Of a stretch of 46,077 bases of DNA, positions 1 through 46,077 are shown one piece after another. Within the stretch, counting starts at the first letter, position 1, and every line of letters begins with the position of its first letter. Location: contig JAFZQE010000080.1 of assembly GCA_017552325.1 (NCBI GenBank), positions 1 through 46,077 of the forward strand, in the 5' to 3' direction. The position numbers and the translations under genes are program-made. The notes under the pieces are model-generated. The model saw only the letters and a program-made list of their open reading frames with translations, was not told where the DNA came from and did not search any database. The stretch comes from Oscillospiraceae bacterium. Lineage in GTDB: Bacteria > Bacillota > Clostridia > Oscillospirales > Oscillospiraceae.

Positions 1-2
1 AG

Positions 3-398
3 ATCATCCTCAGCCGCGACCTGCACCGCAAGGGCATCGTGCCGCCGGTGGACGTGCTGCCCTCCCTGAGCCGTCTGAAGGACAAGGGCATCGGCGTCGG
101 CAAGACCCGCGAGGATCACGCCGGCACGATGAACCAGCTCTTCGCCGCCTACTCCCGCGGCAAGGACGCCAAGGAGCTGATGACGATCCTGGGCGAGGCG
201 GCGCTGTCGGACGACGACAAGCTCTTCGCCAAGTTCGCCGACGAGTTCGAAAAGCGCTACGTCAGCCAGGGCAACAACACCAACCGCAGCATCCAGGAGA
301 CCCTGGATCTCGGCTGGGAGCTGCTGAAGATCCTGCCGCGCCGCGAGCTCAAGCGCATCAAGCCCGAGTTCATCGACAAGTATCTGCCGAAGGAATAA
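3..398 (+). CDS. ntpB: V-type ATP synthase subunit B, C-terminal part (5' end outside window)
   Basis: The open frame enters at the window edge (codons from base 3) and ends at a TAA at 396-398, so about the last 130 residues of a roughly 460-residue protein are present. The sequence [20 protein letters not shown] and the later ending in [20 protein letters not shown] match the end of V/A-type ATPase B subunits, the non-catalytic nucleotide-binding subunit of the V1 head at the cytoplasmic face of the membrane. Subunit D follows 107 bases later, the usual order B-D in bacterial V-ATPase operons. The ATPase could pump H+ or Na+; nothing here decides which, since the membrane ring is outside the window. 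Confidence 0.95.
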
Positions 399-401
399 AC
401 A

Positions 402-467
402 TGTCATCCTGAGCGGGCAAAGCGAGTCGAAGGATCCTGATGATTCTTCGCTGCGCTCAGAATGACA
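402..467. repeat. Interspersed palindromic repeat, copy 1 (TCATCCTGAGCG type)
   Basis: A ~66-bp element whose ends are inverted (TGTCATcCTGAGCG at the left, CGCTCAGAATGACA at the right) with an inner GAAGGATC...GATTCTTC dyad. A second copy lies at 10965-11027. It sits between the V-ATPase B and D genes, so it is transcribed inside an operon. This resembles small non-autonomous palindromic elements (REP/MITE-like). Confidence 0.7.
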
Positions 468-505
468 GCGTGAACAAAATTGATGAACAACGGAGGTGAT
501 GCTTT

Positions 506-1159
506 TTGGCAAGTACGGCTATAACCCCGACCCGGATGGTGCTCAACCAGCTGAAGGGCAGGCTGAAAACGGCGCGCCGCGGCCATAAGCTCCTCAAGGA
601 CAAGCGCGACGAGCTGATGCGCCAGTTCATGGACGTGGTCAAGCGCAACAAGGAGCTGCGCATCCGCGTGGAGGACGGGCTGACCGCCGCCTTCGCCTCG
701 CTGCAGGTGGCGTCGAGCATTATGAGCCCCGAAATGATGGAGCAGGCGCTGCTCTACCCGCGCCAGAGCGTGGAGCTGGGCGTGGGCTACAAGAATATCA
801 TGAGCGTCAACGTCCCGCGCTACAGCTTCCAGACGAAGAACAGCGACCCCTCGGAGATCTGCCCCTACGGCTTTGCGCAGACCTCCGGCGAGCTGGACGA
901 CGCGCTGGAGAAGCTCTCTCTCGTCTTTCAGGACATGCTGGAGCTGGCCGAGGTCGAGAAGACCATGCAGCTTCTCGCGGAGGAGATCGAGAAGACCCGC
1001 CGCCGCGTCAACGCCCTGGAGTACGTGATGATCCCCGAACTGGAGGGCAACATCAAGTATATCTCCATGAAGCTCGAGGAGAACGAGAACGCCACGAAGG
1101 TCCGGCTCCTGAAGGTCAAGGAAATGGTCCTGCAGGACGCGCACCACTATCAGCAGTGA
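506..1159 (+). CDS. ntpD: V-type ATP synthase subunit D
   Basis: 217 residues, the usual size for V/A-ATPase subunit D, the central stalk coiled coil that turns inside the A3B3 head. The N-terminus ITPTRMVLNQLKGRLKTARR followed by GHKLLKDKRDEL is the family signature, and long heptad-rich helices occupy about residues 10-70 and 140-205. The start is a TTG at 506, chosen because a strong GGAGGTG lies 8 bases upstream and the family motif begins right after it; no ATG fits. It is the last gene of the V-ATPase operon, closed by a terminator directly downstream. Confidence 0.95.
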   Translation: MASTAITPTRMVLNQLKGRLKTARRGHKLLKDKRDELMRQFMDVVKRNKELRIRVEDGLTAAFASLQVASSIMSPEMMEQALLYPRQSVELGVGYKNIMSVNVPRYSFQTKNSDPSEICPYGFAQTSGELDDALEKLSLVFQDMLELAEVEKTMQLLAEEIEKTRRRVNALEYVMIPELEGNIKYISMKLEENENATKVRLLKVKEMVLQDAHHYQQ

Positions 1160-1164
1160 ATACG

Positions 1165-1204
1165 AAAGAAAACGCCCGGGTTTCCCGGACGTTTTCTTTT
1201 TTTT
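1165..1204 (+). terminator. Rho-independent terminator of the V-ATPase operon
   Basis: Hairpin AAAACGcCCGGG-ttt-CCCGGaCGTTTT followed by a run of T, six bases after the subunit D stop codon. Confidence 0.85.
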
Positions 1205-1274
1205 CGCGCTGCGGGAACTTTTTCCCGCGCCGGGCGTCAAAAAACTGAAGATTCTGAAGAGAGGGGAGAGGACG

Positions 1275-1595
1275 GTGAAAAAGCAGAGGCTGCTGCTGTT
1301 CGGCGCGCTGCTGGCTGTCTGCGCCTTTTTCCTGCACGTCGCGTTCATGCGGCCCAGCGAGGAGGCGCTCTGCCGCGCGGAGGCGCTGGAATATCTGCTC
1401 GCCCAGGAGGATCCCGCCGCGCTCGAGACCTTCGCCCCGTATCTGGAGGGCGAGGCTGCCCTGAACGGCGGCGCGCCCGAAGGCGAGGCGGAAGAGCGCG
1501 CAGGGGAGCGGATGCTCCTCGAGGCCGACCGGCTCTACTACTACCGCCCCGGCAGCACGCAGGCGATCGTGTTCAAAATGAACAGTGAAAAATGA
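1275..1595 (+). CDS. Small hypothetical protein with one N-terminal membrane segment
   Basis: 106 residues from a GTG at 1275 with GAGGGGAG about 7 bases upstream. Residues 5-24 form a hydrophobic segment (LLLFGALLAVCAFFLHVAF), so it is a membrane-anchored or secreted small protein; the rest is acidic (AEALEYLLAQEDPAALETF). I recognise no family. The last codons (KMNSEK, stop) are made by the heptamer repeat array that starts at about 1574, so the C-terminus appears to have been set by repeat insertion. Coding support is the SD, the third-position GC and the TM segment; it could still be a non-conserved ORF. Confidence 0.55.
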   Translation: MKKQRLLLFGALLAVCAFFLHVAFMRPSEEALCRAEALEYLLAQEDPAALETFAPYLEGEAALNGGAPEGEAEERAGERMLLEADRLYYYRPGSTQAIVFKMNSEK

Positions 1596-1670
1596 ACGGT
1601 GAAAAGAGAAGAGTGAAGAGTGAAAGGCCTGTCCGTTTTTCACTTTTCGCTCTTCATTGTTCATTTCTCT
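1574..1670. repeat. Facing heptanucleotide tandem arrays
   Basis: On the + strand about seven degenerate 7-mers run from 1574 to 1622 (CAAAATG, AACAGTG, AAAAATG, AACGGTG, AAAAGAG, AAGAGTG, AAGAGTG). From 1670 back to 1636 the minus strand carries a second array (AATGAAC, AATGAAG, AGCGAAA, AGTGAAA). The two arrays face each other around CCTGTCC and could fold as one long imperfect hairpin. The left array includes the stop codon of the preceding ORF. Confidence 0.65.
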
Positions 1671-1698
1671 TGTCATTGCCGGCGTTTTGTGATAACAT
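1670..1698 (+). promoter_or_regulatory. Sigma-A-like promoter of the XRE/H1-like gene
   Basis: TTGTCA (1670-1675), 17-base spacer, TAACAT (1693-1698), 30 bases upstream of the start codon. Confidence 0.55.
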
Positions 1699-1715
1699 AA
1701 AATAAAAAACGCCGG
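1679..1715. promoter_or_regulatory. Candidate operator: 10-bp inverted repeat around the -10 box
   Basis: CCGGCGTTTT (1679-1688) and AAAACGCCGG (1706-1715) are perfect inverted repeats flanking the -10 and running into the SD. The left arm is upstream of the expected transcription start, so it acts as DNA rather than as an RNA hairpin. Autoregulation by the XRE protein is an inference. Confidence 0.45.
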
Positions 1716-1727
1716 GAGGAAAGAAGC

Positions 1728-2306
1728 ATGGCTACCAAAAAAGTCGGAGAACTGATCAAAGAAGCCCGCACCAAGGCGGGGCTGTCCCAGGAAGCGCTGG
1801 CCAGACAGATCGAGGGCCTCAGCGCCTCGGATATCAGCAAGGCCGAGCGCGGCGAAAAAGAGCTCAGCCAGGCGATTCTCAAGGAGATCGCCAAGGCCAC
1901 CGGCGTGACGCAGAAGTCGCTGCTGGACGCCGCCAAGGGCACGACCGCGACGACTGCGGCCAAGAAGCCGGCGACCACGACCACTGCCGCGAAGAAGACG
2001 AGCTCCACAACGACCGCCGCCAAGAAGACAGGCACGACGACGGCGAAGAAGACGTCCTCGACGACGACCGCCAAAAAGCCGGCGACGACCGCCGCGGCCA
2101 AGAAGACCGACGAGGGCGAGAAGCTGACGGCGGCGGAGAAGAAGCTGATCGAGCTCTACCGCGCGGCGGACGCCGATACGAAGAAGGCCGCCGTGGCGCT
2201 GCTCAAGGGCGAGAAGACCGAGGACAGCGGCGTGCTCGGAAGCCTCCTGAACATGGTCGGCGGCAGCGACATCGTCAACAGCCTGCTCGGCGGACTGAAA
2301 AAATAG
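1728..2306 (+). CDS. XRE-family HTH protein with histone-H1-like Lys/Ala/Thr linker
   Basis: 192 residues in three parts. Residues 1-67 are a Cro/C1-type HTH (GELIKEARTKAGLSQEALAR, then SDISKAERGEKELS). Residues about 70-127 are almost only T, A, K and P, with repeated AAKK and TTAKK blocks like eukaryotic H1 tails and bacterial H1-like nucleoid proteins. Residues 128-192 hold a helix (TAAEKKLIELYRAADADTKK) and a hydrophobic end (LGSLLNMVGGSDIVNSLLGG). ATG start with GGGAGG 9 bases upstream. The layout suggests a sequence-specific DNA binder with an extra non-specific DNA-coating tail; role not known. The TAG stop is the first triplet of a heptamer repeat array. Confidence 0.85.
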   Translation: MATKKVGELIKEARTKAGLSQEALARQIEGLSASDISKAERGEKELSQAILKEIAKATGVTQKSLLDAAKGTTATTAAKKPATTTTAAKKTSSTTTAAKKTGTTTAKKTSSTTTAKKPATTAAAKKTDEGEKLTAAEKKLIELYRAADADTKKAAVALLKGEKTEDSGVLGSLLNMVGGSDIVNSLLGGLKK

Positions 2307-2334
2307 TTTTTAGTTTGTAGTTTTTAGTTTTCAG
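2304..2334 (+). repeat. Heptamer tandem array TAGTTTT x4, starting at a stop codon
   Basis: Four exact-period 7-mers (TAGTTTT, TAGTTTG, TAGTTTT, TAGTTTT), the first TAG being the stop of the upstream gene. The same heptamer occurs at 12704-12724. Confidence 0.75.
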
Positions 2335-2345
2335 AAGAAAAACGT

Positions 2346-2382
2346 AAGAACCGGGAGGGCAGCGCCCTCCCGGTTCTTTCAA
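2346..2382. terminator. Bidirectional terminator between the XRE/H1-like gene and carD
   Basis: AAGAACCGGGAGGGC-agc-GCCCTCCCGGTTCTT, a near-perfect 15-bp stem between two convergent genes, with T on the + side and A (T on the minus strand) on the other. Confidence 0.85.
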
Positions 2383-2400
2383 CAAATATCAAAACAAAAC

Positions 2401-2892
2401 TCAGCAGTCGCCGATGCGCGAGCGGATATAGGGCTCGACTTCCTTGTAGTCCATGCCCAGCGCGATGCTCAGCTCGCCGTGCAGGATCTCCTTGGCGCGC
2501 TTCATCGTGGCCTCGGCGCGGGAGCTCTTCGTTTTCCGTTCGGCCATGCGGCAGCGCAGCCCCTTGACGATGGACACCAGCGCCTCGCAGCTGTGCTTTT
2601 TGAAGAGCTCGCGGTAAAACGCGTCCACGTGGTTGAAGCGGTTGTCCTGGCAGATGGCGGGCTCGATGCCGGGCATCGAGTCGATCAGGGCCTCCGCCTC
2701 CTCGCGGCTCATGACCGGGCGCATATAGGCGGAGGAATCGACAGGCGTGAAATAGATTCCGCTGCCGATCAGGGGGCGCAGATGGTAATACACCCTGTCT
2801 TTCTGCGACCCGGAGCCGCCCAGCGGCCCGATCTGCTCCACGGTGCACACGCCGGTCTCTCCGTATACGATTTTATCACCGACGGAAAACAT
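2401..2892 (-). CDS. carD: CarD/CdnL-type RNA polymerase-binding regulator
   Basis: 163 residues. The N-terminal RNAP-interacting domain is plain: MFSVGDKIVYGETGVCTVEQ, then YYHLRPL and IYFTPVDS; the C-terminal half is the helical DNA-binding part (AKEILHGELSIALG). CarD proteins bind the RNAP beta subunit and stabilise open complexes, mainly at rRNA and housekeeping promoters. I start at ATG 2892 with GGGGA 8 bases upstream; a TTG one codon earlier is less likely. It is a single-gene unit with its own strong promoter, divergent from hemZ. Family members in Clostridia are of this size. Confidence 0.93.
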   Translation of the reverse strand: MFSVGDKIVYGETGVCTVEQIGPLGGSGSQKDRVYYHLRPLIGSGIYFTPVDSSAYMRPVMSREEAEALIDSMPGIEPAICQDNRFNHVDAFYRELFKKHSCEALVSIVKGLRCRMAERKTKSSRAEATMKRAKEILHGELSIALGMDYKEVEPYIRSRIGDC

Positions 2893-2925
2893 CAATACTT
2901 CCCCTATCGTATAATGCTATAAATC

Positions 2926-2955
2926 ATTATACACGATTTTTACTGAAAATGGCAA
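2926..2955 (-). promoter_or_regulatory. carD promoter
   Basis: On the minus strand TTGCCA (2955-2950), 18-base spacer, perfect TATAAT (2931-2926), 34 bases from the start codon. Confidence 0.75.
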
Positions 2956-2995
2956 GTGTTTTTTGCAAAAAAGTTTTGATTCCCTCCATTTTTGA

Positions 2996-3024
2996 TTGAG
3001 AAGACCGCCCGCGTCTGCTATAAT
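2996..3024 (+). promoter_or_regulatory. hemZ promoter
   Basis: TTGAGA (2996-3001), 17-base spacer, TATAAT (3019-3024). It leaves a ~95-nt leader that contains a small hairpin (CGCCGTTTTGCGGCG). Confidence 0.65.
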
Positions 3025-3127
3025 AGAGCAAACAGGAGCTCTTTCCCACCGATTTTGACAAAAGTGGGGAAGACATGCGAAAAACCGCGCCGTTTTGCGG
3101 CGCGAGTGGGGAATGACGCGCGATTCT

Positions 3128-4627
3128 ATGAGACTCTATCTGATAGGACACGATTATAAATACGCGGCGGAGCAGATGCTGCTGACGCTTTTTCCCGAGG
3201 AGCGGCCCGAATATCCGGCGGGGAAGCCCTCGGGCGACCGGATCGAGCTGCGCCTCAGCCGGGGGGAACGCATGGTGACGGCGAGCTGCGCGCTGCACCG
3301 CGGCGCTGAAGTCCGGCATGGCCGCGCTTCGGCGAGGCTCGAGAGGCTGGACGGCGAGCTGGAGACCGACCGCGTCTGCCAGCGGCTCGTCAAAAACGCC
3401 CTGTACCGCGCCGCGCTGCGCGACGGAAGAAAAAAACCGCCCTGGGGCGCGCTGACCGGCGTGCGGCCGGGCAAGCTCCTCTGCGCGCTGCTGCGCGCGG
3501 AGCCGGACGAGCAGGCGGCCCTGCGCCGCTTCATCGAGGACTACGACGTCTCGCCCGAGCGCGCGGCGCTCTGCCTTGACACAGCCCGCCAGACCCTGAA
3601 GGCGGCGGCCTCGCTGGAAAAGCGGGACGTCTGCCTCTACGTCGGCATCCCCTTCTGCCCGACGCGCTGTGCCTACTGCAGCTTCGTCAGCCAGTCGGTG
3701 GAAAAGAGCATGGCGCTGATGGAGCCCTTCTTCGAGGCCCTGCTGCGCGAGCTGCATGCCGTGGCCGAACAGGTCCGCCGCCTCGGTCTGCGCGTGATCT
3801 CGATCTACATGGGCGGCGGCACGCCGACGACGCTGACGGCCCCGATGCTCGACCGGCTCTGCGAAGCGCTGGCGGCGGACTTCGACCTCGCCGCGCTGCG
3901 GGAATACACGGTGGAGGCCGGGCGGCCGGACACGATCACGGAGGAAAAGCTCCGCGTGCTGAAAAAGTGGGGCGTCGACCGCGTCAGCGTCAATCCGCAG
4001 ACGATGAGCGACCGCGTGCTGGAGGTCATCGGTCGGCGGCACAGCGCGGCGGACATCGTCGAGGCGCTGGAAAAGGTGCGCCGGGTCGGCGGCTTTGCGG
4101 TCAATATGGACCTGATCGCCGGGCTTCCCGCCGATACGGTGGAGGGCTTCGCCGACACGCTGGAGCGTGTGCTGGCCATCGCGCCGGAGAATATCACCGT
4201 CCACACGCTGAGCCTCAAGAAGGGCTCGCGCATCATGACGGAGGGGGCGGAGCTGCCCTCGGCGGAGGAGGTCGGCCGGATGCTGGACCTCGCGGGGGAG
4301 CGCCTGCGCGCCGCGGGCTACGCGCCCTATTACCTCTACCGGCAGAAGTTCATGTCCGGCGGCTTTGAGAACCTCGGCTGGGCGAAGCCCGGCACGGAGA
4401 ACCTGTACAATATCTGCATCATGGAGGAGCTGTGCAGCATCCTGGCGATGGGCGCGGGCGGCTCGACCAAGCTGGTGCGGACGGACGGCGGGCGCAATCT
4501 TCGTCTGATGGCGCCGAAATACCCGCTGGAATATATCCGAAGCATCGCGAATACCTGTGAAGAAAAAGAGAAGATCGCGGAATTCTACCGCGCGTGGAAG
4601 GAGACAGATCCATGGCATACCAACTGA
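3128..4627 (+). CDS. hemZ: Radical SAM coproporphyrinogen dehydrogenase HemZ
   Basis: 499 residues from the ATG at 3128 (MRLYLIGHDYKYAAEQM). The radical-SAM motif FCPTRCAYC gives C177-x3-C181-x2-C184 for the [4Fe-4S]-SAM cluster, followed by MGGGTPTTL and EAGRPDTI typical of the HemN/HemW/HemZ superfamily. The long N-terminal extension (about 170 residues) and the NLGWAKPGTENLYNICIMEEL region fit HemZ rather than HemN or HemW. An earlier ATG at 3113 in the same frame is possible; neither start has an ideal SD (GGGGA at 3108-3112). HemZ is assigned to oxygen-independent coproporphyrinogen oxidation, but many HemZ copies occur in anaerobes lacking full haem synthesis and their activity is unproven. 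It overlaps the next gene by 16 bases. Confidence 0.9.
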   Translation: MRLYLIGHDYKYAAEQMLLTLFPEERPEYPAGKPSGDRIELRLSRGERMVTASCALHRGAEVRHGRASARLERLDGELETDRVCQRLVKNALYRAALRDGRKKPPWGALTGVRPGKLLCALLRAEPDEQAALRRFIEDYDVSPERAALCLDTARQTLKAAASLEKRDVCLYVGIPFCPTRCAYCSFVSQSVEKSMALMEPFFEALLRELHAVAEQVRRLGLRVISIYMGGGTPTTLTAPMLDRLCEALAADFDLAALREYTVEAGRPDTITEEKLRVLKKWGVDRVSVNPQTMSDRVLEVIGRRHSAADIVEALEKVRRVGGFAVNMDLIAGLPADTVEGFADTLERVLAIAPENITVHTLSLKKGSRIMTEGAELPSAEEVGRMLDLAGERLRAAGYAPYYLYRQKFMSGGFENLGWAKPGTENLYNICIMEELCSILAMGAGGSTKLVRTDGGRNLRLMAPKYPLEYIRSIANTCEEKEKIAEFYRAWKETDPWHTN

Positions 4628-5547
4628 ACGAACTCAACTACCGCACCGTGACCGATCCCCGCGGCCTCGTCGAGGAGGCCGACGCGCGCTATGCCGCGCT
4701 GGTGGAGCAGGCCGCGGACAAGATCGCGGAAAACCGCAAGAACAGCCCGATCGTGCTGCTGTCCGGGCCCTCCGGCTCCGGCAAGACGACGACGGCCATG
4801 AAGATCGCCGAGGCCCTGGAGAAAAAGGGCATCGGCTCGCACTACGTCGGCATGGACGACTATTTCAATACCATCGACCCTGCCACGACGCCGCGCACGC
4901 CCGAGGGCGAGTACGACCTCGAGTCCCCGCTCTGCCTGGACATGGATCTGCTGAACCTGCACTTCACGCAGCTGTCCGAGGGCAAGCGCATTTTCGTGCC
5001 GAAGTATGAGTTCTCCCGCCACATGCGCATCCAGGAGCCGAGCAAGTCCATCAAGCTGAAGAAGGACGAGATCGTGGTCTTCGAGGGCATCCACGCCCTC
5101 AACGACATGATCACCTCGCAGCATCCCGAGGCTTTCAAGCTCTACATCTCCGCGCAGAGCGACGTCGTCTTCGGCGGGCGCACGGTCTTCAAGCGCACCT
5201 GGTTCCGTCTCGTGCGCCGCATGGTGCGCGACTATCTGTTCCGCGGCTCCTCCCCGGCCGAGACGATGGGCATGTGGGCCAACGTCCGCCGCGGCGAAAA
5301 GCTGCACATCTCCCCCTACAAGGAGAAGGCGGACTTCCAGTTCGACACGACCCTCGCCTACGAGCTGCCGGTCTTCAACACGACGGCCACTCAGCTCTTC
5401 CAGTCCGTGCCGGAGGGGATCGAGCGCTTCGACGAGCTGCGCTCGGTGCTGCCCGCGCTGCAGCTCTTCGGCCACATCGGCGAGGAGCTGGTCGCGGACG
5501 ACGCGCTGATCCGCGAGTTCATCGGCGGCGGCATCTACGGCACCTGA
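4612..5547 (+). CDS. Uridine kinase-like nucleoside kinase
   Basis: 311 residues. Walker A GPSGSGKTT at 52-60, then GMDDYFNT (lid/base region), RHMRIQEPS and VVFEGIHALND (Walker B-like) in the order of the Udk/phosphoribulokinase-type P-loop family. ATG 4612 has AAGGAG 7 bases upstream and lies inside the end of hemZ, so the genes are translationally coupled. Clostridial genomes often carry this ~310-residue form, longer than classic Udk (~210), with an N-terminal ~45-residue extension; its substrate is not settled. Likely a cytoplasmic salvage kinase. Confidence 0.85.
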   Translation: MAYQLNELNYRTVTDPRGLVEEADARYAALVEQAADKIAENRKNSPIVLLSGPSGSGKTTTAMKIAEALEKKGIGSHYVGMDDYFNTIDPATTPRTPEGEYDLESPLCLDMDLLNLHFTQLSEGKRIFVPKYEFSRHMRIQEPSKSIKLKKDEIVVFEGIHALNDMITSQHPEAFKLYISAQSDVVFGGRTVFKRTWFRLVRRMVRDYLFRGSSPAETMGMWANVRRGEKLHISPYKEKADFQFDTTLAYELPVFNTTATQLFQSVPEGIERFDELRSVLPALQLFGHIGEELVADDALIREFIGGGIYGT

Positions 5548-5572
5548 ATTTATCCGATCCAGATAAAAACAC

Positions 5573-5601
5573 TTGAAAAACTATCGGAAATGAGATATAC
5601 T
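5573..5601 (+). promoter_or_regulatory. Promoter of the XRE-S24 repressor
   Basis: TTGAAA (5573-5578), 17-base spacer, TATACT (5596-5601): near-consensus sigma-A. Confidence 0.8.
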
Positions 5602-5626
5602 CGGCTTGTGAGAACAAGCCGAGTAT
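5597..5626. promoter_or_regulatory. 13-bp perfect dyad over the -10 box (operator or attenuator)
   Basis: ATACTCGGCTTGT (5597-5609) and ACAAGCCGAGTAT (5614-5626) are perfect inverted repeats around GAGA. The left arm covers the -10 hexamer, which fits an autorepression operator. The right arm is followed by TTTTT, so the same DNA could also act as a weak intrinsic terminator for readthrough from the kinase gene. Confidence 0.7.
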
Positions 5627-5644
5627 TTTTGATGAGGTGAGGAT

Positions 5645-6337
5645 ATGAACGAGATCGGTGAAGTGCTGCTGGCCCGTCGGCGCGAGCTGGGGCTGAACCA
5701 GGCGGAGCTGGCCGAGGCGATGACGCTGCGCGGCTGCCCGGTGACGAACCAGGCCGTGTCCAAGTGGGAAAAGGGCGCGACGCAGCCGAGCGCGCGGCAG
5801 TTTCTGGAGCTCTGCCGCATCCTGGAGATCGAGGACGTGCGGGGCGAATTTTCCGGCGGGACGGAGGGGCTCTTCGCCGGGTTGGACGGGCGCGGAAGGC
5901 GGCTCGCATTGGACTATGTGCAGCTGCTGCGCGACAGCGGGCGCTATGCCGAGCGGCGGGCGGAGCCTGCCTTCCGGCGCACGCTGCCGCTGTATTCGCT
6001 GGCTGTCTCCGCCGGCACCGGGCAGCTTCTCGACGGCGAGGACTATGAGATGGTCGAGGTCGGGGCCGAGGTGCCGGAGGGGGCGCATTTCGGCGTGCGC
6101 GTCGCGGGCGACAGCATGGAGCCCCGCTTCCACGACGGGCAGCTCGTCTGGGTGCGCCAGCAGCGCAGCCTGATGACCGGGGAGATCGGCATCTTCCTCT
6201 ACGACGGCAGCGCCTATCTGAAAAAGCTCGTCGCGAAGGAGGACCGGATGGCCCTGCACTCGCTCAACGCCAACTATCCCGACATCCTTGTTTCGCCGGA
6301 GCTGCCGCTGCGCGTGCTGGGCAAGGTCCTCGAATAA
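5645..6337 (+). CDS. XRE-S24 LexA-like self-cleaving repressor
   Basis: 230 residues. Residues 1-65 are a Cro/C1 HTH (NQAELAEAMTLRG, NQAVSKWEKGATQPS). Residues 115-230 are an S24 (LexA/CI) autopeptidase domain: probable cleavage site A123-G124 in LAVSAGTG, nucleophile S157 in VAGDSMEP, general base K193 in YLKKL. The spacing (34 and 36 residues) is that of LexA, so RecA-stimulated self-cleavage and an SOS-type switch are plausible. ATG with AGGTGAGG upstream. No phage genes are next to it, so it may control itself or unlinked genes. Confidence 0.9.
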   Translation: MNEIGEVLLARRRELGLNQAELAEAMTLRGCPVTNQAVSKWEKGATQPSARQFLELCRILEIEDVRGEFSGGTEGLFAGLDGRGRRLALDYVQLLRDSGRYAERRAEPAFRRTLPLYSLAVSAGTGQLLDGEDYEMVEVGAEVPEGAHFGVRVAGDSMEPRFHDGQLVWVRQQRSLMTGEIGIFLYDGSAYLKKLVAKEDRMALHSLNANYPDILVSPELPLRVLGKVLE

Positions 6338-6354
6338 GAGGCCCTTTTCCCGGA

Positions 6355-6379
6355 ACGACTCAACTGCCGCGCGAGTCGT
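6355..6379. promoter_or_regulatory. 7-bp inverted repeat upstream of the XRE-TPR gene
   Basis: ACGACTC (6355-6361) and GAGTCGT (6373-6379), 11 bases apart, with no T run after it. A possible -10 (TATGAT, 6419-6424) lies further down, with a poor -35. Operator or weak terminator; undecided. Confidence 0.35.
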
Positions 6380-6454
6380 CTCCCGTGACGCTCGCTGGTT
6401 TTCCGCTGTCTGATCTGCTATGATGAGGCCACAACAGCAAAGGAGGACACCAAC

Positions 6455-7471
6455 ATGGAAATGGGAAAAGAGATCCGCCGTCTGCGCAGCAGCCGCGGCC
6501 TCACACAGGAGGCTCTCGCCGCCGCGCTGAACGTGACCGCGCAGACCGTCAGCAAATGGGAATGCGGCAACAGCGTGCCGGACGTGCAGCTCCTGCCGGA
6601 GCTCGCCGTATTCTTCGGCGTCAGCATCGACCAGCTCTTCGCGATGAGCCCGGAGCAGCAGATGGAGCGCATCGAAAACCGCATCTACGCGCGCGGCCTG
6701 TTCGACGAGGCCGAGGAGCGTCAGCTCGAGCAGCAGCTCAACGCGTTTGCCGAGAAGCCGGAATATGAGGGGCAGGCCAGGACCCTGCTGACCAAGCTCT
6801 ATAGCAACCAGGCCGAGCAGTACCGCCTGCTGGCCGTCGAGCAGGGCAAGATGGCCGTCGAGAAGACCGACGGAGACAGAGACGCGATCAGCGAGCTCTG
6901 CAACGCCTGGGGCAGCTATATGCCCGACTGGAACATCCGCAACCACCACGCGCTGATCGCCTGGCTCAGCGACTACTGCCGCCGGAATCCGAACAACCGC
7001 GCCGCCCTCATGTGGCTGCTCGACAACCTCATCGACGACCGCCGCCTCGCCGAGGCCCGGGAATGGCTCGGGAAGCTGGCCTGCATCGACAAAAGCTTCC
7101 GCGTGCCGATGTACCGCTATCTGATCGCGCAGGCCGCGGGGGAAAAGGACGAGACCGAAAAGCAGCTCAAGGAGCTGGAAGCCCTCGCCGAGAGCGAGTG
7201 GTGCTGCGCCTCGACCCTGGGCGACTTTTACACCCAGCGCCAGGAGTATGACAGGGCGATCGAGTGGTACCGCAAGGGCCAGGAGCTGCAGGCCTCGCCC
7301 AAGTTCACCGACAGCGCCATGAGCATCGCGCACATCTGCGAGATCCGCGGCGACAGGGCGGGCGCCGTCGCCGCCTACCGCGAGCAGCTGCGCCTGATGC
7401 GCGAGGAATGGGGCATCGTCGCCGGCGAGGAGCGCGAGGCCGTCGAGCGCGCCATCCGGGATCTGCAGTAA
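6455..7471 (+). CDS. XRE-family HTH regulator with TPR-like helical repeats
   Basis: 338 residues. The HTH (KEIRRLRSSRGLTQEALAAALN, then QTVSKWECGNSVPDVQLLPE) occupies residues 1-65; the rest is helical with TPR-like units, clearest at DFYTQRQEYDRAIEWYRKGQ and ICEIRGDRAGAVAAYREQL. Such proteins resemble RRNPP-type regulators that sense a peptide in the TPR groove, but no small partner ORF is seen adjacent. ATG with AAAGGAGG 9 bases upstream. Cytoplasmic regulator of unknown target. Confidence 0.85.
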   Translation: MEMGKEIRRLRSSRGLTQEALAAALNVTAQTVSKWECGNSVPDVQLLPELAVFFGVSIDQLFAMSPEQQMERIENRIYARGLFDEAEERQLEQQLNAFAEKPEYEGQARTLLTKLYSNQAEQYRLLAVEQGKMAVEKTDGDRDAISELCNAWGSYMPDWNIRNHHALIAWLSDYCRRNPNNRAALMWLLDNLIDDRRLAEAREWLGKLACIDKSFRVPMYRYLIAQAAGEKDETEKQLKELEALAESEWCCASTLGDFYTQRQEYDRAIEWYRKGQELQASPKFTDSAMSIAHICEIRGDRAGAVAAYREQLRLMREEWGIVAGEEREAVERAIRDLQ

Positions 7472-7484
7472 ACCCGAAAACGGC

Positions 7485-7533
7485 AAAAAAGACCCGGGGT
7501 TCTCCGATGCGGAGAGGCCCCGGGGCGTTCTTT
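7485..7533. terminator. Bidirectional terminator between convergent genes
   Basis: CGGGGttCTCCG-atgc-GGAGaggCCCCG, flanked by AAAAAA on the left and TTCTTTT on the right, between the XRE-TPR gene and the minus-strand kinase-like gene. Confidence 0.8.
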
Positions 7534-8594
7534 TATTCGGAATACCTTGCGCGGAAGCACTTTTCGTCCAGACAGTCGGCAAGGCCGGTCAGCAGGTTTT
7601 CCATGCGGCTGCAGTAGGGGACGGCCTTCTCGCCGAGCGGCGGCTGCCCGCCGGGCGAGCGCGCCAGCGACAGGCGCAGCATCGTGCCCGCGCCCTCGCG
7701 GCTCTCCAGCAGCAGCGCCCCGCCGTGCGCCTCGGCGATCCCGCGAATCACCGTCAGACCCAATCCCGCCCCGGCCGGGAGCTCGTGCAGGCCCCGGGCG
7801 GCGCGGTAGCGGTGGAAGAGGCTGCACATCCGCTCGGCCGGGATGCCGCAGCCGTCGTCGCGCACCGTCAGATAGACCCGGTCGCTGAGCCCGAGCAGCT
7901 CGACGCGGATGCGCCGCAGGCCAGCCGCGTGGCAGTAGCAGTTCGACAGCAGATTCAGCAGCATCAGCTCCAGCAGCTGCGGGTCCGCCCAGAGCAGGAC
8001 GCGCCGCTCCGCCGTGAAGGCGAGCTCCACGTCCGGCCGCAGGATGCTGAGGCTGTCGGCCAGGTCGGACACCATTGCGCCGAGGTCCACCGTGCACAGC
8101 GCCATCGGCAGATCGCCTGTGAGGATGCCGCGCGCGGCGCTGATGTTAGACAGCAGGCGGCTGAGGCGGTAGTACTCCCGGCTCAGCGTGCCGAAGCAGC
8201 CGCTCAGTGCTTCGCTGCCCAGCTCCTCAGCCATCCGCCGTCCGTTCCCGGCGGCGAGGCTGATGTTCATCAGGCCCGCGCGCATCGCCTGCAGGCTGCC
8301 CTCACTCAGCAGATCCTCGCAGGACTCGGGCCGGGAGAAGAAGACGACCTGCATGTTCTCCTCGCGGCTGAAGCGCAGCAGACGGCTCTTTCCCGCGATC
8401 GGCACGGAGGCGATGAAGGAGCCCGCCTGCGCTTCGGCGATCTCGGCGCCGAAGAGCTCGCGGACGCCCTTGCCGACGCAGTCCTCGCCGAGGATGGCCC
8501 GGGCGGCGGCGTTGGCATAGACGAGGCGGCGGTTCTGCAGCAGCGCGGCGCCCTCGCCGGACATGGACAGAACATCGGAGGAAAGGGTGATCAT
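7533..8594 (-). CDS. Orphan PAS-HATPase histidine-kinase-like protein without a clear phosphoacceptor His
   Basis: 353 residues from ATG 8594 (AAGGAGG 8 bases upstream; an upstream in-frame start would add 16 residues of promoter-region sequence). No membrane segment. Residues 1-75 look like a PAS fold (LVYANAAARAILGEDCVGKG). The C-terminal ATPase has N-box LLNLLSNCYCH, G1 DDGCGIP and G2 GAGLGLTVIRGIAEAHGG. Where HisKA proteins have H-E-L-R-x-P-L, this protein reads LQAMRAGLMNI, with Gln or Ala in place of His. No response regulator is adjacent. It may bind ATP and act allosterically, like degenerate kinases in sporulation or quorum circuits, or use another His. A -10 TATAAT lies at 8658-8653 on the minus strand. 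Confidence 0.8.
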   Translation of the reverse strand: MITLSSDVLSMSGEGAALLQNRRLVYANAAARAILGEDCVGKGVRELFGAEIAEAQAGSFIASVPIAGKSRLLRFSREENMQVVFFSRPESCEDLLSEGSLQAMRAGLMNISLAAGNGRRMAEELGSEALSGCFGTLSREYYRLSRLLSNISAARGILTGDLPMALCTVDLGAMVSDLADSLSILRPDVELAFTAERRVLLWADPQLLELMLLNLLSNCYCHAAGLRRIRVELLGLSDRVYLTVRDDGCGIPAERMCSLFHRYRAARGLHELPAGAGLGLTVIRGIAEAHGGALLLESREGAGTMLRLSLARSPGGQPPLGEKAVPYCSRMENLLTGLADCLDEKCFRARYSE

Positions 8595-8735
8595 GGGCGG
8601 CCTCCTTGCAATTTGGATCGTTTTACAGGGAAAGAATAGCAAAAATCGACATATTATACAAGACGCGGGGAATAAAAATGCGGCCGGAAGCTAAAATTTC
8701 GGCAATTTTTTATGCCCCGAACAGAGAATGAATTG

Positions 8736-8765
8736 TTGATTTTTACGGATAGTATATGTTACAAT
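8736..8765 (+). promoter_or_regulatory. gap promoter
   Basis: TTGATT (8736-8741), 18-base spacer, TACAAT (8760-8765), leaving a ~70-nt leader that contains GGTCCGCTG but no obvious riboswitch. Confidence 0.6.
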
Positions 8766-8814
8766 TATGACGAGCCCAAAGGGAAGTTTTTCCTCCGGGT
8801 CCGCTGATTTGTAA

Positions 8815-9870
<1,056 letters not shown>

Positions 9871-9893
9871 TTCCACAGCGTTTCAGTTTATGA

Positions 9894-9932
9894 ACACCCC
9901 CGGGAGCCTATGCTCCCGGGGGCGCTTTTATT
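9894..9932 (+). terminator. gap terminator
   Basis: CCCCCGGGAGC-ctat-GCTCCCGGGGG followed by CGCTTTTATT. Confidence 0.85.
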
Positions 9933-9974
9933 ATCCTTGTCCGCCGTCGCATGCCGCGGGATCCCGCCCCGCTT

Positions 9975-10440
9975 CTACCGGGTCGGCTCGGGAAAGCGCG
10001 GGTTGTCCGTGACTGCGGGTCCCCGAACGCTGCAGGGGATCCCCCGGGCCTCCAGCTGAGCCAGGAAGCTGTCGAGCACGCAGCGATCCCGGAAGCTCTG
10101 ATGATAGGACAGGAAGATCCGTCCGTTGACGTCCATGATCTGCACGAGCAGATCGTCAAAAACGGGACAGTGGGTATAAAACGAGCGGATATAGGGCCGC
10201 AGGCCTGCCTGCTTCCACTGTCCGACATAGCTGGTCAGATAGGTGAACTTCTGGCCGCCGTCCACCAGCTCGCGGAACGCCCGCTTTTTCGCCTCCGGCG
10301 TCGGCGCGTTCCGCTCCGTCTCCCGGATCAGGTCCGCATAGGCCGCAGGGCCGCCCGCGGCGGTACCCGGCCTGTCAGAATCATAGAATATCGCGGGGCG
10401 GAAATCAACCGGCCGCGCCCCGCAGGCCGCCGCTGCGCGA
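9975..10440 (-). pseudogene. Likely 3' remnant of a condensation-domain/acyltransferase-like protein
   Basis: The minus-strand frame reads FRELVDGGQKFTYLTSYVGQ, then FDDLLVQIMDVNGRIFLSYH and FLAQLEARGIPCSV, ending in a TAG at 9975. This looks like the C-terminal subdomain of COG4908-type NRPS-condensation-like proteins (alcohol acyltransferase superfamily), which are normally about 400 residues. Only ~140 residues can be followed. Upstream the frame runs into the promoter of the divergent PPC gene (10450-10479) and has no SD or catalytic HHxxxD motif. I read it as a truncated leftover; it could also be a short divergent protein. Confidence 0.45.
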
Positions 10441-10449
10441 ATCTGCGCC

Positions 10450-10479
10450 TTGACAGAGCTTCGGCGGATACGGTATAGT
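10450..10479 (+). promoter_or_regulatory. Promoter of the PPC-domain gene
   Basis: Perfect TTGACA (10450-10455), 18-base spacer, TATAGT (10474-10479). Confidence 0.8.
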
Positions 10480-10522
10480 TTTGAACAGAACATAGCGCAT
10501 AGCGCGGAAAGGAAGACATACG

Positions 10523-10948
10523 ATGGAATACCGTTCTTTTGGAGACACCTATATCATCCGCCTCAACCGCGGGGAGGAGATCCTTTCCGCGCTGACCGAA
10601 TTCTGCCGGAAGGAGCAGATCCGCCTCGGCTCCGTGGAGGCTCTCGGCGCGGCGGATCACGCCGTGATCGGCCTGTACGACGTCGCCGCCCGGCAGTATC
10701 ACAAGCACGCCTTCGACGAGCCGATGGAGATCACCTCCCTGTTGGGGAACATCTCCACGAAGGACGGGGAGATCTACCTGCATCTGCACATCAACCTCTG
10801 CCGGGAGGACATGAGCGTGATCGGCGGGCATCTGAACGAGTGCCGCATCTCCGCCACCTGCGAGATGTTCGTCCGGCGGCTCGAGGGGACCGTCGAGCGC
10901 CGCCTGGACGCCGAGGAGACCGGCCTGAACCTCTACCGCTTCCTGTAA
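10523..10948 (+). CDS. PPC (DUF296) domain protein
   Basis: 141 residues covering the whole PPC/PCC domain: RLNRGEEILSALTEFCRKEQ, EALGAADHAVIGLYD, EITSLLGNISTKDGEIYLHLH, GGHLNECRISATCEMFV. Bacterial stand-alone PPC proteins form trimers and often bind a metal through the His of the HLH and GGHL motifs; in plants the domain is coupled to AT hooks. Biochemical role in bacteria is poorly defined. ATG with GGAAAGGAAG upstream. Single gene under its own strong promoter. Confidence 0.9.
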   Translation: MEYRSFGDTYIIRLNRGEEILSALTEFCRKEQIRLGSVEALGAADHAVIGLYDVAARQYHKHAFDEPMEITSLLGNISTKDGEIYLHLHINLCREDMSVIGGHLNECRISATCEMFVRRLEGTVERRLDAEETGLNLYRFL

Positions 10949-10964
10949 GCCCGCCCGCCGTCCC

Positions 10965-11027
10965 GTCATCCTGAGCGAAGCGAAGGATCTTTCCAAGATT
11001 CTTCGGCGTGAACGCCTCAGAATGACA
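10965..11027. repeat. Interspersed palindromic repeat, copy 2
   Basis: Same layout as the element at 402-467: left end GTCATCCTGAGCG, inner GAAGGATC...GATTCTTC dyad, right end CTCAGAATGACA. It begins a ~300-base gene-free stretch (10949-11247) that is filled by repeats. Confidence 0.75.
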
Positions 11028-11029
11028 TT

Positions 11030-11155
11030 GTAGGGGCGGGGCAAGGCCCGCCCGCTCCTGTAGGGGTCGGTGTCCCCGACAACCTGCAGTTTTGCCAGAG
11101 AATCAGGATAGACGCCGCAGAGGCGGGGCAAGGCCCGCCCCTACGGCGTCTTTTC
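11030..11155. repeat. GC-rich palindromes (AGGGGCGGGGCAAGGCCCGCC type), the last acting as terminator
   Basis: GGGGCGGGGCAAGGCCCGCC occurs at about 11033 and, as GGCGGGGCAAGGCCCGCCCC, at about 11122. Between them lies AGGGGTCGGTGTCCCCGAC. The second copy is nested in GACGCCG...CGGCGTC followed by TTTTCT, a plausible terminator for the PPC gene. Confidence 0.6.
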
Positions 11156-11183
11156 TAAGCACTAAGCACTAAGTACTAAGCAC
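11156..11183 (+). repeat. Heptamer tandem array TAAGCAC x4
   Basis: TAAGCAC, TAAGCAC, TAAGTAC, TAAGCAC in exact register, ending the repeat-filled gap before yabP. Confidence 0.8.
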
Positions 11184-11202
11184 TCGATACCGCGTTTCCC
11201 TC

Positions 11203-11229
11203 ATATCCGCGCCGCCGGCCGCGTATAGT
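11203..11229 (+). promoter_or_regulatory. Possible sigma-E-type promoter of yabPQ
   Basis: ATA (11203-11205), 16-base spacer, CGTATAGT (11222-11229), one mismatch from the sigma-E -10 form CATAnnnT. Mother-cell control would fit the known roles of YabP and YabQ; the match is short. Confidence 0.4.
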
Positions 11230-11247
11230 GGGGACGGGGGTGAGCGG

Positions 11248-11538
11248 ATGACCGGAGAGGAGATCGCGCGGATCGCGCCTGATGGAGCGGCCCGGCACGC
11301 GGTGCGCATGGAAAACCGCGAGAAGCTGCTGATCGAGGGCGTGCGGGACGTGGCCGGCTTCGACGAGAACATGGTGGTGCTCAGCACCGGGCTCGGCGAC
11401 CTGAACGTGCGCGGCGAGGGCCTGCACATCGAGAAGATCGACCTGGAGGCCGGGCGGCTGGAGCTGCGCGGCAAGCTGAGCGAGCTGAGCTACGACGAGC
11501 CGGCCACGGGCGGCTGGTGGTCGCGGCTCTTCGGCTGA
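11248..11538 (+). CDS. yabP: Sporulation protein YabP
   Basis: 96 residues, the usual size. MENREKLLIEGVRDVAGFDE and LSTGLGDLNVRGEGLHIEKI are the YabP/YqfC core. YabP is a mother-cell protein needed for spore cortex formation. ATG with GGGGGTGAG just upstream. Its stop codon abuts the GTG of yabQ, so the two are co-translated. The downstream genes divIC and the S1 gene follow the B. subtilis order yabP-yabQ-divIC-yabR. Confidence 0.92.
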   Translation: MTGEEIARIAPDGAARHAVRMENREKLLIEGVRDVAGFDENMVVLSTGLGDLNVRGEGLHIEKIDLEAGRLELRGKLSELSYDEPATGGWWSRLFG

Positions 11539-11937
11539 GTGCTGCGCGTCGATCCCGCCCGACAGGCGGAGGCACTGGGGCTGGCCGTGCTGATCGGCCT
11601 TGCCGCGGGGCTGCTGTACGACCTGCTGCGCCCGCCGCGCCGGAGCCTGCGCGGCCTCGCCGCCTTCGGCCTGGACGCGCTCTTCTGCCTGCTGCTCGGC
11701 GCGGCGCTTTTCCTCTACGCGATGTCCCTCGGCGAGGGGCGGCTCGGGATCGGGGCGCTGGCCGCCGCATGGACGGGCTTTTTCGCCTGGCAGCGCCTTT
11801 TCAGCCCGCGCCTGCTCCCGATTTTTGTCAAGCTGTTCCAATATATGGATATTTTTCCGCGAATCCGCAAAAAAGCGAAAAAATTTTTTGAAAAAATGCA
11901 AAAAAGGTCTTTCAAAAACGGGAAAGATGCTTTATAG
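11539..11937 (+). CDS. yabQ: Spore cortex protein YabQ
   Basis: 132 residues from GTG 11539, directly after the yabP stop. Three to four hydrophobic segments (GLAVLIGLAAGLLYDLLRP, LDALFCLLLGAALFLYAM, LGIGALAAAWTGFFAW) followed by a lysine-rich tail (RIRKKAKKFFEKMQKR). The LLYDLLR motif after the first segment is typical of YabQ, a membrane protein of the outer forespore membrane needed for cortex synthesis. Confidence 0.88.
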   Translation: MLRVDPARQAEALGLAVLIGLAAGLLYDLLRPPRRSLRGLAAFGLDALFCLLLGAALFLYAMSLGEGRLGIGALAAAWTGFFAWQRLFSPRLLPIFVKLFQYMDIFPRIRKKAKKFFEKMQKRSFKNGKDAL

Positions 11938-11938
11938 T

Positions 11939-12229
11939 ATGGGGGTAATTCATTTCAGCAAAGTGCGAAACAGCGAAACGCTCGCGCGCCTGCTCGTCGT
12001 CATCGTGCTGCTGTACATGCTCGTCTCCTTCGCATCCGCCCGCGTCCGTCTGAACGCGGCGCTGGCGCAGGAGCGGGAGCTGGAACAGATCTGCGCTCTG
12101 CTGCGGGAGGAGAACGCCGCGCTGCGCGCGGAGGCGGCCGCCGCCGGGAGCGATGAGGCGATCGAGGCTCTGGCCCGCGAAAAGCTGGGCCTGGTCATGC
12201 CGGGCGAGCGGATCTATTACTTCAAGTAA
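11939..12229 (+). CDS. divIC: DivIC/FtsB-type septum formation initiator
   Basis: 96 residues: short cytoplasmic N-terminus, one membrane segment (LARLLVVIVLLYMLVSFAS, about 14-32), then a coiled coil (ALAQERELEQICALLREENA) and the family ending LAREKLGLVMPGERIYYF. It is a bitopic division protein of the FtsL-DivIB complex. Two in-frame ATGs, 11927 and 11939, are possible; both lie in or next to the end of yabQ and the SD is weak (GGGAAAG). Position after yabPQ is conserved in Firmicutes. Confidence 0.9.
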   Translation: MGVIHFSKVRNSETLARLLVVIVLLYMLVSFASARVRLNAALAQERELEQICALLREENAALRAEAAAAGSDEAIEALAREKLGLVMPGERIYYFK

Positions 12230-12246
12230 GACAGAGAGGATCGGAT

Positions 12247-12699
12247 ATGGAACTGGAACTTGGGTCTGTGTTGGAAGGCAAAGTCAGCGGCATCACCAAA
12301 TTCGGCGCCTTCGTCGCGCTGCCGGAGGGGAAGAGCGGCCTCGTCCATATTTCTGAGATCGCGAACACCTTCGTCTCCGAGGTCAGCGAGCACGTGCAGA
12401 TGGGTCAGACGGTGAAGGTCAAGGTGCTCGGCATCAGCCCGGAGGGGAAGATCAACCTCTCGATGAAGCGCGCCGTCGAAGCCCCGCCCGCCGAGCGCAG
12501 CGCCGGCTTCCGCCGCCCGCAGCCCGCCCGTTCCCCGCTGCCCCGCGCCGCCCAGCCGACGGCGGAGGCGGTCGATCCCCCCAGCACCAACCAGGATTTT
12601 GAGGATCGGCTGAAGCGCTTCATGCAGGAATCCGACAGCCGCATCGCCGACAACCGGATCTATGCCGACCGCAGCCGCCGCAGCCGCCGCCGGGGATAG
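12247..12699 (+). CDS. yabR: S1 RNA-binding domain protein (YabR-like)
   Basis: 150 residues. Residues 1-76 are a complete S1/OB fold: GSVLEGKVSGITKFGAFVAL, GLVHISEIA, VKVLGISPEGKINLSMK. Residues 80-150 are a Pro/Ala/Arg-rich linker, a helix (FEDRLKRFMQESDSRIADNR) and an RSRRSRRR end, all likely to add RNA binding. B. subtilis YabR and GSP13 share the domain. ATG with GAGAGGAT upstream; 17 bases after divIC. Confidence 0.88.
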   Translation: MELELGSVLEGKVSGITKFGAFVALPEGKSGLVHISEIANTFVSEVSEHVQMGQTVKVKVLGISPEGKINLSMKRAVEAPPAERSAGFRRPQPARSPLPRAAQPTAEAVDPPSTNQDFEDRLKRFMQESDSRIADNRIYADRSRRSRRRG

Positions 12700-12703
12700 G
12701 GTA

Positions 12704-12728
12704 TAGTTTTTAGTTTTTAGTTTTTAGA
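12704..12728 (+). repeat. Heptamer tandem array TAGTTTT x3
   Basis: Three exact TAGTTTT units and a partial TAGAAG, 4 bases after the stop codon; same heptamer as at 2304-2331 and likewise followed by a terminator. Confidence 0.75.
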
Positions 12729-12768
12729 AGAGCGGAGCCGTGGAAACACGGCTCCGTTCTTTTTTCAT
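12729..12768 (+). terminator. Terminator after the yabR-like gene
   Basis: GAGCGGAGCCGTG-gaaa-CACGGCTCCGTTC followed by TTTTTTC. Confidence 0.9.
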
Positions 12769-12796
12769 GCATCGTGAAAAACTAAGAACTGGAATC

Positions 12797-12825
12797 TTGC
12801 ACCTTTAGCGGGAAAGTGGTAAAAT
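12797..12825 (+). promoter_or_regulatory. rpiB promoter
   Basis: TTGCAC (12797-12802), 17-base spacer, TAAAAT (12820-12825). Confidence 0.6.
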
Positions 12826-12859
12826 ATCTAAAACTGTGCGCATACGGAGGGATCGGCTC

Positions 12860-13288
12860 ATGATAGCGATCGGCAGCGACCACGGGGGCTATGCCCTGAA
12901 GCAGGAGATCATGGCGCATCTGGACAAACGGGGCCTGGCTTACCGCGACTACGGCACCTATTCGGAGGCGAGCTGCGACTACCCGGTCTACGCCAAAGCG
13001 GTGGCGAAGGCCGTCGCCGGCGGCGAGTGCGAGCGCGGCATCCTGATCTGCGGCACCGGCATCGGCGTGTCGATCACCGCCAACAAGCAGCCGGGGATCC
13101 GCTGCGCTCTCTGCGGGGACTGCTTCTCCGCGCAGGCGACCCGCGAGCACAACGACGCCAACGTCCTTGCGCTCGGCGCGCGCGTGGTCGGGCCCGGCCT
13201 CGCGCTGATGATCGTCGACACGTTTCTGGACACGCCCTTTTCCAACGATCAGCGGCATGTCCGCCGCATCTCCCAGATCGAGGGCTGA
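12860..13288 (+). CDS. rpiB: Ribose-5-phosphate isomerase B
   Basis: 142 residues. MIAIGSDHGGYALK, GTYSEASCDYPVYA, GILICGTGIGVSI and REHNDANVLALGAR are the RpiB/LacAB signatures; Cys in ICGTG and the His of REHND are the active-site positions of RpiB. It interconverts ribulose- and ribose-5-phosphate in the pentose phosphate pathway. ATG 12860 has GGAGGG 9 bases upstream; an in-frame ATG at 12836 is part of the leader. LacB-type galactose-6-P isomerase is the alternative, but no lac genes are near. Confidence 0.92.
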   Translation: MIAIGSDHGGYALKQEIMAHLDKRGLAYRDYGTYSEASCDYPVYAKAVAKAVAGGECERGILICGTGIGVSITANKQPGIRCALCGDCFSAQATREHNDANVLALGARVVGPGLALMIVDTFLDTPFSNDQRHVRRISQIEG

Positions 13289-13309
13289 GCGGCTTCGGGA
13301 GGGATACCA

Positions 13310-14461
13310 TTGGCAAGAATGTCAGAATATTACCGCGGCAAGCGGAAAAAGCGCAACCGCATCCTGATCCCGGCGGCTGTTCTGCTCGGTCTGCTGAGTC
13401 TGGTGGTCGTGCTGTTCTACGGGATGCAGAAGTATGCCGTCATCACGAAGGACTCGGTGCGCATCGTGCCGCCCTCGGCGCAGGATGCGGATAGCGGCGG
13501 CGAGCAGGGCGAGAGCGAGGGGCGCGGCGAGCTGGAGACGACGACGGCGGAGATCATTTTTGAAGAGCCGGACTTCTCCAAAGTCGAGGCCCGCACCGGC
13601 AGCGGCCTGGAGCCGATGCGCGCGATCTTCGTCAAGGCCGACGAGATCTACCCCGAGAAGATCGAGGAATACGCCGCGCGCCTGATGGTCGGCAACGCCC
13701 TGGTGCTGGAGATGAAGCCGAAGAGCGGCATTTTAAAATGGGACTCCAAGGCCTGGTCGGCCAGGAACTTCAGCCTGGCGGGCGACCCGCTGTCGGCGGA
13801 GATGCGCGCCCTGCTGACCCGGCTGAAAACGCCCACCGAGTCCAAGCCGAACGGCGTGTATCTGGTCGCGCAGATCAGCATCTGCCGCGACGAGCTCTAC
13901 GGCTCGCGCAGCACGGTGGTCACGCTGCGAAACGACACGGGCTTCAACTACATGGACGAGGGCGGCCTCTGGCTCGACGCCTACAGCCTCGACCTGCGCG
14001 ACTACACGGTCAGCATGGTGCGCGAGCTCTACGACATGGGCTTTGACGAGGTCGTGCTGGCGGACGTGGCGCATCCGGTGCTGCCGGAGGGCACGACCGT
14101 GCAGTACTGCCGCGATATGTCCACCACGCCCGGCGCGGTCAACGCCGTGTGCGGCTTCGCGCTCAGCGTGGCCAACGAACTGGAGGAGCGGGACGGGAAG
14201 CTCTCGATCTACGTCGACTCCACGACGGCGCTGGTCGGCCGCGACTCGGCAAACGGCCAGGACGGCACGCTCTTCTTCAAGCTCTTCGACCGCGTCTACT
14301 TCAACACCGACCGCTACGCCTATACCTTCAACCTGGCTGACCTGCAGAACAGGCCGATCCAGGGCAAATACAGCGAGCGCTTCGTGCCGGTCGTCATCAA
14401 CTACCTGCCCGACAACCCGGAAACGATCTCCTGGGTGCTGATCGACACAGAGACCCATTGA
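13310..14461 (+). CDS. Membrane-anchored DUF4015-like putative glycoside hydrolase
   Basis: 383 residues from TTG 13310 (GGAGGG 6 bases upstream; ATG 13319 is the alternative). A basic N-terminus (YYRGKRKKRNR) and one membrane segment (about 19-39) place the rest outside. A Ser/Glu-rich linker follows, then a barrel-like domain with MRAIFVKADEI, NALVLEMKPKSG, GGLWLDAYSLDLRDY, ELYDMGFDEVVLADV. This pattern resembles the DUF4015 putative glycoside hydrolases of the TIM-barrel clan. The substrate is unknown; a cell-wall or spore polysaccharide is a guess from the anchor and the sporulation neighbourhood. Confidence 0.7.
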   Translation: MARMSEYYRGKRKKRNRILIPAAVLLGLLSLVVVLFYGMQKYAVITKDSVRIVPPSAQDADSGGEQGESEGRGELETTTAEIIFEEPDFSKVEARTGSGLEPMRAIFVKADEIYPEKIEEYAARLMVGNALVLEMKPKSGILKWDSKAWSARNFSLAGDPLSAEMRALLTRLKTPTESKPNGVYLVAQISICRDELYGSRSTVVTLRNDTGFNYMDEGGLWLDAYSLDLRDYTVSMVRELYDMGFDEVVLADVAHPVLPEGTTVQYCRDMSTTPGAVNAVCGFALSVANELEERDGKLSIYVDSTTALVGRDSANGQDGTLFFKLFDRVYFNTDRYAYTFNLADLQNRPIQGKYSERFVPVVINYLPDNPETISWVLIDTETH

Positions 14462-14467
14462 CACAAA

Positions 14468-14500
14468 CCCTCCCGCGCCCCGCGCGGGAGGATCTTTTTG
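14468..14500 (+). terminator. Terminator after the DUF4015-like gene
   Basis: CCCTCCCGCG-cccc-GCGGGAGG followed by ATCTTTTT. Confidence 0.75.
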
Positions 14501-14512
14501 AGAGGAAAGCCT

Positions 14513-15727
14513 ATGAAAAGCGAAAGAAACTTCCCGCGATTCACCGTGACGGCGAAGGGGACGCGCTGGGTGGAGCAGGGGCACCCCTGGATCTACGCGG
14601 CGGAGATCGTCGACGCGCCGGACTGCGAAAACGGCGCGCTGGCCGACGCGGTCAGCGAGAAGGGGAAATACCTCGGCACCGGCTTCGTCAGCCTCGAGAG
14701 CAAGATCCGCCTCCGCCTTGTATCCCGCAACGCCAACGACCGATTTGACGCGGCCTTCTGGAAGCGTCGCTTTCAGTACGCCTGGAACTACCGCAAGGCG
14801 GTGCTGCGCCCGGAGGACCTCGGCTGCTGCCGGATCGTCTTCGGCGAGGCGGACGGTTTCCCGGGCCTGACGGTCGACCGCTTCAACGACCTTCTCGTCA
14901 CGCAGTGCCTCTCCGTCGGGATCGAGCGGCGCAAGGGAGAGCTCTTCCCGCTGCTGCTGGAGGTCCTGGCTGAGGACGGGCAGCAGATCCGCGGCCTCTA
15001 CGAGCGCAACGACCTGCAGGGCCGCGCGCTGGAGGGCCTGGAGCAGGGGAAGGGCTGGTTCTGCGGCGGCGGCAGCACGGAGACAGAGATCTGCGAGAAC
15101 GGGATCTTCTACGCCGTGGACGTGGAAAACGGCCAGAAGACCGGCTTTTTCCTCGATCAGAAATACAACCGTCTGGCCGTGGCGCGGCTGGCGCGGGGAA
15201 AGCGCGTGCTCGACTGCTTCACGCACACCGGCTCCTTTGCGCTCAACGCAGCCCGGGGCGGCGCCGCGCATGTGACGGCGGTGGACGTCTCGGCCGCGGC
15301 GATCGAGATGGCGCGCGCCAACGCCCGGCGCAACGAGCTCGAGGAGCGGATGGATTTCGTGACGGCGGACGTGTTCGAGCTGCTGCCCGCGCTCAAGGAG
15401 CAGGGCGGCGCGCCTTATGACTTCATCATCCTCGACCCGCCGGCCTTCACCAAGTCCCGCAAGACGGCCGACCGCGCCGAGCGCGGCTACAAGGAGATCA
15501 ATCTCCGCGCCCTGCAGCTCCTGCCGCGCGGCGGCTTCCTCGCCACGGCCTCCTGCAGCCACTTCATGCCCTCCGAGCGCTTCGTCGCGATGCTCAGATC
15601 CGCGGCGCTGGATGCGGGCGTCGAGCTGCGGCAGATCGAGGCGCGGCAGCAGGCCCCCGATCATCCGATCCTGTGGAACGTGCCGGAGACGGATTACCTG
15701 AAGTTTTACATCTTCCAGGTGGTGTGA
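14513..15727 (+). CDS. rlmI: RlmI-type class I SAM-dependent rRNA cytosine-C5 methyltransferase
   Basis: 404 residues. N-terminal PUA-like domain (TRWVEQGHPWIYAAEI, GTGFVSLESKIRLRL), then EADGFPGLTVDRF, and the methyltransferase: YFLDQ-like GFFLDQKYNR, SAM motif VLDCFTHTGSFALNAARGG, and LDPPAFTKSR with the catalytic-loop PPxF. This is the RlmI/RlmK (YccW, YwbD) family that modifies 23S rRNA. ATG 14513 with GAGAGGA upstream. It runs one base apart into the MmcQ gene and the pair is probably one transcript. Confidence 0.88.
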   Translation: MKSERNFPRFTVTAKGTRWVEQGHPWIYAAEIVDAPDCENGALADAVSEKGKYLGTGFVSLESKIRLRLVSRNANDRFDAAFWKRRFQYAWNYRKAVLRPEDLGCCRIVFGEADGFPGLTVDRFNDLLVTQCLSVGIERRKGELFPLLLEVLAEDGQQIRGLYERNDLQGRALEGLEQGKGWFCGGGSTETEICENGIFYAVDVENGQKTGFFLDQKYNRLAVARLARGKRVLDCFTHTGSFALNAARGGAAHVTAVDVSAAAIEMARANARRNELEERMDFVTADVFELLPALKEQGGAPYDFIILDPPAFTKSRKTADRAERGYKEINLRALQLLPRGGFLATASCSHFMPSERFVAMLRSAALDAGVELRQIEARQQAPDHPILWNVPETDYLKFYIFQVV

Positions 15728-15728
15728 C

Positions 15729-16103
15729 ATGACCAGAGAGGAACTGTTCCGATTTGTTCAGGAGACCTGGGGCACCGAGCCGGAATACCCCTGGCTGGAC
15801 GATCCGGAATCCGCGGTGCTGCGCCACAGCATCGGCGGCAAGTGGTTTGGCCTGTTGATGAAGCTGCCGAGGAAGACCCTGGGCCTGCCGGGCGAGGGGC
15901 GCGTCGAGGCGCTGAACCTCAAGCTCGACCCGGCGTTGGTCTATATCCTGCGCGGGCAGGAGGGCTATCTGCCGGCCTGGCACATGAACAAGACGCACTG
16001 GCTCACGGTGCTGATCGAATCGGTCCCGCCCGAGCGAGTGACTGACCTGCTGACGCAGAGCTGGGAACTGACGAAAAAGAAAATGAGCAAAGCGCAGCCG
16101 TGA
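15729..16103 (+). CDS. MmcQ/YjbR family protein
   Basis: 124 residues: FVQETWGTEPEYPWLDDPES, VLRHSIGGKWFGLLMKLPRK, LNLKLDP, GYLPAWHMNKTHWLTVLI, LLTQSWELTKKK: the whole YjbR fold with its double-wing DNA-binding-like surface. Function in bacteria is not established. It overlaps the transcript of the rlmI-like gene (1 base between). Confidence 0.88.
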   Translation: MTREELFRFVQETWGTEPEYPWLDDPESAVLRHSIGGKWFGLLMKLPRKTLGLPGEGRVEALNLKLDPALVYILRGQEGYLPAWHMNKTHWLTVLIESVPPERVTDLLTQSWELTKKKMSKAQP

Positions 16104-16128
16104 TCTCTCACGGCTGCGTTTTGCTCGA
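16090..16128 (+). terminator. Terminator after the MmcQ gene
   Basis: GCGCAGCCGTGA-tctc-TCACGGCTGCG followed by TTTTGCT; the left arm overlaps the end of the coding sequence. Confidence 0.85.
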
Positions 16129-16177
16129 TAGCTGCAACGCACGGGCGTGTTCTCTGCCCGCCTAAAATGATCAATAC

Positions 16178-16206
16178 TTGACAGAGCCAGAGGTATGTGC
16201 TATTCT
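16178..16206 (+). promoter_or_regulatory. Near-consensus promoter of the candidate small RNA
   Basis: Perfect TTGACA (16178-16183), 17-base spacer, TATTCT (16201-16206), with no good start codon and SD behind it. Confidence 0.8.
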
Positions 16207-16211
16207 CCTGC

Positions 16212-16357
16212 CAGAACTCCGATGAAGAGGATCATTCCTCGCTGGCTGACGCTGGGCTCTGTCCGGCTGAGAGCCAAAGCTGGAGTTCTTTTTTTGTTGA
16301 AAAGAACCAGTGGCTTTTCGAAGCGCTGTCCCCTGACCGCCGATTCCGGCGGTTTTT
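16212..16357 (+). ncRNA. Candidate structured small RNA with tandem terminators
   Basis: The expected transcript starts near 16212. AGAACTCC (16213-16220) pairs with GGAGTTCT (16282-16289), which is followed by seven T: a closed ~85-nt RNA. Inside are GAGGA-tcat-TCCTC (16227-16240) and GGCTCT...AGAGCC (16255-16275). The 3' arm GTTCTTTT can instead pair with AAAAGAAC (16300-16307), undoing the first terminator; a second terminator ACCGCCG-attc-CGGCGGT-TTTT follows at 16336-16357. I do not recognise an Rfam family (not SRP, 6S, TPP or purine). It may be a stand-alone sRNA or a riboswitch-like switch without a gene, since the next gene has its own promoter. Confidence 0.55.
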
Positions 16358-16415
16358 CTGTTTCCCCAACCGCAGGGCCCCGGCCGTGGGATCCCCGACG
16401 GCCCGCGCCCCTTTC

Positions 16416-16466
16416 AAGCCTCCCCTAACAGGGGAGGGGGACCGCGCTTGCGCGGTGGAGGGGTTT
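16416..16466. repeat. GC-rich palindromic repeat (CCTCCCCTAACAGGGGAGG type)
   Basis: CCTCCCC-taaca-GGGGAGG followed by ACCGCGC-tt-GCGCGGT and GGAGGGG; a compact double hairpin of the small intergenic MITE-like kind. With the small RNA it fills the 511-base gap 16104-16614; 16467-16539 shows nothing else. Confidence 0.6.
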
Positions 16467-16539
16467 CTCTCGTACCGGCAAATCCCTACCGGCCTCGCCC
16501 CGGCAGCAAAGGCCGTTCCCCCGCCCCTCAAAATCCCCC

Positions 16540-16567
16540 TTGACAAATTTTCCAAAAGGTGTATACT
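16540..16567 (+). promoter_or_regulatory. Promoter of the metal-efflux operon
   Basis: Perfect TTGACA (16540-16545), 16-base spacer, TATACT (16562-16567). Confidence 0.85.
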
Positions 16568-16571
16568 GACG

Positions 16572-16600
16572 TTGAACATATGAACGATTGTTCAATCGTT
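16572..16600. promoter_or_regulatory. ArsR/SmtB-type operator, two overlapping dyads
   Basis: TGAAC-gatt-GTTCA (16581-16594) has the TGAA-N6-TTCA form of SmtB/CzrA/CadC operators. It overlaps a second perfect dyad AACGATTG-tt-CAATCGTT (16583-16600). An extra TTGAAC half-site lies at 16572. The site sits just after the -10, so bound repressor would block transcription. The ArsR protein at 18738-19097 is the obvious ligand. Confidence 0.75.
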
Positions 16601-16614
16601 AGGAGGAAACGGCG

Positions 16615-16833
16615 ATGAAGAAGAGCTATAAGATCAAGGTCGACTGCGCCAACTGCGCCAACAAGATGGAGCAGGCCGCGAAAAAAACCGAGGGCGTGAA
16701 GGACGCGGTCGTCAATTTCATGGCGCTGAAGATGAGCGTCGAATTCGAAGAGGGCGCCGAGCCGAAGGAAGTCATGCAGCGGGTGCTCAAGGCCTGCAAG
16801 AAGGTCGAGGACGACTGCGAGATCTACCTCTGA
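16615..16833 (+). CDS. Heavy-metal-associated (HMA) domain protein, metallochaperone
   Basis: 72 residues: a single ferredoxin-like HMA domain (SYKIKVDCANCANKMEQAAK) with the metal site C11-x2-C14 and an acidic DDCEIYL end. It hands divalent or monovalent soft metal to the ATPase encoded 9 bases downstream. The DCANCA form and the extra Cys residues near the end (CKK, DDCEIYL) are typical of Zn/Cd-type domains rather than Cu (MxCxxC). ATG with AGGAGG 8 bases upstream. Confidence 0.9.
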   Translation: MKKSYKIKVDCANCANKMEQAAKKTEGVKDAVVNFMALKMSVEFEEGAEPKEVMQRVLKACKKVEDDCEIYL

Positions 16834-16842
16834 GGCGGCCCC

Positions 16843-18729
16843 ATGAACAAAAAGCAGAAAAAGGTCCTGCGGCGGATCGTCCTGTCGGTCCTGCTGCTGG
16901 GGCTGATCTATGCGCTCTTCACGCTGCACGTGCTGCCGGAGAACCGCTGGCTGGAGCTTGGGCTCTATCTGATCCCCTACCTCGTCATCGGTTACGACAT
17001 CCTGCTCAAAGCGGCGAAGGGCCTGCGCAACGCCCAGCCCTTTGACGAGAACTTCCTGATGGCCGTCGCCACGGTCGGCGCGATCGCGCTGGGCGAGTAC
17101 CTCGAGGGCGCGGCGGTCATGCTCTTTTACCAGATCGGCGAGCTCTTCCAGAGCTACGCGGTGGGCAAAAGCCGCCGCAGCATCAGCGCGCTGATGGACA
17201 TCCGCCCCGATACCGCCAACGTCGCGCGCGAGGACGGCACGCTCGAGCAGGTCGACCCGGACGAGGTTCCCGTCGGCACGGTGATCTGGGTGCAGCCCGG
17301 CGAAAAGATCCCGATCGACGGCGTGGTGGTCGAGGGGCAGAGCACCCTGGACACCGCGGCGCTGACCGGCGAGAGCGTCCCGCGCGACGTGTGGGAGGGC
17401 GAGGAGGTCGTCAGCGGCTGCGTCAACCTCAACGGCCTGCTGAAGGTCCGCACGACGCGCGAATTCGGCGAGTCCACCGCCTCGAAGATCCTCGACCTGG
17501 TGGAGAACGCCAGCTCCAAAAAATCACGGCAGGAGAACTTCATCTCCCGCTTCGCCCGCGTCTACACGCCGGTGGTCTGCCTCGGCGCGCTGCTGCTGGC
17601 GCTGTTGCCGCCGCTTGCGAACCTGCTGCTCGGCCGCGGCTCGGACTGGAGCACCTGGATCTACCGCGCGCTGACCTTCCTCGTCATCAGCTGCCCCTGC
17701 GCGCTGGTCATTTCGATCCCGCTGAGCTTCTTCGCGGGCATTGGCGGCGCGAGCGGCGCGGGCGTTCTGGTCAAGGGCTCGAAATACATGGAAACGCTCT
17801 CGCGCGTGCGGCTGCTGGCCTTTGACAAGACCGGCACGATGACGCAGGGCGTCTTCGAGGTGCAGGGCGTGCACCACAGCGCGATGGAGGAGCGGGAGCT
17901 TCTGGAGCTGGCCACCCTGGCCGAGAGCTATTCCACCCACCCGATCAGCCGCAGCCTGCAGCGTGCCTGGGGCGGCGTGCCGGACAAGAGCCGCGTCGGC
18001 GAGCTGCGGGAGATCCCCGGACAGGGCGTCGTCGCGCAGGTCGACGGGAAAAGCGTCGCCGTCGGCAACGACAAGCTGATGGCCGCGCTCGGCGTCGAGG
18101 CGATCGCCTGCCGCAGCGCGGGCACGGTGGTGCACGTGGCGGTGGACGGCGCCTACGCCGGGCACATCCTGATCACCGACATGCTCAAGCCCACGGCCAG
18201 GGAGGCCGTCGCCGCGCTGAAGAGCGCCGGTGTGGAGCGGGCGGTCATGCTGACCGGCGACAGCCGCAGCGCCGCGGAGGAAACGGCCCGCGCGCTCGGC
18301 GGCGTAGAGTATTTCGCCGGTCTTCTGCCCGCTGACAAGGTCGCGAAGGTCGAGGAGCTGCTGGCGCGCAAGCCCAAGGGCGCTGCGCTGGCCTTCGTCG
18401 GCGACGGCATCAACGACGCGCCGGTGCTCTCGCGCGCCGACCTCGGCATCGCGATGGGCGCGCTCGGCTCGGACGCGGCCATCGAGGCGGCGGACGTCGT
18501 GCTGATGGACGACAATCCGCTCAAGGTCGCCAAGGCGATCCGCATCGCGAAAAAGTGCCTGCGCATCGTCTACGAAAACATCGTCTTCGCCATCGGCGTC
18601 AAGCTCCTGTGCCTGCTGCTCGGCGCGCTGGGCCTGGCGAACATGTGGGCCGCGATCTTCGCCGACGTCGGCGTGATGGTGATCGCGGTGCTCAACGCGA
18701 TCCGCGCGCTGCGCGTAAAGAACCTGTGA
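16843..18729 (+). CDS. cadA: P1B-type Cd/Zn/Pb-exporting ATPase lacking its own HMA domain
   Basis: 628 residues. Membrane segments at about 10-30 and 35-52 open the protein, GEYLEGAAVMLFYQIGELFQ and the actuator motif TGES follow. The metal-site helix has CPC at 284-286 (SCPCALVIS), the phosphorylation site is DKTGT (D328), then HP in YSTHPIS, MLTGD and GDGINDAPVL. CPC plus a C-terminal DVGVMVIAVLNAIR marks the Cd/Zn/Pb group (CadA/ZntA). Such pumps usually begin with one or two HMA domains; here that domain is the separate gene upstream. Starts 9 bases after it and 8 bases before the repressor gene. Confidence 0.95.
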   Translation: MNKKQKKVLRRIVLSVLLLGLIYALFTLHVLPENRWLELGLYLIPYLVIGYDILLKAAKGLRNAQPFDENFLMAVATVGAIALGEYLEGAAVMLFYQIGELFQSYAVGKSRRSISALMDIRPDTANVAREDGTLEQVDPDEVPVGTVIWVQPGEKIPIDGVVVEGQSTLDTAALTGESVPRDVWEGEEVVSGCVNLNGLLKVRTTREFGESTASKILDLVENASSKKSRQENFISRFARVYTPVVCLGALLLALLPPLANLLLGRGSDWSTWIYRALTFLVISCPCALVISIPLSFFAGIGGASGAGVLVKGSKYMETLSRVRLLAFDKTGTMTQGVFEVQGVHHSAMEERELLELATLAESYSTHPISRSLQRAWGGVPDKSRVGELREIPGQGVVAQVDGKSVAVGNDKLMAALGVEAIACRSAGTVVHVAVDGAYAGHILITDMLKPTAREAVAALKSAGVERAVMLTGDSRSAAEETARALGGVEYFAGLLPADKVAKVEELLARKPKGAALAFVGDGINDAPVLSRADLGIAMGALGSDAAIEAADVVLMDDNPLKVAKAIRIAKKCLRIVYENIVFAIGVKLLCLLLGALGLANMWAAIFADVGVMVIAVLNAIRALRVKNL

Positions 18730-18737
18730 GGTGTGAC

Positions 18738-19097
18738 ATGAACGAAAACGAAAGCCTGTTCTGCGAGGTGCAGGAGATCCACAGCGACCGCCTGAAGGCC
18801 GTGGCCTCAAAGCTGCCGCCGGAGGAGCATCTGCTCGACCTGGCGGAGCTGTTCAAGATCTTCGGCGACACGACGCGCATCCGCATCCTCTTCGTGCTCT
18901 TCGAGGAGGAGCTCTGCGTCTGCGATCTGGCCGCGGCGCTTCAGATGACGCAGTCGGCCATCTCCCATCAGCTCAATATCCTCAAGCGCAGCCGCCTGGT
19001 CAAGAGCCGCCGCGAGGGCAAGTCGGTGTTCTATTCGCTCGCCGACGAGCACGTCCGCTCGATCATCGCCCAGGGTATGGAACATATAGAAGAATAA
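18738..19097 (+). CDS. cadC: ArsR/SmtB-family metal-sensing repressor, CadC-like
   Basis: 119 residues, winged helix with ELFKIFGDTTRIRILFVL and recognition helix MTQSAISHQLNILKRSRLV. The ELCVCDL motif (C60, C62) together with N-terminal C9 matches the alpha3N Cd/Pb/Zn site of CadC; the C-terminal HVRSIIAQGMEH also keeps an alpha5-type His/Asp set as in CzrA. It is the last gene of the operon it probably represses, acting at the dyads at 16572-16600; metal binding would release it. Confidence 0.92.
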   Translation: MNENESLFCEVQEIHSDRLKAVASKLPPEEHLLDLAELFKIFGDTTRIRILFVLFEEELCVCDLAAALQMTQSAISHQLNILKRSRLVKSRREGKSVFYSLADEHVRSIIAQGMEHIEE

Positions 19098-19282
19098 CTG
19101 TCAACGAAACCCTGCGCCCGCTTCGCTGGGCTTTTCGTTGAGGGGGATTGCACCCTGCTGTGCGCACTCGCTGTGCTCGCACGCCTGCAGGGCGAGAAGT
19201 GTATTTTGCGAGGTACACGCCCCCGTAAAATACGGATTTGATTGTTTTTTCGCGCTGCGGCGCGAAAAACTCTGCGAGGCAA
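19098..19282. repeat. Cluster of inverted repeats after the metal operon
   Basis: TCAACGAAA...TTTTCGTTGA (19101-19140), CCCTGC...GCAGGG (19153-19195), GTATTTT...AAAATAC (19202-19234) and TTTTTCGCGC-tgc-GGCGCGAAAAA (19244-19269). No coding potential is seen. Probably decayed intergenic repeats; the first hairpin may end the operon. Confidence 0.5.
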
Positions 19283-19329
19283 AAAAACGCCCGCCCGGGA
19301 GAAATACTCCCGGGCGGGCGCTTCTTTTC
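19283..19329. terminator. Bidirectional terminator
   Basis: GCCCGCCCGGGAG-aaata-CTCCCGGGCGGGC flanked by AAAAAAAC and GCTTCTTTTC, serving mainly the minus-strand two-component genes. Confidence 0.85.
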
Positions 19330-19342
19330 TATAAAACAAGAT

Positions 19343-20644
19343 CTACACGCGGAAGGTGAACACGATCGCGTCGTCCTCGTAGGCGGCGCTGAGGCTGCCC
19401 CTGTGGGCCTCGGCGATGGCGCGCGCGGCGGACAGACCGATCCCGTATCCGCCGCTCTTCTGCGTGCGCGCGGCGTCGGCGCGGTAAAAGCGGTCGAAGA
19501 GCCGCTCGGCGGGCACGCTCCGGTCGCTCACGGTGTTTTTCACCTGCAGCAGGGCTTTGCCGCCCTCTTTTCTGACCCGAAGCAGGACGGCGCCGCCCTC
19601 CGGCGAGTATTTGACGGCGTTGTCCAGCAGGATGCTGATCAGCTGCCCGATCTGTGCGCGGTTGGCGCGGATCTCGACCCCATCGGCGAGCTCCCAGCTG
19701 AAGCTGAGTCCTTTCAGTTCCGCCGGCTCCCGGAAGGGCCGCGCGGTCTCCTCCGCGAGCTCCCCGAGCGAAAAGGCCGTGAGATCCATCGGCTTGTGGC
19801 CCTCGTCGGCGCGGGCCAGGGCCAGCAGGTTCTGCGTCAGGCCGCTGAGACGTTCCACCTGGCCGCGGATGTTTTTCGTGTACTTGCTCTCGCCCTGCCG
19901 CAGCTCCATGGCCTCGGTGTTGGCGAGGATGATCGCCAGCGGCGTCTTCAGCTCGTGCCCGGCGTCGGTGACGAAGCGTTTCTGCTTTTCCATGTTTTGT
20001 GCCACCGGCTCGATGGCCTTCTTCGACAGGAACATGACGAACAGCAGCATCAGGCCCCAGCCGAGCAGGCCCGCCAGCGCGGACATCGCCGCCACGCGCA
20101 GCACGTCGGCGCGCTCGCGGCTGCGGTCGAGGAACACGGTCACGCGGCTGCCGTCCGCGCGCGTGACGCTGCGGTAGAGGTAGGCGCCGATGCGCCCCTC
20201 CGTCCTGTCGCCGACCGAGGCGTAGAGCGAGGCTGCCTCCTCCTCCGAGACGGAGGCGGTGCGGTTGAGCTCTGTGCTCACGCTGCCTCTGCCGTCGTCG
20301 GTCACGGTGAAGAAGAGCGCGGACATGCGGCTGTCCTCGGTCGGGCCGAGGCCCCAGAAGCCGACGCCGCCCCAAAAGCCGCCGCCCTCGGGAAAGCCTT
20401 CGCCCTCCGGAAAGCTGCCGCCGCCCTCCGGGAAGTCCTCTCCCTCCGGGCGATCGGCCGGCATATCCCAGGGACCGCGCCCGCCGCCCCCCTCGGTGTC
20501 GACCAGCGTGTCCAGCAGCTGGTCGGCCTCGCGGGCCTTCGTCCAGGCGTTGACGCCGTTGACGGCGCCGAGGATCGCCAGCAGCAGCACCGTGACGGCG
20601 ATCATGGCGGTCACGGTGAATTTTCGTCTCAGCGTGCGGATCAT
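19343..20644 (-). CDS. Membrane sensor histidine kinase with Gly-rich extracytoplasmic domain
   Basis: 433 residues. Membrane segments at about 11-33 and 185-207 enclose a ~150-residue outer domain whose first half is a low-complexity block of FPEGGG/FPEGEG repeats (residues 66-100). The cytoplasmic part has HisKA with H230 in DAGHELKTPLAI, N-box LLDNAVKYSPEGG and GGYGIGLSAARAIAEAHRG. ATG 20644 overlaps the regulator's stop codon by 4 bases (ATGA), so kinase and regulator are co-translated. Signal unknown; the D-box of the second ATP loop (NTVSDRSVPAERLF) is less regular than usual. Confidence 0.92.
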   Translation of the reverse strand: MIRTLRRKFTVTAMIAVTVLLLAILGAVNGVNAWTKAREADQLLDTLVDTEGGGGRGPWDMPADRPEGEDFPEGGGSFPEGEGFPEGGGFWGGVGFWGLGPTEDSRMSALFFTVTDDGRGSVSTELNRTASVSEEEAASLYASVGDRTEGRIGAYLYRSVTRADGSRVTVFLDRSRERADVLRVAAMSALAGLLGWGLMLLFVMFLSKKAIEPVAQNMEKQKRFVTDAGHELKTPLAIILANTEAMELRQGESKYTKNIRGQVERLSGLTQNLLALARADEGHKPMDLTAFSLGELAEETARPFREPAELKGLSFSWELADGVEIRANRAQIGQLISILLDNAVKYSPEGGAVLLRVRKEGGKALLQVKNTVSDRSVPAERLFDRFYRADAARTQKSGGYGIGLSAARAIAEAHRGSLSAAYEDDAIVFTFRV

Positions 20645-21315
20645 CGGATCTCCTCCAGACGGTAGCCGACGCCGCGCTTGGCGCGCAGCTCGATGTTCGC
20701 GCCCATCGAGGCCAGCCTCTTGCGCAGGTAGGAGATGTACACCCACACCACGCCGAGCTCCGCCTCGGTGTCATAGCCCCAGATCTTCGTCAGCAGGTCC
20801 TCGGTGGACAGGAAGATGCCGCGGTTGCGCAGCAGCAGCTCCATCATCTGATACTCGAGCTTCGGCAGCACGACGCTCTCGCCGCCGCAGGAGAGCGCGT
20901 AGCTCTGCATGTTCAGCGAGACGTTGCCCATCGTCAGGATGTCCGGCTTGAAGTCCTCGCGGCGGCGCAGCATCGCGCGCACGCGGGCCAGCAGCTCGCC
21001 CATCGCGAAGGGCTTGGGCAGATAGTCGTCCGCCCCGGCGTCCAGGCCCTCGATGCGGTCGCTGATCTCGCTTTTCGCGGTCAGCAGCAGCACCGGCGTA
21101 TTGACGCCCCGCTGCCGCAGCGCGGTCAGCACCTCGAGCCCGCTCATCTTGGGCATCATCACGTCCAGGATGATGCCGTCGTACTGTTCGTGCTCGGCGT
21201 AGTAGAGCGCGTCGGCGCCGTCGTACACGGCGTCCACGGTGTATTTGTGATAGGTGAGAATATCGGTGACGGCCTCGCTCATCGCGATCTCGTCCTCGGC
21301 GTAAAGCAGCTTCAT
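20641..21315 (-). CDS. OmpR/PhoB-family response regulator
   Basis: 224 residues. Receiver domain with acidic pocket (YAEDE), phospho-acceptor D51 in IILDVMMPKMSG, T in LLLTAKSE and K in YLPKPF; winged-helix output domain ending in VWVYISYLRKRLASMGANIE and KRGVGYRLEE. ATG 21315 with GGGGGTG upstream (a TTG one codon before is possible). First gene of the pair; a -10-like TATTAT lies at about 21341 on the minus strand. Confidence 0.95.
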   Translation of the reverse strand: MKLLYAEDEIAMSEAVTDILTYHKYTVDAVYDGADALYYAEHEQYDGIILDVMMPKMSGLEVLTALRQRGVNTPVLLLTAKSEISDRIEGLDAGADDYLPKPFAMGELLARVRAMLRRREDFKPDILTMGNVSLNMQSYALSCGGESVVLPKLEYQMMELLLRNRGIFLSTEDLLTKIWGYDTEAELGVVWVYISYLRKRLASMGANIELRAKRGVGYRLEEIR

Positions 21316-21362
21316 CAAAGCACCCCCGAAACAGATAATAGCAGCCTTTCCTTAAACCAGGC

Positions 21363-21866
21363 TTAGAGATGCGGGCCCTCCGGCCTGTTCATCAGGCTTT
21401 TGTTGATGCTGCCGGCGGCCTGCGCGTATTTCACGCACACCGGGATCAGCAGGAGGCAGAGCATGATCGCGACCTGCGCCCAGGAGGCCGCGAGATAGGA
21501 GAGCAGGTACAGCCGTTCTTCCGGATAGAGATCCAGCTTCAGCGCGTCGTAATACTGATAACGGAAGCCGTTGATCACCGTCATCGCACCGCCGAGCAGC
21601 GGCAGCAGGGCGAGGTTTTTCGTGCCGTTGATCAGCAGAACGGCAAGGAACAAAGACAGCAGGAAGATGAGCAGATTGCTGTAGCTGAAGGGGATGAAGC
21701 CGCTTCGGGCGAAGTAAAGCTCGACGATCACATAAAAAAGGCGGGTGACGACCCAGATCAGGACAAGGACCCTGGTCAGCTTTTGGCCGCGCAGGATGTC
21801 GGGATCGGCCTCGATCGCCTCGTCCAGCAGGGCCTGCCGCCTGTCTCTTATTTCGTTGCCGGCCAT
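21363..21866 (-). CDS. Hypothetical membrane protein, four predicted helices
   Basis: 167 residues from ATG 21866 with GGAGG 8 bases upstream. After a charged N-terminus (IRDRRQALLDEAIEADPDIL) come hydrophobic helices at about 31-51, 60-80, 84-100 and 130-152. The pattern of N-terminal acidic helix plus four TMs is common in small DUF6442-like clostridial membrane proteins that often accompany XRE or ECF genes, but I do not recognise a family with certainty. Function unknown. Confidence 0.75.
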   Translation of the reverse strand: MAGNEIRDRRQALLDEAIEADPDILRGQKLTRVLVLIWVVTRLFYVIVELYFARSGFIPFSYSNLLIFLLSLFLAVLLINGTKNLALLPLLGGAMTVINGFRYQYYDALKLDLYPEERLYLLSYLAASWAQVAIMLCLLLIPVCVKYAQAAGSINKSLMNRPEGPHL

Positions 21867-21991
21867 GATGCATCCTCCGTTTCTGCATTGCTCCGGTTCA
21901 GTATAAAACGCGGGCAAAGCGCTTGTCAATGCGAAATCTTCCGGCATCGGCGGCAGCGGACAGCGAAGTTTTCGTTTCTTCTGCAAAAAAC

Positions 21992-22020
21992 TTGACGGGA
22001 GAGAGCGGAGGAAGTATAGT
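21992..22020 (+). promoter_or_regulatory. Promoter of the OYE-SDR-AttH-AOR-Fd operon
   Basis: TTGACG (21992-21997), 17-base spacer, TATAGT (22015-22020), 36 bases before the first start codon. A second, weaker -10 (TATAAA, 22029-22034) follows. Confidence 0.75.
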
Positions 22021-22055
22021 TATTTTGTATAAATCTGTAAAGGGGGAGAGCTCCC

Positions 22056-24134
22056 ATGTACGAGCTTCTGCTCTCGCCGATGAAGATCGGCAGCATGACC
22101 GTGAAGAACCGCACCGTCATGACGGCGGCGGAATTTTCTCTCGGTCAGACCAACGGCAAGCCCACCGAGCGCCTGATGGATTACTATGAGGAGCGCGCGA
22201 AGGGCGACGTCGGCATGATCATCCCCGGCATCTGCCGCGTCAACGACATGGGCGGCGCGTCGACCTTCACACAGCTGGCGATGAGCCACGACTACCACAT
22301 CGAGCCGATGCGCGAGTTTGCCGAGCGGCTCCACCGCCACGGCGCGAAGCTGTGCATCCAGCTCCATCATCCGGGCCGGCAGGGCATGGCCAGCGCCATC
22401 AACTCCCTGCCCCTCGTCATCCCGGTGGCCGACCGCTTCCCGGGCGTGATGGATCAGATCTTCAAATGCACCCCCGTGCTGCTCGGCATGGAGGCCAAGG
22501 GCGTCTGCTTCTCGGTGCAGGCCCCGTCTAAGGTGGAGCTTGCCAAACACGGCGCGACGCGCATGCACGCGATGTCGAAGCGAGAGGTCAAGAACCTCAT
22601 CAGCGACTTCGTCGAGGCTGCCGTCCGCTGTCAGAAGGCGGGCGTCGACTGCGTGGAGCTGCACGCCGGGCACGGCTACATCATCCAGCAGTTCCTCTCC
22701 CCGCACACGAATCATCGAACCGACGAATACGGCGGCAGCTTCGAAAACCGCCTGCGCTTCATCACCGAGATCATCCGGGGCATCCGCGCGCGCTGCGGGC
22801 GCGACTACCCGCTGACCGTGCGCCTGACCGCCGACGAGATGTACAGCCGCATCGGCCGCCCCGGCGTCGGCTACGACATCGAGACCGGCAAGGAGATCGC
22901 CAAACGCCTCGAAGAGCTGACGGTGGACGCGATCAACGTCACCTCCGCCTGCTACGACGCCTACAACTACTGGCTGGAGCCGACCTCCTTCGAGCCCGGC
23001 TGGCGCAAATACCTCGCGCGCGAGATCAAGAGCGTCGTCTCGATCCCGGTCATCGCCGCCAACGTCATCCGCACGCCCGAGCAGGCCGAAAAGCAGCTCG
23101 AGGAGGGCGACCAGGACTTCGTCGCCTCGGCGCGCACCTTCATCTGCGACCCGCACTGGGTCGAGAAGGCCGCCGCCGGGCATCCGGAGGAGATCCGCCG
23201 CTGCATCGGCTGCCTCAACTGCATCCGCTCCTTCATGACCAACGCCGGCGTCGGCAAGCCCGGCGAGTGCGCGCTGAACATGAGCGTGGCGCGCGAAAAA
23301 GAGTGGTTCAACATGCCGCGCGACGGCGAAGGCAGAAAGATCCTCGTCATCGGCGCGGGGCCGGCCGGCCTCACCGCGGCGCAGACCCTGGCGATGCGCG
23401 GCTTCGACGTGACGGTGTACGAAAAGGCCGAAAAGCCCGGCGGACAGGTGATCACGGCCGCCGCCTGCCACCTCAAGGACAAGCTCTACTGGTGCATCGA
23501 GGATCTGATGACCGCCGCGAAGAAGGCCGGCGCGAAGATTGAGTTAGGAACCGAGCTGAGCGCGAAGGAGATCGCGGACATGGATCCCTGGGGCGTCGTC
23601 GTCGCTACCGGCGGCGAGCCGCTGCGCCCGCGCTCGATCGAGGGTATCGGCGGGGAGAACGTCTTCACCGCGCCGCAGATCATCCATAAGGAAAAGGTGC
23701 TCGAGAACAAGGACGTCGTCGTCGCGGGCTCCGGCCTGACCGGGCTGGAGACGGCGGAGATCCTCTGCCAGACCGGCAACCGCGTCACTGTCATCGAAAT
23801 GGCGGAGGAGCTCGCCCCCGGGGCCTGGTTCCAGCTCATCGACGACGAGCTGGAGCGCCTGTCGAAGACGGACACGAAGTTCGAGACCGGCACGAAGCTG
23901 CTTGCCGTTAACAAAGAGGGCGTCACCGTGCAGGACGTCAAAACCGGTCGGGAGCGCAAAATCCCTGCCGACGCGCTGGTGCTCTCGCTGGGCGTGCGCC
24001 CGGCGGGCAATCTCGCGCGCGAGCTCGACAAAGCCAGCGTCACGCGCATCTGGCGCGTGGGCGACGCCGTCAAGAGCGGCACGATCGCCGACGCCTGCCA
24101 CAGCGCCTTCGACACCGTCATGGCGATAAAATAA
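22056..24134 (+). CDS. Old-yellow-enzyme/FAD enoate reductase (2,4-dienoyl-CoA reductase/BaiCD-like)
   Basis: 692 residues. Residues 1-370 are the FMN TIM barrel (SPMKIGSMTVKNRTVMTAAE, LCIQLHHPGRQG, ELHAGHGYIIQQFLSPHTNH). The Fe-S motif CIGCLNCIR gives C383, C386, C389 and C405. Residues ~430-692 are a pyridine-nucleotide disulfide-type domain with two GxGxxG sites (VIGAGPAGLTAA, VVAGSGLTGLETA). This is the architecture of 2,4-dienoyl-CoA reductase, BaiCD/BaiH and trimethylamine dehydrogenase; the Cys spacing C-x2-C-x2-C is closer to the last. Expected reaction: NAD(P)H-driven reduction of an activated C=C. The active-site HAGH plus the operon partners argue for an enone or dienoyl substrate, not an amine. 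First gene of a five-gene operon. Confidence 0.93.
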   Translation: MYELLLSPMKIGSMTVKNRTVMTAAEFSLGQTNGKPTERLMDYYEERAKGDVGMIIPGICRVNDMGGASTFTQLAMSHDYHIEPMREFAERLHRHGAKLCIQLHHPGRQGMASAINSLPLVIPVADRFPGVMDQIFKCTPVLLGMEAKGVCFSVQAPSKVELAKHGATRMHAMSKREVKNLISDFVEAAVRCQKAGVDCVELHAGHGYIIQQFLSPHTNHRTDEYGGSFENRLRFITEIIRGIRARCGRDYPLTVRLTADEMYSRIGRPGVGYDIETGKEIAKRLEELTVDAINVTSACYDAYNYWLEPTSFEPGWRKYLAREIKSVVSIPVIAANVIRTPEQAEKQLEEGDQDFVASARTFICDPHWVEKAAAGHPEEIRRCIGCLNCIRSFMTNAGVGKPGECALNMSVAREKEWFNMPRDGEGRKILVIGAGPAGLTAAQTLAMRGFDVTVYEKAEKPGGQVITAAACHLKDKLYWCIEDLMTAAKKAGAKIELGTELSAKEIADMDPWGVVVATGGEPLRPRSIEGIGGENVFTAPQIIHKEKVLENKDVVVAGSGLTGLETAEILCQTGNRVTVIEMAEELAPGAWFQLIDDELERLSKTDTKFETGTKLLAVNKEGVTVQDVKTGRERKIPADALVLSLGVRPAGNLARELDKASVTRIWRVGDAVKSGTIADACHSAFDTVMAIK

Positions 24135-24180
24135 GCGATTTCATATTTCAGATATTATCATTGATGAGGAGTGAAGTCAC

Positions 24181-25008
24181 ATGATCGAGAACAAGAACAT
24201 CATCGTCACCGGCGCGTCCAGCGGCATCGGCAAGTCCATCATGGAGGAGCTGCTGCAGCAGCCCGGCAACCGCATCATCGCGGCCGCCCGCGGCGCGGAC
24301 AAGATCACCGGCTACGGAGACAACGTCATTCCCTTTTCCTGCGACCTGAGCACGAAGGAGGGCGTGGACGCCCTGTTCGCGAAAGCGGAGGAGGTCTTCG
24401 ACAAGATCGACATCTTCTTCTGCAACGCGGGCGCGCCCTACTACGAGCGCTTCGACTATGAGGACTGGGACCGCATCTCGCGCATCTTCGACCTCAACAC
24501 CGTGGGGCACATCTATAGCTACTCCAAGTACCTCCATCATCTGGACGGCCGCGAGGGGCGGCTGGTCTACACGATCTCCGCGATGGGCGAGATGGCCCTG
24601 CCCGGCTACGCGCTGTACGCGGCGACGAAGTTCGCGATGAAGGGCTTCCAGCAGGCCATCCGCGACGAGACCCCGAAAAATCTGCAGATCACCTGCGTCT
24701 ACCCGGTCTCGACCAAGACCAACTTCTTCAAGGTCGGCGGCGGCGGGCGCAAGATGGAGCCGCCCTTCCCCGTGCAGGCGCCGGAAAAGGTCGGCAAGGC
24801 GGTGGTCAAGGGCATCGACAAGCTCAAGAAGCACATCTACCCCTGCCCGGTCTATCTGCCGAGCAAGGTGCTGATGAACGTCGTCCCGCCCGTCAAAAAG
24901 CTCTATATCAGCGCCCAGAAGGGCAAGCTCAAGCGCTTCGTCAAGCGCGTCGAAAAAGAGAAGGAAGGCATCGTCGAGGACATCAAGCTGAAGAAAGCGA
25001 TGAAGTAA
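24181..25008 (+). CDS. Short-chain dehydrogenase/reductase
   Basis: 275 residues, classical SDR: TGASSGIG at 10-17, CNAG at 81-84, N106, catalytic S133, Y146 and K150 (YALYAATK). The substrate loop and C-terminal part are longer than usual and very basic (KKLYISAQKGKLKRFVKRVE), suggesting membrane or acidic-lipid contact, as in SDRs for ketosteroids, sphingoid bases or retinoids (DHRS7/KDSR-like). It would oxidise or reduce a hydroxyl/keto group. ATG with TGAGGAG upstream; 46 bases after the OYE gene and 12 before the next. Confidence 0.92.
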   Translation: MIENKNIIVTGASSGIGKSIMEELLQQPGNRIIAAARGADKITGYGDNVIPFSCDLSTKEGVDALFAKAEEVFDKIDIFFCNAGAPYYERFDYEDWDRISRIFDLNTVGHIYSYSKYLHHLDGREGRLVYTISAMGEMALPGYALYAATKFAMKGFQQAIRDETPKNLQITCVYPVSTKTNFFKVGGGGRKMEPPFPVQAPEKVGKAVVKGIDKLKKHIYPCPVYLPSKVLMNVVPPVKKLYISAQKGKLKRFVKRVEKEKEGIVEDIKLKKAMK

Positions 25009-25020
25009 GGAGGAACGATC

Positions 25021-26160
25021 ATGGCCAACATTCACGACATCACGCGCAACGCCTTCATGCTCCGCGGGCCGCTGGCCAAAAAGGGCTATGACTGGTGGTG
25101 GCATTCCCTGACGGCGGAAAACGCCGAGACCGGCGAGAAGAAGCCCTTCTACGTCGAGTTCTTCGCCTGCAACCCGGCGCTCGCCGCGGACGAGCCGGTC
25201 ATCGTCTGGAACGACCCCGAAAAGCAGAAAAAGGGCGTCCTGCCCTCCTACGTCATGGTCAACGTCGGCTTCTGGGGCGAGGATCACGGCCAGCTGCACA
25301 ACTTCTACGCCTGGAAGGACGTGAAGCTGCACGCCGACGCGCCCTATGAGATCGCCTGCGGCGGCTGCAGCTGCTCCGAGACGCACACCGAGGGCTGCGT
25401 CAGCGTCACGCCCGAGGAGCGGGACGCGCATCCCGAGTGGATGTGCGACGCGGGCGAGATGAGCTGGAAGCTCGACATCGACAAGAAGATCGCCTTCCAC
25501 GTCGGCTACGGCGCGAGCAAGTTCTTCCGCGACATCAACGCCTTCGAGATGTTCTGGCACGCCGAGGGCATGAAGACGAAGTACAGCGGCGAGATCGTCC
25601 TCAACGGCGTGAAGTACCTCGTCAAGCCCGAGACCTGCAACGGCTATGCCGACAAGAACTGGGGCGGCGACTTCACCTCGCCCTGGGTCTGGCTGTCGAG
25701 CAACGAGCTCAGAAGCCGCATCACCGGCAAAAAGCTCGAAAACAGTGTCTTCAACATCGGCGGCGGCCGCCCGAAGGTGGGCCCCGTGGCGCTCAACCGC
25801 AAGCTCCTGGGCGAGTTCTATTATGAGGGGAAGGACTACGAGTTCAACTTCTCCAAGTTCTGGACGCTTTCGGGCACGAAGTTCGACTGCTGGGAGACCG
25901 AGGACGAGATCCACTGGCACGTCGTGCAGACTACCGCGAACGCGAAGCTCGACACCCAGATCTGCTGCAAAAAGAAGGACATGCTGAACATCAACTACGA
26001 GGCGCCCACCGGGCTCAAGCGCCACAACCGCCTCTGGAACGGCGGCAACGGCACGGGCGTCCTGAAGCTCTACAAGCGGGATCTCCTCGGCAGGGAGACC
26101 CTGATCGACGAGATCGAGGCCGTCGGCATCGGCTGTGAATTCGGAGAATACGACAGATAA
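25021..26160 (+). CDS. Tocopherol-cyclase/AttH (CrtC)-like lipocalin-type protein
   Basis: 379 residues, no signal peptide. Rich in Trp, Tyr and Phe, with KKGYDWWWHSL (20-30), PSYVMVNVGFWGED, HPEWMCDAGEMSW, GYGASKF, NAFEMFWHAEGMKT, GYADKNWGGDFTSPWVWLSS. These aromatic strand motifs recur in the tocopherol cyclase and AttH/hydroxyneurosporene-hydratase (CrtC) clan, a double beta-barrel that binds hydrophobic isoprenoids. Five Cys lie in CGGCSCSETHTEGC. Whether it is an enzyme (hydratase, cyclase) or a carrier of the lipid substrate is open. GGAGG 8 bases upstream; its stop overlaps the AOR start (TAATG). Confidence 0.75.
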   Translation: MANIHDITRNAFMLRGPLAKKGYDWWWHSLTAENAETGEKKPFYVEFFACNPALAADEPVIVWNDPEKQKKGVLPSYVMVNVGFWGEDHGQLHNFYAWKDVKLHADAPYEIACGGCSCSETHTEGCVSVTPEERDAHPEWMCDAGEMSWKLDIDKKIAFHVGYGASKFFRDINAFEMFWHAEGMKTKYSGEIVLNGVKYLVKPETCNGYADKNWGGDFTSPWVWLSSNELRSRITGKKLENSVFNIGGGRPKVGPVALNRKLLGEFYYEGKDYEFNFSKFWTLSGTKFDCWETEDEIHWHVVQTTANAKLDTQICCKKKDMLNINYEAPTGLKRHNRLWNGGNGTGVLKLYKRDLLGRETLIDEIEAVGIGCEFGEYDR

Positions 26161-28142
26161 TGACTTCCTTCATGGGCAAGGTCCTCTGCGCGGATCTGAG
26201 CACGGGCGCGTGCGAAGCGAAACAGATCCCGCCGGAGGTCTATGAGGCTTTGCTGGCCGGCAAGGGCCTGGCGGCCTGGTATCTCTACAATAACATCCCC
26301 GCCGGGGCGGATCCGCTCGGGCCGGAGAACATCCTCGCCTTCGCGGCGGGGGCGCTCTGCGGCACCGGCGCCTTTCTGAGCGGGCGCTGGACCGTGGCCT
26401 GCAAAAGCCCGCTGACCGGCGGCTGGGGCGACGCCAACTGCGGCGGCCTCTTCGCCCCGGCGATCAAGCAGTGCGGCTACGACGCGATCTTCGTCTCCGG
26501 CGTCTCGGAAAAGCCGGTCTATCTCTTCTGCGACGGCAAGAGCGCCGAGCTGCGCGACGCCTCCGAATACTGGGGCCACGATGCGGTGGAGACCGAGAAG
26601 ACCCTGCACGAGGCGCTCGACGGTGTCTGTCGCAAGAAGCCCTGCGTCGCCTGCATCGGCCCGGCGGGGGAGAAGCTCTCGCTGATCGCCGGCATCTGCA
26701 ACGAGGGCGGGCGCATCGCCGCGCGCAGCGGCGTCGGCGCGGTGATGGGCAGCAAGCGGCTCAAGGCCGTGGTGCTGGCAGGCTCCCGGCCCATGCCCTG
26801 CGCCGACCCGGACAGGGTCAGGGCGCTCTCGAAGGAACTGGGGCAGAAGCTGCTGAAGCTGACGATCCCCTCCGGCCTCGGCGTCTTCATCGGCGCGGGC
26901 GGCAGGATGATGGGGCGGCTGCCCAGCATCCCGCTGGACGGCTCGCTGACCTCGATCATGTTCCGCGAGTGGGGCACCCCGGCCAACACCCCGCTGGCCA
27001 TCACCAGCGGCGACGGGCCGATCAAAAACTGGGGCGGCACGCCGCAGGACGCGCGGCTGATGGACCTTGCCTACAGCCCGGAGCAGATCAACCGGATCGA
27101 GACGGCCAAATATCACTGCTACTCCTGCCCGCTGGGCTGCGGCGGCAGGCTGAACATCCGCGGGCGGAAGTACGCGGGTTACGACGAGACGCACAAGCCC
27201 GAGTACGAGACGATCGAGGCCTTCGGCCCGCTGCTGCTGAACTGGAGCATGGATTCGATCTTCCAGCTCAACGAGATGCTCAACCGCGCCGGCATGGACA
27301 CGATCTCGGCCGGCAACACGGTCGCCTGGGCGATCGAATGCTACGAAAACGGCGTTCTGACCGTGCGGCAGACCGAGGGCCTGGCCCTCAACTGGGGCAA
27401 CACCGAGGCGATCCTCGAGCTGGTGCGGAAAATGATCGCACGCGAGGGCTTCGGCGACGCGCTGGCCGACGGCGTCAAGCGCGCTTCCGAACGCTTCGGA
27501 GGCAAAGAGTACGCGATGCACGTCGGCGGGCAGGAGCCTGGCATGCACGACGCGCGCAACGACCCGCAGCTCGGCGTCCACTTCGCGGCCGAGCCCGCGC
27601 CCGGCAAGCACACGGTCGGCATGAGCATCCAGTACGGCGCGATGAGCCTCTGCGACGTCTGCTCCTGGGCGCCTCCGGCCAGGCTCCACCTCAAGGCCGA
27701 GGATCTGGAGGACACCGAGGAGATGGCCCTGATCTCCAAGGCCAACGCCTGCTACTCGATGCTGACCGATGGCGCGGGCGGCTGCTACTACGGGGAAATG
27801 ATGGGCGTGCATATGTGGAAGCTGGTGGACTATCTCAACGCCGCCGAGGGCTGGGAGCACGACGGCGACCACTACATGGAGATCGGCGAGCGCATCCAGA
27901 CCCTGCGGCAGCTCTTCAACGTCAAACAGGGCGTCGACCCCGCCTCCGTCCGGCTGCCGAAGCGCATGCTCGGCGAGCCGCCGCTCAATGCGGGGCCGCT
28001 GAAGGGCGTGACGCTCGGCAGCCACCGCGCACAGGTCTCCGCCCATTGGCGGGCCTTCGGCTGGGACGAAAAAACCGGCGTGCCGCTGCCGGAGACGGTC
28101 GCGCGGCTGGGGATCGACAAACTGACGGAGGCGGCGCCATGA
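26160..28142 (+). CDS. Tungsten/molybdenum aldehyde:ferredoxin oxidoreductase family protein
   Basis: 660 residues, standard AOR size. N-terminal GKVLCADLSTG and CKSPLTGGWGDANCGG, pterin-binding CIGPAGEKLSLIAGI and AARSGVGAVMGSKRLKA, cluster Cys C320-x2-C323-x3-C327 (YHCYSCPLGCGG) with the fourth ligand in CDVCSW (C498/C501). AORs carry W (or Mo) bis-pyranopterin and one [4Fe-4S] and interconvert aldehydes and carboxylates with ferredoxin; other members reduce carboxylates or aromatic rings (BamB). It overlaps the ferredoxin gene by 4 bases (ATGA), pointing to a stoichiometric complex. No W-transport genes are adjacent. Confidence 0.93.
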   Translation: MTSFMGKVLCADLSTGACEAKQIPPEVYEALLAGKGLAAWYLYNNIPAGADPLGPENILAFAAGALCGTGAFLSGRWTVACKSPLTGGWGDANCGGLFAPAIKQCGYDAIFVSGVSEKPVYLFCDGKSAELRDASEYWGHDAVETEKTLHEALDGVCRKKPCVACIGPAGEKLSLIAGICNEGGRIAARSGVGAVMGSKRLKAVVLAGSRPMPCADPDRVRALSKELGQKLLKLTIPSGLGVFIGAGGRMMGRLPSIPLDGSLTSIMFREWGTPANTPLAITSGDGPIKNWGGTPQDARLMDLAYSPEQINRIETAKYHCYSCPLGCGGRLNIRGRKYAGYDETHKPEYETIEAFGPLLLNWSMDSIFQLNEMLNRAGMDTISAGNTVAWAIECYENGVLTVRQTEGLALNWGNTEAILELVRKMIAREGFGDALADGVKRASERFGGKEYAMHVGGQEPGMHDARNDPQLGVHFAAEPAPGKHTVGMSIQYGAMSLCDVCSWAPPARLHLKAEDLEDTEEMALISKANACYSMLTDGAGGCYYGEMMGVHMWKLVDYLNAAEGWEHDGDHYMEIGERIQTLRQLFNVKQGVDPASVRLPKRMLGEPPLNAGPLKGVTLGSHRAQVSAHWRAFGWDEKTGVPLPETVARLGIDKLTEAAP

Positions 28143-28594
28143 CGAAGAAACAACCGGTTTTCGACTATCTTAACTGCGTCAGCTGCGGTATCTGCGCGCA
28201 GGCCTGCCCGGTCTCCGTCCTCGCCATGAAGCGGGAGGGCAAAAGCGGCAAATACCGCAACGTCTTCCCGGAGCCCGAAGGCGCGGGCTGCCTCGGCTGC
28301 GGCCAGTGCGCGAAGGCCTGTCCGATGGACGCGATCGTCATGGAGGAGGCGAGCGGTCAGATGCGAGTGAAGATCCTGCCGCCGCACGGCAGCGACCGCA
28401 GCGCGCTGGACGAGCGCTCCTGGGCGGAGCTGCCGGAGGGCAGCACCGTGCGCGACGTGCTGAAGCTCGTGCGCTGCAGTCCGGTGAAGGCGAAGCTCCT
28501 GCTGGTCAGCGTCAACGGAGAGCGCAGCCCTCTCGACCGGGAGCTGCACGACGGCGACGTGGTCGGCTTCTTCTTCCCGGTCTCGGGCGGCTGA
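28139..28594 (+). CDS. Fusion of 2[4Fe-4S] ferredoxin and MoaD/ThiS-like sulfur carrier
   Basis: 151 residues. The first part has two clusters: C13, C16, C19, C23 and C51, C54, C57, C61, with CP after each fourth Cys. Residues ~76-151 are a beta-grasp domain with ELPEGSTVRDVLKL, LLVSVNGERSPLDRELHDGD and the terminal FFFPVSGG; the final Gly-Gly is the thiocarboxylation signal of MoaD/ThiS proteins. The ferredoxin half is the likely electron partner of the AOR; the MoaD half could supply dithiolene sulfur for its pterin, or the GG tail may be structural. Starts inside the AOR stop codon. Last gene of the operon. Confidence 0.92.
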   Translation: MTKKQPVFDYLNCVSCGICAQACPVSVLAMKREGKSGKYRNVFPEPEGAGCLGCGQCAKACPMDAIVMEEASGQMRVKILPPHGSDRSALDERSWAELPEGSTVRDVLKLVRCSPVKAKLLLVSVNGERSPLDRELHDGDVVGFFFPVSGG

Positions 28595-28606
28595 GCGCCC
28601 GGAAAT

Positions 28607-28648
28607 AAGAAAGGGGAACTTCCTTCGGAGGAAGTTCCCCTTTCGCTT
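28607..28648 (+). terminator. Operon terminator
   Basis: GAAAGGGGAACTTCC-ttc-GGAGGAAGTTCCCCTTTC, a near-perfect ~16-bp stem followed by GCTTTTTTT. Confidence 0.92.
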
Positions 28649-28688
28649 TTTTTGTTCAGGATCACCCCTCGATTATGCAAAAAACTTC

Positions 28689-28915
28689 GGCCCCCCGTGT
28701 GACCGGCACGGAGGGCCTCGGCAAGAGAGAGTCGCGGTCGTCCTTCGCGTCGAGAGGTGAAAGAGACGCGGGGCTGAGGGAAAGCCCGGACGATCGCACA
28801 AGCATCTGATCTGAGAAAAAAATAACAGATTCCGCCGCCCGGGGGAAGCCCCCCCGGGGGATGAAACGCAGAAGGACGCTCCGCCGCAGGACATCCCCCG
28901 GGCGGGGATTTTTTA
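28689..28915 (+). ncRNA. GC-rich region with strong RNA-like folding, possible ncRNA (strand uncertain)
   Basis: Between two terminators lies a 440-base gap without a credible gene. GGCCCcCCGTG...CACGGaGGGCC (28689-28719) is one hairpin. GCGGTCGTCC (28734-28743) pairs with GGACGATCGC (28788-28797) around two inner hairpins (GCGTC/GACGC and GGGCT/AGCCC): a three-way junction. CCGCCCGGGGGA (about 28833) pairs with TCCCCCGGGCGG (about 28893), competing with CCCGGGGGATG/CATCCCCCGGG; the last is followed by six T. A weak promoter (TTGTTC-N16-TATGCA, about 28650-28680) precedes it on the + strand. The order hairpin, junction, terminator favours the + strand. No known family is recognised; 28916-29090 shows nothing further. 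Confidence 0.35.
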
Positions 28916-29089
28916 AGCAGTTTTCCCAAAAATCCACCCGGTTTTCTGCCTCCGGAACGCGCGGGACGGCAATACAGGCCGGGAATTTTGTGAAATGTCG
29001 ACAAAAAGCGTGTAATAAGCGGGCGGGGGGGATACGGGTGCCGTCAGGGCCAGCCTGAAAAGAAGCGGAGAAATAATCCGCAAAAAGAA

Positions 29090-29126
29090 AAAACCGGAAA
29101 GCTTCGAAAAGCTTCCGGTTTTTTCT
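29090..29126. terminator. Terminator of the minus-strand methyltransferase gene
   Basis: AAAAAACCGGAAGCTTTTCG... reads on either strand as AAAACCGGAAaGCTT-cgaa-AAGCTTCCGGTTTT with T runs on both sides. Confidence 0.85.
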
Positions 29127-29134
29127 TTTTTGCC

Positions 29135-29905
29135 TCAGGCTTTCCACCAGATCCAGGTGACGGCCGTGTTCACCGCGTCGCGGACGAGGCCGTCCTCCCC
29201 GGCGAGCGCTCCGGCCGCCGCGAGGGCAGCGTCGTACAGGCGCTCCCGCTCCGCCTCGGTCATACAGCGGCGGCAGAGATAGTCGGCCATCTCCCTCGGG
29301 CTGCGCGCGTCCGACCAGCAGTAGGGGACCTGCGCCGTCTGCGCCTCGAAGCCCGCGTCGCCGACGGCCCGCAGGATCGCGTCGCGGTCCGCCGACAGCT
29401 CGTCCGTCCGCCGGACCGGCGCAAGGCCGATCCGCCGCAGCAGCGCGTCGCGCACGGGCTGCTCCCAGCTGTTGAAGCGGGCGAGGAAGCACCAGCCGCG
29501 GCTCAGCGCGCTCATCTTCCGCACGGTCGCGGCGTCGTGCACGGCGGGCGACATTGTGGAGATCGCCAGGTCGAAGCCCGCCGCGAAGAGGGGATCCTCG
29601 ACGCTGAGGGCGCCGAAGTCGGCCTCGCGGACCGCCCAGGGCGTCCGGAAGCGCGCCATGTTCTCCGCCGCGCGCCGCAGCATCTCGCCGGAGATGTCGG
29701 TCAGCACGACCTCGCAGCCGAGCCCGGCCAGCATGACGCCGTATTTGCCCACGCCGCAGCCGACGTCGATCACCCGGCAGCCGGGGCGGATCATGCCCCG
29801 CTCCTGCCAGAAGCGCAGCAGCGCCAGGTTGTAGTCGTTCAGGCCGCCTTCGAAGACACGTTGAAAATCGCCAGCCGCCGCGTCCCATTGTTTCTTTTCG
29901 TCCAT
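29135..29905 (-). CDS. Class I SAM-dependent methyltransferase
   Basis: 256 residues. SAM motif I VIDVGCGVGKYGVMLA (about 45-60), motif II VVLTDIS, FDLAISTMSPAVHD as the post-motif II acceptor region, then RGWCFLARFNSWE. The family is the UbiE/small-molecule type; substrate unknown. ATG 29905 with GGAGG 8 bases upstream (GGAGGAGACGCA). Similar genes in Clostridia lie near metal-uptake or bilin genes, but nothing here supports that. Confidence 0.88.
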   Translation of the reverse strand: MDEKKQWDAAAGDFQRVFEGGLNDYNLALLRFWQERGMIRPGCRVIDVGCGVGKYGVMLAGLGCEVVLTDISGEMLRRAAENMARFRTPWAVREADFGALSVEDPLFAAGFDLAISTMSPAVHDAATVRKMSALSRGWCFLARFNSWEQPVRDALLRRIGLAPVRRTDELSADRDAILRAVGDAGFEAQTAQVPYCWSDARSPREMADYLCRRCMTEAERERLYDAALAAAGALAGEDGLVRDAVNTAVTWIWWKA

Positions 29906-29966
29906 TGCGTCTCCTCCGTCCGCCGTTCCCGCGGGATGTGAACCGCCTCGCTCCGGGAAGCCGCGC

Positions 29967-31382
29967 TTACAGCTTCCTGCAGGTCGTGCCGTCGATGGTC
30001 AGGCAGCCCTCACCGAAGCTGATCTCGACCATGCCGCCCTTCCGGCCGAACTTGTTCTCGCCGAGGGGATAGAGCCGGCATTCGAGGACGTCGTCCTCGT
30101 CCCAGACGACCCTGGCGTGCAGCTCGCCGTCCTTCAGGCTGACCTCTTCGATCGGGAAATCCTCGTAAAGCTTTTCGTATCTGCCGCAGAAGCTCTCCCA
30201 CTTCGACTTGTCGGGGTATTGGCTCGCGATCTCCTCGATCGATCGGACGGGACCGGGCTCCTCCCCCTTTGCGACGGCCCGCATGCCCTCGAAACAAGTC
30301 ATGAAAGCTCTGGCGTCGCTGTAGTCGCGGTTGCAGAGAAGAACAAGCACTCTGTCCGCGTCGAGGAAGCGCTCAAACCAGGTGGACACGCCGGGCATGC
30401 CGCCGCTGTGGCTGACGACGAGCCCGAGCTTTTCATCCCTGCCGGTCGCCCAGCCGAAGCCGTAGCCCAGGCCGTCTTCCTCATCGTAAAGGGCGTCCTC
30501 GCCGCTGTTGAGCTTCGCCGGCGTGTACATCTTCTGCTGCTCCTCAAGCGTCAGCACCTTGCCCTCGTGCAGCGCGCGGTCCCATTTGAGCATATCGTAG
30601 ATGTTCGTGTACACGTAGTCGTCGCCGTTCAGGCCGTCGAGCGCGATCACCTCTTCGCCGTCCTCCTCGGAATCCACGTCCCGGACGAATTTGCCGTTTT
30701 CCGGTACTGTCGCCTGGGCGTAGTTTTCAAAGGGGACGCCGTCGCGGCGGATGTGGCAGGCGCGGGTGGAGCTCATACCGGCGGGCTCAAAGACATTCTT
30801 CTGCAGGAAGTCCTCGTACTTCACGCCGGAGCGCCGCTCCACCAGCAGGGCCAGCAGATTGTAGCCGGTGTTGGAGTAGGAGATTTTCTCTCCCGGGGCA
30901 AATTCCGGCTTCAGCTTCGTTTCGCAAAGGAAGCGGAGGATCTCGCCGTTGCCGGGAACGCGGTGCTCTTCCGTCCAGATCTTGACGAACCAATCGTCGT
31001 CCTCGAAGTAATCGGGCACGCCGCTCGTGTGGGTCAGCAGATGCCGCACTGTCACGTCCGGATACGCGGTCAGCTCCGGGAAGTACTGAACGATCTTGTC
31101 TTCCAGACCAAAAAAGCCCTGCCGCACCGCCAGCATGACCGCCGTCGCCGTGAACTGCTTGCTCACGGAGGCGAGCTGGAAGATCGTGTCCTCCGCGATC
31201 GGCAGCGTGTTTGCCGGATCGCGCCAACCGATGGTCCCCTTGGAGACGATCTCACCGCTTTCGGCGTACAGCCATGCCCCGTTGAAGCCGCCCTTTTCGT
31301 GCGCTTCACGGACCAGATTCTGCATCAAAGTATTCTTATCCATCGTTGTGTTCGCCGTCATGCCGGGAGGGGCTGACGGCAT
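29967..31382 (-). CDS. Cytoplasmic class C beta-lactamase-like serine hydrolase, copy B
   Basis: 471 residues. Active-site motifs: S72-V-S-K75 (SxxK), Y169-S-N171 (YxN), H325-S-G-G (in place of KTG). No signal peptide or lipobox, so the protein seems cytoplasmic, unlike true AmpC enzymes; such proteins are usually esterases, D-aminopeptidases or peptidases. A C-terminal ~95-residue domain (WESFCGRYEKLYEDFPIEEV, LYPLGENKFGRKGGM, LTIDGTTCRKL) is shared with the fusion protein at 34906-36642, a DUF3471-like beta domain. Start 31382 (AGGAAAGGA) is chosen over in-frame ATGs at 31361 and 31343. Confidence 0.88.
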   Translation of the reverse strand: MPSAPPGMTANTTMDKNTLMQNLVREAHEKGGFNGAWLYAESGEIVSKGTIGWRDPANTLPIAEDTIFQLASVSKQFTATAVMLAVRQGFFGLEDKIVQYFPELTAYPDVTVRHLLTHTSGVPDYFEDDDWFVKIWTEEHRVPGNGEILRFLCETKLKPEFAPGEKISYSNTGYNLLALLVERRSGVKYEDFLQKNVFEPAGMSSTRACHIRRDGVPFENYAQATVPENGKFVRDVDSEEDGEEVIALDGLNGDDYVYTNIYDMLKWDRALHEGKVLTLEEQQKMYTPAKLNSGEDALYDEEDGLGYGFGWATGRDEKLGLVVSHSGGMPGVSTWFERFLDADRVLVLLCNRDYSDARAFMTCFEGMRAVAKGEEPGPVRSIEEIASQYPDKSKWESFCGRYEKLYEDFPIEEVSLKDGELHARVVWDEDDVLECRLYPLGENKFGRKGGMVEISFGEGCLTIDGTTCRKL

Positions 31383-31405
31383 TCCTTTCCTATTTGTGCC
31401 GCGGC

Positions 31406-33109
31406 TTATTCGATGCCGCTCAGGTCAAAGTCTGCCAGCCACTTCGTCGCGGTCTCGCAGACCTCGCGGAGGCAGGCCTCGTCGAAGGGCGTCCTGAGCC
31501 CGGCGTTCTTGAGAAGATCGACGAAGCTGCGGCTGCCGCCCTGCACGGTGTAGGCCATGTAGTGCTTCCAGGCCTCGTCGTGATCCTTCCGCATCATCGC
31601 CCAGAACTCCAGCGCGACCGTCTGCGCCAGGCAGTAGTCGATGTAGTAGAACGGCGCCTCGTAGATGTGGCTCTGGCGCTGCCAGCCCTCGCCCTCGCTG
31701 TAGAAGGGGATCTCGCCGTCCAGCCGCATCCACGGCATATAGACGCCGAGGAGCCGCTTCCACTCGGCGTGGCGCTCGGCAGGCGTCAGCTCCGGCTTTT
31801 CGTAGACGATGTGCTGGAAGTGGTCGACCATGGTACCGTAGGGGATGAAGGTCAGCGCGTCGGCGAGATGGCTGTACATGAACTTCCGCGCGTCGGGGCC
31901 GAAGAAGCCCTCGGCGTTGCGCCAGCCGAAGAACTCCATGCTCATGGAGTGCACCTCGCAGGCCTCCGCGCTCGGATCCGCGTATTCGGTCGGGATGCGC
32001 TTGCGGTTCATCCAGTAGGCGAAGGCGTGGCCGGCCTCGTGCGTGACGACCTCGACGTCGCCCTGCGTGCCGTTGAAGTTGGCGAAGATGAAGGGGCGCT
32101 CGTACAGCGAGAGGTCGGTCTGATAGCCGCCGCCCTCCTTGCCCTCGGTGGAGAGCACGTCCATCAGCTCTTCTTCGCGCATCGTGCGGAAGAACTCGCT
32201 CGTCTCGGGGGAGAGCTCGTCGTAGAACTTCTGGCCCTGCGCCAGGATCTCGTCCGCCGTGCCCGCGGGGCGCGGGTTGCCGCTGCGGAACTGCAGCGCG
32301 GCGTCCGCGAAGGACAGGGGATAGGGCTTGCCGATCCGCTTCGCCTGCTCGCGCATGATCGAATCCGCGACCGGCACGAGGTATTTCCGCACCGCGGCGC
32401 GGAACTTCTCGACGTCTTCCCTGGTGTAGCAGTTGCGCTGCATGCGGTAATAGCCGAGCTGCGTGTGGCCGTCGAAGCCCAGCTTCCGGCCCATCGCGTC
32501 GCGCAGATGCGTCAGCTCGTCATAGATCGCGTCCAGGCGCTCCTGATGCTCCTTGTACCAGCTGCCCTCGGCCTTCCAGGCGGCGAGACGGCGCTCGTCG
32601 TCCGCGTCGGTAATGAAGGGGGTGAGCTGCGAGAGGGTATAGACGCCGCCCTCGAAGGGGATCTGCGCCGAGGCGATCAGCTTGCCGTATTCGGTGCTGA
32701 GCTCATTTTCCTTCTGCAGGTCCCCGATGATCTCGGGCGAGAAGGTCTTGCGGTCGATCTCGGCGTTCACAAACAGCAGATCGCCGTACTCGGCCTCAAA
32801 GTCTTTGCGGAAGGGCGAGGCGAGCATCGCCTCGATCCAGGCCTGCTCGTACTCTTCGAGCTCGGGGCCGATCTCGTCCCAGAACTCGATCTCGCCGTCG
32901 TAGAACTCGTCGCGCGTGTCGATCGAATGCCGGACGTAGGCCAGCGTGCTCATCGTGTCGACGGCTTTCTCCTCTTCTTCCTTCCTGAGGAAGACGGCCT
33001 TCGCTTCCTCGTAGCTTTTTGCGTTTTTGAGCTGTTCGGTCAGCTCCTGCAGATCATGCTTGACCGCTTCCGGGTCAGGTCTCTTGTAAGGCATTTCGGA
33101 AAACTTCAT
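31406..33109 (-). CDS. M3 family oligoendopeptidase (PepF-like)
   Basis: 567 residues. Zinc site H357-E-A-G-H361 with third ligand E385 in EACEVHSMSMEFF, preceded by FANFNGTQGDVEVVTHE and followed by YEAPFYYIDYCLAQ, all standard for the M3B oligoendopeptidases. Cytoplasmic; cuts short peptides. ATG with AGGAGG 7 bases upstream. 23 bases upstream of the beta-lactamase-like gene, so probably co-transcribed. Confidence 0.95.
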   Translation of the reverse strand: MKFSEMPYKRPDPEAVKHDLQELTEQLKNAKSYEEAKAVFLRKEEEEKAVDTMSTLAYVRHSIDTRDEFYDGEIEFWDEIGPELEEYEQAWIEAMLASPFRKDFEAEYGDLLFVNAEIDRKTFSPEIIGDLQKENELSTEYGKLIASAQIPFEGGVYTLSQLTPFITDADDERRLAAWKAEGSWYKEHQERLDAIYDELTHLRDAMGRKLGFDGHTQLGYYRMQRNCYTREDVEKFRAAVRKYLVPVADSIMREQAKRIGKPYPLSFADAALQFRSGNPRPAGTADEILAQGQKFYDELSPETSEFFRTMREEELMDVLSTEGKEGGGYQTDLSLYERPFIFANFNGTQGDVEVVTHEAGHAFAYWMNRKRIPTEYADPSAEACEVHSMSMEFFGWRNAEGFFGPDARKFMYSHLADALTFIPYGTMVDHFQHIVYEKPELTPAERHAEWKRLLGVYMPWMRLDGEIPFYSEGEGWQRQSHIYEAPFYYIDYCLAQTVALEFWAMMRKDHDEAWKHYMAYTVQGGSRSFVDLLKNAGLRTPFDEACLREVCETATKWLADFDLSGIE

Positions 33110-33156
33110 ATGGATCCTCCTGTCATTTCATTCGGCGGGAGCCGGTTCCGATCCCG

Positions 33157-34041
33157 TCAGAAATCCTTTCTCATGGTGTAAAATCGATGCCCCTTCGGGC
33201 AGTCCTCAATGGCGGTGATCACGGTGTAGCCATGTTTTTCGAAAAACGGCGCCTGCCAGTCCAAAAGCCAGACCAGCATGACGTAGGCACCCTTTTCCAT
33301 CGCCTCGCGCTCGGTCTCAAGCAAGAGCCGGGAGCCGAGGCCCATGCTGCGGTATGGCTCTTCCACCCACAGATCAATGCAGGCCTCACCCCAGTCGTCG
33401 ACCTCTGCGACGCAGGCGGCGATGAGATTGCCCTCGGCGTCAACGAGCTTTTTGTTCAGCGAGACCTCCTCGATCAACTCGGTCACATGGGCATTATTGT
33501 GCGAGCGCAGCCCGTTGATGATGGCTTCCCGGTCTTCCTTGCCGCCAAGACTGACCTCGTATTTTGCCTGCGCCTCGTTGTGGGACGGGACGTATGCCGG
33601 ACAGGGGAGGTCGAGCCGCTTCGCCAGGGTGTAATTTTCGTGTCCCCGCGGCCAGTTCTCGATCGTGCCGCAGTGTGTGTAGCCGTGCTTTTCGTAGAGG
33701 GGCCTTGCCTGGAAATCGAAAGTGCCCAGGGCCGAGAGGCTGCAGCCCTTTTCCCGGGAGATGCGCTCGGCCTCGCGGATCAGCATGGAGCCGAGACCCT
33801 GCCTGCGGTGCTTCTCGTCCACCCACAGGATGTCGAGGTCAGCGATCTTCCAGCGGTCGATCTCCAGGAGGCAGCCGCCGATGACGGTTCCGTCCCCGTC
33901 GGAGATTTTGAGCACGAATTCTTCTTCCTCGGCGCCCTCCACGGGCGGCACGACGGAGTAGTTATATTCCTCGAGCTTCTTTTCGATGAGCTCCTCGTCG
34001 CCCTCGTCGAAGGGCCTGAGCTCAAATCCATCGATCATCAT
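33157..34041 (-). CDS. Tandem GNAT acetyltransferase (two GNAT domains)
   Basis: 294 residues from ATG 34041 (GAGGAAC upstream). Both halves are GNAT folds with matching ends: DILWVDEKHRRQGLGSMLI ... PLYEKHGYTHCGTIENWPRG and CIDLWVEEPYRSMGLGSRLL ... PFFEKHGYTVITAIEDCPKG. The internal identity shows an in-gene duplication. Both acetyl-CoA loops (RRQGLG and RSMGLG) look usable. Acceptor unknown; tandem GNATs include aminoglycoside- and mycothiol-type enzymes. Confidence 0.9.
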   Translation of the reverse strand: MMIDGFELRPFDEGDEELIEKKLEEYNYSVVPPVEGAEEEEFVLKISDGDGTVIGGCLLEIDRWKIADLDILWVDEKHRRQGLGSMLIREAERISREKGCSLSALGTFDFQARPLYEKHGYTHCGTIENWPRGHENYTLAKRLDLPCPAYVPSHNEAQAKYEVSLGGKEDREAIINGLRSHNNAHVTELIEEVSLNKKLVDAEGNLIAACVAEVDDWGEACIDLWVEEPYRSMGLGSRLLLETEREAMEKGAYVMLVWLLDWQAPFFEKHGYTVITAIEDCPKGHRFYTMRKDF

Positions 34042-34137
34042 TGTCTTGTTCCTCTTTCTTAGATTCTGTTTCAGCCCTTCGCGCTCCGGAACAGCCCGGC
34101 TTTGATATCCATCATCCCGCAAAAGGGCTCTCTGGCC

Positions 34138-34878
34138 TTATTCGACCGTGAAGCAGATGTATTCGTGGCTGAATTCGTAGCCGAGCTTTTCCGCGAGCCG
34201 GACGGACATCATGTTCGCCGCGTCCCAGCTCGGGTACAGGCCGTCGTCCAGGCAGGACAGGATCATCGCGGCGCAGACGGCGCTTCCGATCCCCTTGTGC
34301 CGTTCCGCCTTCCCAGTGCCGACTTCGAGCTCGACGCCCCCGCGGTAGCGGGAATAGGACGAGGCGCCGGCGACGATCTTTCCGTCCTTCATGACGACGA
34401 AGCCGCGTCCGAGCTCGAAAAACTTTTCCTTCGAGCCGAATACGCAGACAAAGTCCCTGAAGTCCTCTTCGGCCATGCACAGTTCGTAGATCGCTTCGTC
34501 GATCCGGCGAAGCTCGTAGCCCGCGGGCAGCGCCCGAACCATGGCCTCCAGCTTTTCCCGGTCGAACCTCGTGTCCTTCCGGATCGCATAGCGGATCCGC
34601 TTATAGGCCGGGAAACTGGACTCGATCAGCCTGGCCCATTCGTCGTTCTGCGGCACCACCAGCATCCAGCGGTCCGGCTTGCCCCGCAGGAGCTCGAGAT
34701 CCGGCTCTCCCGCGCAGTAAATGAAATCGCCAATCACCGCCGTCGCGGATCTGGGGTTTTCCGGATCGGTCACAAAGACCTTTCCCATCACCCGCTGCAG
34801 GCAGGCGTAAATATCCGACTGCTCCCAGCCCTCAAACAGCTTTTCGGCTTTTGAGGTATCGGTTAGTTCGTAAATCAT
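34138..34878 (-). CDS. GNAT-family acetyltransferase (GNAT_acetyltran type)
   Basis: 246 residues. The N-terminal ~125 residues (IYACLQRVMGKVFVTDPENP, RWMLVVPQNDEW) are the helical-beta extension of the PF12746 group; the C-terminal half has IVAGASSYSRYRGGVELEVG, ERHKGIGSAVCAAMI and the PSWDAANMMSVRLAEKLGYE end. The family acetylates small amines; physiological substrates are mostly unknown. Lies 27 bases downstream of the GNAT-hydrolase fusion. Confidence 0.88.
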   Translation of the reverse strand: MIYELTDTSKAEKLFEGWEQSDIYACLQRVMGKVFVTDPENPRSATAVIGDFIYCAGEPDLELLRGKPDRWMLVVPQNDEWARLIESSFPAYKRIRYAIRKDTRFDREKLEAMVRALPAGYELRRIDEAIYELCMAEEDFRDFVCVFGSKEKFFELGRGFVVMKDGKIVAGASSYSRYRGGVELEVGTGKAERHKGIGSAVCAAMILSCLDDGLYPSWDAANMMSVRLAEKLGYEFSHEYICFTVE

Positions 34879-34905
34879 GGTATTCTCCGAAAAGGAATCC
34901 GTTTC

Positions 34906-36642
34906 TTACAGCTTTTTGCATGTCACGCCGTTGACGGTCAGGCTGCCCTCGCCGAAGACGATTTTGGCAATGCCGCCCTTGCGGCCGAAGGTCTTTTTCC
35001 CGATGGGATAGAGCCGGCTGGTGAATTCGCCGTCCTCGCCGTTGAACCTGCCGTGCAGACTGCCGTCCTCCAGGAAGACCTCGTCGACCCAGAAATCGGC
35101 GCCTTCGGGATGCTCGTAGCGGCCGCAGAAGGATTTCAGGGTCCGTTTGCCCGGCTCCTTTGCCGCATCCTCCTCCACGGTCTGGAACAGCTCGATGGCG
35201 ATCTCCGTCTGTTTCCAGTCCAGCTCTTCCGTCGCCCGGTTGAACATGCTGGCCACGCACAGATCCTCCCGCAGCGAGAAGATCCACTCCGTCACGAAGC
35301 CCTCGTTCCAGCCGCCGTGCTCGCCGACGTCGCCCCGCAGGTTGTAGACGCACAGACCGTAGTTGTCCATTACCGGCGTCAGCATGCGCCGCGCGGTCTT
35401 CTTTTTGAGAAAACCGCCCCTCCGGTAGCTTCTTGAGAGCGCAAGGCCGATCTTGACCAGCTCCGTCGGCGTCGCCCAGAGGCCCGCCGCCGCGTGCTCG
35501 GGATAATAGTGATAGCCGTGCGCGGGATCCTCTTTGAGCCCGAGCCTGCCGCCGAAGGCGGCGTTTTCGAGCAGTTCTTCGTCCAGAGGCTGGAAGAATC
35601 CGGTCCGGGTCAGGCCGAGGGGCTCGGCGACCTCCTTCCGGAAGGCCTCGCGCAGCGTCGTGCCGGTGATGCGGGTAAAGGCCAGCTCCGCCAGCGTGAT
35701 GCCGCCGCCGGAGTACATGTGCTGCTTGCCGTAGGGTTTGATCCGGCGCAGCTTCGGCGTGTTGCCCTTTCCGTTCAGCACGTCCTCGAGGCTGAGCTCT
35801 TCGTGATCCGCCCGGTAGCCCGGGAAGCCGTGCACATTGAAGCCCGCCGTGTGGCTGAGGAGCGCGGCGAAGCTCATAGGGCCCTTCCTGACGAATTCCG
35901 GCACGACGCCGGAAATGTCCGCGTCCAGGTCGATGATGCCCTTGTCCGCATAGCGCAGCAGCGTCAGGGCGAACATCGGCTTTGAGACCGAGCCCGCCTG
36001 GAAGAGCATATCCGGGTTCACCGGGAAGTCCTGCCCGAAGCGTCCGCTGCCGGAGCAGTAGGTGAGCAGATCGCCGTCTCCGTCATGGACGGCGACGCTG
36101 ATGCCGTAGCCCTTCTTTCCCTTGAGGCGCATACGCATGTCCACGTTGACTCCGTAAAAATCCTTGATCAGCTTGTTCGGGCCCTTGAGCATCCGCATCA
36201 GCACGGCCTCGTCGTCGCTGATGATGCCGGTCTCGCGGAAGCCGAACTTGTGATAAACATGCAGGCCGCGCTCGTTCTCCGGCTCGGTGGACAGATAGAG
36301 CCGGTCCGCGCCGTTGTCGCGGAAATACTTGATGATCTCCTGCATGGCAGCCTGGCCGTAGCCCTTGCCCTGTTCCTCTTTGTCGATCATGAAGCGCCAG
36401 AGCCAGTAGCGGTCATCCTCTTCCTCCGCCTCCGGATCAAAGGCGAACATGCAGAAGCCGACCAGCCTGTCGTCGGCGTAGATTGCAAACGGGCGCGCAC
36501 AGCCCGGATCCTCGGCATTGGCTTCGGCCGCCTGCCGCAGAGAGGTTTTGTTGGACGCGACGAAGGGCTGGTCCTCGCGCACGGAGAGCGCCAGAACGGC
36601 CTCCCGGTTGTTTTCGTCTATGGGTCTGAGTTCGATTTTCAT
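34906..36642 (-). CDS. Fusion of GNAT acetyltransferase and beta-lactamase-like serine hydrolase
   Basis: 578 residues from ATG 36642 (GGGAGGAAAC upstream). Residues 1-152: a GNAT domain with EEQGKGYGQAAM as acetyl-CoA loop and ERGLHVYHKFGFRETG. Residues ~155-480: a class C/esterase-type domain with S218-V-S-K221, a YSG motif (HMYSGGGIT) and EHGGWNEG as the third motif. Residues ~485-578: the same C-terminal domain as copy B (LYPIGKKTFGRKGGI, LTVNGVTCKKL). No signal peptide. The open frame extends far upstream but that part is the shadow of rsgA. It overlaps the rsgA stop by 4 bases (ATGA). Acetylation and hydrolysis of the same small molecule, for example an antibiotic or peptide, is an inference. 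Confidence 0.9.
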   Translation of the reverse strand: MKIELRPIDENNREAVLALSVREDQPFVASNKTSLRQAAEANAEDPGCARPFAIYADDRLVGFCMFAFDPEAEEEDDRYWLWRFMIDKEEQGKGYGQAAMQEIIKYFRDNGADRLYLSTEPENERGLHVYHKFGFRETGIISDDEAVLMRMLKGPNKLIKDFYGVNVDMRMRLKGKKGYGISVAVHDGDGDLLTYCSGSGRFGQDFPVNPDMLFQAGSVSKPMFALTLLRYADKGIIDLDADISGVVPEFVRKGPMSFAALLSHTAGFNVHGFPGYRADHEELSLEDVLNGKGNTPKLRRIKPYGKQHMYSGGGITLAELAFTRITGTTLREAFRKEVAEPLGLTRTGFFQPLDEELLENAAFGGRLGLKEDPAHGYHYYPEHAAAGLWATPTELVKIGLALSRSYRRGGFLKKKTARRMLTPVMDNYGLCVYNLRGDVGEHGGWNEGFVTEWIFSLREDLCVASMFNRATEELDWKQTEIAIELFQTVEEDAAKEPGKRTLKSFCGRYEHPEGADFWVDEVFLEDGSLHGRFNGEDGEFTSRLYPIGKKTFGRKGGIAKIVFGEGSLTVNGVTCKKL

Positions 36643-37634
36643 GTTGTTTCCTCCCGATCTGTTCCGATCTTTTTGTTCTTTTTGTATTCTTTGGCCAGCT
36701 TCGATATGGCCTTCTTTTTGGCGCGGTTGTCGGTGTTCTCCGCTTCCAGGCTCCGGTAAAGCGTCCATCGCTCCATGGACAGCGCGCCGCTCGCGAGCGC
36801 TGCCTTGACCGCGCAGCCCGGCTCGGTCTCGTGCCGGCAGTCGCGGAAGCGGCACATGCCTTCCAGCGCGGCGATGTCGGAGAAGGTCCGGTCGATCCCT
36901 TCCTCCGCCCTCGCCATGCCGATCTCGCGCATGCCCGGCGTATCGATGACGGACACGCCGTTTTTCAGCCGGATCAGCTGCCGGTGGGTCGTCGTGTGCC
37001 GTCCCGTGGAATCGGAGGCCCGGACTTCGCCGGTCTTCATGATCTCCTCGCCCGCGATCGCGTTGATGAGCGTGGACTTGCCCGCGCCGGAGGAGCCCAT
37101 CAGACAGATGGTCCTGCCCGGCGCAAAGTATTCCGCCAGTTCGTCCAGGCCGGTCCCGTTCGGCGCGGAGACCGCGTGGACGCGGATCTGATCCGAAATC
37201 GTCCGCACCTCGCGGACGTATCTGTCGACGTCGCCGCAGAGATCCGCCTTGGTGAGGACCGCGACGGGGACCGCGCCGCCCTGCAGCGCGACGCCGGCGT
37301 AGCGGGCGATCCGGTTGTAGCTGTAGTCTTCGTTCAGCGAGGTGACGATGAAGCAGTAGTCCGCGTTGGCGACCATGTACTGCATCACGCCGGTCCTGGC
37401 CTGGTCGGGCCGCTGAAGGAAGCTCTTTCTCTCGCAGACCGACCGGATCACCGAGTCGCCCGCGGGATTGTAAGTGAATGTGACGTAATCCCCGACGACC
37501 GGCCACCGGTCCGCCGGCTCGTCCCGGAAGCTCCCCCTGAGCCTGGCGGGGATCTCCCGATCTTCAAAATCTATGGTGAAGCTGTTCTTTCTGACGGCAG
37601 AGATCCTGCCCAGCTTCTCCTGTTCGTGAGTCAT
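36639..37634 (-). CDS. rsgA: Ribosome small-subunit-dependent GTPase RsgA
   Basis: 331 residues. N-terminal OB fold (GRISAVRKNSFTIDFEDREI), then the circularly permuted GTPase with G4 TKAD (128-131) before G1 GSSGAGKST (180-188) and G3 DTPG (231-234), and the zinc knuckle C261, C266, H268, C274. RsgA helps late 30S maturation and checks the decoding site. In most Firmicutes rsgA lies with prkC-prpC and rpe; here it instead heads a GNAT/hydrolase operon behind an attenuator-like leader, which suggests a second, specialised copy. This would need the rest of the genome to confirm. Confidence 0.93.
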   Translation of the reverse strand: MTHEQEKLGRISAVRKNSFTIDFEDREIPARLRGSFRDEPADRWPVVGDYVTFTYNPAGDSVIRSVCERKSFLQRPDQARTGVMQYMVANADYCFIVTSLNEDYSYNRIARYAGVALQGGAVPVAVLTKADLCGDVDRYVREVRTISDQIRVHAVSAPNGTGLDELAEYFAPGRTICLMGSSGAGKSTLINAIAGEEIMKTGEVRASDSTGRHTTTHRQLIRLKNGVSVIDTPGMREIGMARAEEGIDRTFSDIAALEGMCRFRDCRHETEPGCAVKAALASGALSMERWTLYRSLEAENTDNRAKKKAISKLAKEYKKNKKIGTDREETT

Positions 37635-37671
37635 TCTTTCATCTCCGTTTCCTGTATTGTTCGGCGTATGG

Positions 37672-37833
37672 AGACCTCGCCGTCACGAAACGGGCAAAAA
37701 GAAAAACCGTGACGAAAAGCCACGGTTCCAGAATCTGTAACGATCAACAGCCAAAAGAAAACCGCGACAAAGCAGCCACGGTCAACAAACGGGGATCCTG
37801 AGGGGATCAAAAAATGCAAACCGAGGTCTTCAT
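37672..37833 (-). promoter_or_regulatory. Attenuator-like leader of the rsgA operon
   Basis: Read on the minus strand. Two related ~30-nt hairpins occur in tandem: ACCGTGGCTGCTTTGTCGCG with GTTTTCTTTT (37785-37750) and ACCGTGGCTTTTCGTCACGG with TTTTTCTTTT (37727-37692). AGACCTCG (37829-37822), inside the leader ORF, can pair with CGAGGTCT (37679-37672). CGTCACG in hairpin 2 can pair with CGTGACG just downstream, breaking the terminator. Competing pairings plus a leader peptide are the hallmarks of ribosome-mediated attenuation, often seen before ribosome-antibiotic resistance genes. Confidence 0.6.
37807..37833 (-). CDS. Putative 8-codon leader peptide (MKTSVCIF)
   Basis: ATG AAG ACC TCG GTT TGC ATT TTT TGA on the minus strand, 80-90 nt after the promoter and directly before the terminator hairpins. 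Its codons contain the 5' arm of the long-range AGACCTCG/CGAGGTCT pairing, so a ribosome stalled here would change the fold. The SD is weak. A further in-frame reading (37819-37631, TTG start) would overlap the rsgA start by 4 bases, but I treat it as RNA structure. Confidence 0.45.
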   Translation of the reverse strand: MKTSVCIF

Positions 37834-37921
37834 ACCATATTCACTTGCAGACAGATTCTTTTTCATGATCATGGACAAATACCTCGCTTTCTTCATAATG
37901 TCGTTTTTCAACGCGGCTCAA

Positions 37922-37950
37922 ACTATATCAGATATGCGCCGGAAAGTCAA
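37922..37950 (-). promoter_or_regulatory. Promoter of the rsgA operon
   Basis: On the minus strand TTGACT (37950-37945), 17-base spacer, TATAGT (37927-37922). Transcription from about 37915 gives a ~280-nt leader before rsgA. Confidence 0.8.
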
Positions 37951-37953
37951 GAC

Positions 37954-37993
37954 GAAAAAGCTCTTTTGCCCGTCTGACAAAAGAGCTTTTTCG
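37954..37993. terminator. Bidirectional terminator downstream of the lipoprotein gene
   Basis: GAAAAAGCTCTTTTG-cccgtctga-CAAAAGAGCTTTTTC; serves the minus-strand lipoprotein gene just before the rsgA promoter. Confidence 0.85.
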
Positions 37994-38036
37994 TTCGATA
38001 TCAAAGTGGGATGCGGCCGATCGCGGCCGGCTTGGC

Positions 38037-39152
38037 TTATCTTTCGATGAGCGTGAGGGTGTTCAGAAGATAGTTGAAGCGTCTTCCGAAGCCCTCGGCC
38101 GCCTCGGCGGCGTAGTGCGCTCTGGCGACGATGCAGCCCTCGCCCGCGGGAATGATGTACACCGCCTGCAGCTGATCCGCCATGTTGTTGGTGCCCTTGA
38201 TCACGGAGGCCTCGATGTAGATGCTTTCGCCCGCGCCCGCAAGCTCGCGCGTGCTCTCAAGGAGCTCATACTCCGCGGAAAGTTCCGCCCTCACGGCCTC
38301 TGCGGCGGCGTCGGCGTCCTCGGCGACAAAGCTCAGATCGAGATAGTTCTCGGGATTCTGAGGATCATCCCAGACGGAGACGAAGCGCTCGCGGTCCGCA
38401 TCGCTCTGCCGCACGAAGCTCTCGTAGTCGTAATCCATTTCGAAACCAAGCGTTTCGCGGCGGAGATGCTCGTACTGAACGGTCTCCTCCATGCCCTCGA
38501 GGATGATGACCGCCTCGAAGCGCTCGCCGTCCTCTCTGCCGCTTTCGGCGGCGGGAGTCGCCGGGACGCACAGCGCCTCCGCGATCGCCTGCAGATCAAA
38601 GCCGTCCAGGTCCTTCGCCGTGACGCTGAGAGAATAGGAGATCCCGCTTGCGGCGTCGTACCAGGTGCAGAGATCGGCCCACTCGTCCTCGCCGACATAG
38701 CGGAAGCAGGCGCCGGACTTCGCGCTCTCCGTCCAGTTCTGAAGCGTCATCCCGGTCTGCGCGGTCCAGGTGTAGAACATGCCGGAAATATCCGCGTCCT
38801 TGTCGTTGGTCGCCTGCTCTCTGGCCGTGTAGGACATGCCGTCCAGGTCAAAGCTGAGCTGGACCAGAGCGGGCGCGCCTTCGGTCTCCATGACGCTCCA
38901 GCATACGTTTTCCGCGCCGTCCGGAGCCCGGAGAGCGCCGGGGCAAAGCGTCCTGGCCTCGTCCTCCGTGACCTCGCGCCAGGGGTTGGGCATGCCGACG
39001 ACTTCATCCTGCGGCGTCTCTTCGCTCTTCGGCGCCTCTTCGGCGGAAGCGGCGGGAGCTTCAGGCTCGGAAGGGGCGGCGGGCTTTGCCTGCCCGCAGG
39101 CCGTCAGCGCCAGCATGGCGATCAGTACAATCAGTGCAATTATTCTTTTCAT
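38037..39152 (-). CDS. Hypothetical lipoprotein
   Basis: 371 residues. Signal peptide KRIIALIVLIAMLALTACGQ with lipobox LTAC (Cys19), then a Pro/Ala/Glu-rich spacer (20-50) and two repeated-looking halves: one with SFDLDGMSYTAREQATNDKD and a second with ETLGFEMDYDYESFVRQ and ARAHYAAEAAEGFGRRFNYL. The ending resembles PsbP/DUF4367-type substrate or stress lipoproteins of Clostridia, but no family is certain. Surface-exposed, unknown role. ATG with GAAAGTGAG upstream. Confidence 0.85.
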   Translation of the reverse strand: MKRIIALIVLIAMLALTACGQAKPAAPSEPEAPAASAEEAPKSEETPQDEVVGMPNPWREVTEDEARTLCPGALRAPDGAENVCWSVMETEGAPALVQLSFDLDGMSYTAREQATNDKDADISGMFYTWTAQTGMTLQNWTESAKSGACFRYVGEDEWADLCTWYDAASGISYSLSVTAKDLDGFDLQAIAEALCVPATPAAESGREDGERFEAVIILEGMEETVQYEHLRRETLGFEMDYDYESFVRQSDADRERFVSVWDDPQNPENYLDLSFVAEDADAAAEAVRAELSAEYELLESTRELAGAGESIYIEASVIKGTNNMADQLQAVYIIPAGEGCIVARAHYAAEAAEGFGRRFNYLLNTLTLIER

Positions 39153-39248
39153 GATTCGTTCTCACTTTCTTTTTCATTTTCATCAGAGGAGGAAACCGCA
39201 GCTTCGGCGTGGAGACGCGCTCGGCTCCTCTCCGTGCTTCTGTTTCGC

Positions 39249-39254
39249 ATTATA
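39249..39254 (-). promoter_or_regulatory. -10 box of the lipoprotein gene
   Basis: Perfect TATAAT on the minus strand; the base positions for a -35 hold only CTTTCT, so an activator is probably needed. Confidence 0.55.
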
Positions 39255-39319
39255 GCGAAAATGAAAAGAAAAGAAAGGGCAAAGCGGGGAAATTCAGAAT
39301 TCTTCATAATATGACGGCG

Positions 39320-39352
39320 TTAGAAAAGTGTTAGAAAAACGTTAGAAATCGG
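39320..39352. promoter_or_regulatory. Three 11-bp direct repeats, likely activator site
   Basis: GTTAGAAAAGT, GTTAGAAAAAC, GTTAGAAATCG in exact 11-base register, centred about 90 bases upstream of the expected lipoprotein transcription start. One helical turn per repeat is typical of OmpR/PhoB-family regulator sites. Confidence 0.6.
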
Positions 39353-39423
39353 CCTTTTGTCGAAGGAAAGCGGGAATCGGCGAGAAAATGAACTTGTCTA
39401 AAAAGTTCTTAAATACATAAAAA

Positions 39424-39451
39424 TGACCTCAAATCTTTCGATTTGAGGTCA
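39424..39451 (-). terminator. Terminator A behind a tRNA 3' end copy
   Basis: TGACCTCAAATC-tttc-GATTTGAGGTCA, 12-bp perfect stem; on the minus strand it is followed by TTTTTATG and preceded by a GCGCACCA end. Confidence 0.8.
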
Positions 39452-39456
39452 AAATG

Positions 39457-39478
39457 TGGTGCGCGAGGCGGGACTTGA
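39457..39478 (-). other. Second copy of the tRNA 3' end (old attachment site)
   Basis: 22 bases identical to 39607-39628 (minus strand TCAAGTCCCGCCTCGCGCAC plus CA): half a T arm, acceptor strand and CCA of a tRNA, here cut off from any tRNA body. Confidence 0.75.
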
Positions 39479-39557
39479 CCTCCGCTGCGGCGGAGGCCAG
39501 GTCGCGGCTCTGACGTGCCCCCGGCACGTCATTCACTACCGCTCCCGTTCAAGTCCC
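39470..39557. repeat. 88-bp double-hairpin element bounded by GGGACTTGA/TCAAGTCCC
   Basis: Perfect 9-bp inverted ends (39470-39478 and 39549-39557), the left one being the T-loop of the tRNA remnant. Inside are CCTCCGC...GCGGAGG (39479-39496) and TGACGTGCC-ccc-GGCACGTCA (39511-39531). The rest of the 687-base gene-free interval holds the repeats, terminators and attachment site listed here and an AT-rich stretch (39660-39839) next to the integrase gene. Confidence 0.6.
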
Positions 39558-39563
39558 ACGGAT

Positions 39564-39609
39564 GCCAAAACAAAACGGCCACCCCTGTCGGAGTGACCGT
39601 TTGTTTTGG
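39564..39609 (-). terminator. Terminator B behind the tRNA 3' remnant
   Basis: CCAAAACaAAACGGcCAC-ccctgtcgga-GTGaCCGTTTgTTTTGG; begins at the CCA of the tRNA fragment. Confidence 0.75.
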
Positions 39610-39659
39610 TGCGCGAGGCGGGACTTGAACCCGCACGCCCGGAGTGAGCACTAGAACCT
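39607..39659 (-). other. attachment site: 3' part of a class II tRNA gene (probably tRNA-Leu)
   Basis: On the minus strand: AGGTTCTAGTG (3' side of the anticodon arm), a long variable arm, T arm GCGGGTTCAAGTCCCGC, acceptor strand CTCGCGCA and CCA. The 5' half of the tRNA is missing; beyond the anticodon loop the sequence turns into element DNA. With the integrase gene 180 bases away, this is best read as one end (att) of an element that recombines in the anticodon region. Leu is assigned from the arm sequence; Ser is possible. Confidence 0.75.
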
Positions 39660-39839
39660 GAACGTTTCAGGGTGGTGTTAAACCCTGTTAATCCAGTCCA
39701 TAATGTTCCGAAAAATAATGCTTTTTGAGAAATATTGTGAACTATTACGCGATATAGTTAAATGCTTCGTTCTAATGATTTGGAAGTTTTTTAGAAAAAT
39801 CTTTAGAACGGTTTCTGCTATCGCAAAAGTCTAGTGTGC

Positions 39840-40994
39840 TCAACTGGCGGCTCTTTTGCCGGTCCACAGGGCGCATGCCATCTCCGATTTGGACTCGTCC
39901 AGAACATGGCTGTAGATGTTCAGCGTGGTCGTGATATCGGCATGGCCGAGCCATACGGAAACGTCCTTGATTGAAAAGCCCATGTTCAGAAGATTCGTCG
40001 CTGCGGAGTGGCGGAGATCGTGCAGGCGGATGTTCGGAAGCTCGGCGTCCTCGATGATGTCCTTGAATTTGCGGGAGAGATAGGCGGGCTTGATCACCGT
40101 CCCGTCCTCCTTCGCGCAGACATAACCGTCATCGTGATAGGTGTTGCCGTATTTCTTCTTATCCGCTTTCTGCTTGTCCCGTACCGCTTTCAGATACTCG
40201 CAAAACTCCTCCGACATCGGCAGCGTCCGGTTGCTGGCGTCACTCTTGGTATCCTCCACGAAGACGATCTCCGTGCCGGAGGTGACGACCGTCGCGCGGA
40301 TCGTGATACACTTCTTCTCGAAATCCACCGCATCCCATTTCAGGCCAAGCGCCTCACTGCGGCGCAGTCCATAGGAGATGATCAGCATCAGCGGGATTTC
40401 GATCTTCGACCCGGCCGCGGCCTCTTTCAGCTTGGCGATCTGCTCCATCGTATAGAAGGAGCCGGTCTGCTTTTTCTTTTTCCGGGACGGAACCCAGGCG
40501 TCCTTTGCCACATTGGAGTTGACGAACTGGTTTTTCCTTGCCCACTCCAGCGCGCTGTAGATGTTGGCATGGTGCTTTTGGATCGTATTGGCGGACAGCG
40601 TTTCCAGCTTCAAGCGATAGTATTGCTCCAGATGATAGGGGCGGAGGTCACGCGCCTTGATGTTCAGATCCTTGAAATACGGGATGATGTGCGCGTTCAT
40701 GACTATCTTGTAATTCCGGTAGGTGGATTCCCGCACACGACTTTTGCTGTTTTCCAGCCAGAGCTCCAGAATCTCATGGAATTTCAGACTGCTGTCATAG
40801 ACAACCCCTTGCTCCTCCAGCTCTGCAATGATCTCCTTCATCCGCTGGACGGCTTTGCGCTTGTTTCCTTTTTCCGTCAGGCCGGTAGCGATCCATCTTT
40901 GCTGAGGTTTGCCGTTCGGCCCGATCAGATTGAGTACTGCGTAATAGTGACCTTTTTTGACTTGTACTGATCCTGTGATATGATTACCCGACAT
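39840..40994 (-). CDS. int: Tyrosine recombinase (integrase)
   Basis: 384 residues. AP2-like arm-binding domain (SVQVKKGHYYAVLNLIGPNG) at 8-35, SAM-like core-binding domain at ~68-165, catalytic domain with R211 (SYGLRRSEALGLKW), H325 and R328 (HDLRHSAATNL), H351 (WLGHADI) and Y361 (NIYSHVL). This is the Tn916/phage-type integrase layout. ATG 40994 overlaps the end of the excisionase-like gene by 11 bases. Its position beside a cut tRNA fits integration into that tRNA. Confidence 0.97.
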   Translation of the reverse strand: MSGNHITGSVQVKKGHYYAVLNLIGPNGKPQQRWIATGLTEKGNKRKAVQRMKEIIAELEEQGVVYDSSLKFHEILELWLENSKSRVRESTYRNYKIVMNAHIIPYFKDLNIKARDLRPYHLEQYYRLKLETLSANTIQKHHANIYSALEWARKNQFVNSNVAKDAWVPSRKKKKQTGSFYTMEQIAKLKEAAAGSKIEIPLMLIISYGLRRSEALGLKWDAVDFEKKCITIRATVVTSGTEIVFVEDTKSDASNRTLPMSEEFCEYLKAVRDKQKADKKKYGNTYHDDGYVCAKEDGTVIKPAYLSRKFKDIIEDAELPNIRLHDLRHSAATNLLNMGFSIKDVSVWLGHADITTTLNIYSHVLDESKSEMACALWTGKRAAS

Positions 40995-41226
40995 TCTCTA
41001 TACCTCCTTCTGTCGGGCGATCACAATTTGTTGCACCCGTATTATAGCATCCCGCGGTCAGATCATCAAGAAATTTTCGCGGGATCAGGTACTTCCCTGC
41101 CGGATTTTTGAAGGCAGGGATCTCACCGCTGTTGATATATTTATAGATGGTTTGACGGCAGAGATGGAAAATCTCTGCCGCCTGGTTTACTGTCAGTAAA
41201 TCCGGTAATTCAATGATATTATTCAA
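40984..41226 (-). CDS. xis: Excisionase-like helix-turn-helix (MerR-type) protein
   Basis: 80 residues from TTG 41226 (GAGGAG upstream). LLTVNQAAEIFHLCRQTIYK followed by YINSGEIPAFKNPAGKYLIP is the excisionase/HTH_17 fold. Gene overlap on both sides (relaxase, integrase) supports joint translation. It should steer the integrase toward excision. Confidence 0.9.
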   Translation of the reverse strand: MNNIIELPDLLTVNQAAEIFHLCRQTIYKYINSGEIPAFKNPAGKYLIPRKFLDDLTAGCYNTGATNCDRPTEGGIENVG

Positions 41227-42202
41227 TGTCGATACTCCTCTCTCTATGTGTGGATTTGCCGGTATACATCGCCACGATCTCCGGCGGGATCTTGTCCATC
41301 TGGCGCTGCAGGTTGTAAAGGTCGGCTTTGAGCTGAGCCTCATCCAGCTTTCTGGACTTGACCTTGTCATTGGCGGCTTTCAGATCGCCCTGCAGCTCTT
41401 CCTTTTCGCCCTCCAGCCGGCTCTTGTCCGCTTTCAGATCCTTGATGGTCTGCTCATACAGCCGGGCCTTGGTGGCGAACCTGCCGTAATCCGGGATGAA
41501 GCTGCGGAGGAGCTTGTCCAGCTCCGCAGCGTTTTTCTTGGCAGTGAAGGGGTTGGTATCTGCCAGCAGCTCATGGATCCGTTTTGCCTGCTTATTCAGA
41601 TTGGCTGCCTGCTTGAAGATGCGGGGCGGAATGTGCTCCCGTCCGGTCTTGCTGGCGCTCTCCCCGCGCTCCAGCTCCGGGTATTTCCCGACCATGTGTT
41701 TCCAATAGCGATCCTGCCAGGCCGTCAGCGTCTTCCGATTGCCCAGGATGCGCTTGGCGGAGAGATGCCCGTCCTGCGTGATCGGGACAAAAGAAACGTG
41801 CATATGGGGCGTCTTCTCATCCATATGCACGACGGCGGAGATCAGGCGATCCTCGCCCAGCTCCTGCTTGAGGAAATCCACGGCGTGCTCAAAAAAGCTG
41901 CGGATCTCGCTTTTCTTCTTGCCCCTAAAAAACTCCGGGCTGGCGGTGATCAGCGTCTCCACGATCCGCACGCTGTCGCTGCGGACGCGGGGGCAGTCAT
42001 ACTGCTTGATCAGAGCCTCGGACATGGCGCGGTATTTGTCCGTGGGCTGGATGATGTGGAAGTTGTCCTTGCTGCGGCTCGTATCCACATCGGGATTGCT
42101 GGCGTATTTCTCCTTGGTGCGCTCGTTGTGAGCCTCGATGTTGCTGATCTCCGGCCCCTTGTATTTGGCGAAGCGCAGGATGGCGAACTGTCCTTTATCC
42201 AT
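41219..42202 (-). CDS. mobV: MobV-family relaxase (Pre/Mob)
   Basis: 327 residues from ATG 42202 (GAGGAGGGAAC upstream). The HUH motif HMDEKTPHMHVSFVP (about 118-132) and N-terminal AHNERTKEKYASNPDVDTSR are the Pre/Mob (MobV) signatures. The C-terminal third is a coiled coil (KADKSRLEGEKEELQGDLKA). It nicks oriT for transfer; the oriT is probably in 42433-42620 upstream on the same strand, where inverted repeats are dense. Confidence 0.93.
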   Translation of the reverse strand: MDKGQFAILRFAKYKGPEISNIEAHNERTKEKYASNPDVDTSRSKDNFHIIQPTDKYRAMSEALIKQYDCPRVRSDSVRIVETLITASPEFFRGKKKSEIRSFFEHAVDFLKQELGEDRLISAVVHMDEKTPHMHVSFVPITQDGHLSAKRILGNRKTLTAWQDRYWKHMVGKYPELERGESASKTGREHIPPRIFKQAANLNKQAKRIHELLADTNPFTAKKNAAELDKLLRSFIPDYGRFATKARLYEQTIKDLKADKSRLEGEKEELQGDLKAANDKVKSRKLDEAQLKADLYNLQRQMDKIPPEIVAMYTGKSTHRERSIDIE

Positions 42203-42420
42203 CAGCGTTCCCTCCTCTTCTGCCACACGATGTCATAGCCCAGCACATCGGCCAGCTCAATGACCTCGCGGTAGCGTATGCTCTCCCGCTGGAGCTTGGC
42301 GGAGAGGTTGGAAATACTGTCGCTCCAACCGTAATCGTCATGCAGGCGCTCCAGCACCTCCTGCATGGTAAAGCCTGCGCGCACGATGTGCGCCTTGATC
42401 TCATTTCTTGTATTATTCAT
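42202..42420 (-). CDS. Small HTH protein of the mobilization module
   Basis: 72 residues (MNNTRNEIKAHIVRAGFTMQ...), ATG 42420 with GGAGG 6 bases upstream; the ATG at 42432 is within that SD context and less likely. QEVLERLHDDYGWSDSISNL and IRYREVIELADVLGYDIVW resemble the DUF6471-like phage/plasmid HTH group. Stop and relaxase start overlap (TGATG), suggesting a relaxase accessory or repressor. Confidence 0.8.
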   Translation of the reverse strand: MNNTRNEIKAHIVRAGFTMQEVLERLHDDYGWSDSISNLSAKLQRESIRYREVIELADVLGYDIVWQKRRER

Positions 42421-42432
42421 TTTGTCCTCCAT

Positions 42433-42600
42433 TCATTTTTGTAGATGTATTGTGATGTCCAGGTCATAAGCGGCCTGTTTGACTTTCCGGAAATGCGGCA
42501 TCTTTCGCGGAGCCGGAAAGAAGCCCGCGAAGCCGTAATGCTTGTTCGCCCGTAAGAGAAGCGCGTTTTGGGAAAGCTTTCCGATCCTTCCGGAAAGGAT
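42433..42600. other. Intergenic region with inverted repeats, possible oriT
   Basis: Contains TTTCCGGAAA-type and GGAAAG...CTTTCC inverted repeats (about 42484-42500 and 42566-42600) upstream of the relaxase operon. No experimentally known nic site is recognised; MobV elements usually carry oriT just before the mob gene. Confidence 0.3.
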
Positions 42601-42611
42601 TTACCGAAAAA

Positions 42612-42645
42612 GAAAACAGCCCTCTGCGGGCTGCCATAACGAGCT
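42612..42645 (-). terminator. Terminator of the primase operon
   Basis: On the minus strand GGCAGCCCGCAGAGGGCTG followed by TTTTCTTTTTC, 60-90 bases after the primase-helicase stop. Confidence 0.8.
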
Positions 42646-42705
42646 TCCTGTCGGATTGAAAAAGTGCAGCAACTGAAATCATCCGTCCATCCGTCCTTGC
42701 GTCCC

Positions 42706-43995
42706 TCATGGCAGCAGGGAATAGATCCCCACATAGCCGCGAACCTCCCGGCCGTTCACATGAATCTTGTTGGTCGGCTCCAGGTTGTATTCTCCGGCCA
42801 GCGAAGCCATCTCCAGGAAGAAGCTACGTGTGCTCAGCGGTTTGTCGGCGTTCTCCTCGCACCAGAGCTCGTACAGCTCATAGAGCCGCTGGGAGCTGAT
42901 ATCGAAGTCCGCCTTGAAGCCGATATAACCCTCGGATTTCAGGAACTCGATCACGTTGTTGCTTTCCGTCATGCTCTCCTTCATGTTCTCCCGGCTGCGC
43001 TCGCTGATCGTGAACCTGTAGTCGTTGGCCTGCAGCCGATGCAGCCCCTCCAAAGCCCACAGGAAGATGCTCTCGATCTCGCCGCACAGTTTTTCAGAGA
43101 GGAACGGATCATCGACCCGATCCTTCGGGCGATCCTTCACCGTCAGGATGATTTGTCTGCGGAAGAAGCCGACGCTGCGGTCGTACAGGGATTTCAGCGT
43201 CCCGTTGCCGAAGCCGAGCAGCCGGACATACATCGTGCCCTGGTAGCTCTGCTTGCCCTTCTTTTCCAGATCCATCGGCATTTCCGCCGTGACCAGGGAT
43301 TTGATAATGTTCGTCTGAGGCAGGGCTTCCATTTTCATGTCGTCGTCCACCAGCAGAAGACCGTATTCCAGATCGGCGCGGGCAAAGGGGCTTGTCTCTA
43401 CCTTGGCGATGCTGCCGTTATACATGTTGGTTCCCAGCAGCGCCGAGAGTACGATGCCCACACGGGACTTGCCCTCGCCGCCCTTGCCCACCAGCATCAG
43501 CATTTTCTGTGCCTTCGTGCTGGGGATCAGGCAATAGCCCATGAACTCCTGCAGGGTCAGAATGTCCTCTGGGATCAGAAGATCGTTGAGAAAAGCGATC
43601 CATTTTGTGGGGAACGGGGCCTCCGGATCATAGCGCACCGGTAGCCGGTTCAGACAGAAGTCCTTGCTCGCCTCAAAACGGCCGTCCAGGAACAACGTGC
43701 CGTTGGCCACATGGATGCGGTCATGATAGATCGGCAGAGGTGCCGAATAGCAGCAGGCCCGCAGCGTATCCAGCAGGGATGCGATCTTTCGGGAGAGACC
43801 GCGCCGGACATAGGGCTTGAGCTTTTCAAAGATGGCGTTCTTGATCCAGCCCTCGTCCGTCACTTTGCCGTCCACGGTGAAGAAAACCTCATGGATGCAC
43901 AGCATCGGGTGCTCCGTGCGGAGTTCCTCGCAGAACAGCACTTCGTCGATCTTATCGCCGGCCAGCCAGGCCGGGCTTTCAGAAGATGTCGCCAT
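42706..43995 (-). CDS. D5/P4-type primase-helicase (SF3)
   Basis: 429 residues. D5_N-like region (RRGLSRKIASLLDTLRACCY, DRIHVANGTLFLDG, PVRYDPEAPFPTKWIAFLND), SF3 helicase with Walker A GKGGEGKS (170-177), Walker B LEYGLLLVDDDM, sensor LGFGNGTL with FRRQIILTV. C-terminal PriCT-like end. It unwinds at the element's replication origin. ATG 43995 with GGAGGTGATCG upstream overlaps the CHC2 gene by 17 bases. Confidence 0.93.
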   Translation of the reverse strand: MATSSESPAWLAGDKIDEVLFCEELRTEHPMLCIHEVFFTVDGKVTDEGWIKNAIFEKLKPYVRRGLSRKIASLLDTLRACCYSAPLPIYHDRIHVANGTLFLDGRFEASKDFCLNRLPVRYDPEAPFPTKWIAFLNDLLIPEDILTLQEFMGYCLIPSTKAQKMLMLVGKGGEGKSRVGIVLSALLGTNMYNGSIAKVETSPFARADLEYGLLLVDDDMKMEALPQTNIIKSLVTAEMPMDLEKKGKQSYQGTMYVRLLGFGNGTLKSLYDRSVGFFRRQIILTVKDRPKDRVDDPFLSEKLCGEIESIFLWALEGLHRLQANDYRFTISERSRENMKESMTESNNVIEFLKSEGYIGFKADFDISSQRLYELYELWCEENADKPLSTRSFFLEMASLAGEYNLEPTNKIHVNGREVRGYVGIYSLLP

Positions 43996-44551
43996 ATTCG
44001 ATCACCTCCTTTTGCAGCGCCTCCTCGTAGCAGTCCAGCACTCCGTTGGTGAAGTAAGAGATCGCTTCCGTTTTCTCCTGCTCTGTCCCGTTGGAAAGCA
44101 AATCTGCCAAACATACGATGAAATCGTACATTTGGCAGTTCTGTGCATATTCCGCTGTGATGGGATCGCCCATGCTCTGCGGCGCGGTCTCCCGCTTCTG
44201 CCGATGCAGCCGGATCTCCAAATCCAACAGCACGTCATGGCAACGCTTGGCCGGATCGGGCGGCTTGGGCGGGGAAGGCTCGTCGGGAGTAAACTCTCCG
44301 CCTCCGAAGTCATCGATCAGCTTCTGCGCCGCTTCTCGCAACGTCAGGTTGAAGTACTTTGCCGTGAAATCGATCACGTCACCGTCCTCAGCGCAGCCGA
44401 AGCAGTGGAAACGTTCGTCCAGCTTCATGCTGGGATTGTGGTCGTCGTGGAACGGACACACCGCCATCCCGCGACTGTTAACGTTCAGCCCATAGTGTTC
44501 TGCCGCCTCGCGGGCTGTGACAAGGCTTTTCGCTTTTTCGTAGATTGTCAT
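43979..44551 (-). CDS. CHC2 zinc-finger primase-like protein
   Basis: 190 residues. The zinc finger C32-x2-H35...C50-x2-C53 (VCPFHDDHNPS, RFHCFGCAEDGDVIDF) matches the DnaG N-terminal domain, but there is no TOPRIM part, so it is a primer-initiation module working with the helicase encoded next. The second half is helical and acidic. ATG 44551 with AGGAGG 9 bases upstream. Confidence 0.92.
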   Translation of the reverse strand: MTIYEKAKSLVTAREAAEHYGLNVNSRGMAVCPFHDDHNPSMKLDERFHCFGCAEDGDVIDFTAKYFNLTLREAAQKLIDDFGGGEFTPDEPSPPKPPDPAKRCHDVLLDLEIRLHRQKRETAPQSMGDPITAEYAQNCQMYDFIVCLADLLSNGTEQEKTEAISYFTNGVLDCYEEALQKEVIEYGDIF

Positions 44552-44745
44552 ATGCAATCCTCCTAATGATTGATAGTAGGGACGAATTGTTTGTCCCTCC
44601 ATAAATGTTATGAGGAAAAAGCGAAAAATCAGGCTAATGGCATGACAGGCCGATTTCAAAAAACATGACAGCGGGACGGTAGTACGGAAGTACGGATGAT
44701 TTCAGTCGCTGCACTTTTTTGAATCTGGGGAATAACGAGAAATCT

Positions 44746-44837
44746 GTCGGATTGGGTTTTTAAAATTTGTCGGAATGAATTTATGATATCCATCGGATTG
44801 GAGTTGTAAAATCCATCGGATTGTGGTATGCTTTCAG
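44746..44837. repeat. Four 23-bp direct repeats (iteron-like) over a promoter
   Basis: Units start at 44746, 44769, 44792 and 44815, each opening with (G/A)TCGGAtTG and, in the first three, ending in an AT-rich block (TAAAAT or TGATAT). The last two contain the -35 and -10 of the + strand gene. The 303-base interval between the divergent genes (44552-44854) holds this array; 44552-44745 shows nothing else. Confidence 0.8.
44804..44832 (+). promoter_or_regulatory. Promoter of the DUF4143 ATPase gene
   Basis: TTGTAA (44804-44809), 17-base spacer, TATGCT (44827-44832), lying inside the 23-bp repeat array. Confidence 0.6.
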
Positions 44838-44854
44838 TGTAAGAGGTGATGTAC

Positions 44855-46077
44855 ATGTCCAGGATCATGGATAAGGAGAAATATATTCCCCGTATTATCG
44901 ACGCTGCGGTGGAACGGTATCTGGCAACGATGGGTGCGGTCTGTATCGAGGGGCCGAAGTGGTGCGGGAAGACCTGGACGTCTTCCTACCACAGCAACAG
45001 CGAGTTTTTGGTCGGTAACCCGGACAACAACTTTCAAAATCGCGCACTGGCGGAAATGTCCCCCGCCCTGGTGCTGGAGGGAGAGGCGCCGCGCCTAATC
45101 GACGAATGGCAAGAGGTTCCCCCACTTTGGGATGCGGTACGCTATACCGTGGATCAACGGGGTCAAAAGGGACAGTTCATTCTGACCGGTTCTGCCACGC
45201 CGAAGCGAAAAGGCGTGCTCCACAGCGGAGCCGGACGGATCGGCAAACTGCGGATGCGCCCCATGTCTCTCTATGAGTCCGGGGATTCCAGCGGCAAGGT
45301 CAGCCTGCAGGAGCTTTGCGAAGGGAAACTGACGCCGGCCATCACGGGAGAGGTCGATCTGCGCGCGCTCGCCCGTCTGACCGTGCGCGGCGGCTGGCCC
45401 GGTAACCTGGATATCGCCGATGCGGATATCTCACTGCTGCCCGGTGAATACTTGGACGCTGTGATCGACGACGATGTGAACCGCGTCGACGAGACCCGGC
45501 GCGACAGCCGGAAGGTCCGTCTGCTGCTGCGATCTCTCGCGCGCAACGAGAGCACGACCGCCACCAACCGGACGCTGAAAAACGACATCAAAGAGATCGA
45601 CGATGAGGATATCGACGTGGAGACGGTCGCAACCTATCTGGATATCTTCAACCGTCTGTTTCTCACGGATAATCAGCAGCCGTTCTCTGCCAAGCTTCGT
45701 TCCTCCGTCCGGGTCAAGCAGGCCGAGAAGCGCCACTTCTGCGATCCTTCCCTGGCATGCGCGCTGCTGAAGGCAACGCCGGAGAAGCTGATAGGCGATT
45801 TGGAGACCTTCGGCCTTCTCTTCGAGGCTCTGTGCGAACGCGATCTGAAGATCTACGCTGAGTCCTTTGGCGCGTCGCTCTATCATTATCAGGACTACGC
45901 AGGCAACGAGATCGACGCCGTGATCGAGCTGCCGGACGGCAACTGGTGCGGCATCGAGATCAAGCTCGGCGCAAACAAGATCGAGGAAGCCGCGGAGAAC
46001 CTGATCCACATCCGGGATGAGATCGCCAAGGACGGCGGAAAAGTCCCCTCGGCTCTGATCGTCCTCTGTGGACTGTC
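44855..46077 (+). CDS. AAA_14/DUF4143 ATPase (3' end outside window)
   Basis: 407 codons are open to the window end from ATG 44855 (AGAGGTG 7 bases upstream). Walker A-type GPKWCGKT (33-40), Walker B-like LIDEWQEVP, sensor FILTGSATP, then MSLYESGDSSGKVSLQEL and the DUF4143 domain with C-terminal nuclease-like GNEIDAVIELPDGNWCGIEI ... KLG (D-ExK-like pattern of PD-(D/E)XK folds). Such proteins are common, mobile and of unknown function; an addiction, defence or cargo role on the element is possible. Confidence 0.9.
   Translation, partial: MSRIMDKEKYIPRIIDAAVERYLATMGAVCIEGPKWCGKTWTSSYHSNSEFLVGNPDNNFQNRALAEMSPALVLEGEAPRLIDEWQEVPPLWDAVRYTVDQRGQKGQFILTGSATPKRKGVLHSGAGRIGKLRMRPMSLYESGDSSGKVSLQELCEGKLTPAITGEVDLRALARLTVRGGWPGNLDIADADISLLPGEYLDAVIDDDVNRVDETRRDSRKVRLLLRSLARNESTTATNRTLKNDIKEIDDEDIDVETVATYLDIFNRLFLTDNQQPFSAKLRSSVRVKQAEKRHFCDPSLACALLKATPEKLIGDLETFGLLFEALCERDLKIYAESFGASLYHYQDYAGNEIDAVIELPDGNWCGIEIKLGANKIEEAAENLIHIRDEIAKDGGKVPSALIVLCGL

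Follow-up and report, generated by a model that had tools for sequence, protein, structure and literature searches.

A conserved gene unit around a tocopherol-cyclase-family protein, possibly converting a lipophilic plant compound in herbivore-gut anaerobes

The genes for an ene-reductase (OYE), an adh_short protein (SDR) and a tocopherol-cyclase-family protein (TOC) are kept together, in two gene orders, in 55 of the 80 best relatives that a search with TOC gave for a five-gene array of the window (the whole stretch of 46,077 nucleotides that was analysed, a contig of an Oscillospiraceae bacterium), and the unit is no chance array. TOC with OYE and SDR forms the core, to which an aldehyde:ferredoxin oxidoreductase (AOR) is a lineage-specific addition. 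Each of these enzyme families is known, but the combination was not found described in the open-access literature, where no paper was found to share the terms “tocopherol cyclase” and “aldehyde ferredoxin oxidoreductase”; the statement of the earlier note that it knew no described pathway with this set has therefore held. As a general scheme, the reduction of a C=C bond combined with the oxidation of an aldehyde of a lipophilic compound has, in our judgment, about an even chance of being right. More tentatively, and short of even, the unit may act, in anaerobes of the herbivore gut, on an unsaturated and lipophilic alcohol or carbonyl compound of plant origin, with phytol as the likeliest substrate.

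The five genes lie on the forward strand of the window between a promoter-like and a terminator-like site:

21992..22020, + strand: sigma-70-like promoter TTGACG-17-TATAGT, 10 of 12 consensus matches
22056..24134, + strand: OYE, 692 aa, FMN/4Fe-4S/FAD ene-reductase of the 2,4-dienoyl-CoA-reductase type
24181..25008, + strand: SDR, 275 aa, adh_short
25021..26160, + strand: TOC, tocopherol-cyclase-family protein, 379 aa
26160..28142, + strand: AOR, aldehyde:ferredoxin oxidoreductase large subunit, 660 aa
28139..28594, + strand: two-cluster ferredoxin fused to a ThiS/MoaD-like domain, 151 aa, ending in Gly-Gly
28609..28644, + strand: intrinsic-terminator-like stem-loop of 16 pairs with a T tract

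Gaps of 46 bases (OYE-SDR) and 12 bases (SDR-TOC) are followed by the overlaps TAATG (TOC/AOR) and ATGA (AOR/ferredoxin-ThiS), and the array claimed in the earlier note was confirmed in its coordinates, gaps, overlaps and promoter-like and terminator-like sites. With such a layout the five genes would be transcribed as one unit. Promoter-like sites of this quality number 5 against 0.9 expected on both strands of 7.6 kb, and terminator-like sites in the region number 14 against 6.8 expected, so that the terminator scan is a loose one. The earlier family calls were likewise borne out by Pfam, with Oxidored_FMN and Pyr_redox_2 in OYE, adh_short in SDR, Tocopherol_cycl in TOC, AFOR_N and AFOR_C in AOR, and Fer4 and ThiS in the last protein. 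Elsewhere in the window, a P-type metal ATPase and, after it, a regulator of the ArsR family lie at 16843-19097, and a two-component system lies on the opposite strand at 19343-21318.

A scan of named genome records for TOC gave 321 relatives, the best 80 of which were kept, and neighbours up to 6.5 kb away from it were counted with tblastn; many of the genomes are incomplete drafts. Open-reading-frame scans overlooked some genes (the ALDH in L135, OYE in L148 and SDR in L149), and the counts rest on tblastn where it is given. The two orders of the core comprise 34 loci (OYE-SDR-TOC-AOR-FDX in 26, OYE-SDR-TOC in 7 and OYE-SDR-TOC-AOR, ended by the contig edge, in 1) and 21 loci (TOC-SDR-OYE), respectively; TOC-SDR was found in 3 of the 80, SDR-TOC-AOR-FDX and TOC-AOR-FDX in 1 each, and TOC without OYE and SDR in 20, of which 10 have less than 6.5 kb on one side. 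The co-occurrence with OYE and AOR that the earlier note had proposed to check is thus well founded for OYE and SDR, but AOR lies near TOC only in 29 of the 80 loci. As a fixed member AOR was rejected, none being present within 6.5 kb in 51 loci, a few of which end just after TOC (L025, L040, L078).

The members of the unit also diverge in step, with r = 0.92 for OYE and TOC (52 loci) and r = 0.945 for TOC and AOR (28 loci); pairwise gene distances agree with r between 0.79 and 0.95, and 0 of 999 permutations gave values as high. These matching distances speak for joint inheritance, not for function. In 9 of the 55 relatives, assigned by record title to Mogibacterium (seven), Crickella (one) and Clostridiales (one), OYE and SDR are fused into a single protein some 1000 aa long. 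Six genomes carry an OYE of at least 49% identity at a separate place from TOC; SDR directly adjoins this separate OYE in five (L100-L103, L149), and in the sixth, L148, no SDR was found beside the OYE (49.8%) and SDR stays with TOC. Clustering, OYE-SDR fusions and matching divergence support that part of the earlier note's pathway inference which is retained, a redox unit inherited together and directed at an unsaturated carbonyl compound of lipophilic nature, without AOR in its core. OYE of at least 49% identity is absent from 16 of the 35 TOC-bearing genomes searched, and since TOC also stands alone in 20 of the 80 loci, its own job cannot depend on OYE; the TOC reaction therefore has a value of its own, and OYE and SDR are often added to it. 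Near the Mogibacterium-like copies an amidohydrolase, a SAM-hydroxide transferase and a two-gene HGD-D (double-cubane or dehydratase-like) reductase were observed, mostly in that lineage; the HGD-D pair sits there just upstream of OYE and was seen at 3950-6684 of L029, in L027, L030 and L033, and also in L020 and L035.

The distribution of the unit is patchy. Among 79 genomes of the Butyrivibrio group TOC is present in 27, and OYE of at least 64% identity occurs in 4, exactly those 4 in which TOC is at least 76% identical; 12 others have only OYE relatives of 40-42%. In the window's family TOC was found in 28 of 300 genomes; the only one of the 300 with an orthologue of AOR is the genome of the window itself, and two more have relatives of just 37%. 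A genome of the window's genus carries TOC at 89% and no AOR. In the window's class TOC was matched at E 1e-5 in 11 of 391 genomes, some of these matches being weak or partial, and the broad PF14249 family at E 0.001 in 47 of 291. No match to TOC was found in plasmids; a record of a Methanomassiliicoccaceae archaeon contains TOC with 67% identity (L073, 10001-11125), perhaps by transfer or binning error. A host is named in the titles of 24 of the 55 loci with OYE and TOC (counted by hand, the remaining 31 being left out of the host count), that is 19 goat, 3 sheep, 1 buffalo and 1 horse, and 11 of the 24 name rumen, reticulum or omasum. These titles fit a substrate from plant feed and speak against bile acids.

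TOC itself scores 26.8 bits against Pfam PF14249 (Tocopherol_cycl), a marginal match only 0.2 bits above the gathering cut-off of 26.6, and in the genome search with this model its best stretch alone, at 25.5 bits, stays below the cut-off. All 28 aligned TOC members match PF14249 with E values no higher than 1, the best being 2.9e-9, and a profile-profile comparison with Clostridia Tocopherol_cycl (VTE1-like) proteins gave a probability of 92.7 and E 4e-7 over 234 columns. TOC is thus homologous to the VTE1-like tocopherol cyclase family, with which it has the motif GY-x-[DE]-K-[ND]-W-G in common, but it forms a separate and very conserved subfamily, 64-92% identical to the window protein across the 80 loci and with more than 100 invariant positions in the alignment of the 28. 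By analogy with its family, its chemistry is likely to be an addition, driven by a proton, across a double bond of the prenyl type. That TOC might belong to DUF2804 (PF10974) was considered but found no support (profile probability 4.4 over 54 columns, no significant likeness). The solo TOC genes of three Lachnospiraceae (L079, L081, L082) are flanked by a GH3 glycosidase on one side and a NAGPA-domain protein on the other; these families were scanned in L082 only.

OYE, SDR and AOR all have their catalytic residues. OYE is a three-domain FMN/4Fe-4S/FAD protein in which C383, C386, C389 and C405 together with H203, H206 and Y208 are invariant among 11 aligned relatives, and SDR has the glycine motif TGASSGIG at position 10 and the residues S133-Y146-K150. 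The domain architecture of OYE is that of BaiCD and long BilR, but it reaches less than half of the BaiCD cut-off (395.3 of 825 bits, NF041087) and half of that of the long bilirubin reductase (375.3 of 750 bits, NF045599), and it differs by about 38 extra residues within its first 155, as seen in the alignments with OYE. The HGDR motif, given as the criterion for BilR in the available text of PMC10769871, is absent, HGYII standing at 206 instead, so that OYE as a bile-acid (BaiCD) or bilirubin reductase was rejected on model scores and motif. Paired OYE-like proteins of about 937 aa, 39-40% identical to the window OYE and with long additional C-terminal parts, were observed at 2808-11377 of L145 and 3260-13060 of L146, with SDR-like genes nearby.

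AOR scores over the cut-off for both AFOR_N (232.3 bits) and AFOR_C (311.6 bits), its best solved relative is 1aor, and an alignment read by hand shows that it keeps residues equivalent to C288, C291, C295, C494, E313 and H448, which in the P. furiosus enzyme are the four cysteines of the 4Fe-4S cluster and two acting residues, Glu313 and His448. Among 35 TOC-bearing genomes, most of them selected from loci without AOR, the best AOR match was partial, at 39%; the source draft genome of the window (2.09 Mb, 75% complete) has two further AOR-family matches and a MoaA gene. The last protein of the array has two four-cysteine cluster motifs, a ThiS domain (34.5 bits, cut-off 22.5) and the C-terminus SGG. 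The ferredoxin-MoaD fusion announced in the earlier note is real in the window, but it is no defining feature and was rejected as a hallmark: of 28 relatives, 1 has ferredoxin and ThiS in a common frame, 26 have no open frame that runs through both, and 1 is cut off. ThiF-like proteins, encoded in 10 loci and in 8 of these directly divergent from OYE (one was scanned with Pfam), could possibly activate the MoaD domain. According to the available text of PMC6365974, aorABCDE of Aromatoleum and Moorella likewise combines an AOR large subunit, an iron-sulphur partner and MoaD-like factors in an operon. Unlike that system, the window lacks the FAD subunit AorC, no separate gene for it being found among the five (OYE carries an FAD domain), has a two-cluster instead of a four-cluster ferredoxin, and joins AOR to OYE, SDR and TOC.

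Three unrelated aldehyde-handling families recur near TOC, namely AOR, an ALDH3-class dehydrogenase and an iron alcohol dehydrogenase, and it is on this recurrence that a module with C=C reduction and aldehyde oxidation is proposed. ALDH3 directly adjoins TOC in L034 and in Butyrivibrio, where it follows TOC in L045, L046, L093 and, by coordinates, G462, and faces it in L085 and L086; the carriers of TOC and ALDH3 probably include B. proteoclasticus B316. This protein is closest to solved ALDH3-class and fatty-aldehyde dehydrogenases, and its best NCBIfam model is a benzaldehyde dehydrogenase (326 of 550 bits, below the cut-off). As a PF00171 member, the Butyrivibrio ALDH3, beside TOC or DUF2804, is unrelated to AOR and presumably NAD(P)-linked, and the same aldehyde-oxidising role is proposed for it. 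L034, in which ALDH3 lies 72 bp from TOC, branches among relatives that carry AOR (support 100/96); the same amidohydrolase is found beside it, and a MoaC gene is present. Its draft genome gave no AOR match, although incompleteness could hide one elsewhere.

In the 79 Butyrivibrio-group genomes TOC and ALDH occur together in 18, TOC only in 9, ALDH only in 9 and neither in 43 (Fisher p = 3e-5, or 1.3e-3 with six linked cases removed, in a test that ignores shared descent). ALDH3 of at least 64% was found in 5 of 33 tested genomes without and 0 of 7 with a local AOR, so that the alternation of AOR and ALDH3 is statistically weak, 28 of the 33 having no such ALDH3. In the TOC-SDR-OYE group no ALDH3 match at E 1e-60 was found in the 9 genomes tested, and just 2 of the 9 gave AOR matches, partial and at 39% or less. 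Iron alcohol dehydrogenase genes of one cluster (one member scanned with Pfam) lie in 8 of the 80 neighbourhoods; the one in L053 passes the lactaldehyde-reductase cut-off and may thus be unrelated.

In the pathway that we propose, TOC would carry out acid-base chemistry on an isoprenoid-type C=C bond, as does its family relative tocopherol cyclase, SDR would interconvert alcohol and carbonyl with NADP(H), OYE would reduce the C=C bond conjugated to the carbonyl made by SDR, and AOR, paired with a ferredoxin of its own and with a MoaD-like factor that serves its pterin cofactor, would take the saturated aldehyde to the acid, yielding reduced ferredoxin; in Butyrivibrio the ALDH3-class dehydrogenase would perform this last step. 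Phytol from chlorophyll would accordingly pass through phytenal and phytanal to phytanic acid. What the analysis shows is the set of genes with its conservation and fusions, and the repeated presence of aldehyde-handling neighbours; we infer the reaction order, direction, cofactor preference, substrate and TOC activity, and phytol or a close prenyl alcohol as the actual substrate, for which the gene types were fitted to a known conversion, is by itself rather unlikely. In the rumen, the available text of PMC7551613 describes a route from phytol through dihydrophytol and phytanal to phytanic acid and a second one that uses a fatty aldehyde dehydrogenase; phytol is reduced first in the main route, so that an aldehyde intermediate before the reduction is an assumption. 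A feeding study found partial conversion of phytol (PMC8495353, available text).

Of the competing explanations, the saturation of polyunsaturated fatty acids in ruminal biohydrogenation survives best and is still unlikely: TOC would hydrate or isomerise a C=C bond, SDR would oxidise the hydroxy acid and OYE would reduce the enone. A hydratase, a dehydrogenase and an enone reductase act in that sequence on fatty acids in lactobacilli, and TOC does occur in the Butyrivibrio group; however, it was not found in 52 of the 79 genomes, a B316-like genome is without an OYE match at E 1e-100, and AOR, ALDH3 and the iron alcohol dehydrogenase near TOC are left unexplained. An oleate hydratase gene of B. 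fibrisolvens INBov1, moreover, could do the hydration, according to the available text of PMC6249431, in which the genes for ruminal fat hydrogenation appear as poorly known.

Distinctly unlikely is a turnover of fatty aldehydes from ether lipids, in which TOC would protonate and hydrate the vinyl ether of a plasmalogen and ALDH3 or AOR would oxidise the freed aldehyde. Such chemistry resembles that of tocopherol cyclase, and of the 15 ALDH loci taken from the Butyrivibrio group, 9 have ALDH3 beside DUF2804 (L125, L126, L128, L129, L133, L141-L144; DUF2804 confirmed by Pfam in 3 of the 9 and assigned by clustering in the remainder), as do 0 of 4 other readable ALDH loci, in a table of 19 of 20 loci from which L135 was left out. 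A Pseudomonas DUF2804 gene also responds to a glycerolipid regulator in the available text of PMC8151288. This explanation, however, leaves OYE and SDR without a role, TOC shows no significant likeness to DUF2804, and the patchy distribution suggests a dietary substrate and not the cell's own.

A broad detoxification of enals and enones from plants or lipid peroxidation, with no dedicated pathway, is quite improbable: the OYE, AOR and ALDH3 families do include broad-range enzymes, but the strong conservation of TOC and the OYE-SDR fusions point to one substrate. The reduction of a steroid, sterol or bile acid, which the earlier note had listed and which the occurrence of OYE and SDR types among gut steroid enzymes might favour, is highly improbable, since OYE stays far below the BaiCD and BilR cut-offs and lacks HGDR, 11 relatives come from the forestomach, which precedes the entry of bile, and no steroid-specific gene was found among 20 neighbour proteins scanned with Pfam, a non-exhaustive set.

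The phytanic acid of milk and meat fat goes back to phytol that has undergone alteration in the rumen, and the available text of the two sources names no bacterial gene for this alteration (PMC7551613, PMC8495353). Should the proposal be right in full, a fairly unlikely outcome, this would be the first described bacterial pathway for the saturation and oxidation, in the herbivore gut, of phytol from chlorophyll or an equivalent plant prenyl alcohol, with the TOC fold in a new catalytic role and interchangeable tungsten AOR and ALDH3 ends. Candidate genes are present in strains that are in culture, namely Butyrivibrio sp. AE3009 and MC2021 and, for TOC with ALDH3, probably in B. proteoclasticus B316, and the question is therefore directly testable. 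Should TOC prove to be an enzyme that acts on free lipids, a role outside photosynthetic organisms would be added for the tocopherol-cyclase family.
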